Assembly: GCA_017396005.1 (NCBI GenBank)
Contig: JAFQNG010000055.1
Span: 1-36,794 of the forward strand
Length of the DNA stretch: 36,794 nt
Source: Desulfovibrio sp.
Lineage (GTDB): Bacteria; Desulfobacterota; Desulfovibrionia; Desulfovibrionales; Desulfovibrionaceae
Direction: 5' to 3'
Each line of letters starts with the position of its first letter. The first letter of the stretch is position 1. The notes under the pieces are model-generated. The model ran no database searches. It worked only from the letters and a program-made list of their open reading frames with translations, and was not told the origin of the DNA. This document shows, piece after piece, positions 1 through 36,794 of this stretch. Both the position numbers and the translations under genes were made by a program.

Positions 1-1291
1 CGGCCTTGCGGTCTTCCTCACTGGCATAATCCATCAGGTATTCCGCAAAGGTAGAAAGAGCATTGGGCGCACACCTGGCCTTGATGAGGCCGGGCTTGGC
101 CAGGTCCATAAAGTCCTTGCCCGTACGGCCCAGGCGATAGCAGCCTGTGCAGAAAGAGGGAATGAAGCCGTGCTCGCCCAGGTCGCGTACCACTTCAGCC
201 AGACTGCGGTGATCGCCCAGCTGAAACTGTGCGGCTTCAAAGCGTTCGTCATCACTGTAGCCGCCGGGATTGGTACGGCTGCCTGCAGAAATCTGTGAAA
301 CGCCCAGCTCCAGCGTCTGACGACGGATGGTCGCATTCTCGCGCGTAGACATGATCAGCCCTGTATACGGCACAGCCAGACGCAGGATGGCCACAAGATT
401 GAGAAAATCCGCATCACTGACAGCATGGGGGGGCTGTGAAGCCATGTCCGAACCAATGGCAGGCTCCATACGCGGCACACTGATGGTATGACAACCCACA
501 CCAAAACGCTCTTCCAGATGATGGATGTGCTGCATGAGGGCCAGGGTCTCGAAACGCCAGTCATACAGACCGTACAGCAGGCCCATGCCCACATCATCTA
601 TGCCTGCCAGCATGGCCCGGTCAAAAGATGAGGCCCGCCAGTCAAAATCCCGCTTGGGGCCGGCCCTGTGCACCTCGGCATAGGTGGGCCGGTGATAACT
701 CTCCTGAAAAAGCTGAAAGGTGCCTATATTGCGGCCCTTGAGACGGGTAAAGTCTTCCACACTGAGGGGAGCGAGATTGACATTGATACGCCTGATGTTG
801 CTCCCACCCTCGCGCGCGGCATAAATGGTGTCAATGGCTTCCAGCACATAGTCGATGCCGCTGCCGGGGTAGGCCTCGCCCGCCACCATGAGTACACGCT
901 TATGCCCCTGACGCAGGATGATGCGTGTTTCTTCGGTGATCTCTTCCATGCTCAGGGCACGACGAGTCACTGCACTGTTGGTTTTGCGGAAAGCGCAGTA
1001 CAGACATTCGTTGGCACAGAGATTGGAGATATAGAGAGGTGCAAAGAGCACAATACGGTTGCCGTAGATCTCTTCCTTGACACGGCGTGCCGTCTCGTGC
1101 AGCTCCTGAGTCAGCTCCGGTGAGCGTACTGCCATAAGGGCAGCAGTCTCTTTCAAGTCAAGGCCCTGCAGCTCGCCGGCTTTGGCCAGTACATCGCGAA
1201 TACGCGCCGCATCTTCTTTTTGCGTGACAGCAAGAGCCGCCTCAATATGTGTTTCATCCAGCCAGACGGCCTTTGTATCTGCCTCGTGCAT
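1..1291 (-). CDS. hydG: [FeFe]-hydrogenase maturase HydG (3' end outside window)
   Basis: Radical-SAM enzyme that cleaves tyrosine to supply CO and cyanide for the diiron subcluster of the [FeFe]-hydrogenase H-cluster (family knowledge). My reading of the minus strand from an ATG at 1291 gives 430 open codons that run off the left edge. The N-terminal radical-SAM motif CANECLYC places cysteines at about residues 92, 96 and 99. Near the end of the visible part, FCTGCYRLGRTGKDF followed about 20 residues later by RCAPNALSTF matches the C-X2-C-X22-C auxiliary cluster that separates HydG from its relative ThiH. An AGGTGG ribosome binding site precedes the start. The gene follows the acyl-CoA ligase by 27 bases on the same strand, so it is probably cotranscribed with lipid-type genes, an odd setting for a hydrogenase maturase. 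No hydE, hydF or hydrogenase structural gene is in the window. Confidence 0.93.
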   Translation of the reverse strand, partial: MHEADTKAVWLDETHIEAALAVTQKEDAARIRDVLAKAGELQGLDLKETAALMAVRSPELTQELHETARRVKEEIYGNRIVLFAPLYISNLCANECLYCAFRKTNSAVTRRALSMEEITEETRIILRQGHKRVLMVAGEAYPGSGIDYVLEAIDTIYAAREGGSNIRRINVNLAPLSVEDFTRLKGRNIGTFQLFQESYHRPTYAEVHRAGPKRDFDWRASSFDRAMLAGIDDVGMGLLYGLYDWRFETLALMQHIHHLEERFGVGCHTISVPRMEPAIGSDMASQPPHAVSDADFLNLVAILRLAVPYTGLIMSTRENATIRRQTLELGVSQISAGSRTNPGGYSDDERFEAAQFQLGDHRSLAEVVRDLGEHGFIPSFCTGCYRLGRTGKDFMDLAKPGLIKARCAPNALSTFAEYLMDYASEEDRKA

Positions 1292-1318
1292 GACTTCCAC
1301 CTTTCAGTACCTGATATG

Positions 1319-2965
1319 TTAGTCCTGACAATCACATGTCGCAAGCATGGCAGCGCCCTGCTCACGCAATTTATAATGTAAGAGCTTACCTGTGGCCGTA
1401 TGCGGCAGTTCACTGACCAGTGTATAGAAGCGGGGACGTTTGTAGGCAGAAAGCATGGCATGCCCGGCGCAGTGGGCCTTGAGCTCCTCTATGGTCAGAC
1501 TGTCGTCGGCCGCTACCACATACGCTGCCACACACTGACCGTGCAGCCTGTCTGGCACACCAATGACAGCGCTTTCTGCCACCTTGGGGTGCTCATTGAG
1601 CACGGCTTCTATCTGGGGGGGATAAATATTTTCCCCGGCGCAAACGATCATGTCATCCCTGCGCCCCACCACTGTTACGCACTCCTGCTCATCCCAGGTG
1701 CCCAGATCACCAGTATAATGATAGCCCTTGTAAAAACGCTGTTCTGTCATGGATGGGTTGTTGACATAGCAGCAGGTAGACTTGGCAGGTGACTTGATGA
1801 TGATCTCGCCCACTTCCGTACCATCTCTGGCAACCATCTCGTCAGGCTCGCTGCGCCCTTCCCTCTTCAGGCGTATGACGCGCACGTCATCGTCTGTACA
1901 GGCCTGTCCGGCGCTGCCTGCCATCTCCGGCAGGTTGTAGGGACGCAAAAAGGTATTCCAGAACGTCTCTGTGGTGCCGTAGCCGTTGAAGATATTGGGG
2001 GTGAACAGATCCCTGTAGGATTCGCAGGCACTCTTTTCAAAGGGGCTGCCCATGGTGACGATGCCCCGCAGGGCCTCCAGGCGGGCCGGATTGCGCTCCT
2101 GCGCACGGGCCAGCAGGGCGATGATGGAGGGTACACCAATAAGAAAAGTAACCCCGTTTTCCTCAGCCAGGGTGAGGCAGCGCCGGGGATGGAATTCCCG
2201 TAGAATGACGGCTGCGCCCCCGGCATAGAGTACGGGCGTCAGACCACCCGAGTGCAGGCCACCACGATGGAACCAGGGGGTCATATTCATGGTCCGGTCA
2301 GTGGAGTTCAGCGGAAAGTGCATCATCACGTCATGGGCTGTAAGCACTTCATTGATATTGTTGATGGGCACAGCCTTGGCCCGGTTGGTAGTGCCTGATG
2401 TATAGAGCCTGGTGGTCTCATCATAGATATGCGGTCGTTCTCCAAGCACAGGATCACTCTCTGGCTGGCCCTGTCGATACACCTCAAACGGTATATGCCC
2501 GCTGTCGGCCTGGCCCTGCCCTGCTGCTACCAGCCTGGCAGGCCTGTGTGCTGCCATGGCAAGGGCCTGACGCACTGTGGCCGCATATTCCAGATCATAA
2601 ACAAAAACCCGTGGCCGGCTGTCATCAAGAATCAGGGCCAGCTCCCCCGCTGCAAGACGGTAGTTTACAGGGCAGCCCACAGCACCGGTCTTGTGCCCGG
2701 CCAGATAACAGAAAGCAAATTCCGCACTGTTGGGCAACAGATACATGAGTACCTGCCCCCTGCCCAGACCATCTGCCTGCAGCGCATGGGCCAGCTTATT
2801 GGCTTCTGCATTGAGTTCTCTGTAGGTCCACTGCCGCCTGTTGAGCGGGTCCAGCAGGGCCAGGTTTGCACCAAAACGCCCCACATTGCGTAAAAAACCG
2901 TTTAACCAGGTGAATTCATGCTCAAAAGTGTCTTTGAACATGGTCACATCGTAGGTGAAATCCAC
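1319..2965 (-). CDS. AMP-dependent acyl-CoA ligase (acyl-adenylate-forming family)
   Basis: ANL-superfamily enzyme of 548 residues, the usual length for fatty- or aryl-acyl-CoA ligases; it would activate a carboxylic acid as acyl-AMP and pass it to CoA or a carrier protein. Visible motifs in order are the phosphate-binding loop YTSGTTNRAKAV, the NGYGTTE motif, YTGDLG, the hinge GRRDDMIVCAGENIYP and the C-terminal catalytic-lysine region TATGKLLHYKL. The phosphate loop deviates from the usual SGTTGxPKG but keeps its lysine. The start is GTG at 2965, seven bases after CAGGAG. It sits 15 bases after the ketoacyl synthase, so the two probably act on the same acyl chain. The substrate cannot be read from the sequence. 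Confidence 0.88.
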   Translation of the reverse strand: MDFTYDVTMFKDTFEHEFTWLNGFLRNVGRFGANLALLDPLNRRQWTYRELNAEANKLAHALQADGLGRGQVLMYLLPNSAEFAFCYLAGHKTGAVGCPVNYRLAAGELALILDDSRPRVFVYDLEYAATVRQALAMAAHRPARLVAAGQGQADSGHIPFEVYRQGQPESDPVLGERPHIYDETTRLYTSGTTNRAKAVPINNINEVLTAHDVMMHFPLNSTDRTMNMTPWFHRGGLHSGGLTPVLYAGGAAVILREFHPRRCLTLAEENGVTFLIGVPSIIALLARAQERNPARLEALRGIVTMGSPFEKSACESYRDLFTPNIFNGYGTTETFWNTFLRPYNLPEMAGSAGQACTDDDVRVIRLKREGRSEPDEMVARDGTEVGEIIIKSPAKSTCCYVNNPSMTEQRFYKGYHYTGDLGTWDEQECVTVVGRRDDMIVCAGENIYPPQIEAVLNEHPKVAESAVIGVPDRLHGQCVAAYVVAADDSLTIEELKAHCAGHAMLSAYKRPRFYTLVSELPHTATGKLLHYKLREQGAAMLATCDCQD

Positions 2966-2980
2966 AACGCGTCTCCTGTG

Positions 2981-4216
2981 TCAGCCGGAATAGCTTGAAA
3001 CGATGATGCTGGAGTTTTGCCCGCCAAAACCCAGCGAATTGGACATGGCTGCCCGTATACATGCAGTGCGGGCCACATTGGGCACATAGTCCAGGTCACA
3101 GTCAGGGTCAGGCGTCTCCAGATTAAGAGTAGGCGGCAAAAGCCCTTCCTCCAGTGCCTTGATACAGGTAATGACTTCAGTCAGCCCCCCTGCCCCCATC
3201 AGATGACCGGTAGCTCCCTTGGTGGAGCTTACTGGCGGGGCTTCGCCCCTGCCGCCGAAAACGCTTTTTATGGCCAGTGTCTCAGCCTTGTCACCCAGTA
3301 CTGTGGAAGTGCCATGGGCATTAATATAGCCGATATCAGCCGGGGCCAGCCCTGCCCGCTGCAGGGCTTTGCGCATGCAGGCTGCTGCACCCTGGCCATC
3401 AGGGCAGGGGGCTGTGATATGATAGCCGTCCATGGTATTGCCCCATCCGGCCAGCACTGCCCGGATGCGTGCACCACGTGCAAGGGCATGCGACTCAGTT
3501 TCCAGCAGTATGGCCCCACCCCCCTCGCCGATAACAAAGCCGTCCCGCCCAAGGTCAAAGGGACGGCAGGCATGCTGAGGGTCATCGTTATGCCGTGACA
3601 GCGCTTTGGCCTGCGCCAGACTGGAGATGACAACAGGGCAGAGAATGCTCTCGCCGCCTGCAGCCAGCACGGCATCAGCCTCACCGGTCAGCAGCAGCAT
3701 GGCCGCCAGCATCAGGGCATCCCCCCCGGCAGAACAGGCCGTATTGACCGTGAGGCCCGGACCACGCATGCCATAGGTTATGGCCACATGGGCTGCGGCC
3801 ATATTGCCTATACTGGCAGGCACAAAACAGGGGCTGACCCTGGGCCGTCCGCCGTCAAAGGCCGTCTGTGTCTGTGCCGTAAGGCTGACCCCGCCCATGG
3901 CTGTACCCATGACCACACCCACACGTTCAGGGCAGTGTGCCACATGCAGTCCGCTTTCGCCCAGAGCCTGCTCTGCCGCTGCAAAGGCATACTGCATGAA
4001 CGGCGAAGAAGCCCGCTGTACGGCACGGGGCAATCGCCCTGCATCAAAACCGCGCACCTGGGCTGCCATACGCACAGGCAGAGCAGACACATCACAGCAG
4101 TCTATGGGGCCGATGCCGCAAATACCACCGACAAGATTTTTCCAGTAATCAGCCACATTCAGGCCCAGTGGGGTTATGGCCCCCATGCCTGTAATGACCA
4201 GGCGTTCTGCGCTCAT
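2981..4216 (-). CDS. Beta-ketoacyl-ACP synthase (KAS II/FabF-like)
   Basis: Condensing enzyme of 411 residues, typical for KAS II, which elongates an acyl chain with malonyl-ACP. The Cys-His-His catalytic triad is visible: the cysteine in NTACSAGGDA, the first histidine in NAHGTSTVLGD and the second in KGATGHLMGAGG. The N-terminus VITGMGAITPLG is the classical thiolase-fold start. The ATG at 4216 overlaps the transglycosylase stop by four bases, implying translational coupling. It is not beside fabD, fabG or acpP, and the next gene is an acyl-CoA ligase. A specialised acyl-chain role is therefore as likely as housekeeping fatty-acid synthesis; this is inference. Confidence 0.9.
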   Translation of the reverse strand: MSAERLVITGMGAITPLGLNVADYWKNLVGGICGIGPIDCCDVSALPVRMAAQVRGFDAGRLPRAVQRASSPFMQYAFAAAEQALGESGLHVAHCPERVGVVMGTAMGGVSLTAQTQTAFDGGRPRVSPCFVPASIGNMAAAHVAITYGMRGPGLTVNTACSAGGDALMLAAMLLLTGEADAVLAAGGESILCPVVISSLAQAKALSRHNDDPQHACRPFDLGRDGFVIGEGGGAILLETESHALARGARIRAVLAGWGNTMDGYHITAPCPDGQGAAACMRKALQRAGLAPADIGYINAHGTSTVLGDKAETLAIKSVFGGRGEAPPVSSTKGATGHLMGAGGLTEVITCIKALEEGLLPPTLNLETPDPDCDLDYVPNVARTACIRAAMSNSLGFGGQNSSIIVSSYSG

Positions 4217-5226
4217 GGCCGCTCCTTGCTCTGTTTAAGGCGCTTGAGAGACTCTGGCCTGTCTTCTGCCGACACCAGGTCAGCCAGGGCCAGGATGGTG
4301 TCAGCATAGACACGTGAATTATTGTAGCGCATCAGTATCTTTTGCTGCCGCTGCCGTGTCAGGCCCTTTTTCCAACCATGCCGGGACAGATAATTGGCCA
4401 GGCTTGCCACGGCATCATCCACCTGAAAAAGGTCTATCCTGCCATCGTTATTGCCGTCTGCTCCGTAAACAGAAATATTGGAAGGCATGAACTGGCACAG
4501 GCCCACAGCCCCGTAAATGGAACCGGGCAGATCACGGGGGTCACCCCCCTCCTGCAACAGGTGCTGCACTAGCGCCCGGCTTTCTCTGTACGCCCAGTCG
4601 GCCCGTTTGGACATGGTCGCGTCAAACCACTCTTGCCGGTTTTCATAGCCGGGCATTTTATCCAGCCAGTCGCTGATATCTTCCGGGCGACGGCTGACAG
4701 CCATGCTGGCCAGTGTATACAGCGCATTCTCACTGGTATCACTCAAAACCTTGCCTAGACGTGTTTCTACATACAAGAGGGCAGCCGCCACTGCAGCAGA
4801 CACGTGATACCGGGCCTGGGCCTGTCTGAACGCCGGAGCATGTGCGGCAATAAACTCCCGGCAAAGCCGGGCACTCCTGGTATTGACTACGTTCTTGTAA
4901 TATCGGGGGGCCGCCTTTCTGTCCGGCGCTTTGGCAAGAAATCTGCTTTTATACAATTCACGCATCTTGCGGCCCATGGGCGACTGACTGGGGACGGCAG
5001 GCAGGGTGGCAAGCAGAGCATCGACCCTGGGGCCGCTCAGACCATCCGCAGCAAGACGCCGGGCCAATGGCTGCCAGACCAGAGGCAAAGAGCCCCACCC
5101 TGATGGAGAGGAGCCCTGCCTGTCTGAAGTTTCCGCATGACTACAGACCGGAAACACACAGCAAAGAACTAAAAGCGTCACTAAGACTGCATGGAGCCGC
5201 TGCAGAAAAACCTGCCGCCCCAGCAC
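4213..5226 (-). CDS. MltB-family lytic murein transglycosylase
   Basis: Exported peptidoglycan-cleaving enzyme of 337 residues. A signal peptide occupies about residues 1-32, with a basic start followed by AVLVTLLVLCCVFPVCSHA. There is no clear lipobox, so it is probably periplasmic. The catalytic glutamate is in ALLYVETRLGKV, matching the VETRYG motif of MltB. The downstream GAVGLCQFMPSN segment and an Asp/Asn-rich GADGNNDGRIDLF stretch are also family hallmarks. The start is GTG at 5226, eight bases after CAGGAG, which lies inside the last codons of the upstream regulator. Only two bases separate the two genes, and the stop overlaps the ketoacyl synthase start. Confidence 0.88.
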   Translation of the reverse strand: MLGRQVFLQRLHAVLVTLLVLCCVFPVCSHAETSDRQGSSPSGWGSLPLVWQPLARRLAADGLSGPRVDALLATLPAVPSQSPMGRKMRELYKSRFLAKAPDRKAAPRYYKNVVNTRSARLCREFIAAHAPAFRQAQARYHVSAAVAAALLYVETRLGKVLSDTSENALYTLASMAVSRRPEDISDWLDKMPGYENRQEWFDATMSKRADWAYRESRALVQHLLQEGGDPRDLPGSIYGAVGLCQFMPSNISVYGADGNNDGRIDLFQVDDAVASLANYLSRHGWKKGLTRQRQQKILMRYNNSRVYADTILALADLVSAEDRPESLKRLKQSKERP

Positions 5227-5228
5227 AG

Positions 5229-5918
5229 TTACAACTCCTGCAGGGTCCAGACCACCCTGCCCAGCAGTCTCTGCTGCAGGAGGTCCGGCGAGAGGCGGGT
5301 TTCGGGAAAGCCCGGTGATTCTGAACGCAGCAGACAGACGTCCTCTGCGTTGTTCAAAAATATACGACGTAATACCAGGCCTTCACCCGGCATAAAAAGC
5401 GCATATATCGCTCCAGAGGTGATCACATCGCTTACTCTGCTCACCCCGAAAAAAGCGCCGGGCAGTACGCTCTGCCGCATATTGTCACCGTTCATGCGTA
5501 TCACCCGCCAGGTATCTGCCATAAAGGCTGCGGGCACGGCAATCTGCCCCAGGGGTATCAGCTCCGGTTGCGGGCCATCTGCATCATACCTGCAGGGCAT
5601 ATCATAAAACGTACAGATAATGCTTTTAATCATGTCACTGCTCTGCACACCGGCATCACCTGCCGCTGAAGGAGCATCCTGCGCCACATAGCCCTGTTCT
5701 GTGCGCAGATACATGGGGCCCTGACCGTACTTGAGCCAGTCAGGATTGAGGCCGAAATTTTCAAAAAGCTTCATGTACCAGTCGCCTGGCACCGAGTTCC
5801 TCCGCTTGGCATCAGAGATGCTTGACTGACGTATGCCCAAGGCTTCGGCCAGACGCATCTGCGTACGACAACTGGTAGCCTGCTGGATACGTTCATAAAT
5901 TTCCTTAAAGGAAGACAT
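5229..5918 (-). CDS. CI/LexA-like transcriptional regulator with S24-like C-terminus lacking the catalytic serine
   Basis: Protein of 229 residues. Residues of about 1-60 form an XRE/CI-type helix-turn-helix (MRLAEALGIRQSSISDAKRR). The C-terminal part from about residue 115 resembles the S24 peptidase fold of LexA/CI repressors. Where active repressors have GDSM it reads MNGDNM, and the usual catalytic Lys region reads GLVLRRIF, so both dyad residues appear replaced. Self-cleavage is therefore unlikely and it may respond to something other than RecA. I chose the ATG at 5918 because GGAG precedes it by seven bases and the helix-turn-helix starts directly after it; an in-frame ATG at 5951 overlaps hflC. 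It is the first of five closely spaced genes toward hydG. There is no adjacent phage, so this looks like a host regulator. Confidence 0.82.
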   Translation of the reverse strand: MSSFKEIYERIQQATSCRTQMRLAEALGIRQSSISDAKRRNSVPGDWYMKLFENFGLNPDWLKYGQGPMYLRTEQGYVAQDAPSAAGDAGVQSSDMIKSIICTFYDMPCRYDADGPQPELIPLGQIAVPAAFMADTWRVIRMNGDNMRQSVLPGAFFGVSRVSDVITSGAIYALFMPGEGLVLRRIFLNNAEDVCLLRSESPGFPETRLSPDLLQQRLLGRVVWTLQEL

Positions 5919-5950
5919 ATATTCTCCAAAGTGCGGCGCAGGCCGCACCA

Positions 5951-6799
5951 TTATTGTTGCATCTGCAGCAGGGGCACCTCGTTGGACAGCACCATCCTGC
6001 TGTTATCCTTAAAGGACTTGCGCATGGCCTCAAGCCAGCGCTGATAGCTGTAGAAATCAGGAGACTTGCTGTAGGCTTTGGCATAAACGGCAGCGGCCTG
6101 CGCATCACCCTTACCACGTTCCACCTGAGCTTCCCGCGCTGCTTCTGCCAGAATCAGAGCCCGCTGGCGGTCTGCATCAGAACGGATGCGCGTAGATTCT
6201 TCTTCCCCTTCTGAGCGATACTGCTTGGCCTGGCGCTCACGTTCGGCCCGCATACGGCCAAAGATGGCCCGCTGGTTTTCAGCCGGCAGGTCGGTACGCT
6301 TGATGCGCACATCAAGCACCTCTACGCCAAAAGGTTTCATCAGGTCAGAGACTTTCTTGGTTACTTCGGTCATGATGCTGGCCCGGTGCGATGACACTAC
6401 CTCTGTCAGGGTATAGGCACCCACAAGAGCACGCAACTGTGAGTAAACCACGTCATCCAGGCGGGCCTGAGCACCGGGGATGGTGCGCATGGTACGGTAG
6501 AACTGCAGGGGGTCTATGATCTTCCAGCGGGCGTAGTTATCCAGCACTATGGCCTTCTTGTCCACAGTGAAGGCATCACGGGAACGGGCTTCATAGTCCA
6601 GTACGCGTGAATCAAAATAGACCACCTTCTGAATGAAAGGCAGCTTGAAGTGCAGGCCGGGCCCATAGACTTCATCCAGGGGTTCACCCAGCTGCAGCAC
6701 CAGGGCTGTCTGCGTCTGATGGACGGTGAAAAAACTCTGGCTGGCCAGGAAGATAAAAATAATGACAGGGATGAGCCAAAAAATGGGGTTGCGCTGCAT
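5951..6799 (-). CDS. hflC: Membrane protease modulator HflC
   Basis: Stomatin/prohibitin-family protein of 282 residues that with HflK forms a cage around the FtsH protease in the inner membrane (family knowledge). A single N-terminal membrane segment spans about residues 7-25 (FWLIPVIIFIFLASQSFF). The SPFH core follows (HQTQTALVLQLGEP), then a long charged helix rich in Arg, Glu and Ala (residues about 185-240). The ATG at 6799 overlaps the hflK stop by one base (TAATG), so the two are translationally coupled. Confidence 0.94.
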   Translation of the reverse strand: MQRNPIFWLIPVIIFIFLASQSFFTVHQTQTALVLQLGEPLDEVYGPGLHFKLPFIQKVVYFDSRVLDYEARSRDAFTVDKKAIVLDNYARWKIIDPLQFYRTMRTIPGAQARLDDVVYSQLRALVGAYTLTEVVSSHRASIMTEVTKKVSDLMKPFGVEVLDVRIKRTDLPAENQRAIFGRMRAERERQAKQYRSEGEEESTRIRSDADRQRALILAEAAREAQVERGKGDAQAAAVYAKAYSKSPDFYSYQRWLEAMRKSFKDNSRMVLSNEVPLLQMQQ

Positions 6800-7977
6800 T
6801 ACTTCTTCTCCATGGGCTTCTGTACGGCCATGCCGGCCTTATGGGGAGCGGCCAGACCAGGCAGGGGCAGATAGGGCATCACACGTTCGGCAGAGCTGCC
6901 ATCCATGAGCACTTTTTCGCCAGAACGGGCAAGGATATCTTCTGCTGTTTCGTAATAAAGGCGCTGCTTGGTAACCTTGGGCGCTTTTTCGTATTCCTGA
7001 CGCAGGGCATCAAAGCGGGCGGCCTCACCCTGGGCAGTCTGCACACGGGTGGCCGTATAAGCTTCAGCCTGATTACGCATGGCGGCCGCCTGCCCCCGGG
7101 CCTTGGGCAGAATTTCGTTACGGTAGGCTTCGGCCTCGTTGATGATACGGCTTTTATCCTCACGAGCACTGGCTACATCCTTGAAAGCGTCGATGACTTC
7201 CTGCGGCGGATGCACATCTTGCAGTTGCACGGCAATAACCTGTATGCCTGCCCCATAGCGGTCAAGTATCTCCTGTAACAGTTGCGTAGCCTCGCTCTGT
7301 ATCTTCAGTTTGCCATCAGTAATGGCCGAATCTATCTGGCTGTTGCCGATGACCTCACGCATGGCCGCCTCAGCCGCATTACGTACCAGTGCAGTAGGTG
7401 CACTGACATTGAAAAGATACTTTACCGGATCGCCGATTTTATACTGTACGCTGAACTGTACATTGACGATATTTTCATCACCCGTAAGCATAGAGGCTTC
7501 TTCTGGCATACTGCGTACCTGCCCCTGCTGAAAGGTGGTACTCTGCCCTACAGAACGGAAACCAACCTCACTGCGTAAAACCTGAGTGACCTGTGGTTTG
7601 TAGACGGTTTCAATAGGCACGGGCCAGGCATAATGAGGGCCAGGGCCTTCGGTGCGGTTATACTTGCCAAAACGCAGCACCACACCCTGTTCATCAGGAT
7701 TGACGATATAGATACCAGAAAGCAGCCATGCGCCCACAAGACCCAGCAGAATCAGCAGGGCTAGCCGCCCCTGCGGCAGACGGAACTGCCGTATCCGCCT
7801 CTCACGCTGCCCCGGGCCATTGCTGCCCCCCTGGTTGAACATTCTGCGGCGTTCACCCAGTTCGGCTTCAGGCTCGTCGTCAGGAGCCTCGTCCGGCCTC
7901 GGAGCCGGTCGAAAAGAAGGGTTCTGCTTTTGCTGCCGCTGCCGATTTTCCTGTAGTTTATCCCAGTCCCAATTCAC
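6799..7977 (-). CDS. hflK: Membrane protease modulator HflK
   Basis: Partner of HflC, 392 residues. A basic, Gln- and Pro-rich cytoplasmic N-terminus of about 70 residues precedes one membrane segment (ALLILLGLVGAWLLSGIYIV). The SPFH domain then begins with VNPDEQGVVLRFGKYNRT, and an Ala/Gln/Arg-rich coiled coil covers about residues 265-340. It is first of the pair, in the standard hflK-hflC order. The start at 7977 begins MNWDWDKLQ, a common HflK opening. It is transcribed divergently from the pseudo-receiver gene at 8221. Confidence 0.94.
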   Translation of the reverse strand: MNWDWDKLQENRQRQQKQNPSFRPAPRPDEAPDDEPEAELGERRRMFNQGGSNGPGQRERRIRQFRLPQGRLALLILLGLVGAWLLSGIYIVNPDEQGVVLRFGKYNRTEGPGPHYAWPVPIETVYKPQVTQVLRSEVGFRSVGQSTTFQQGQVRSMPEEASMLTGDENIVNVQFSVQYKIGDPVKYLFNVSAPTALVRNAAEAAMREVIGNSQIDSAITDGKLKIQSEATQLLQEILDRYGAGIQVIAVQLQDVHPPQEVIDAFKDVASAREDKSRIINEAEAYRNEILPKARGQAAAMRNQAEAYTATRVQTAQGEAARFDALRQEYEKAPKVTKQRLYYETAEDILARSGEKVLMDGSSAERVMPYLPLPGLAAPHKAGMAVQKPMEKK

Positions 7978-8045
7978 GGAATATCTGTCCTTGCGTCAGG
8001 AGTACGGGCACAGAGCCCACAAAATATCCTATAACCGTCCTTTGA

Positions 8046-8074
8046 TAGATAAGACAGCAGCCATTCCAGGTCAA
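8046..8074 (-). promoter_or_regulatory. Candidate sigma-70 promoter for hflKC
   Basis: On the minus strand, TTGACC at 8069-8074 is followed by 17 bases and TATCTA at 8046-8051. The -35 matches 5 of 6 consensus bases and the -10 only 3 of 6. It lies about 70 bases upstream of the hflK start in the divergent intergenic region. Moderate to weak prediction. Confidence 0.35.
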
Positions 8075-8141
8075 GGAGTCCATGCGCCAGGGCAGAAGCA
8101 CCTCATGCATGCGACTGCCCTGTCACAGGCATACCAGCCCC

Positions 8142-8170
8142 TTGCCAGACGGCAAAAGCAGCCCTATGAT
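8142..8170 (+). promoter_or_regulatory. Candidate sigma-70 promoter for the pseudo-receiver gene
   Basis: TTGCCA at 8142-8147, a 17-base spacer and TATGAT at 8165-8170, each 5 of 6 to consensus, about 50 bases upstream of the ATG at 8221. The spacing is optimal. Confidence 0.55.
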
Positions 8171-8220
8171 AAGAGTTCACCCATTCATGACAGGGCTCTG
8201 CGCCGCAGCGAGAGAAACGT

Positions 8221-9648
8221 ATGACCCGTCAGACAAACCAGCCCCGTGTACTCCTGCTCAGTGAAAGTGAAGCGCTTGCCGCTCTGGAACGGCGCTCCTT
8301 ACGTGAAGCAGGCGTTTCGCAATTGGAGATGGAGACCTCAGGCATCCGGGCGGCCCGCTCCCTGGCTGCACGGGCAGAACAGGGCAGAGACAAACTGCCG
8401 GATATCGTTGTCTGCGGGCAGAAATTGAGCGACATGGATGGAGAGCGCTTCTGCGCCATAGTGCGCCTGCACCCCCTGTTGCTGGCCCTGCCCGTCCTGC
8501 TGATCTTACCCAATGACGGTGAGGTGGAACAGCTGCGCACACTGGGCTGCGGGGCCAGTGCACTGCTGGCCCGCCCCTATGCTGTGCCGACGCTCCAGCA
8601 AAACCTGCAGATACTGTGTTCAGCACAGCCCGTCATGGCGCGACTGCGCCAGGCCGCACAGCAGGCCGACATAAAGGCTTTTGACGAAGCCCTCAAAACC
8701 TATGGCCTGCTGCTCAGGCCTGCGCATCAGCCTGCCGATTATTTCAATGTAGGTTTGCAATGCCTGGAAAAAGGCCGTTGGAACAATGCCATCGAGGCCT
8801 TCCGTCGTGCCCTGCGCGATGCACAGTTCAAGGGTGAAGCCGAGTTGGGCATAGCTTCAGCCTGGAAAGGCAAGGGGGATATGTCGCGCTATCAGGCCTG
8901 GCTGGCCCGTGCGGCTGAAACCTTTGTGCAGGCAAAACGCTGGCGGCGAGCCTGTTCTGCTTATGTGGCCCTGCGCAAACAGAACCCCGGGGTCAAAAAT
9001 CCCTTTCTGACAGAAGTAGGCCGCCTGTTACGGCAACAGCACTTTGATGCGGCGGCTCAGGTGCTTGCACGCTGCTTCGAGGTCACCCCCATGCAACAGG
9101 CCTGTGGCAAGGTAGCCAGAACCTGCCTCAAGGCAGATGATCCACTGGTCATGCTGCGCAGCCTGGAAGCCAGCCTGGGACGCGAGATGGGCAAAGAGGG
9201 CACCAGTCTGAGCGATGATATACGCTCCTGCCTGGACACACTGGCACGCGAACAGGAAAGCTACCGTCGGCAGACTGCTCTGGAACGCCAGCGCCAGCTG
9301 GCAAGACAGGCAGAAGGCCGCAGACAGGCAGACATGGAAGTACAGGCCAGCATGAGCAGCCAGCCAGCTATAGCTGCGCCTCTCAGCATGGTCGCCACTG
9401 ACGAAGAAACAAAAACAGACATACGGTCTGTCCGCACACGCAGCTCAGACTTCAAGGAGCCTGTTCCAGCCGCCCAGCAGGAGCAGTCCTTGGTGAATAA
9501 TCCTCCTCTGCTGGCCCCTCTGACCAAGGCTGAGGCAACAAGCGAACTCTTCAGCAGTCGCCCCGGGCTGAACGAATTGCTTTCTGTTATCAAGTGCACA
9601 TGGCAACTGCTGCGTCGCAATCAGCAGCAGGAACGCCGGGCAAAGTAA
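8221..9648 (+). CDS. Degenerate receiver-domain protein with TPR-like helical repeats
   Basis: Protein of 475 residues. Residues of about 4-125 follow the CheY-like receiver pattern, but key positions are changed. The acidic pair near the first strand reads SESE. The phospho-acceptor position in PDIVVCGQKLSDMDG is Gly instead of Asp. The conserved Lys-Pro near the end reads ARPY. Phosphorylation is therefore unlikely. Residues of about 140-300 look like TPR-type helical hairpins (NVGLQCLEKGRWNNAIEAFRRAL). The C-terminal third is Gln/Arg-rich and low in complexity. There is no DNA-binding domain, signal peptide or membrane segment. It is single, divergent from hflK and convergent with the MATE gene. 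The likely role is a protein-interaction scaffold; function unknown. Confidence 0.75.
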   Translation: MTRQTNQPRVLLLSESEALAALERRSLREAGVSQLEMETSGIRAARSLAARAEQGRDKLPDIVVCGQKLSDMDGERFCAIVRLHPLLLALPVLLILPNDGEVEQLRTLGCGASALLARPYAVPTLQQNLQILCSAQPVMARLRQAAQQADIKAFDEALKTYGLLLRPAHQPADYFNVGLQCLEKGRWNNAIEAFRRALRDAQFKGEAELGIASAWKGKGDMSRYQAWLARAAETFVQAKRWRRACSAYVALRKQNPGVKNPFLTEVGRLLRQQHFDAAAQVLARCFEVTPMQQACGKVARTCLKADDPLVMLRSLEASLGREMGKEGTSLSDDIRSCLDTLAREQESYRRQTALERQRQLARQAEGRRQADMEVQASMSSQPAIAAPLSMVATDEETKTDIRSVRTRSSDFKEPVPAAQQEQSLVNNPPLLAPLTKAEATSELFSSRPGLNELLSVIKCTWQLLRRNQQQERRAK

Positions 9649-9659
9649 GCCGCCGGGCG

Positions 9660-11081
9660 TTACCGGCGCACACGCCGCTCTATCTCTGCGCTGTCCAGAC
9701 TGTGTAAAAAACGTATGCGCGACAGATAGCAGACAGCGCCAAAACCCAGTGCAAGAATATAAGCCAGCCAGAAACCGGCCGGCCCCATGGCCGGGACAAT
9801 CCAGTCAGTACGGGCCAGCACATAGCCCACAGGCAGGCCAATGACCCAATAGGTCACAAAGCAGATAAGACCGATAATGCGTGTGTCATTGTAGCCACGC
9901 AATACGCCCAGACCAACGGTCTGAAAGCCGTCCACTACCTGATAGCATGCCATATAGAGCAGCAGATGGGCTGCCAGGGCAGTCACCTGGGTATCGTCAT
10001 TGTACAGGCCCACCCATTGATGACGAAAGGCGATCGTTACAGCAGCTATGGCCAAGGCAAAACACACACTCAGGCTCAGGGCAGTTCGTGCTGTCAAACG
10101 GGCCTGCATCACCTTGCGTGCACCCAGGCTGTGCCCCACCCGGATGGTAGCTGTCATGCCCAGGGCCAGAGGGAACATAAACATGACCGTACCAAGATTC
10201 ATGGCTATCTGATGGCCGGCCACTGCCACCGTGCCCAGAGGAGCCAGAAGAAGAGCCGTCAGCGCAAAGAGCGACACCTCAAAAAAGAGCGCCAGGGCTC
10301 CGGGAAAACCGATACGCAGAATACGCAGCACCAGCGGAACATCCAGGCAGGGCATGGACCTGTTCTTGCAAGGGGACGAGCCGGGCAGCATGAGCGGCAG
10401 AAACAGGGGATGCAGATCCCTGTAGGACGGATCTCGCCGTACATAGTAGAACATGGCAAGCGCCATGAACCAGTAACAGAGGGAGGTGGCAACACCACAT
10501 CCTACAGCGCCGAGAGCGGGCAGCCCCAGTTTGCCGTAGATGAGTACATAATTGCAGGGCACATTGAAGGCGAGCCCCAGGAGGCCGATGATCATGGCTG
10601 GCCGTGTGCGGGAAAAACCCTCCAGAAAACTGCGCAGATTTACAAAAAGCATGAAGCCAGGCAGGCCCCAAAGTATGGCCCTCAGATAGCCGCCTGCCAG
10701 ATGGGCCAGATGCGGCTCAAGGCCAAACATATCCATGTGCAGCGAAAGCGCATAGAACAGGGCCATGAGAACAAGGCTCAGGAAAAACGTCAACCAGAGC
10801 CCCTGTCGCAAAATATGCACTGCCCCTGCCCTGTCGCCAGCCCCTGCACACTGCGCAGTAAGAGGTGGCAGAGCAAACAGACAGCCCAGCCCCAGCAGCG
10901 AGACAGGCGCCCATATGGAACCGGCTACCGCTACGGCGGCCATATCCTCGGCACTGGCCCTCCCGGTCATGACGGTATCGACAAAATTCATGCCCACCTG
11001 AGAAAGCTGGGCTACAAAAATGGGCAGGCCCAGGCTGTAAAAATAGCGGGCCTCAAGGCGCGAAAGCAATACTCTGAACAT
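9660..11081 (-). CDS. MATE-family multidrug/metabolite efflux transporter
   Basis: Polytopic inner-membrane protein of 473 residues with about 12 hydrophobic segments, the length and topology of Na+- or H+-coupled MATE exporters (NorM/DinF group). The N-terminus GLPIFVAQLSQVGMNFVDTV matches the first MATE helix. The ATG at 11081 lies two bases after the mqnD stop, so the two genes are almost certainly cotranscribed. Whether it has any link to menaquinone synthesis is unknown. Confidence 0.88.
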   Translation of the reverse strand: MFRVLLSRLEARYFYSLGLPIFVAQLSQVGMNFVDTVMTGRASAEDMAAVAVAGSIWAPVSLLGLGCLFALPPLTAQCAGAGDRAGAVHILRQGLWLTFFLSLVLMALFYALSLHMDMFGLEPHLAHLAGGYLRAILWGLPGFMLFVNLRSFLEGFSRTRPAMIIGLLGLAFNVPCNYVLIYGKLGLPALGAVGCGVATSLCYWFMALAMFYYVRRDPSYRDLHPLFLPLMLPGSSPCKNRSMPCLDVPLVLRILRIGFPGALALFFEVSLFALTALLLAPLGTVAVAGHQIAMNLGTVMFMFPLALGMTATIRVGHSLGARKVMQARLTARTALSLSVCFALAIAAVTIAFRHQWVGLYNDDTQVTALAAHLLLYMACYQVVDGFQTVGLGVLRGYNDTRIIGLICFVTYWVIGLPVGYVLARTDWIVPAMGPAGFWLAYILALGFGAVCYLSRIRFLHSLDSAEIERRVRR

Positions 11082-11083
11082 GG

Positions 11084-11923
11084 TCAGGCGACAAAGAGAT
11101 CATGCGGCACAGTCCTGCCCGCCAGGGCGGCAGCACGCTCCGCCAGCAGGCGAACGGCGCTCCGCCCGCTCTCACCCAGGTCAAGGCTGTAGTCTGTGAC
11201 AAAAGTTTCAATATGGGCCCGGGTGACTGTTTCAGACATCTCCTGTGCATGAAGACGCACAAAAGCAGCGCTGGCGTCAGGATGTGCACGGGCATAACGC
11301 AGACTGTCTGCAATGGCCTGCTGCATGGCCCGGGCTGTTGCAGCCGGCAGGTTACGCCGTACTGCTATGGCCCCCAGAGGCAGAGGCATATGAAAGGACT
11401 CCTCCCACCACTGACCCAGGTCAAGCAGTCGGGTCAGACCAGCCTGCTCATAAGTGAAACGCCCTTCATGGATGATAACGCCCATATCTGCCCGCCCGGA
11501 CCGTACGGCCTCCATCACGTCACTGAACAGCATTTCAGTCCTTGGCCCATGAAAGCCACCATGCAGATCCAGAAGCAGATTGGCTGTAGTCATGCGGCCC
11601 GGTACAGCCACGCTCCCATGGCGCCATGCCGTTTCAGGCAGAGGTTCGCGAGCTACGACCAGAGGGCCACAGCCCCAGCCAAGGGCTGCTCCCGATGAAA
11701 GCAGAGCATAGCCCTGCATAAAGTATGGCAGCGCCCCCAGAGAGATCTTGGTCACATCCAGGCTGTTACGGCAGGCCATGGCATTGAGCTCTTCCACATC
11801 GGCAAAGTGCGGCTGCAGGGGTGCTGGCACAGGCACAAGGCCATGCAGCAGAGCATGAAAGATGAAGGTGTCATTGGGACAGGGCGAAAGCCCCAAGGAT
11901 AACGGACAATCTTGCAACGACAT
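11084..11923 (-). CDS. mqnD: 1,4-dihydroxy-6-naphthoate synthase MqnD
   Basis: Futalosine-pathway enzyme of 279 residues that converts cyclic dehypoxanthinyl futalosine to 1,4-dihydroxy-6-naphthoate. It has a periplasmic-binding-protein-like fold. The N-terminus LGLSPCPNDTFIFHAL and the mid-protein VIIHEGRFTYEQAGL are characteristic MqnD motifs. GGAGG precedes the ATG at 11923 by six bases. It is head-to-head with mqnE, with an 86-base gap that should hold both promoters. It leads a two-gene unit with the MATE exporter. Confidence 0.93.
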   Translation of the reverse strand: MSLQDCPLSLGLSPCPNDTFIFHALLHGLVPVPAPLQPHFADVEELNAMACRNSLDVTKISLGALPYFMQGYALLSSGAALGWGCGPLVVAREPLPETAWRHGSVAVPGRMTTANLLLDLHGGFHGPRTEMLFSDVMEAVRSGRADMGVIIHEGRFTYEQAGLTRLLDLGQWWEESFHMPLPLGAIAVRRNLPAATARAMQQAIADSLRYARAHPDASAAFVRLHAQEMSETVTRAHIETFVTDYSLDLGESGRSAVRLLAERAAALAGRTVPHDLFVA

Positions 11924-11934
11924 GATACCTCCAT

Positions 11935-11963
11935 TTGACAGGGCCGCCGGTGGGGCTTATTCC
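11935..11963 (+). promoter_or_regulatory. Candidate promoter for mqnE-mqnC-mqnA
   Basis: A perfect -35 TTGACA at 11935-11940, 17 bases, then TATTCC at 11958-11963 (3 of 6). It lies in the 86-base mqnD/mqnE divergent gap. The -35 begins 12 bases from the mqnD start codon, so polymerase here could also interfere with the divergent mqnD transcript. Confidence 0.5.
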
Positions 11964-12009
11964 TGTGCAGACAATTTACTTCGCAGCACAAAACAGGACA
12001 GGAACACAA

Positions 12010-13167
12010 ATGCCTGACTCCATGCCCAATGTCGCTCTGAATGCCGCATATTACGCGGCTCTGGGTCTTTCGTCCATCTATGAGAAAGTGCTGGCCGGTC
12101 AGCGCCTGAGTTATGATGACGGCCTGACCCTCTACCGCTGCCCGGACCCTACAGCCATAGGTGCCCTGGCCCATCACGTACGCGTGCGCCTGCATGGCGA
12201 CGCCGCCTTTTACGTGGTTAACCGACAAATTAATTATACCAACGTCTGTGTCAACGGTTGCACCTTCTGCGCCTTTCGTCGTGACGATGCCGATCAGCCC
12301 GGCGCTTTCTGCCTGAGCAAAGCAGATATTCTGGCCCGCCTTGAGGCAGCGCAGCAAGGCGCCCTGCATCTGGATGAGATGCATATGGTGGGCGGTTGCC
12401 ACCCTGGCCTTCGTCTTTCCTGGTTTGAAGATGTTTTGCGCAGCGTTCGTACTGCGTGGCCCGAACTGCCTCTCAAGGCCTTTACCCCGGTAGAAATAGC
12501 GCATTTCGCCAGTATGGAGGGTATCAGTACCCTGGAGGTACTCCAAAGACTCAAGGATGCAGGCCTGGTCATGATGCCCGGCGGTGGCGCAGAAATTTTT
12601 GATGAGGTGCTGCGCAAGGAGATTTGCCCGCACAAAGCCGATGCCGCAGCCTGGCTGCGTATTTCGGGCGAAGCTCACAGCCTCGGCCTCAGGACCAACT
12701 GTACCATGCTGTACGGCCATCTGGAGAGCCTCGAACACCGCGTGGATCATCTTTGCCGCCTGCGTGAGCAGCAGGATAAAAGCGGGGGCTTTACCTGTTT
12801 CATTCCTCTGCCCTTTCTTACAGAAAACAGTCGCCTCAAGCTGCCGGAAGATCGCCTCGGCCCACAGCGTGGGCTGGATCAGCTGCGAACTGTGGCTGTA
12901 GCGCGCCTGATGCTGGATAATATCCCGCACATCAAGGCCTACTGGATCATGATGCCGACCAAACTCGCCCAGACTGCCCTGTGGTACGGCGCAGACGACC
13001 TGGACGGCACCATTATTGAAGAGCATATCGGGCACATGGCGGGCTCGTCTTCAGCACAGGGCATGACCATTGCCGAGCTGGAACATATGATACGTCAGTC
13101 AGGCTTCAGGCCTGTCAGGCGCAATGCCGTCTTTGCCACCGTAGACGCTGCAGAGGAGGCTCTCTGA
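12010..13167 (+). CDS. mqnE: Aminofutalosine synthase MqnE (radical SAM)
   Basis: Radical-SAM enzyme that joins 3-(1-carboxyvinyloxy)benzoate to SAM to give aminofutalosine, the second step of the futalosine pathway. It has 385 residues from the ATG at 12010, chosen because AGGA lies six bases upstream; an earlier in-frame ATG at 11935 would overlap the promoter region. The CVNGCTFC motif places cluster cysteines at about 80, 84 and 87. MPGGGAEIFDE and the EEHIGHMAG segment are typical of the MqnE/CofH-like group. Its stop overlaps the mqnC start by one base (TGATG). Confidence 0.93.
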   Translation: MPDSMPNVALNAAYYAALGLSSIYEKVLAGQRLSYDDGLTLYRCPDPTAIGALAHHVRVRLHGDAAFYVVNRQINYTNVCVNGCTFCAFRRDDADQPGAFCLSKADILARLEAAQQGALHLDEMHMVGGCHPGLRLSWFEDVLRSVRTAWPELPLKAFTPVEIAHFASMEGISTLEVLQRLKDAGLVMMPGGGAEIFDEVLRKEICPHKADAAAWLRISGEAHSLGLRTNCTMLYGHLESLEHRVDHLCRLREQQDKSGGFTCFIPLPFLTENSRLKLPEDRLGPQRGLDQLRTVAVARLMLDNIPHIKAYWIMMPTKLAQTALWYGADDLDGTIIEEHIGHMAGSSSAQGMTIAELEHMIRQSGFRPVRRNAVFATVDAAEEAL

Positions 13168-14291
13168 TGCCCTTTGTACCTGCATACAGTACGTTCGACG
13201 CCACAAACGGCCAGGATGATATACAAAAGGCAGTACAGCAGGTCGCTCTGGGTCGGCGTATCGACCGTCAGACTGCCGAAACCCTGTACTACAAGGCCGA
13301 CCTGCATACTCTGGCCCGGCTGGCCCACAGCCTGCGCCTGCGTCTGCACCCTGAACCGGTGGTAACCTATGTGGGTGACCGCAATATCAACTATTCCAAT
13401 ATCTGCGTCTGTGCCTGCCGTTTCTGTGCTTTCTTTCGTACGCCTGAGAGCGGGGAAGGCTATATTATCAGCCGGGAAGAAATGAAACAGAAAATTGATG
13501 AAACCCTGCGCCTGGGGGGAACGCAGATCCTGCTCCAGGGTGGGCATCACCCGGACCTGCCGCTGGAATGGTATGAAGATCTCTTGCGATGGATGCGCAG
13601 CACATGGCCCGGCCTGCATATCCACGCCTTTTCACCCCCGGAGATCTTTTTCTGGTCCCGGAGCTTCAACCTTGCAGTCCCCGAAGTACTCCGTCGCCTG
13701 AAAGAAGCCGGACTGGACTCCATACCCGGAGGTGGTGCGGAAATTCTGCACAATGAGGTACGCAGACAGGTTTCACCCAATAAATGCTCTGCTGACCAGT
13801 GGCTTCAGGTTATGGAAGAAGCGCACAAACTGGGCATGCGTACCACTGCCACCATGATGTTCGGCCATGAAGAGGCGCCCGCGCACAGGCTAGATCACCT
13901 CTTTGCCATACGGGATCTGCAGGATCGTACCAGCGGTTTTACGGCATTCATACCCTGGACGTTCCAGCCTGCACATACGCGCATTGACTGCGCTCCGCTG
14001 CCTGCTCCGGCTTATCTGCGTCTTCTGGCCCTCTCCCGTCTGGTGCTGGACAATATAGCCAATATACAGGCATCCTGGGTGACCATGGGCCCTGAGGTGG
14101 CCCAACTGGCTCTTTACTACGGTGCCAATGATTTCGGCTCCCTGATGATCGAAGAAAATGTCGTGGCTGCTGCCGGTGTTTCCTATCGTCTCAGCCGCAA
14201 CGAAATCCACAGGATCATCCGGGCCGCCGGTTTTACCCCGGTGCAGCGTCTTATGGACTACAGGCCTGTTGAGCCCCAGCCTGAAGAATGA
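13167..14291 (+). CDS. mqnC: Cyclic dehypoxanthinyl futalosine synthase MqnC (radical SAM)
   Basis: Radical-SAM cyclase of 374 residues that converts dehypoxanthinyl futalosine to its cyclic form. The CVCACRFC motif gives cluster cysteines at about 80, 84 and 87. QGGHHPDLPLEWY, SIPGGGAEIL and the C-terminal EENVVAAAG segment are standard for MqnC. It is similar in layout to mqnE directly upstream, consistent with an ancient duplication within the family. Start ATG at 13167 overlaps the mqnE stop. The intervening MqnB-type nucleosidase is not encoded in this window. Confidence 0.94.
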   Translation: MPFVPAYSTFDATNGQDDIQKAVQQVALGRRIDRQTAETLYYKADLHTLARLAHSLRLRLHPEPVVTYVGDRNINYSNICVCACRFCAFFRTPESGEGYIISREEMKQKIDETLRLGGTQILLQGGHHPDLPLEWYEDLLRWMRSTWPGLHIHAFSPPEIFFWSRSFNLAVPEVLRRLKEAGLDSIPGGGAEILHNEVRRQVSPNKCSADQWLQVMEEAHKLGMRTTATMMFGHEEAPAHRLDHLFAIRDLQDRTSGFTAFIPWTFQPAHTRIDCAPLPAPAYLRLLALSRLVLDNIANIQASWVTMGPEVAQLALYYGANDFGSLMIEENVVAAAGVSYRLSRNEIHRIIRAAGFTPVQRLMDYRPVEPQPEE

Positions 14292-14351
14292 TGCCAGGCA
14301 GGGCAACAGGCAGCCACACCTGACGATATGCCATCCCGATAAGGAGATCCT

Positions 14352-15191
14352 GTGAAAGCCCAGCCCGTCCTGCGCATGGGGCGCATCAGTTATTTGAATG
14401 TATTGCCCATCTACCACCCTCTTGAAGCGGGTATACTGCCTCATGACTACGAACTGGTAGCAGCCCCCCCTGCCCTGCTCAACGAAATGATGCAACGGGG
14501 CGAGCTGCATGTCTCGTCCTGCTCCTGCTTCGAGTACGCCCGCAGCCCGGAGCGCTATTACCTCGTAGAAGATCTCTCCATCGGCTCACGCGGACCTGTC
14601 ATGAGTGTGCTTCTGCTCTCACGTCTGCCGCTGCGAGAACTGAACGGACACGAAATTTACATCAGCGGCGAAAGCCACACCTCCGTGGCGCTGCTGCGTC
14701 TGCTCATGCGCGAATATTACGGGCTTGAGGTACGCTATAGATCCGGGCGGGTATCCACGGCACTACGCTCAGACATGCCGCCTACGGCTTTTCTGGCCAT
14801 CGGCGATGAAGCCCTGCAACTGCGTGCACACCCGGACTATCCTTACAGACTGGACATGGCTGAAGCCTGGCGGGAATGGACAGGCCTGCCCTTCATCTTC
14901 GGCCTCTGGGTTGTCAGTCGTCAGGCAGCAGATCAGAAGATTTTCCCCTGTGACCCCGGCGAACTGTTACGGCAGGGACGTGACTGGGGCCTGAGCCATA
15001 TGGATGTGATCCTGGAGCTTACAGGGCACGGCTGCCCTCTCTCTCGGGAAGAACTGCGTACCTACTATCGTGACGGCCTGCTCTATACCCTGAGAGATGA
15101 TGAGCTGCGCGGGCTTGAAAGTTTCTATCAAAAGCTGGCGGCGGCAAAAATGATTGCCGCCGCCCCGCCTCTGGAATTTTACAGATTCTGA
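14352..15191 (+). CDS. mqnA: Chorismate dehydratase MqnA
   Basis: First enzyme of the futalosine pathway, 279 residues, dehydrating chorismate to 3-(1-carboxyvinyloxy)benzoate. Motifs include MGRISYLNVLPIYH near the N-terminus, VSSCSCFEYAR and the PFIFGLWVVSRQ strand. The start is GTG at 14352, five bases after AAGGAG. A 60-base gap separates it from mqnC, larger than the other joins of the operon but without a clear terminator. It converges on nhaC eight bases beyond its stop. Confidence 0.93.
   Translation: MKAQPVLRMGRISYLNVLPIYHPLEAGILPHDYELVAAPPALLNEMMQRGELHVSSCSCFEYARSPERYYLVEDLSIGSRGPVMSVLLLSRLPLRELNGHEIYISGESHTSVALLRLLMREYYGLEVRYRSGRVSTALRSDMPPTAFLAIGDEALQLRAHPDYPYRLDMAEAWREWTGLPFIFGLWVVSRQAADQKIFPCDPGELLRQGRDWGLSHMDVILELTGHGCPLSREELRTYYRDGLLYTLRDDELRGLESFYQKLAAAKMIAAAPPLEFYRF
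15137..15164. other. Perfect 11-bp hairpin within the end of mqnA
   Basis: GGCGGCGGCAA, a six-base loop, then TTGCCGCCGCC, inside the last codons of mqnA between the convergent mqnA and nhaC genes. No U-tract follows on either strand. It may stop transcription or RNA decay where the two operons collide, as no conventional terminator fits in the eight-base gap. Confidence 0.45.
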
Positions 15192-15199
15192 ACGTCAGT

Positions 15200-16795
15200 T
15201 CAGCTTCTGTATTCCTGAACCCTATTACGCGTCAAATAGAAGAAACTGGGAAGGAACAGCGCCAATGCCACTGCCAGTGCTGCCCAGGCACTCATGCTCC
15301 AGGCCCCGGTCACAATGCCCGCCCCCGAACACAGAGCCACAAAGAAAGCATAGGGTATCTGCGTTGCCACATGCTCCAGATGCGGACAGCCGGCACCCGC
15401 ACTGGACAAAATGGTAGTGTCTGAGATGGGGCTGCTGTGATCACCAAAAACTGCCCCTGACAGCACTGCGCCAACGGCAATGAGTGCACACTGCAGCACA
15501 TCTTCGCCGGTATAACCCATGCCTGAAGCAAGAGAGACAGCTGTCGGCAGTACAATGGGTATCATGATGCCGAAGGTGCCCCAGCTTGTGCCGGTTGCAA
15601 AGGCAATGCCGCCAGAAATAAAGAATACACAGAGCGGTAGTACCCAGAAAGGCAGTTCACTGCCCTTGAGCAGAGCATCGATCACCAGCGGCAAACCCAG
15701 GCCACCCTGGCTGAGAGGCTTGCTGATAACATGGCCGATGCTCCAGGCCAGAATGAGGATGATCAGGGCAGGCGTCATGGACTTGATGCCCTCTATGAAC
15801 GACTCCGATGCATCTCTGATGCTGAGCATACGTCGTGCCATGAAATACAGCCAGGTGACGCCAAGGGTAAAGACGATACCGTACAGAAGAGCCTTGGACG
15901 CATCCGCATTGCGGAAGCCGTCTACCAATGTCATACTCTCACCAGGCTTGATGCCAAGCCATGTGCTCAGGGGAAAAGCCACGATACACGCCACCAGCAG
16001 CACCAGCATGGGAAAAGCCATATCATACCAGGCTGCCCTGCTGTTACCTTCACCCTCGTCCAGCTGCCCGGGCGCCGGGCCATACTGCTCCTGATTACAG
16101 AACAGCCCCTGAGCAGCACGCCGCTCACTCACAGCCATGGGGCCAAAATCCCGCCCGGTGGCAGCTACAACAAAAACCATGAACAGAGCCAGCAGGGCAT
16201 AGACATTATACGGGATGAGCATGACAAAGAAACTCATCTCGCTCACACCAAGCTCACTGAAGCCGCTGGAAGCACGAATCTGCGAGATGACGGTCACAAC
16301 CCAGCTGGAAACAGGCGCAATTATACAGATGGGGGCAGCCGTAGAGTCCAGAATATAGGCCAGCTTGGCCCGCGACACACCACGGGTATCTGAAATGGGC
16401 TTCATGACCGAGCCCACAGCCAGAGAATTGAAATAATCATCGATAAAAATGAGCAGACCGCACAGCCAGGTAAAGAGCTGCGCACTGCGACGCCCCTTGA
16501 TGGCCCGTGCTGCCCACAGGCCAAAAGCCCGTGCAGACCCTGCGCGGGAAAGCAGCCCTACCAGACCGCCCAGCAGACCACAGAACAGCAAAATGCGGAT
16601 ATTCCAGGCATCTCCGGCCTTGTCTGCCATAAGGTCAGTCAGTTTTATGAACGCCGTCAGGGGGTCACCACCAGCGACAATCAACACGCCGGAGACTATA
16701 CCTAACGTGATGGAGACCAATACATCCTTGGTCAGCAGGGCCAGCACAATGGCCAGCACAGGAGGGATAAAAGCAAGAAAACCGGCATTGTCCAT
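15200..16795 (-). CDS. NhaC-family Na+/H+ antiporter
   Basis: Inner-membrane protein of 531 residues with about 11-12 hydrophobic segments. It matches the NhaC/ion-transporter layout: FIPPVLAIVLALLTKDV at the N-terminus, IFIDDYFNSLAVGSVM in the fourth to fifth helix region, and GTSWGTFGIMIPI and GDHSSPISDTT in the second half. It would exchange Na+ for H+ or a related organic ion. It is the last gene of telA-xpaC-nhaC, 17 bases after the xpaC-like stop. Substrate assignment within the family is uncertain. Confidence 0.87.
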   Translation of the reverse strand: MDNAGFLAFIPPVLAIVLALLTKDVLVSITLGIVSGVLIVAGGDPLTAFIKLTDLMADKAGDAWNIRILLFCGLLGGLVGLLSRAGSARAFGLWAARAIKGRRSAQLFTWLCGLLIFIDDYFNSLAVGSVMKPISDTRGVSRAKLAYILDSTAAPICIIAPVSSWVVTVISQIRASSGFSELGVSEMSFFVMLIPYNVYALLALFMVFVVAATGRDFGPMAVSERRAAQGLFCNQEQYGPAPGQLDEGEGNSRAAWYDMAFPMLVLLVACIVAFPLSTWLGIKPGESMTLVDGFRNADASKALLYGIVFTLGVTWLYFMARRMLSIRDASESFIEGIKSMTPALIILILAWSIGHVISKPLSQGGLGLPLVIDALLKGSELPFWVLPLCVFFISGGIAFATGTSWGTFGIMIPIVLPTAVSLASGMGYTGEDVLQCALIAVGAVLSGAVFGDHSSPISDTTILSSAGAGCPHLEHVATQIPYAFFVALCSGAGIVTGAWSMSAWAALAVALALFLPSFFYLTRNRVQEYRS

Positions 16796-16812
16796 AAATA
16801 TTCCTCGCAGCT

Positions 16813-18165
16813 TTAATGCCCGCGCATTTTCAAAAGTTTTTCCAGGGCATTGAGCTCTGCCGTATAGTTGACCGCGTCATTGCGCAACATGCCCGTCCTT
16901 TCATCCTGAAAGGCCCTGGACAGATGGGCCAGTATATCCTCACTGCGTGACAGAGCCGCAGACACATCCTCATGTGCTGCATCTTTAGCAGCTAGGCGGA
17001 TGTGCTCATCCACAACTCTGTGCGTGGCCTTAAGATAGCGGTTAAGAAACTTGTGTCCACTGGCCCTGTCCTGCGGGTCACTGCGCATGTTCTGGCAAAT
17101 ACCCACGGTTGCGCTGACAAGACTTTCCACATGACAGGCCAGACTTTGCGGCAGCTGGCTCTTTTTTTGCAGAAGCTGTCGTGCCAGATCCTCATGAGCC
17201 ATGATACGCGCCAGTTCCTGCCGGTCCACGTCTGTGGCCTCCGGGGCAGGTTCTGGGGCAGGGCGCCGCTTCTGCAGGATCTTGTCCAGCATGGCATTAA
17301 GCTCCCTGCAGGCATCAAGACATTTTTCTTCTGTCGTATTATTCCCGGCCCCTCCCATGCTTTGCCACTGCCTGGATCGCAAAAAACCTTTGAGCACATC
17401 TGGCCTGCCGCCCTGCGCCCGATAATGCTGCGCTTCCGCTTCGTATAGCTGACTTACGCCAGCTATACGGGTAATAACAGCCTGCTCCTTTTCTGCTTCT
17501 GCAAGGTCTGCATACTCTCTGATTCTGGTCAGCAGCAGCTCACCCTGCTGGCGCAGCCTTTCGGGTAACGGCTGTATGGTCAACGCAGTCTGCAGTCGGG
17601 CAGACGCATCGGTCAGCATCTTTTTATGTATGGCGTCTGCTCTGAGACGCAGATAGATTGCACGAATGGCCCAGCCCACTACAGCTGCCACAGGGAAGCT
17701 TAACAGGGGCTCCATGGGCAGCCTCCAGAAATCTGCCTGCTGAAAAAAGCCAAACAGGCAGACCAGCAGCATGGGGCTGACCGTCCATTCCCAGCCCATA
17801 TCCCCCCGGCTCTGCAGCAGGCGTTGCAGCCAGGTCTGTAAACCGGCAAAAAAGAGCGCTGCAGGCAGGGGGTACCCCAGAACAAGCAGTATGGCCCCCT
17901 GTACCAGGCCGGTGATGGAAGGGATATACCAGGAGGCATCTCTCATATCACCGCGAGGCACAAGGCATATGAGCCCGATGTAGACAGCCAGAGCCTCATT
18001 GACAGCCGAAAGCAGATAGCCATGGCCAAAGCCCGACAGGGCGGTGAACCCTGCTGCTACCAGGGCACAGGCGTGTACAAGCAGACGGCGCCCCACGCTT
18101 GAAAGTACACGCAAACCGCTTGAAGCCCCGCTGGCCAGTACTGTGGAAACAGAAAGATCTTTCAT
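16813..18165 (-). CDS. XpaC-like membrane protein, partner of TelA
   Basis: Protein of 450 residues. About four to five hydrophobic segments lie in the first 180 residues, then a long charged helical cytoplasmic region. The pattern fits the group annotated as 5-bromo-4-chloroindolyl phosphate hydrolysis protein (XpaC), which commonly sits beside TelA; the biochemical role of that group is unclear. It follows telA by 15 bases and precedes nhaC by 17. The ATG at 18165 has no strong Shine-Dalgarno, suggesting coupling to telA. The family call rests mainly on context and topology. Confidence 0.6.
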   Translation of the reverse strand: MKDLSVSTVLASGASSGLRVLSSVGRRLLVHACALVAAGFTALSGFGHGYLLSAVNEALAVYIGLICLVPRGDMRDASWYIPSITGLVQGAILLVLGYPLPAALFFAGLQTWLQRLLQSRGDMGWEWTVSPMLLVCLFGFFQQADFWRLPMEPLLSFPVAAVVGWAIRAIYLRLRADAIHKKMLTDASARLQTALTIQPLPERLRQQGELLLTRIREYADLAEAEKEQAVITRIAGVSQLYEAEAQHYRAQGGRPDVLKGFLRSRQWQSMGGAGNNTTEEKCLDACRELNAMLDKILQKRRPAPEPAPEATDVDRQELARIMAHEDLARQLLQKKSQLPQSLACHVESLVSATVGICQNMRSDPQDRASGHKFLNRYLKATHRVVDEHIRLAAKDAAHEDVSAALSRSEDILAHLSRAFQDERTGMLRNDAVNYTAELNALEKLLKMRGH

Positions 18166-18180
18166 GAGAACGCCCCGGCC

Positions 18181-19320
18181 CTAGGCCTGCGGCCGGTTAC
18201 CGCCTCCCAGGGGAAGGCCTGCCGCCTGTGCGCCTTCAATGACGTCGCGGCCTTTCTGATCTGCCAGGCTGGTCAGGCGTACACGCATTTCATTTTCCAT
18301 CAAAGCCAGCTCTGCTTCTGTAGCCCGACGCCGATCACGGCCCTCACGGGCAATGTTCATGGTTTCTTCAATAGTAGCAATCAGCTTCTGATGTACATTA
18401 CGCAGTGTTTCCACGTCCACTATGGAACGCTCAATCTCGCGCGCTGCATCCACTGTGGAAGCATGCAGCATCTCAGCATTCTTGTTTAAAAGCGCATTGG
18501 TCGTATCAGCTACGTCTTTCTGCAGCTTTGCGGCCTTGTGCTGGCTGTGTATGGAAAGAGCCAGCACCATCTGGTTTTTCCAGATGGGTATGGTAGCCAG
18601 AATGCTTGTCTGTATCTTTTCAGCCAGCGTCTGATCATTGTTCTGGATCATGCGAATCTGCGGTGCCGTTTGCAGCGTGATGGTGCGCGAAAGCTTCAGG
18701 TCGTGCAGGCGGCGCTCGAAACGGTTAAGTTTTTCGGCATAGTCCCGCAGATTCTGCGCTGCCAGGCTGTCAGGGCTGTTCTTAGCCTCTTCCTCCAGCC
18801 TGGGCAGCTCTTCCTTGCGGGCCTGCTCCAATCGTGCTTCACCCGCCTGTATATAGGCACTGAGATCCTCATAAAAATTCCTGTTGTGCGCATAGAGCTG
18901 CTCAAGGACTTCTATATCCTTGAGCAGACTGCCCATGGCGTCTTCCAGCTTTTCCGAGATACCGTCAACCTGAGCCAGTACAGTGTCAAACTGGGCCACA
19001 GTGCGCTGCATGGAATCAAACAGACCGCCTACCAGAGGCAGGGATTCCCAGAAGCTCTTTTCTTTTCTGGCGATCTGTTCAATATCTACATCCTTGACCT
19101 TGAGCATCAGCTCAGAAAGACTCTCACCCACCGGGCCGGAGTCTTTCACGCGTACGTTACCCAGCAGGGAGTCCGCAAACTTTGCAATCTCATTCATGGT
19201 TTTGGAGCCGTAGCTCAAAGTCAGGGCAGGATCATTAAAATCTATTTCTGCAGCAGCGGCCTGCACCTTGGCTGCGGCTACCGGGGCAGATTCAAGGGCA
19301 ACAAGTTCCGCTTGAGACAT
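18181..19320 (-). CDS. TelA-family toxic-anion resistance protein
   Basis: Soluble, mostly alpha-helical protein of 379 residues belonging to the TelA/KlaA family linked to tellurite and other envelope stresses. Recognisable stretches are DSLLGNVRVKDSGPVGESL, FWESLPLVGGLFDSM, IWKNQMVLALSIHSQHKAA and the C-terminal REGRDRRRATEAELALMENE. I chose the ATG at 19320 (MSQAELVALES), six bases after GGAG; the reading frame stays open upstream to 19482 but without family-like sequence. First gene of the telA-xpaC-nhaC unit. Confidence 0.88.
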   Translation of the reverse strand: MSQAELVALESAPVAAAKVQAAAAEIDFNDPALTLSYGSKTMNEIAKFADSLLGNVRVKDSGPVGESLSELMLKVKDVDIEQIARKEKSFWESLPLVGGLFDSMQRTVAQFDTVLAQVDGISEKLEDAMGSLLKDIEVLEQLYAHNRNFYEDLSAYIQAGEARLEQARKEELPRLEEEAKNSPDSLAAQNLRDYAEKLNRFERRLHDLKLSRTITLQTAPQIRMIQNNDQTLAEKIQTSILATIPIWKNQMVLALSIHSQHKAAKLQKDVADTTNALLNKNAEMLHASTVDAAREIERSIVDVETLRNVHQKLIATIEETMNIAREGRDRRRATEAELALMENEMRVRLTSLADQKGRDVIEGAQAAGLPLGGGNRPQA

Positions 19321-19381
19321 GCTGTTCTCCGTGGTTGGGGTTATGGCAGAGTTACCTGTTTTCAGCACTCCACAATGTCTG

Positions 19382-19410
19382 TTTGTAAAAAATTCCTCTT
19401 TGTTTTTCAA
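19382..19410 (-). promoter_or_regulatory. Candidate promoter for telA-xpaC-nhaC
   Basis: Minus strand: TTGAAA at 19405-19410, 17 bases, TACAAA at 19382-19387 (5 of 6 and 4 of 6). It lies about 60 bases upstream of the telA start codon. Confidence 0.5.
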
Positions 19411-19514
19411 GCCGTTTCCAACCGCCTGCGAAAACGGACGAGTTTTGCTCCAGCAGGCTCTTGCCTGCGCAGCCCCCCGCATTTATTCTGACGCAGATAT
19501 GGAGAGCCAAATCA

Positions 19515-20600
19515 ATGTACAATGATATGCAACGCTTTGAAGCCCGTGCCTTTCTCTGTCTTCTGCTGGGTGTCAGCCTGCTCTTTGGCTGGCTGCTGCT
19601 GCCGTTTTTTGATGTACTTTTCTGGGCAGTGGTTATCGGGGTTCTTTTTACTCCGATAAACAAAATTCTGTGTCACAGGCTTCGCCTGGGCCCAAGCCCG
19701 GCAGCCCTGCTGACGGTGCTTTTCTGTCTTGTGGTCATCATCCTGCCACTGCTCTGGCTGATCTACTCCTGTGTTGAAGAAGCCACAGCTCTGTATGCAC
19801 GTCTCTCGCAAGAGACAAGCACTGTAGCAGACATGGTAGACAGGCTGAAAGAGGCCTTTCCTTCGGTGCAGAACTGGCTCGCCCAATACGGCTATGACGC
19901 AACCCGTATCAAGAAAGAACTTTCCTCGTTGGCGTTGTCAGCGGGCGGCATACTGGCCAGGAATACTGTTGCCTTCGGCGGTGGAGCGGCACATTTTCTG
20001 ACCAATCTTGCACTGGTCCTTTATCTTTCCTTCTTTCTGGTACGGGATGGCTGGCGGCTACGTAACATACTTGTACGCGCCCTACCCTTTGGAGACCACC
20101 GGGAAGAGCGGCTGTTCTCCAAATTTGTGGAAGTCATGCGCGCCACGGTCAAGGGCAGCCTGCTGGTGGCTGTAGCGCAAGGCGCATTGGGCGGGCTTAT
20201 CTTCTGGATTCTGGATATCCGCGCGGCCATGCTGTGGGGTGTAGTCATGACAGTGCTGTCGCTCATCCCCGTTGTAGGTGCAGCTCTGGTGTGGCTGCCT
20301 ACAGCCGTATATCTTGCTCTGAGCGGCCATTACTGGCAGGGCATCATCCTCATGACCTATGGGGCCTGCGTCATCGGCCTGGCTGACAATCTGCTGCGCC
20401 CTCTTCTTGTAGGGCGCGATACCAAGCTGCCGGACTTTCTTGTATTGCTTTCCACACTGGGTGGTTTTGCCATGTTTGGCATGGACGGCTTTGTAACCGG
20501 CCCTATTCTGGCAGTACTCTTCGTGACTGTCTGGCAGATCTTCATGGAAGAACGCCAGTGCAGTACTGTCCAGGAGCCAGAAACCGTCTCACAGCCGTGA
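19515..20600 (+). CDS. AI-2E-family (YdiK/PerM-like) membrane transporter
   Basis: Protein of 361 residues with about eight hydrophobic segments: a pair at the N-terminus (LLLGVSLLFGWLLLPFFDVLF), a charged stretch of about 100 residues and a C-terminal block containing SLIPVVGAALVWLPTAVYL and ADNLLRPLLVGRDTKLP. These are hallmarks of the AI-2E (UPF0118) family, whose members export signals or exchange ions; the true substrate is unknown. I prefer the ATG at 19515 after GGAG; the TTG at 19461 only adds non-conserved sequence. Divergent from telA, convergent with the peroxiredoxin. Confidence 0.87.
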   Translation: MYNDMQRFEARAFLCLLLGVSLLFGWLLLPFFDVLFWAVVIGVLFTPINKILCHRLRLGPSPAALLTVLFCLVVIILPLLWLIYSCVEEATALYARLSQETSTVADMVDRLKEAFPSVQNWLAQYGYDATRIKKELSSLALSAGGILARNTVAFGGGAAHFLTNLALVLYLSFFLVRDGWRLRNILVRALPFGDHREERLFSKFVEVMRATVKGSLLVAVAQGALGGLIFWILDIRAAMLWGVVMTVLSLIPVVGAALVWLPTAVYLALSGHYWQGIILMTYGACVIGLADNLLRPLLVGRDTKLPDFLVLLSTLGGFAMFGMDGFVTGPILAVLFVTVWQIFMEERQCSTVQEPETVSQP

Positions 20601-20603
20601 TAA

Positions 20604-20642
20604 ACAGGGGCCGTACCGGCAAAGTGCCGATACGGCCCCTGG
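20604..20642. terminator. Long hairpin between convergent genes
   Basis: CAGGGGCCGTA and CCGGCA pair across a short loop with TGCCG and TACGGCCCCTG, giving about 16 base pairs with one bulge. It fills the gap between the AI-2E gene and the peroxiredoxin. Only a weak T-run follows on the minus strand (TTTAT), so it probably ends the peroxiredoxin transcript and may act in both directions. Confidence 0.65.
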
Positions 20643-20662
20643 GCTGGAGAATATCAGGCTTG

Positions 20663-21310
20663 TTAGATTTTTTTGTGGCAGAACCACCAGTCAAAGCCCT
20701 CGTATTCGCTCAGGCGCTTCTTTGCGGCGTCAGCATCCTTGGCCGGAGGCACGATGACACGATCATTGATCAGTTCATTGCAGGGCCAGTTGGCCGGGAT
20801 GGCGCAGCCATGGGTGTCAGATGTCTGTAATGCCTTGAGCACACGCAAAATCTCGTCAATATTACGCCCTACTTCCTGCGGGTAATAGATCATCAGACGC
20901 AAGATCCCTTCAGGGTCAACGATGAAAACCGCGCGTACAGTATTGCTGCCCTTGCCCTCATGCAACATGCCAAGCTGCTCGGCAATATTCCCTCTGTCAT
21001 CAGCAATAACGGGGAATTCGATGGCAACACCCAGCTTTTCTTCAATCCACTGCATCCACTTCAGATGCGCGAAAACCTGGTCAATGGATAGGCCTACCAG
21101 CATGGTGTTGAGTGCTTCAAACTCCTTGATACGCTTCTGAAAAGCTACGAATTCTGTTGTGCATACAGGCGTGAAGTCAGCCGGGTGGCTGAAAAGCACC
21201 AGCCATTTACCCCTGCTGTCTTCAGGCAGGGATATTTTGCCTTTAGTAGATAAGGCAGAAATTGCAGGCATGGGTTGACCCAGAACAGGCAATGCGGTGG
21301 AAAAGCTCAT
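20663..21310 (-). CDS. Peroxiredoxin (Prx6/1-Cys-like, archaeal-type)
   Basis: Thiol peroxidase of 215 residues that reduces H2O2 and organic peroxides. The peroxidatic cysteine is about residue 50 in FTPVCTTEF, within the conserved PxxxTxxC context (HPADFTPVC). The long C-terminal arm after about residue 165 is typical of the Prx6 group and carries two further cysteines ([13 protein letters not shown]) that could resolve the sulfenic acid. GGAGG precedes the ATG at 21310 by four bases. Expression is probably controlled at the AT-rich operator directly upstream. Confidence 0.92.
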
Positions 21311-21322
21311 ATGGCCTCCTCA

Positions 21323-21345
21323 TAATCAAAATTAGTTTTCATTAT
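21323..21345 (-). promoter_or_regulatory. Fur/PerR-like operator candidate
   Basis: AT-rich imperfect inverted repeat, on the plus strand AATCAAAAT-TA-GTTTTCATT, with 7 of 9 paired positions. It stands out in GC-rich DNA and overlaps the downstream edge of the -10 box of the peroxiredoxin promoter, where a repressor would block transcription. The shape resembles Fur-family boxes; which family member binds is not known from the sequence. Confidence 0.45.
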
Positions 21346-21373
21346 TATTACTAGTAGTTCTCCTCTTCGTCAA
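21345..21373 (-). promoter_or_regulatory. Candidate promoter of the peroxiredoxin gene
   Basis: Minus strand: TTGACG at 21368-21373 (5 of 6), 17 bases, TAATAA at 21345-21350, within a run of TAATAATAAT that allows alternative -10 registers. It is about 35 bases upstream of the start codon. Confidence 0.5.
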
Positions 21374-21426
21374 TCAAAAATTTCCTTCTGCACGTTTCTG
21401 CGCGAAAAATTTTCCAGTGCTGTACT

Positions 21427-21456
21427 CAAAAACGGGGCCTTCTGGGCCCCGTTTTT
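21427..21456. terminator. Bidirectional rho-independent terminator
   Basis: A perfect 8-bp stem ACGGGGCC / GGCCCCGT with loop TTCTG (21432-21452), flanked by AAAAA on the left and TTTTT on the right. It ends the trpB transcript on the minus strand, 20 bases past its stop, and isolates the peroxiredoxin promoter. Confidence 0.85.
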
Positions 21457-21475
21457 CCATCGCTGCATACGCAGA

Positions 21476-22681
21476 TCATGCCATACCCGTAATCTCGGCC
21501 ACTTCGGCCACATCCTTGTCACCCCTGCCTGACAGACACACCAGTATGATGCTGTCTTTGGGCATGCCCGGGGCCATCTTCATGGCCTGTGCCAGGGCAT
21601 GGGAGGACTCCAGTGCCGGGATGACGCCTTCACTGCGCGACAGGGCAAAAAAGGCATCCAGGGCCTCTCTGTCGGTAATGCTCACATACTCAGCCCGCCC
21701 TGCGTCCTTGAGGCGGGCATGCTCCGGCCCAACCGAAGGATAATCCAGGCCAGCAGAAATGGAATATACCTCGCCTGCATCACCGTTGGCATCCTTGATC
21801 ATATAGGAATTAAAGCCATGCAGAATGCCCGGCTCACCCAGACAGAGCGAGGCCGCGTGCTGGCCGTAGTCATTCCCCCGACCGCCGGGTTCTATACCGA
21901 TAAGGCGTACATCTGTATCATTCAGAAAAGCAGAAAACATGCCAATAGCATTGGAGCCACCACCTACACAGGCCAGACAGGCATCAGGCAGACGCCCTGC
22001 TGTCTCCAGCATCTGCTCACGGGCCTCACGCCCGATAACCGACTGGAAATACCGCACCATATAGGGATAGGGATGTGGCCCCACAGCCGAACCCAATACA
22101 TAAAAGATGTCGTCATCAGCCACCCAGGCGGCCAAGGCCTCGTCCACGGCCTCCTTGAGCGTCCGCTGCCCACTTCTGGCCGGTATGACCTCAGCCCCCA
22201 GCATCTTCATGCGAATGACATTGAGATGCTGACGCCTGATATCCACCTCACCCATATAGATAGCACATTCAAGGCCCATAAGTGCTGCCGTAGCTGCTGT
22301 GGCCACACCGTGCTGCCCGGCACCAGTCTCGCCGATAATGCGCTTCTTGCCCATGCGTCGCGCCAGCAGACACTGCCCCAGCGTATTGTTGATCTTATGT
22401 GCACCCAGATGATTGAGGTCTTCGCGCTTGAGCCATATCTGTGCACCGCCCAGCTTTGCGCTGAGATTAGCGCAATGAAAGACAGGGCTGGGGCGACCCG
22501 TAAAATGTACGAAAAGACGTTGCAGCTCCTGCCCAAAAGCCGGATCGGCCAGAGCCTCTGTAAAGGCCGCATCCACATCATCCAGGCGGGCCTTAAGCGC
22601 CTCAGGCACATACTGCCCGCCATAGGGGCCAAAAAAACCATTGCTGTCGGGCCTGCCGTCAGCGACAAAGCTCTGGCTCAT
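21476..22681 (-). CDS. trpB: Tryptophan synthase beta chain TrpB
   Basis: PLP enzyme of 401 residues that condenses indole with serine to tryptophan. The N-terminus [15 protein letters not shown] and the length mark the standard TrpB1 type that pairs with TrpA. The PLP lysine is about residue 96 in [13 protein letters not shown]; the phosphate-binding GGGSNAIG loop and C-terminal LSGRGDKD are intact. The ATG at 22681 follows AAGGAG by six bases. It stands alone: no other trp gene is in the window, and a terminator follows directly. Regulated by the attenuator described in the adjacent entries. Confidence 0.96.
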
Positions 22682-22713
22682 GAAAAACTCCTTTCGCTTG
22701 GGCTGAAATGAAT

Positions 22714-22743
22714 AAAAAAAAAGCCGTCTCACGGGGAGACGGC
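22714..22743 (-). terminator. trpB attenuator terminator (region 3:4)
   Basis: Minus-strand hairpin GCCGTCTC / GAGACGGC (22723-22743) followed by nine consecutive U (22714-22722), located 33 bases before the trpB ATG and downstream of the leader peptide. Being upstream of the gene it controls, it is an attenuator rather than an end-of-operon terminator. Confidence 0.88.
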
Positions 22744-22789
22744 GCTTATGGCTGCACTTGGCGCACAGGCTATGCCTGCACGTCTCCCC
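22733..22789 (-). promoter_or_regulatory. trp antiterminator pairing (region 2:3)
   Basis: On the minus-strand RNA, GGGGAGACG (22781-22789, within the end of the leader peptide gene) is perfectly complementary over nine bases to CGTCUCCCC (22733-22741), the 5' arm and loop of the terminator. Pairing of these two would destroy the terminator. A ribosome stalled at the Trp codons just upstream would leave the first element free. Confidence 0.8.
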
Positions 22790-22859
22790 TTCGCACCGAT
22801 ATGCGCCACCACCAGCCCTGAAGACTGTCAGTGCAGAGAAGGGAAAAACGGGCATGCAT
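22770..22859 (-). CDS. trpL: trp leader peptide with three consecutive Trp codons
   Basis: A 29-codon gene starting at ATG 22859 and ending at TAG 22770. Codons 16-18 are TGG TGG TGG (22806-22814), giving GWWWR. AGAGGA lies eight bases upstream of the ATG. The 3' third of the gene contains the antiterminator strand, exactly the arrangement needed for ribosome-mediated attenuation: with charged tRNA-Trp the ribosome runs on and the terminator forms; with scarce Trp it stalls and the antiterminator forms. The peptide itself is expected to have no function. Found by direct reading; it is too short for routine gene calling. Confidence 0.87.
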
Positions 22860-22894
22860 TATAGTATTCCTCTACGCATAAATTTCTGGACATT

Positions 22895-22923
22895 CAAATA
22901 CAAAAGAACATCGCTTCTGTCAA
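22895..22923 (-). promoter_or_regulatory. Candidate trpL-trpB promoter
   Basis: Minus strand: perfect -35 TTGACA at 22918-22923, 17 bases, TATTTG at 22895-22900 (3 of 6). It predicts a transcript start near 22888, about 30 bases before the leader peptide ATG, typical of trp leaders. No TrpR-type palindrome was recognised. Confidence 0.6.
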
Positions 22924-23020
22924 GCCTCAGAAAAAAACTGACAGATGCTCTGCGTCAACGGACTGGACAGGCTCAGACAAGTCTGCCATGATATTGGGAT
23001 TGCCACCACACGAGGTATCC

Positions 23021-23350
23021 ATGGAAGTGTGCATCGCTCATATTCACGGCAAGGCCGTTATGCTGGCCCTGCGCGACGGCATTGTGTATCTGGACGACGA
23101 AGCCCAGCCCATCAAAAATCTTGAAGAAGCAGAGCTCAAAGCCTTCATCGAAAGCATACAGGCCATCCCGTACTCTCCCGGCCCCGGCTATACGGCCCTG
23201 CTCAATGCAAGGCGTGCGGCCTTTATTGCCGGCCTGCTGGGACGCGCTGTAGGCGATGAATGTATCAACCACCTGAGCCATATTCTGGATCACGTCCACT
23301 ACGATGTGCTGGAATTTCTCGGCGAAACCGGAGAGCACGAACATGCTTGA
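23021..23350 (+). CDS. Small conserved-context protein of unknown function before smsCB
   Basis: Predicted soluble protein of 109 residues, acidic, no signal peptide or membrane segment. I cannot assign a family. It has one N-terminal CIAHIHGK stretch, one more cysteine in GDECINHLSHILDHVHYD, and ends in GEHEHA; the His/Cys content would suit metal contact, but that is conjecture. GAGG five bases before the ATG at 23021 supports that start; an in-frame ATG at 22988 has no ribosome binding site. Its stop overlaps the smsC start region by eight bases, so it is translationally coupled to the Fe-S genes and probably assists them. Confidence 0.6.
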   Translation: MEVCIAHIHGKAVMLALRDGIVYLDDEAQPIKNLEEAELKAFIESIQAIPYSPGPGYTALLNARRAAFIAGLLGRAVGDECINHLSHILDHVHYDVLEFLGETGEHEHA

Positions 23351-24137
23351 AATCCGCGATCTGCATGTTTCCGTCCACGGCACACCGGTGCTCAAGGGCA
23401 TTGATCTGCATGTAGCCCCCGGGGAGACCTTTATCCTCTTCGGGCCCAATGGCTCGGGCAAGACCACCCTGCTGCTCAGCCTGATGGGTTTTTCAGGCTA
23501 TGAAGTCACCCGTGGCGAAATCATCTTCAAGGGTGAAGACATCACCCATGCCCCCATGCATGAACGCGCCCGTCTGGGCCTGGGCATGTCGTTCCAGCGG
23601 CCGCCGACCATACACGGCCTGGCCACGGGCAAGCTGGTAGAACTGTGCTCCAGAGGCAGAGAGGTAGACGTGCCCGCCCTGGCCCGCAGGGTACACTTTG
23701 ATCAGTTTCTGGCACGCGATGTCAATGCAGGTTTTTCCGGCGGGGAGCTGAAGCGCTCGGAACTGTTGCAGCTTATGGCGCAACGGCCTGACCTTCTGCT
23801 GTTCGATGAGCCGGAATCCGGGGTGGATTTGGAAAACATGGCTCTGGTAGGCAAAACCGTGCGCCACCTGCTGGACGGCATGCCTGACAACTGCAACGCC
23901 AGTCTGCGGCAGCGGGCCAAATGTCGCTCCACCAGCGGGCTCATCATCACGCATACCGGCCATATTCTGGAATATGTCAACGCGCACCGTGGGCAGGTTA
24001 TGTATAACGGCAAACTTTGCTGTGAGGCCCGGCCGCGCGAGATACTCGACCATATCGCTCTGCACGGTTACCAGGAATGTCTGCGTTGCCTGGCAAGCGA
24101 CATGTTCGGCAAGATTGCGGAGGCGCCCCTGTCATGA
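23343..24137 (+). CDS. SufC/SmsC-type Fe-S assembly ATPase
   Basis: ABC-type ATPase of 264 residues from the ATG at 23343. It carries Walker A GPNGSGKTT, signature FSGGELKRSE and Walker B LLLFDEPESGVD. The FSGGE signature followed by KRSE is typical of SufC rather than a transporter ATPase, and no permease is encoded nearby. It energises an Fe-S scaffold with SmsB. Between the D-loop and the switch histidine (IITHTGHIL) there is an extra stretch of about 15 residues (NCNASLRQRAKCR) that standard SufC lacks. The C-terminus has further cysteines (KLCCEARP, ECLRCLA). ATGA overlap joins it to smsB. The name follows the minimal SMS (SmsCB) type because only B and C are present. Confidence 0.87.
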   Translation: MLEIRDLHVSVHGTPVLKGIDLHVAPGETFILFGPNGSGKTTLLLSLMGFSGYEVTRGEIIFKGEDITHAPMHERARLGLGMSFQRPPTIHGLATGKLVELCSRGREVDVPALARRVHFDQFLARDVNAGFSGGELKRSELLQLMAQRPDLLLFDEPESGVDLENMALVGKTVRHLLDGMPDNCNASLRQRAKCRSTSGLIITHTGHILEYVNAHRGQVMYNGKLCCEARPREILDHIALHGYQECLRCLASDMFGKIAEAPLS

Positions 24138-25294
24138 GCACTGTGGATCTTTCCCGTTACTCCTTCAGCGGCGGCGAGCATGCTGCCGTCGATGATCTGA
24201 CCAGTCTGCCCCAGATGGATCACCAGCGCCTGGTGCTGGCCGGTATTGACGTGCATGACAAGGCAGTCAGTGGCGCTTTCATGCAGATGGATCATGCAGG
24301 TGTTCACTGCCAGACACGGCAGGAAGGCCTGGAACTCATGGACATTCGCAAGGCCCTTGAAAAATATGACGGCCTGCCGCAGCACTGCTGGAAGCTGCTT
24401 ACCCCCGACAAGGACGACTTTACCCGCATGGCCCACGAGCAGCTGAACGGGGGCTACTTTGTGCGCGTGGCAAAGGGCGTCAGACTGAGCGAGCCTGTAC
24501 AGTCCTGCATGTTTATCAAGGGGCACGGAGCCGGGCAGAGCATACACAATATCGTCATTGTGGAGGAAGGGGCCGAGCTGCATATCCTGGGGGGCTGTGC
24601 CACGGCGCACGATGCCGGGCATGCCGCTCACCTGGGCATTACAGAATACTATGTGGAAAAAGGCGGCAAACTCACCTTCACCATGATTCACAACTGGGGC
24701 GAAAGCACCGTGGTGCGGCCGCGTTCAGCCGGCGTGGTAGATGCCGGGGGTGTTTTCCAGAATAACTACATCCTGCTCAAGCCCGTGGGCGATCTGCAGA
24801 TGAACCCCCTGATAAGCCTTAACGGCGAAGGGGCTGTTGCCCGCTTCAATTCCGTAGTGGTCGCCCCTGTCGGCTCGTATGTAGACAGTGGCAACCGTAT
24901 TGAGCTCAATGCCCCCCATACCCGTGGCGAAGTCATTTCACGTGTGCTTACCACAGGCGGTACTGTCATCAACCGGGGGCTGATACGGGCGGCTGCCAGC
25001 CCTGCCAGAGGGCATCTGGAATGCAAGGGTCTGATCATGGGCGGCGGACGCATACACGCCATTCCTGAGCTGGACAGCAATCAGGATGGCGTGGAACTCT
25101 CGCACGAAGCCGCTGTGGGCAAGATTGCCCAGGAAGAGATGGAATACCTCATGGCGCGTGGTCTGGATGAGGACGAAGCAGCCTCCACCATAGTGAGAGG
25201 TTTCCTCAATGTGGATATCATGGGTCTGCCTGCTCCCCTGCAAAAAGCCATGGATGAACAGATTGCCCTGCTGGACGCCGGAAAGGCCATGTAG
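24134..25294 (+). CDS. SufB/SmsB-type Fe-S cluster scaffold
   Basis: Protein of 386 residues with the SufB/SufD beta-helix pattern. FVRVAKGVRLSEPVQSCMFI begins the helix and IHNIVIVEEGAELHILGGC follows. The C-terminal helical domain reads IPELDSNQDGVELSHEAAVG and GLDEDEAASTIVRGFL. The cysteine in HLECKGLIMG is at the position of the SufB cysteine that helps build the cluster. It is shorter than E. coli SufB and paired only with SmsC, fitting the two-gene SMS system; no SufS, SufE, SufU or SufD is nearby. The ATG at 24134 overlaps smsC by four bases. The next gene starts 22 bases after its stop. Confidence 0.88.
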   Translation: MSTVDLSRYSFSGGEHAAVDDLTSLPQMDHQRLVLAGIDVHDKAVSGAFMQMDHAGVHCQTRQEGLELMDIRKALEKYDGLPQHCWKLLTPDKDDFTRMAHEQLNGGYFVRVAKGVRLSEPVQSCMFIKGHGAGQSIHNIVIVEEGAELHILGGCATAHDAGHAAHLGITEYYVEKGGKLTFTMIHNWGESTVVRPRSAGVVDAGGVFQNNYILLKPVGDLQMNPLISLNGEGAVARFNSVVVAPVGSYVDSGNRIELNAPHTRGEVISRVLTTGGTVINRGLIRAAASPARGHLECKGLIMGGGRIHAIPELDSNQDGVELSHEAAVGKIAQEEMEYLMARGLDEDEAASTIVRGFLNVDIMGLPAPLQKAMDEQIALLDAGKAM

Positions 25295-25315
25295 GATGGT
25301 TGCACGAGACAACCT

Positions 25316-27919
25316 ATGAGCAGCCCGTCTGCCTCCTCATCTGTTGCCCGAAGCCGGGATATGGCTGACGAACTGGCGCTGGACGGTGTGCGCTATGCCG
25401 AACTGCAGCAGAGTGGCGAAACCTGGCGTATAGGCAGTCTGGACCCACTCTGGCGGCAAAGCCTGCTGACGCTGGGGGTACAGCCTGATGCACAGGCCCT
25501 TGCCGCTCTTGAAGAGCAGCATATCTGGATGGCCCCGGCAAACAGGGAAGGGGCAGCCCCCCTGGCTGTCATGTGCTGTGGCCTTGGCTCTGTCTGGCCC
25601 GGCATGGGACGGGAGCTGTACGACAGCTTTCCTGCAGCCCGTGCAGCCATGGACCGCCTGGCTGCACTTGCCGAGTGGGATCTGCTGGCTCTCATGGACG
25701 AGACGGATCAGGAAAAGATATCTCTGACCCGCTGGCAGATACCCTATCTTTTCCTGCTGGAATACGCCCAGTGGAGCCAGCTTGTTTCGCTGGGCCTCTC
25801 GCCCGCACTGTTGTGCGGGCACAGCCTGGGGGAGCTCATCGCCCTCTGTCTGGCTGGTGTCTATGACCTGGATGTCGCCTGGTATATTCTGGATACGCGG
25901 GCCATACACATGGCAGAACTGGAGGAGCAGGCCACGCGGGATACAGGCATGATGGCCGTACACGCCGAGGCTGAAGTCATTGCCAGAGCACGCGAAACCT
26001 GGCCCTCACTCTATGTCTCCAACTACAATACCCCGCGGCAGCATATACTGAGCGGTCCACGCGAAATACTGCTGGAAGCTCGTAAAAGCCTGCGCAAGCA
26101 GCGCATTCCGGCCATAATGCTCAATGTGAGCCTGGCCTTTCATCATCCCAGCATGCGTATCCTGCGCGACATGTCGCTGCGGCGGCTCAACGGCCTTGAG
26201 ATGCACCCTCCCCGTGTGCCCATGCTCAGCGATATCACTACTGAGCCTTACCCGCAGACACAGGACGCCATCTGCCGGCTTATTGCTGACCTGGACGAAA
26301 ATTCTGTACGCTGGGTAGAGTGTGTACAGGCCATGAGGCAAAAGCACGGTATCCGGCACTTTCTTGAACTGGGGCCACAGGATACGCTCTGCGGCCTGGT
26401 CAGCGATATTGAGCCTGCAGCCTTCTGCCTTACGGCTGGCCGCAAGGGGCACGAGACAGCCATCATGCGGCAGACCTGCGCCCGCCTCCATGCCCTGGGG
26501 CATCTTTCTGCATCTGCCATCCGACAGCAGCTGCAGGAGCGGAGCCAGCAGCACATGCCGCCAGTGCGGCCCAGGCCAGCACAGGCAGTGACAGAAGATA
26601 CACCAGCTACTCAGTCAATATCACCTGAGCTCATGCAGAGCGTCATGGATATCCTGGCCAGAGCCTGTGGCCGTTCATGGCAGGAACTGCGGCCGGATAT
26701 GGACCTGCGCTATGATCTTTCGCTGCGCTCCAGTCGTTTTCCTCTGCTGATACAGGAAGCTGAAACAACGCTGGGCATACATGTGGATTTTGAAGACCTG
26801 CTGCAGGTGAGCACTGTGGGGGATCTGGCCCGGGCCATGAGCCGGGCCACACACAAGATGGCTGAACAGCCCGCGAGCACTGCCACACCTGAACCAGAGA
26901 AAACAGAAGACGCCCCTGCCCTCTGCCAGCCAGAAACGCCAGTACAGCAGGTTCCCCTTCTGCAGGCAGACCCTGAAAAATTTCCTCTGGTTTTTCCCGA
27001 CCCCAAGCCCTCTCTACCGTATGCCACAACGCTCTTTCAGGGCTGCTGCCATTTTTCACACTATGCTGATGCCACTCTTGCCGCTCATGGCAATCCACCA
27101 GTCCTGCCCATGAGCCGCGCTCTGCAGGCCCTGCTGGAAGGAGCACGCCTGCTGCTGCCAGGCATGGAAGTCAACGGTCTGTCAGACGTACGTCTTGCTG
27201 CTCCGTTGCCCCTGCCACGGGGCGTTACCCGCGAATGCCGTCTGCATGCCCAGGCTCGCCTGCGCCTGCGCCTGGATGGCGTCATGAGCCGCATGTGCTA
27301 CACTTGGCTGTACAGCCGGGACATCACGGCCAATGGGCGCCGCATGCCCCACTACAGCCCGCTTGCAGAAGGCATGATACTGCTGGCCGATGGTCCGGCT
27401 CCGTTGACGCCGCTCTGGCAGAACCTGCCAGAGGGCAGAGGGCAGCCACTGCCTTCGGAAAACCTGGCTGCCTTCTTTGCACAGCACGCCCTGGCAGCCC
27501 CCTGGCAATTGCTGGAATACTGGGAAGAGCTGCCCGGCAATATTTACAGGGCCAGCCTCTCTGATGCAGGCAGTCCCCCCCTGATAGCCCCTGTCGAGGG
27601 CATTGCCCCCTCTGCGCTTTGGCGTTATAATGAGTACCTCCGTATGCTGGAGGCCATTGTGCAGACAGCACAGCTGGCTCTCGTATGGGGTGAAGCCCCC
27701 TCACATTTCCCATGGGGCCTCAAGGCCGCTGGCTACATACGCTTTGGAGAAGTGCCTTCAGCCGCCGCGCAGATCCTGTTACGGCGTGTCTGGGATGATG
27801 GTCGTCTGCGCCGTTTCGAGGCTCAGGTCTGCAATGGACAGGGCTTGCCCCTGCTCACAGTGCATCAGCTTGAATTTGAAAAACAGGAAGTGGGGCGGGA
27901 TGCTGCCCCTGTGACATAA
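25316..27919 (+). CDS. Three-part acyltransferase-ACP-dehydratase-like polyketide/lipid synthase subunit
   Basis: Protein of 867 residues. Residues of about 80-385 form a malonyl-CoA:ACP transacylase-like domain: nucleophile Ser170 in GHSLGEL, Arg195 in DTRAIHM and His276 in LAFHHPSM, so it looks catalytically complete and malonyl-type. Residues of about 436-512 form an acyl carrier domain; the DSL phosphopantetheine motif reads RSS (YDLSLRSSRFPLL), with the serine kept at about 472. Residues of about 575-860 resemble a polyketide dehydratase double hot-dog fold (PPVLPMSRALQALLEGA), but the catalytic His position appears to be Ala and the Asp position Glu (MLEAIVQ), so it may bind a chain without dehydrating it. 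No ketosynthase or reductase domain is present, so partners must act in trans. It follows smsB by 22 bases and leads the export genes. The start ATG has no strong ribosome binding site. Confidence 0.78.
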   Translation: MSSPSASSSVARSRDMADELALDGVRYAELQQSGETWRIGSLDPLWRQSLLTLGVQPDAQALAALEEQHIWMAPANREGAAPLAVMCCGLGSVWPGMGRELYDSFPAARAAMDRLAALAEWDLLALMDETDQEKISLTRWQIPYLFLLEYAQWSQLVSLGLSPALLCGHSLGELIALCLAGVYDLDVAWYILDTRAIHMAELEEQATRDTGMMAVHAEAEVIARARETWPSLYVSNYNTPRQHILSGPREILLEARKSLRKQRIPAIMLNVSLAFHHPSMRILRDMSLRRLNGLEMHPPRVPMLSDITTEPYPQTQDAICRLIADLDENSVRWVECVQAMRQKHGIRHFLELGPQDTLCGLVSDIEPAAFCLTAGRKGHETAIMRQTCARLHALGHLSASAIRQQLQERSQQHMPPVRPRPAQAVTEDTPATQSISPELMQSVMDILARACGRSWQELRPDMDLRYDLSLRSSRFPLLIQEAETTLGIHVDFEDLLQVSTVGDLARAMSRATHKMAEQPASTATPEPEKTEDAPALCQPETPVQQVPLLQADPEKFPLVFPDPKPSLPYATTLFQGCCHFSHYADATLAAHGNPPVLPMSRALQALLEGARLLLPGMEVNGLSDVRLAAPLPLPRGVTRECRLHAQARLRLRLDGVMSRMCYTWLYSRDITANGRRMPHYSPLAEGMILLADGPAPLTPLWQNLPEGRGQPLPSENLAAFFAQHALAAPWQLLEYWEELPGNIYRASLSDAGSPPLIAPVEGIAPSALWRYNEYLRMLEAIVQTAQLALVWGEAPSHFPWGLKAAGYIRFGEVPSAAAQILLRRVWDDGRLRRFEAQVCNGQGLPLLTVHQLEFEKQEVGRDAAPVT

Positions 27920-27957
27920 CCCTGACGCGCATTCCTGCGTAACGAAAGGCTACGAAA

Positions 27958-29424
27958 ATGTTGCAGCACGCACGTTCACTGTCCGCATATCGTATCCTGC
28001 CCCTGCTTGTCCTCTGCTTCTGCCTGGCAGGTATGGGCTGCTCCTCACAGAAAGCCGGCCTGAAATCACCAGAATTGCCTGCACGGCACTGGCTGGATGA
28101 AGCCCCGGGCGTGCCTGTAGAAAATAAAGACAAGCTGGAAGCCGCAGTTCCCAATCTCTATGATCCTCAAAAAACCTTTGACTTTGAAGACTGTGTCTTT
28201 CTCACCATTCAGCAGTCACCTCTGCTGGTCAACAGTGCGGTAGAGATAGAGATAAAACGCGTGGCACTGACAGATGCTGTCTGGAAATACCTGCCCGAAC
28301 CGCGCATGACCTTCAGAGTCTCCAATAACCTGACCCGTTATAATACCGGGGCAGACGACAAACCCGGTGACTACGGGCAGACGAAACTGGATATCGGCTT
28401 CTATGCCGCCTTCCCCAATCCTCTGGCCACCTACTTTGAACATCAGGTACAAAAAGCCATGGTAAACATGGCCATCTCGACCCATCGCAAAGCCATTGGC
28501 GAGGCCATACATCAAATCGCCGCAAGCTACCTGAAGCTGCAGGCCCAGAGAGATATTCTCAAAGCACAGCAAAGTCTTCTGCCCATCAGCAAAGAGCTGG
28601 TAGCCTATTGGCGGCAGGTGGAAGCTGTAGAAGGCACACAGGGCGTTGCATTGAATCTGGCCACACAGCACCTGCGCGAGATGGAGCTGACTGTGGAACA
28701 GACTACCATGCAGGAAGTTATTGAGCGTACACAGCTCAAAATACTGGCTGGTGTGGACCCGCAACAGCGCCTGACCATTGACAGCACCAAGGCCCATGCC
28801 ATTCTGGGAGGCTTTGACGGGCGCAAGCTGAAATGGGAAGAACGCTGGCCCACCACGGAAGACGAACTGCTGCTGCGCGCCCAGGTTAAACTGGGAGATT
28901 ACAATATCATGGTAGCCTGGGCTGAATATGTGCCGGACATGACCATACAGCTCAATAAATATCCCCCTGCCGGGCAGTATCAGCCCACAGGCGGCAAAGA
29001 AGACTACTTCCTGCATTTCAATTTTGACTTCCCCCTGCTGGACTGGGGCCACCGCTACCGCGGTGTGCAGACGGCCCGTATGGTCAAGGCGCAGGCCTTT
29101 CACGAGCTCTCACGCAAACGCACGGACTATTCCAATCAGTGGCTGCAGGCTGAACAGCGCGTAGCCCTGTCAGAAACGCGGCTCAAACTGGCCAGGACCC
29201 GTCTGGATACGGCTGAACTGCAGTACAAGGAAGCTCAGATATCTTTCAATCAGGGCACACTGGAACTGCCTGAAGTGAGCAATCGCCAGGAAGCCATGGT
29301 ACAGGCCCGTATTGCTCATATCGAGGCAGAGCTTGAACACCGTCTGGCCCGTCTGGACTGGATGTACCTTGCCAATATCCTGCAGGAACGCTTCCTGGGC
29401 CTGCCTGCCAAAGAGGTGATCTGA
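27958..29424 (+). CDS. TolC/OprM-like outer-membrane efflux lipoprotein
   Basis: Protein of 488 residues with a signal peptide and a possible lipobox ending in cysteine (LAGMGC, about residue 30; the -3 position is not ideal). The mature part shows the OEP repeat pattern: long Gln/Ala/Leu-rich helices (LKLQAQRDILKAQQSLLPIS; RLKLARTRLDTAELQYKEA) and beta-prone stretches (HFNFDFPLLDWGHRY). It should form a trimeric channel through the outer membrane with a periplasmic adaptor. GAAAGG precedes the ATG by eight bases. Its stop overlaps the adaptor gene. Confidence 0.85.
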   Translation: MLQHARSLSAYRILPLLVLCFCLAGMGCSSQKAGLKSPELPARHWLDEAPGVPVENKDKLEAAVPNLYDPQKTFDFEDCVFLTIQQSPLLVNSAVEIEIKRVALTDAVWKYLPEPRMTFRVSNNLTRYNTGADDKPGDYGQTKLDIGFYAAFPNPLATYFEHQVQKAMVNMAISTHRKAIGEAIHQIAASYLKLQAQRDILKAQQSLLPISKELVAYWRQVEAVEGTQGVALNLATQHLREMELTVEQTTMQEVIERTQLKILAGVDPQQRLTIDSTKAHAILGGFDGRKLKWEERWPTTEDELLLRAQVKLGDYNIMVAWAEYVPDMTIQLNKYPPAGQYQPTGGKEDYFLHFNFDFPLLDWGHRYRGVQTARMVKAQAFHELSRKRTDYSNQWLQAEQRVALSETRLKLARTRLDTAELQYKEAQISFNQGTLELPEVSNRQEAMVQARIAHIEAELEHRLARLDWMYLANILQERFLGLPAKEVI

Positions 29425-30356
29425 TGCGCGCCATGTTTTTTCCCATGCTTCGCATTGCCTGCTGTCTGCTTTTCTGTACCGCGTGGGTATTTTGCCCCAT
29501 ATCCAGTCTGGCAGCCTCCAGCGCATCTGAAACAACCATTGTGACAGGCAAGGTTATTGCTACGGTCACCCGTGCCCAGCCCCTGCCCTTTAACGCCGTG
29601 GTTGACGCCGTGCTGGTCAAACCGGGCGATGCCGTGGAGGCAGGCACGCCGCTTTTGCGCTATCACCTGCAGGATGAAGCCGGGCGTCTGTTACAGCAGG
29701 AGGTCACGACAGGTGCTGGTACTGAAGATCTGAAAAGCCAGGTGCTTAATCTGGAGCGCACCATGGCCGAGACCACGGCCCAGCGCAACAAAGCCCGCCA
29801 ACTCGCTGCATCGGGCCTTGGCTCGCGTCAGGCCCTGAGCAGACTTGAAGGTGACGTCAGATCCCTGCAGAAGCGTATTGAGCTTCTGCAGACCACCATC
29901 AAGAAGAATGAACGTAATTTTGAAGCACGCCTCAAGGAGCTGGGGAACTATTACGGCATCCCGATCAAGGAAGGTGAGCTTCTGCCGGACAGTCTGGTCC
30001 TGCGCTCGCCGATCACAGGTTATGTGCTTTCTCTGGCGGGTACGCTCCATTCCGGTACAGAGCTGGCGGCAGGCAGTGCGCCCATTCAGGTAGGGCAGCT
30101 GAACCCTGTACTGATTCAGGTGCCTGTCTATGAGGCTGAGCTTGGTGCCATCAGAGAAGGTGACACCGCTGAGGTGGAGATTCCCTCCCTTGATGATAAA
30201 AAATTTGCAGCTACGGTCAGTGAGATATCCTGGGTCTCCACAGATATGAATGTGGCCAATCCTTCCTACTACACGGTAGAGCTTACTGTTCCCAACCCTG
30301 ACCTGGCTCTGAAACCGGGCTTCAAGGCTGTGGTGCGCTTTAAAGGCAACAGGTAA
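29424..30356 (+). CDS. HlyD/RND-type periplasmic adaptor protein
   Basis: Protein of 310 residues with an N-terminal signal peptide (IACCLLFCTAWVFCPISSLA). It has a split biotinyl-lipoyl-like domain (FNAVVDAVLVKPGDAVEAG and LRSPITGYVLSLAG) around a coiled-coil hairpin of about residues 90-170, followed by beta-barrel and membrane-proximal segments. It would link an inner-membrane carrier to the TolC-like channel. The ATG overlaps the preceding stop (TGATG) after a strong GAGGTGAT ribosome binding site. No ABC, RND or MFS pump gene is next to it; the neighbour is a flippase. Confidence 0.87.
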   Translation: MRAMFFPMLRIACCLLFCTAWVFCPISSLAASSASETTIVTGKVIATVTRAQPLPFNAVVDAVLVKPGDAVEAGTPLLRYHLQDEAGRLLQQEVTTGAGTEDLKSQVLNLERTMAETTAQRNKARQLAASGLGSRQALSRLEGDVRSLQKRIELLQTTIKKNERNFEARLKELGNYYGIPIKEGELLPDSLVLRSPITGYVLSLAGTLHSGTELAAGSAPIQVGQLNPVLIQVPVYEAELGAIREGDTAEVEIPSLDDKKFAATVSEISWVSTDMNVANPSYYTVELTVPNPDLALKPGFKAVVRFKGNR

Positions 30357-30365
30357 CGCCTCTCC

Positions 30366-31772
30366 ATGCAGCTGAAAAGCATCCCGCAGCGCCTTGGCTA
30401 TATCCTGGGTGCCCAGTGGACGCGTGATGTCTCCTGGACTGTCTTCACCATGCTGCTGGCACGCCACAGCCCGGCAGTCATGGGGCAGATCGTGCTGGCA
30501 CTCAGTTTTGGCTATCTGGTCAGAACAGCGGCTGATGTCGGCCTCAATGAGTTTCTGCTTTCCACCTTTGCCCGGGGCCAGACCCGCCCGCGCGCCCTTC
30601 TGGGTGAGGTGAGCTGGCTCAAGATAGTCATGCTGCTGGCAGCCTTGTGGCTTACCTGGCTGTACACAGGCTGGCAGGATTACAGCCCTGAATTGCGCCT
30701 TATCGTACTGGCCATAGCTTCAGGCCTCGGGCTGGATGCTGTCTGTAATTCGTTTTTTGCGCTCTGCCAGGCTCGCGGCAGACAGGATGTGGAAATGCGC
30801 ATCCGTGTGCCTTCGGCTTTGCTGGGCTTTGGCGTGGGTATTGCCTGCATCCTCATGGACGCGCCGCCCATCTGCATTGCCCTGTACAAACCCATTGAGT
30901 CGGTCTGCTGCCTGCTTTTTGCACTCAAGGCCCTGGGGCGCAACCCACTGGCCGGTGTGGGCCTCACAGGCATGCTGGACCTGGCCCGTCATATGAAAAG
31001 CGGCCTGGTGTTCACAGCCATGTCGGCCTGCTCCATGGCCTATAACAAAATCAATGTCATCTTCCTCAAAGATTACGGCAATGATGTGGATGTGGGCCTG
31101 TACGGCATTGCCTGGGAGGTGGTGGAAGGTATTTCAGTGCTGGTCTCCAGCGCCTTGCTAGGCAAGGTCATCTTTCCGCTGCTGACACAGCTCTGGCAGC
31201 AGAACCGCGAAGAATTTCGCCGTCTGGCCGGGCAGACGGCGCGAACCCTCTGGGCCGGAGCACTGCCTGCTATCTTCATCATCTGCGTGGAAGGCGACCG
31301 CATACTGCCCCTGGTCTACGGAAGCCACTATCTGGAGGCCGTACCCTCGCTGCAGCTGCTGACCCCCTGCCTTGCCACGGCCTTTTTGCACAATCTGGCT
31401 GCCTATGCCATGATCGGCATGGGGCGACACAAGTTGCTGCTGGCCTTCTACGCCAGCGGTCTTCTGGTCAATATAGTCTGCTGCTTCACCCTTATCCCGC
31501 ATATGCCACTGGAAGGCACTGCTCTGACGCTGACCATCACCAAGGTCTGGGTAGCCATACTGACGGTCAGTTTCTTTCAGTTTGTAGCCCGGCCCATGAG
31601 TCTGGCCCAGTGGTTTCTTATGCTGGGCACAGCTTCAGCCAGTATACTGCTCTGGTATGGCCTGAGCGGCCATGCCCCGCGCGAGCTGGCTGAACTGGCA
31701 GGCCTTGCCCCCCTGCTGGCTCTTTTCTGGTACTGGCGACCACCAGCCCCCTTTACAAGAAAGAAGCAGTAA
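30366..31772 (+). CDS. Wzx/MOP-superfamily flippase (polysaccharide biosynthesis-type)
   Basis: Polytopic inner-membrane protein of 468 residues with about 12-14 hydrophobic segments. The N-terminal VGLNEFLLSTFARGQ, the central AMSACSMAYNKINVIFL and the LPLVYGSHYLEAVPSLQLL stretch fit the Wzx/RfbX-type polysaccharide or lipid flippase layout. It would turn a lipid-linked precursor from the cytoplasmic to the periplasmic face. It starts nine bases after the adaptor gene and is the last of the plus-strand run; it converges on the ZIP gene. The substrate is unknown. Confidence 0.8.
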   Translation: MQLKSIPQRLGYILGAQWTRDVSWTVFTMLLARHSPAVMGQIVLALSFGYLVRTAADVGLNEFLLSTFARGQTRPRALLGEVSWLKIVMLLAALWLTWLYTGWQDYSPELRLIVLAIASGLGLDAVCNSFFALCQARGRQDVEMRIRVPSALLGFGVGIACILMDAPPICIALYKPIESVCCLLFALKALGRNPLAGVGLTGMLDLARHMKSGLVFTAMSACSMAYNKINVIFLKDYGNDVDVGLYGIAWEVVEGISVLVSSALLGKVIFPLLTQLWQQNREEFRRLAGQTARTLWAGALPAIFIICVEGDRILPLVYGSHYLEAVPSLQLLTPCLATAFLHNLAAYAMIGMGRHKLLLAFYASGLLVNIVCCFTLIPHMPLEGTALTLTITKVWVAILTVSFFQFVARPMSLAQWFLMLGTASASILLWYGLSGHAPRELAELAGLAPLLALFWYWRPPAPFTRKKQ

Positions 31773-31814
31773 GGACAGTTCTGCCGGTTCAGAAGCTGTT
31801 TTGCAGGCCGTGCA

Positions 31815-32624
31815 TTACTCCAGCAATGATGAAATGACCATGACCAGGCACAAGCCGGCAATGCAGGCAAGAGTCGCCGCATTGCCGTTGCCTGAGGCAT
31901 TGGCCTCGGGGATGACTTCTTCCACCACCACATAGATCATGGCACCGGCAGCAAAGGCCAGGGCAATGGGCAGAAGCGCGGCAGTAAACTCGGCCGCCAG
32001 AGCGCCCGGCAGTGCCCCCAGCGGAGCCGTAAGGCCGGAAAGAGAGCCGAAAACAAAGGCTTTACGCGCCGGGATATCCTCGGCACGCAGGGCCGTTGCC
32101 ACTACGAGCCCTTCTGGCACACCCTGCAGCATAAGTGAAAAGGTCAGCACAAGAGCTGCACTCAGGCTGGTGACGCCCTGAGCACTGACACTCTCAGCTG
32201 CTGCCGCGCCATAGCCTACCCCCATGGCCAGCCCCTCGGGGATATGATGCAGAGCCATGGCCGTGACCAGCAGTATGCTGCGCCGCCAGCGCGTGCTGAT
32301 GCCTTCGGGCTGATCCTGAACATTGTGTATGTGCGGCATGATGCGGTCAAGCCCCAGAAGGAATGCCGCTCCAAGCAAAAGGCCTGTCACCACTGGTACA
32401 AAGGCCCAGTGCTGCAGATGGGCTGTCAGTTCGAATGCAGGCTGCAGAAGGCCAAAAAAGGCAGCAGCCAGCATCATGCCGCCTGCCCCGCCAAGAAAAC
32501 AGTCCATGGCTTTACGGGAGAACTGACGGCGTGTAAAGATGAGCGCTGCGCCCAGGCTCACCGACAGCCAGGAACAGAGCCCGGCTGTCAGCGCCTGTAT
32601 GGCGGGATGACTGAAGATTTCCAT
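31815..32624 (-). CDS. ZIP-family divalent metal transporter
   Basis: Inner-membrane protein of 269 residues with eight hydrophobic segments, typical of the ZupT/GufA branch that imports zinc or other divalent metals. The metal-site motif in helix IV reads LHHIPEGLAMG; the paired helix V reads LQGVPEGLVV, with Gln where many family members have His; EEVIPEA ends the core. A His-containing loop (DRIMPHIHNVQDQPEG) lies between helices III and IV. It follows recR by 31 bases on the same strand, so it may be read through from dnaX. Confidence 0.87.
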   Translation of the reverse strand: MEIFSHPAIQALTAGLCSWLSVSLGAALIFTRRQFSRKAMDCFLGGAGGMMLAAAFFGLLQPAFELTAHLQHWAFVPVVTGLLLGAAFLLGLDRIMPHIHNVQDQPEGISTRWRRSILLVTAMALHHIPEGLAMGVGYGAAAAESVSAQGVTSLSAALVLTFSLMLQGVPEGLVVATALRAEDIPARKAFVFGSLSGLTAPLGALPGALAAEFTAALLPIALAFAAGAMIYVVVEEVIPEANASGNGNAATLACIAGLCLVMVISSLLE

Positions 32625-32655
32625 ATATCAGGGAATTGTTTTGTAAGAAGTGATG

Positions 32656-33267
32656 TCAGGCCAGATCCTGTCGATATTGCAGGGACTGGCGCAGGGTTTC
32701 CTTATCCATGTATTTGACTTCCGCCCCCAGGGGTATGCCCTGTGCCAGGCGGGTAACGCGCACCTGCGGAAAGCGCATGCGTACCATCTGCCGGATATAG
32801 GAGACAGTGTTTTCGGCCTCGACAGTAGCGCCCAGAGCCAGAATCAGTTCTTCTATCTCGCCTTCTGCCAGACGGCTGTTGAGGCGGTCCAGATCCAGGC
32901 TGTCCGCATCCTTTCTTTCCAGTGGGGCCAGCAGCCCTCCCAGGATCATGTATTGCCCACGGTAAAAGCCGCCTTCATCCAGTGTCAGCATGCTGTCCCA
33001 CTCTGTCACCAGGCACAGGGTGTCGCGTCCGCGTGTGCCGTCACTGCAGACAGCACACGGATCTGCAGAAGACAGGCCACCACAGCGCGAGCACAGATGC
33101 AGGTTGTCACGCAGGTCGTGAATGCTCCGGCCCAGGCGCCGCGTCTCGGCTTCTGGCCATTTCAGCAGGGTCATGGCCACCCGCATGGCAGACTTGGGGC
33201 CAAGGCCCGGCAGACGTGACAACTGTTCTACCAGGGCCTTAAGCGGCTCAGGTATCCGGCTGGACAT
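32656..33267 (-). CDS. recR: Recombination mediator RecR
   Basis: DNA-repair protein of 203 residues, acting with RecF/RecO to load RecA at gaps. N-terminal helix-hairpin-helix LVEQLSRLPGLGPKSAMRVA, four-cysteine zinc site LCSRCGGLSSADPCAVC and TOPRIM stretch ending GGFYRGQYMILGGLLAPL are all visible. It follows ebfC by three bases in the widespread dnaX-ebfC-recR order. There is no strong ribosome binding site, so translation is probably coupled. Confidence 0.95.
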   Translation of the reverse strand: MSSRIPEPLKALVEQLSRLPGLGPKSAMRVAMTLLKWPEAETRRLGRSIHDLRDNLHLCSRCGGLSSADPCAVCSDGTRGRDTLCLVTEWDSMLTLDEGGFYRGQYMILGGLLAPLERKDADSLDLDRLNSRLAEGEIEELILALGATVEAENTVSYIRQMVRMRFPQVRVTRLAQGIPLGAEVKYMDKETLRQSLQYRQDLA

Positions 33268-33270
33268 GGA

Positions 33271-33582
33271 CTAGAAAATACCAGGCAGGCGGATACCGCC
33301 GGAAATATTGCTCATCTCCCGTTCCATGGTCTCCCGGGCGATGCGCCCGGCCTCATTGACGGCTGCCAGGATGAGATCCTGCAGCATCTCCACGTCACCG
33401 CCTTCAAGGGCCTTGGGGTCGATGGTCAGCTTTCGCAGCTCCTGCTTGCCGGAGACTTCAGCCCTGACCATACCGCCACCACTGGCGGCCTCATAGGTAC
33501 GTTCGCCCATTTCCTGCTGGAGTTTGGCCAGCTTGCCCTGCATCACCTGCGCCTGACGCAGGATGTCGTTCATATTACGCAT
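33271..33582 (-). CDS. ebfC: Nucleoid-associated protein YbaB/EbfC
   Basis: Small DNA-binding protein of 103 residues. It has the N-terminal QAQVMQGKLAKLQQEMGE helix, the KLTIDPKALEGGDVEMLQD strand-helix and the C-terminal helix typical of the family, which binds DNA as a tweezer-shaped dimer. AAGGAG lies six bases before the ATG at 33582. The start overlaps the dnaX stop by eight bases. Confidence 0.94.
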   Translation of the reverse strand: MRNMNDILRQAQVMQGKLAKLQQEMGERTYEAASGGGMVRAEVSGKQELRKLTIDPKALEGGDVEMLQDLILAAVNEAGRIARETMEREMSNISGGIRLPGIF

Positions 33583-35191
33583 GCTTTTCTCCTTGGCTTG
33601 TACTGGTTCTGTTTACGGGGCCGCAATCGGTTACAGTAGCCTTCAGTATGTCAAGGCAGTCCTGCAGCTTGGGGTTGCGGCTGAATTCTTCAACAAGTTC
33701 TTTGTGAGTGCGCGGTGGCTTGGGGCATACCAGCTCCAGTCGCGTCCCTCCCGCGCCATAGGCGGCCAAAGCGGCCTCCAGCGCTGGGCGCTGGGCCTCC
33801 AGCAGAGTGAACTGGGCCTGTGCGGCAGGTACCAGCCGCAGACTGCCTTCCTGCCAGCTGACCTCAAGACCGCGTAATACATGGGCCTGAGGTGCGGGCC
33901 GCCCGGCAGCCAGCTCTCCGGCACAAAATTCCTGAAAGGCCTTCCAGTCACGCCGTGCCGCAACTGCAGCAGCTCTCCGCGCTGGCATGGCAGGGGGGGG
34001 CTTTTCGCCGGGGGGGCCTGACGGGCTTTCATCATGTGCGGCTCTGGCTGGCATTGGCCCGGCCGTATTCTGCACCGGCAGATGTTCCAGCGGCAGAAGC
34101 TGTGGCAAGAGTGCCAGATTGAGCAGCAGCAGCTCCAGTGCAGCTGCCGGTTCCGGGCTTTGAACGATGCCGCGCTGGGCATCCAGCGTCATCTGCCAGG
34201 CCGCATGCAGATGCCCCGGGCTGAAGCGGGCAGCCGCATTCTGCAGAAAGGCGCCTTCATCGGCAGGCAGATGCAGACTGGGCAAAAGAGCTGCCCCACC
34301 CTGCCGCAGCAGAAAGAGATCACGCCAGCAGCCTGCCAGTTCACGCACAAAAAAGCCTATGTCCACGCCCTGCTGCAATATCTTCCCTGTGAGCGCAGCC
34401 ACAGCAGCGCAGTCACGCCCCTGCAGGGCGTCAAAAAGTGCAGCATAGACCTCCTGTCCGGCCAGGCCCAGTACCTGGCGGGTAGCCTCTGCTGTCAACA
34501 CATCCCCGCCCAGGGCCAGTACCTGATCCAGCAATGACATACCGTCGCGCACACTGCCTGCGGCGCGCCGGGCCAGCAGGCGCACAGCGCCCTCTTCAAA
34601 AGGCTTTTCCTCACGCTGTAAAACCTGGCTGAGATGCGCGGTCAGGGTGTCTTCTGACAAATGGCGAAAGACGAAATGCTGGCAGCGGCTGACAATGGTA
34701 GGCAGAAACTTATGCGCTTCTGTAGTAGCAAAAATGAAGACCACCCGTTCCGGAGGCTCTTCCAGCGTCTTGAGCAGAGCATTGAAGGCGCTGCGCGACA
34801 GCATATGGGCTTCATCTATGATGAAAACCTTGTAACGCCCCTCCATGGGGGCATAGCCAATGGTCTCTCGCAGCGCCCGGGCATCCTCGACGCCATTGTT
34901 GGAGGCACCGTCTATCTCGGCCACATCCACATGGCTGCCCTGGGTTATCTTACGGCACTGAGCGCATTGATTACATGGCTCAGTGGCAGGGCCACGCTCG
35001 CAGTTCAGGGCTTTTGCAAAGATGCGTGCAATAGTGGTCTTACCTACGCCCCGCGTACCGCTTAGCAGGTAGGCAGCTGCAGGGCGGGATTCGGCGGCCG
35101 CACGCGAGAGCACAGCCTTGACCATGTCCTGCCCGGCTACCTGACTGAAGGTCTGAGGGCGGTACCGCGCTGCAAGGGAAAGATGCTTCAT
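33575..35191 (-). CDS. dnaX: DNA polymerase III tau/gamma subunit DnaX
   Basis: Clamp-loader ATPase of 538 residues. Walker A GTRGVGKTT is at about 45-53, the zinc cysteines at about 64, 73, 76 and 79, Walker B IIDEAH and the sensor/arginine-finger region TIVSRCQHF follow, then a Pro/Ala-rich linker (about 375-410) and a tau-like C-terminus. I chose the ATG at 35191 because MKHLSLAARYRPQTF aligns with the usual DnaX start; a GTG at 35227 lies inside the ilvE terminator. No Shine-Dalgarno is seen before either. No obvious A-rich slippery heptamer for gamma production was noticed. Confidence 0.94.
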   Translation of the reverse strand: MKHLSLAARYRPQTFSQVAGQDMVKAVLSRAAAESRPAAAYLLSGTRGVGKTTIARIFAKALNCERGPATEPCNQCAQCRKITQGSHVDVAEIDGASNNGVEDARALRETIGYAPMEGRYKVFIIDEAHMLSRSAFNALLKTLEEPPERVVFIFATTEAHKFLPTIVSRCQHFVFRHLSEDTLTAHLSQVLQREEKPFEEGAVRLLARRAAGSVRDGMSLLDQVLALGGDVLTAEATRQVLGLAGQEVYAALFDALQGRDCAAVAALTGKILQQGVDIGFFVRELAGCWRDLFLLRQGGAALLPSLHLPADEGAFLQNAAARFSPGHLHAAWQMTLDAQRGIVQSPEPAAALELLLLNLALLPQLLPLEHLPVQNTAGPMPARAAHDESPSGPPGEKPPPAMPARRAAAVAARRDWKAFQEFCAGELAAGRPAPQAHVLRGLEVSWQEGSLRLVPAAQAQFTLLEAQRPALEAALAAYGAGGTRLELVCPKPPRTHKELVEEFSRNPKLQDCLDILKATVTDCGPVNRTSTSQGEKHA

Positions 35192-35198
35192 ATTCGGC

Positions 35199-35229
35199 AA
35201 AAACGACCGTGCCGGGCGAGCCGGCACGG
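35199..35229 (-). terminator. Rho-independent terminator of ilvE, abutting the dnaX start
   Basis: Minus strand: perfect 9-bp stem CCGTGCCGG / CCGGCACGG (35207-35229) with a five-base loop, then TCG and TTTTT (35199-35203). It begins nine bases past the ilvE stop, and its T-run ends seven bases before the dnaX ATG. Confidence 0.75.
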
Positions 35230-35238
35230 CGAACGGCT

Positions 35239-36159
35239 CTACACGCTGTAACGGTGCAGCCAGCCTTCGTATTGCGGGCTTTCACCCTTGACCAGCTTGA
35301 AAAACTCACGTTGCAGATGCTGTGTGACAGGCCCGGCCTTGCCTTCACCTATGCTGCGATTGTCAAGCTCGCGTATGGGCGTCAGTTCAGCCGCTGTGCC
35401 GGTAAAGAAGGCTTCATCGGCAATATAGAATTCATCGCGGGTGAACTGCTGCTCCACCACGGTATAGCCCAGGTCCTGCGCCAGGGTCATGATGGACTGA
35501 CGGGTAATGCCGCCCAGGATGGACGTCCACGGTGTTGTTTTGACGATGCCGTCACGCACAATGAAAATATTCTCACCCGTGGCCTCAGATACATAGCCGT
35601 TGGTATCCAGCATGACAGCCTCGTCATAGCCGTCTTCCTTGGCTTCGATCTTGGCCAGGATGGAATTGACATAGTTACCGGCAGCCTTGGCCTTGGACAT
35701 GGTGGTATTGACGTGGGCACGGGCAAAGGTGCTTGTTTTGACACGAATGCCCTTTTCAAGGGCTTCGGCACCCAGATAAGCCCCCCACGGCCAGACAGCG
35801 ATGATGGTCTGCACAGGGTTCTGGCCAGGGTAAACCCCCATTTCACCATAGCCCACGAAAGACAACGGGCGAATATAGCCAGCAGCCAGTTTATTGACCG
35901 TCAGGGTCTCAAGGCAGGCATCGGCCAGCTGTTCGGCAGTATAGGGCAAAGCCATGCGCATGATTTTGGCAGAATTGCAAAGACGCTTGCAATGGTCCTC
36001 CAAACGGAAGACGGCAGAACCGCCACCCGTGCAGGCATAGGCGCGAATACCTTCAAACACACCGCTGCCATAGTGCAGGGCATGGGTGAGCACATGGACC
36101 TGCGCCTCATCCCAGGGCAACATCTTACCGTCGAACCAGATATACTTCATGGTCTGCAT
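35239..36159 (-). CDS. ilvE: Branched-chain amino acid aminotransferase IlvE
   Basis: PLP-dependent fold-type IV transaminase of 306 residues, the last step of Leu, Ile and Val synthesis. It shows HALHYGSGVFEGIRAY at the N-terminus, YIRPLSFVGYGEMGV, the PLP lysine at about residue 158 in SKAKAAGNYVNSILAK and the E-A-T-G-E-N-I-F motif (VSEATGENIFIV). GAGG precedes the ATG at 36159 by six bases. A single-gene unit ended by the hairpin at 35207-35229. No leader peptide with clustered Leu/Ile/Val codons was recognised upstream. Confidence 0.96.
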   Translation of the reverse strand: MQTMKYIWFDGKMLPWDEAQVHVLTHALHYGSGVFEGIRAYACTGGGSAVFRLEDHCKRLCNSAKIMRMALPYTAEQLADACLETLTVNKLAAGYIRPLSFVGYGEMGVYPGQNPVQTIIAVWPWGAYLGAEALEKGIRVKTSTFARAHVNTTMSKAKAAGNYVNSILAKIEAKEDGYDEAVMLDTNGYVSEATGENIFIVRDGIVKTTPWTSILGGITRQSIMTLAQDLGYTVVEQQFTRDEFYIADEAFFTGTAAELTPIRELDNRSIGEGKAGPVTQHLQREFFKLVKGESPQYEGWLHRYSV

Positions 36160-36422
36160 AGCGAACCTCGCAAGAGCAGTTGAATGGAAAGGGCCGCACG
36201 ATCAGCGCCCGCGTAAGTGTTGAAGCTTACTGGAAAGCTCCCGGCAAGGCAAGTATCCCCTGCTGCTCTTCATGGCCGACACATCTGGAATCTGAATGCC
36301 ATCTGCCAGGAGACGCAAGGCCATACAGAGCAAGGGATATGCCGGACCAGACTTTGAAGCTTTGAAAAAAAAGAGAAAAAAACCGAAAAAAAGAGAGGTT
36401 CGTAACCATCTGAAATAATTGA
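36160..36422. other. Intergenic region upstream of ilvE without a supportable gene
   Basis: No convincing gene, tRNA or structured RNA was seen. A weak ilvE promoter could be TTGCCT-N17-TAAGCT on the minus strand around 36228-36256. Near 36364-36395 there are three long A-runs (T-runs on the minus strand) in otherwise GC-rich DNA. A minus-strand reading frame of 87 codons (36202-36465) has no ribosome binding site or recognisable content and begins inside the repeat. Confidence 0.4.
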
Positions 36423-36463
36423 GATTCATCGACAGACCGACTGTCGATGAATCGTTGTTTTTC
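36423..36463 (+). repeat. Left repeat: 31-bp dyad, also terminator-like
   Basis: Perfect dyad with 13-base arms GATTCATCGACAG / CTGTCGATGAATC around a five-base centre ACCGA (36423-36453), followed on the plus strand by GTTGTTTTTC. Its 19 bases at 36431-36449 (GACAGACCGACTGTCGATG) recur as an exact reverse complement at 36592-36610. The arm-centre-arm form resembles core sites of site-specific recombinases; as RNA it could also terminate a plus-strand transcript. Confidence 0.75.
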
Positions 36464-36591
36464 AATAGCTGAGAGGCCTGTTTTTGGCAATACCCTCTCT
36501 TAAGCCCTATAATTTTATCAGACGTTTACAAAAATAAATACAATAAATTAAGTATGTTACATATTATTTAACACTCTCTGACAAACTCTGT
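36450..36591. other. Candidate invertible segment carrying a promoter
   Basis: A 142-base AT-rich stretch bounded by exact 19-base inverted repeats. It contains one strong outward promoter facing the glycosyltransferase-like gene. If the repeats recombine, the promoter would instead face ilvE. No strong promoter was recognised on the opposite strand of the segment. No recombinase gene is in the window, so inversion is inferred from architecture only. Confidence 0.5.
36484..36513 (+). promoter_or_regulatory. Strong sigma-70-type promoter inside the inverted repeats
   Basis: TTGGCA at 36484-36489 (5 of 6), 18 bases, perfect TATAAT at 36508-36513. The predicted start is near 36520, leaving a leader of about 134 bases that carries the right repeat. 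Confidence 0.7.
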
Positions 36592-36610
36592 CATCGACAG
36601 TCGGTCTGTC
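36592..36610 (-). repeat. Right inverted repeat, exact copy of 36431-36449
   Basis: CATCGACAGTCGGTCTGTC, the exact reverse complement of the left repeat. Its centre is TCGGT (36601-36605), flanked by GACAG and CTGTC; the outer arms match less perfectly than in the left copy. It lies in the untranslated leader of the downstream gene, where it could also fold. Confidence 0.85.
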
Positions 36611-36653
36611 AGTGACGCCTGCAGGCTTCACGACAGCAAAACATGGCGGCAGC

Positions 36654-36794
36654 ATGGAAAGGACAGAACTTACCTTCTCGATCCTGGTGACTACACAGGG
36701 CAGAACGCACGAGCTTGCGGCCTTCATGCGTTCCCTGTGTCAGCAGGGGGGTGTGAGCTGCACGCTTATCGCAGGCATGCAGGAGACGCCCACA
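36654..36794 (+). CDS. Start of a family-2-like glycosyltransferase (truncated by window edge)
   Basis: Only 47 codons are visible from the ATG at 36654. The opening FSILVTTQGRTHELAAFMRS follows the pattern of GT-A (family 2) glycosyltransferases, a hydrophobic strand followed by a polar turn and a helix (compare SVVIPTYNR). That would suit a surface glycan gene. No strong ribosome binding site precedes it. The catalytic DXD region lies beyond the window, so the family call is tentative. Confidence 0.5.
   Translation, partial: MERTELTFSILVTTQGRTHELAAFMRSLCQQGGVSCTLIAGMQETPT

Follow-up and report, generated by a model that had tools for sequence, protein, structure and literature searches.

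The right-hand end of this stretch of DNA carries two inverted repeats in front of the start of a glycosyltransferase-like gene, raising the question of whether the segment between them inverts and, if so, which way its promoter now points. The window, meaning the whole stretch of 36,794 nt analyzed, is the end of contig C21 in a 2.26-Mb draft genome of 100 contigs that is estimated to be 85.6% complete. The two exact 19-base inverted repeats around 142 bases described in a first-pass annotation were recovered at 36431-36449 (plus strand) and 36592-36610 (minus strand), and they extend to 25-nt arms at 36426-36450 and 36591-36615 with 92% complementarity. The left arm (plus strand) contains the core GACAGACCGACTGTC at 36431-36445 with the asymmetric centre ACCGA at 36436-36440, and the inverted right arm (minus strand) contains a core at 36596-36610 with the centre TCGGT at 36601-36605; the opposed five-base centres within a dyad, also reported earlier, were therefore confirmed. 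Around its 5-nt centre, the left arm forms a perfect 13-bp dyad (36423-36453). Searching the window with the 19-mer at up to 3 mismatches gave 3 matches versus 0.01 expected, a number reached by 0 of 100 shuffles, and the third match comes from the opposite strand of the left arm. An asymmetric centre that is identical in inverted order is one of the features that mark a tyrosine-recombinase inverton, and the centre-matched arms predict an invertible segment from 36436 to 36605, centre to centre. The contig ends 184 nt beyond the right core, and no recombinase gene adjoining the switch was visible up to that end.

A genome-wide search with the arm and then with the bare core showed that the structure at C21 recurs elsewhere in the genome. 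The search yielded 16 complete copies (C21, C22, C26, C29, C34, C47, C48, C50, C55, C66, two at C68, C72, C90, C96, and C100), together with one further copy at C30 that is cut by the contig end. The family cores resemble GACAG-N5-CTGTC and are 162-165 bp apart from start to start. Nine of the 17 copies lie less than 700 nt from a contig end versus 6.2% expected per copy, an excess that the repeats alone could cause. Five single cores (C44, C46, C60, C61, and C91) had no partner, and they look like background because a reversed control pattern gave 9 matches.

Eleven different 5-bp centres are in use across these loci. Counted with no centre condition and at most one mismatch per site, the centres were reverse-complementary within the pair in 15 of 15 pairs; they also match at C50, which has two mismatches in one site and stands outside this count. 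This count is the free test of matching, since one copy search demanded a centre match within one base and both the 16-copy recovery and the recombinase-first scan described below also favour matched centres. Centre identity between loci was 0.058 (5.8%), with ACCGA common to C21, C29, and C68 and ACAGA common to C48, C50, and C66. Tyrosine recombinases require a match in the overlap that they exchange, so matched centres would be expected where the two sites of a pair recombine with each other; their inverted order would lead to inversion and not to deletion.

The same layout is found in relatives within the Desulfovibrionaceae. The exact pattern, searched without a centre condition in the genomes of 84,980 species, occurred in 49 stretches, and the centres matched in inverted order in 19 of 19 Desulfovibrionaceae stretches (one of them titled Deltaproteobacteria and being the same element as in a family genome) versus 1 of 30 others. 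This one, L075 from Desulfarculaceae, has neither the promoter motif nor a recombinase and was left out of the switch family, as its matched centres may be due to chance. A match was present in 10 of 199 family genomes, this genome counted, and no match was found in the viral contigs scanned with the exact pattern. DNA of the C21 locus gave short matches in 4 of 60 other genomes of the genus, all of them to the arms or to short pieces. In one Bacteroidetes MAG (B4_bin.17), five stretches (L074, L094, L102, L105, and L112) show the spaced pattern with centres complementary at 3 or 4 of 5 positions, perhaps a repeated element of another kind.

The first-pass annotation had called for a repeat-associated recombinase in the genome, and such enzymes were found. 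Of 21 PF00589 matches, genes adjoining 7 of the 16 copies (C22, C26, C29, C47, C55, C90, and C96) lie within about 0.5 kb of the switch, all with the 3' end facing it; for the other 9 copies, C21 among them, no recombinase gene was found next to the switch. The linked enzymes were placed by sequence in PF00589, with a XerA match at 1.2e-13. In a tree of 26 rows, which left out rows shorter than 180 aa (C96 and L077) and 5 of the 21 PF00589 matches of this genome, six linked enzymes of this genome and ten of relatives formed one clade with 97/97 support, apart from nine other integrases of the same genome and from the recombinase near L098. The active-site boxes TG-R-E and HD(L/F)RH are present in the six linked genes of this genome long enough to show both. 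Relatives of the C29 recombinase at E ≤1e-60 occur in 14 of 119 family genomes, this genome counted, and a recombinase-first scan placed a matched pair beside 15 of 25 recombinase matches; two of the misses arose from the end limit of the script (L166, which is C90) and from a sequence that ends at the recombinase (L172).

At C21 and the other copies with no adjoining gene, a recombinase presumably acts in trans. The best candidate source is C29, which shares the ACCGA centre and resembles C21 (74% identity over 266 nt). Neither of the two PF00239 (serine recombinase) genes of the genome has a core pair within 1.5 kb, and a serine invertase of the Mpi type was therefore set aside as a linked enzyme, although one acting in trans is conceivable. 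IntDes recombinases of Desulfovibrio, as described in PMC8138268, have the first catalytic histidine changed to tyrosine and the first arginine shifted; membership of the linked enzymes in that group was rejected, as the TG-R-E and HD(L/F)RH boxes are kept. Two observations concern individual recombinase genes. At L079 (6459), L080 (2242), and L093 (7067), and also at C55 and L163, the recombinase frame runs through the near arm into the switch, and inversion would thus alter the C-terminal residues of the enzyme. At L054 (482-1397), the recombinase gene is broken, its matches being distributed over three reading frames, and the switch centres match nonetheless.

Which way the promoter of the switch points was judged from an alignment of 35 elements on the nearest core. 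TTGCCA and TATTGA were found exactly 17 nt apart; TATTGA ends 16 nt short of the core, and a conserved A follows TATTGA at a distance of about 7 nt. At C21, this promoter-like element occupies 36462-36490 on the minus strand (TTGCCA at 36490-36485 and TATTGA at 36467-36462), points left, ends 16 nt before the left-arm core, and reads outward through that arm; judging by the conserved A column, transcription is predicted to start near 36455 on the minus strand. In exact register and with at least 8 of 12 matches, TTGCCA-N17-TATTGA was present in 16/16 copies of this genome and in 15/21 relatives versus 0.7% of shuffled interiors, a comparison that overstates the significance of the promoter because the copies are related by descent. 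The match was 12/12 in 12 of the 16 copies, and three more relatives score 9 after a one-base shift of the element. TATTGA agrees with TATAAT at 3 of 6 positions. The aligned elements also share a T-run 88-91 nt inside the promoter-side core, perhaps a bend or a site for an accessory protein.

On this comparison of sequences, the outward TTGCCA-N17-TATTGA probably serves as the promoter, in place of the plus-strand element proposed by the first-pass annotation. If the outward element is right, the C21 promoter points to the branched-chain aminotransferase-like gene at 35239-36159 (minus strand), which we take to be ilvE, and the glycosyltransferase gene at 36654 is therefore OFF, a state that we regard as probable. 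As the switch now stands, the outward promoter lies upstream of ilvE, a gene that is not thought to be the target of the switch. The earlier statement that the gene at 36654 is ON is thus probably wrong, as the element kept in 16/16 copies points left, away from that gene.

Orientation was compared among loci and relatives, as had been suggested, and was found to differ. By the outward element, 14 copies of this genome are OFF and 1 (C55) is ON, with C30 and C100 not judged; the 26 relatives, a count that includes L054 with its broken recombinase gene and L098 with its recombinase outside the clade, comprise 14 OFF and 6 ON, the remaining 6 being left unjudged (no promoter call in 4, side unknown in 2). 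The target side was set by the author from the side of the recombinase or from reading of the ORFs, so that orientation is relative to the target or the recombinase; at C26 and C90, where no target gene is visible, it was set opposite the recombinase. Among the 35 judged, 28 were OFF versus 7 ON, and this strong bias could mean that the promoter strand was misread. Desulfovibrio sp. ZJ369 has one copy ON (L072) and another OFF (L103). In 2 of 36 elements tested, a contig end folds back: C100 begins with 98 nt that repeat, in exact reverse complement (98/98), the flank on the far side of its switch, and a contig of a relative (L069) ends in the same way over 22/22 nt. An assembler makes such a fold-back when a segment occurs in both orientations, and these ends are as expected if both orientations were present among the sequenced cells; the alternative is a chimeric join or an assembly artefact.

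The predicted target at C21 (36654-36794, plus strand) is a family 2 glycosyltransferase-like gene of which the contig holds the first 47 codons. These 47 aa alone matched no Pfam family, and they are 100% identical over their length to the start of a gene at C68 that is itself above the Pfam cut-off for Glycos_transf_2, by which the earlier naming of the gene as glycosyltransferase-like was upheld. The gene start at C50 shares 98% identity over 41 aa with the C68 glycosyltransferase. The neighbouring genes taken as targets are mostly surface-related. Besides those above, they comprise glycosyltransferases over the Pfam cut-off at C66 and C55, GT4-like glycosyltransferases below cut-offs at C48 and C72, DUF4347/RTX proteins at C34 and the second C68 copy (C68b), an autotransporter at C29, a Desulfovibrio porin at C96, a nucleotidyltransferase at C47, and a type I polyketide synthase at C22; no target gene was visible at C26, C30, C90, and C100. 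Those of relatives include flagellin (L083), a chemoreceptor (L068), glycosyltransferases (L071, L072, and L103), and a DegT-type aminotransferase (L078). Elsewhere in the window, further reading frames at 1-1300 and 11084-15191 resemble those of the futalosine route to menaquinone.

The borders of similarity among copies indicate how the switch has spread. Similarity of C21 to six other copies (C29, C30, C48, C50, C66, and C68) begins between 36360 and 36376, which is 55-71 nt left of the core, within a shared left flank (36360-36425) that is T-rich on the minus strand. On the right, similarity to C29, C48, and C66 stops 11-29 nt beyond the right core, and that to C68 and C50 continues into the gene; over some 410-430 nt that take in the gene start, C21, C50, and C68 are 92-93% identical. 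These boundaries suggest that a cassette of about 260 nt has come to lie before various genes, in some cases being copied together with the gene behind it. In relatives, no core was present upstream of ilvE in 18 of 18 testable species (700 nt each; a 19th locus offered 37 nt only), so the insertion at C21 appears recent or peculiar to the lineage. The glycosyltransferase of C68 also has a 78% identical copy at G000:C72:95546-96115, whose similarity to C21 starts just upstream of the gene (window position 36646) and does not include the switch.

Three other explanations were weighed against an inversion switch with an outward promoter. One keeps the invertible element and takes TTGGCA-N18-TATAAT on the plus strand (36484-36513; TTGGCA at 36484-36489, TATAAT at 36508-36513) as the active promoter, with the gene at 36654 ON. 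The element is present as the first-pass annotation described it, aimed at 36654 and overlapping the conserved -35 on the other strand, and it has 11 of 12 matches to the consensus; were it the promoter, the majority of the assembled copies would be in the ON state. A plus-strand -10 with at least 5/6 matches to TATAAT occurs in 5 of 16 copies, as TATAAT itself in C21 and C50 and at 5/6 in C48, C66, and C68, whereas in the other 11 the best -10 at a spacing of 16-18 nt has at most 4/6 matches and no fixed spacing. Over the 35 rows, column information is about 0.1-0.6 bits at the plus-strand -10 versus 0.87-1.58 for TATTGA. Its role as an active promoter is thus probably mistaken, and we consider this alternative unlikely, the least so of the three.

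A switch acting mainly through a terminator, in which the left-arm hairpin halts transcripts entering the segment, is considerably less probable still. Such a switch is exemplified by cwpV of Clostridioides difficile, where the promoter lies outside the inverted region (PMC2784873). A terminator-like match at 36423-36453 on the plus strand (with GTTGTTTTTC following it), a stable 13-bp RNA hairpin on the minus strand (z -3.0), and the prospect of recombinase transcripts running into the switch in the recombinase-linked copies all speak for it; the T-run beside the arm is, however, not kept among the copies compared while the promoter-like element is, and immediately to the left of the C21 switch there is no rightward gene. 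Slightest of all is the chance that the repeats are an operator or a MITE-like mobile element that does not invert and whose centres match through copying of whole cassettes. Cassettes are indeed copied, as C21, C50, and C68 show, and the other species with a testable ilvE upstream region have no element there. Copying nevertheless leaves unexplained why 11 centres are each complementary between arms 162-165 bp apart, and it accounts neither for the linked recombinases of one clade nor for the fold-back contig ends and the differing orientations.

The element at C21 is accordingly best described as a site-specific inversion switch, a prediction from sequence in which we have high confidence; the phase-variable type proposed at the outset is supported by the family (16 copies, matched centres, linked recombinases, and fold-backs), and inversion at C21 itself is predicted. 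The whole account, a tyrosine-recombinase inversion switch with an outward promoter and its gene now OFF, is held with good but lesser confidence. On this account, both GACAG-N5-CTGTC cores, inverted relative to each other, would be recognized by a tyrosine recombinase, and strand exchange inside the matched 5-bp centres would turn round a segment of about 170 bp. The promoter near one end of the segment would read outward through the near arm, driving the glycosyltransferase gene at 36654 in one orientation and reading left in the present one, where the gene is probably OFF. C21 is one member of a genome-wide set in which the centres would serve as locus-specific addresses. A speculative extension, which we think improbable as it stands, is an address-coded network in which at least 16 switches with private 5-bp centres are served by a single recombinase clade and each locus flips alone. 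Recombination between loci with a common address (the ACCGA or ACAGA sets) could then reshuffle the pairing of genes and switches, and in recombinase-linked copies the OFF promoter could read antisense into the recombinase gene and stabilize the OFF state.

The mechanism is of a known kind. In the E. coli fim switch (FimB/FimE), a tyrosine recombinase likewise adjoins the switch and the promoter reads out through one arm; that system is a single locus, in contrast to the multi-locus set here, and the linked enzymes fall far short of the NCBIfam cut-off for tyrosine-type DNA invertases (the C26 enzyme reaches 21.9 of the 221 bits). The Mpi system of Bacteroides fragilis resembles the set in that a single gut genome has numerous invertible promoters controlling surface polysaccharides, but Mpi is a serine invertase and the linked enzymes here are tyrosine recombinases. 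RecV of C. difficile is a tyrosine recombinase of the XerC/XerD family acting in trans on several switches (PMC2784873 and PMC8844915), and its cwpV, cmr, and flagellar switches share imperfect inverted repeats of about 20 bp and surface-related targets; the present set differs in its many copies with their own linked recombinase, in an outward promoter that the copies have in common at a fixed register, and in its locus-specific centres. Gut invertons of the PhaseFinder type, as presented in PMC11892184, likewise have inverted repeats, embedded promoters, and invertase genes that lie nearby in a non-regulatable orientation. Neither PMC11892184 nor PMC10939037 contains 'Desulfo' or 'Bilophila' in its main text, and the literature search found no inverton set described for Desulfovibrionaceae; a large set with private centres was not found described in the literature searched.

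The per-locus centres would offer natural orthogonal recombination sites for tests of overlap matching by tyrosine recombinases. If the switches flip, a sulfate-reducing gut lineage would vary its surface polysaccharides, adhesin-like proteins, and a porin, and in a relative also flagellin, through a multi-locus DNA switch, which would be relevant to the phage resistance, immune recognition, and colonization of these bacteria.
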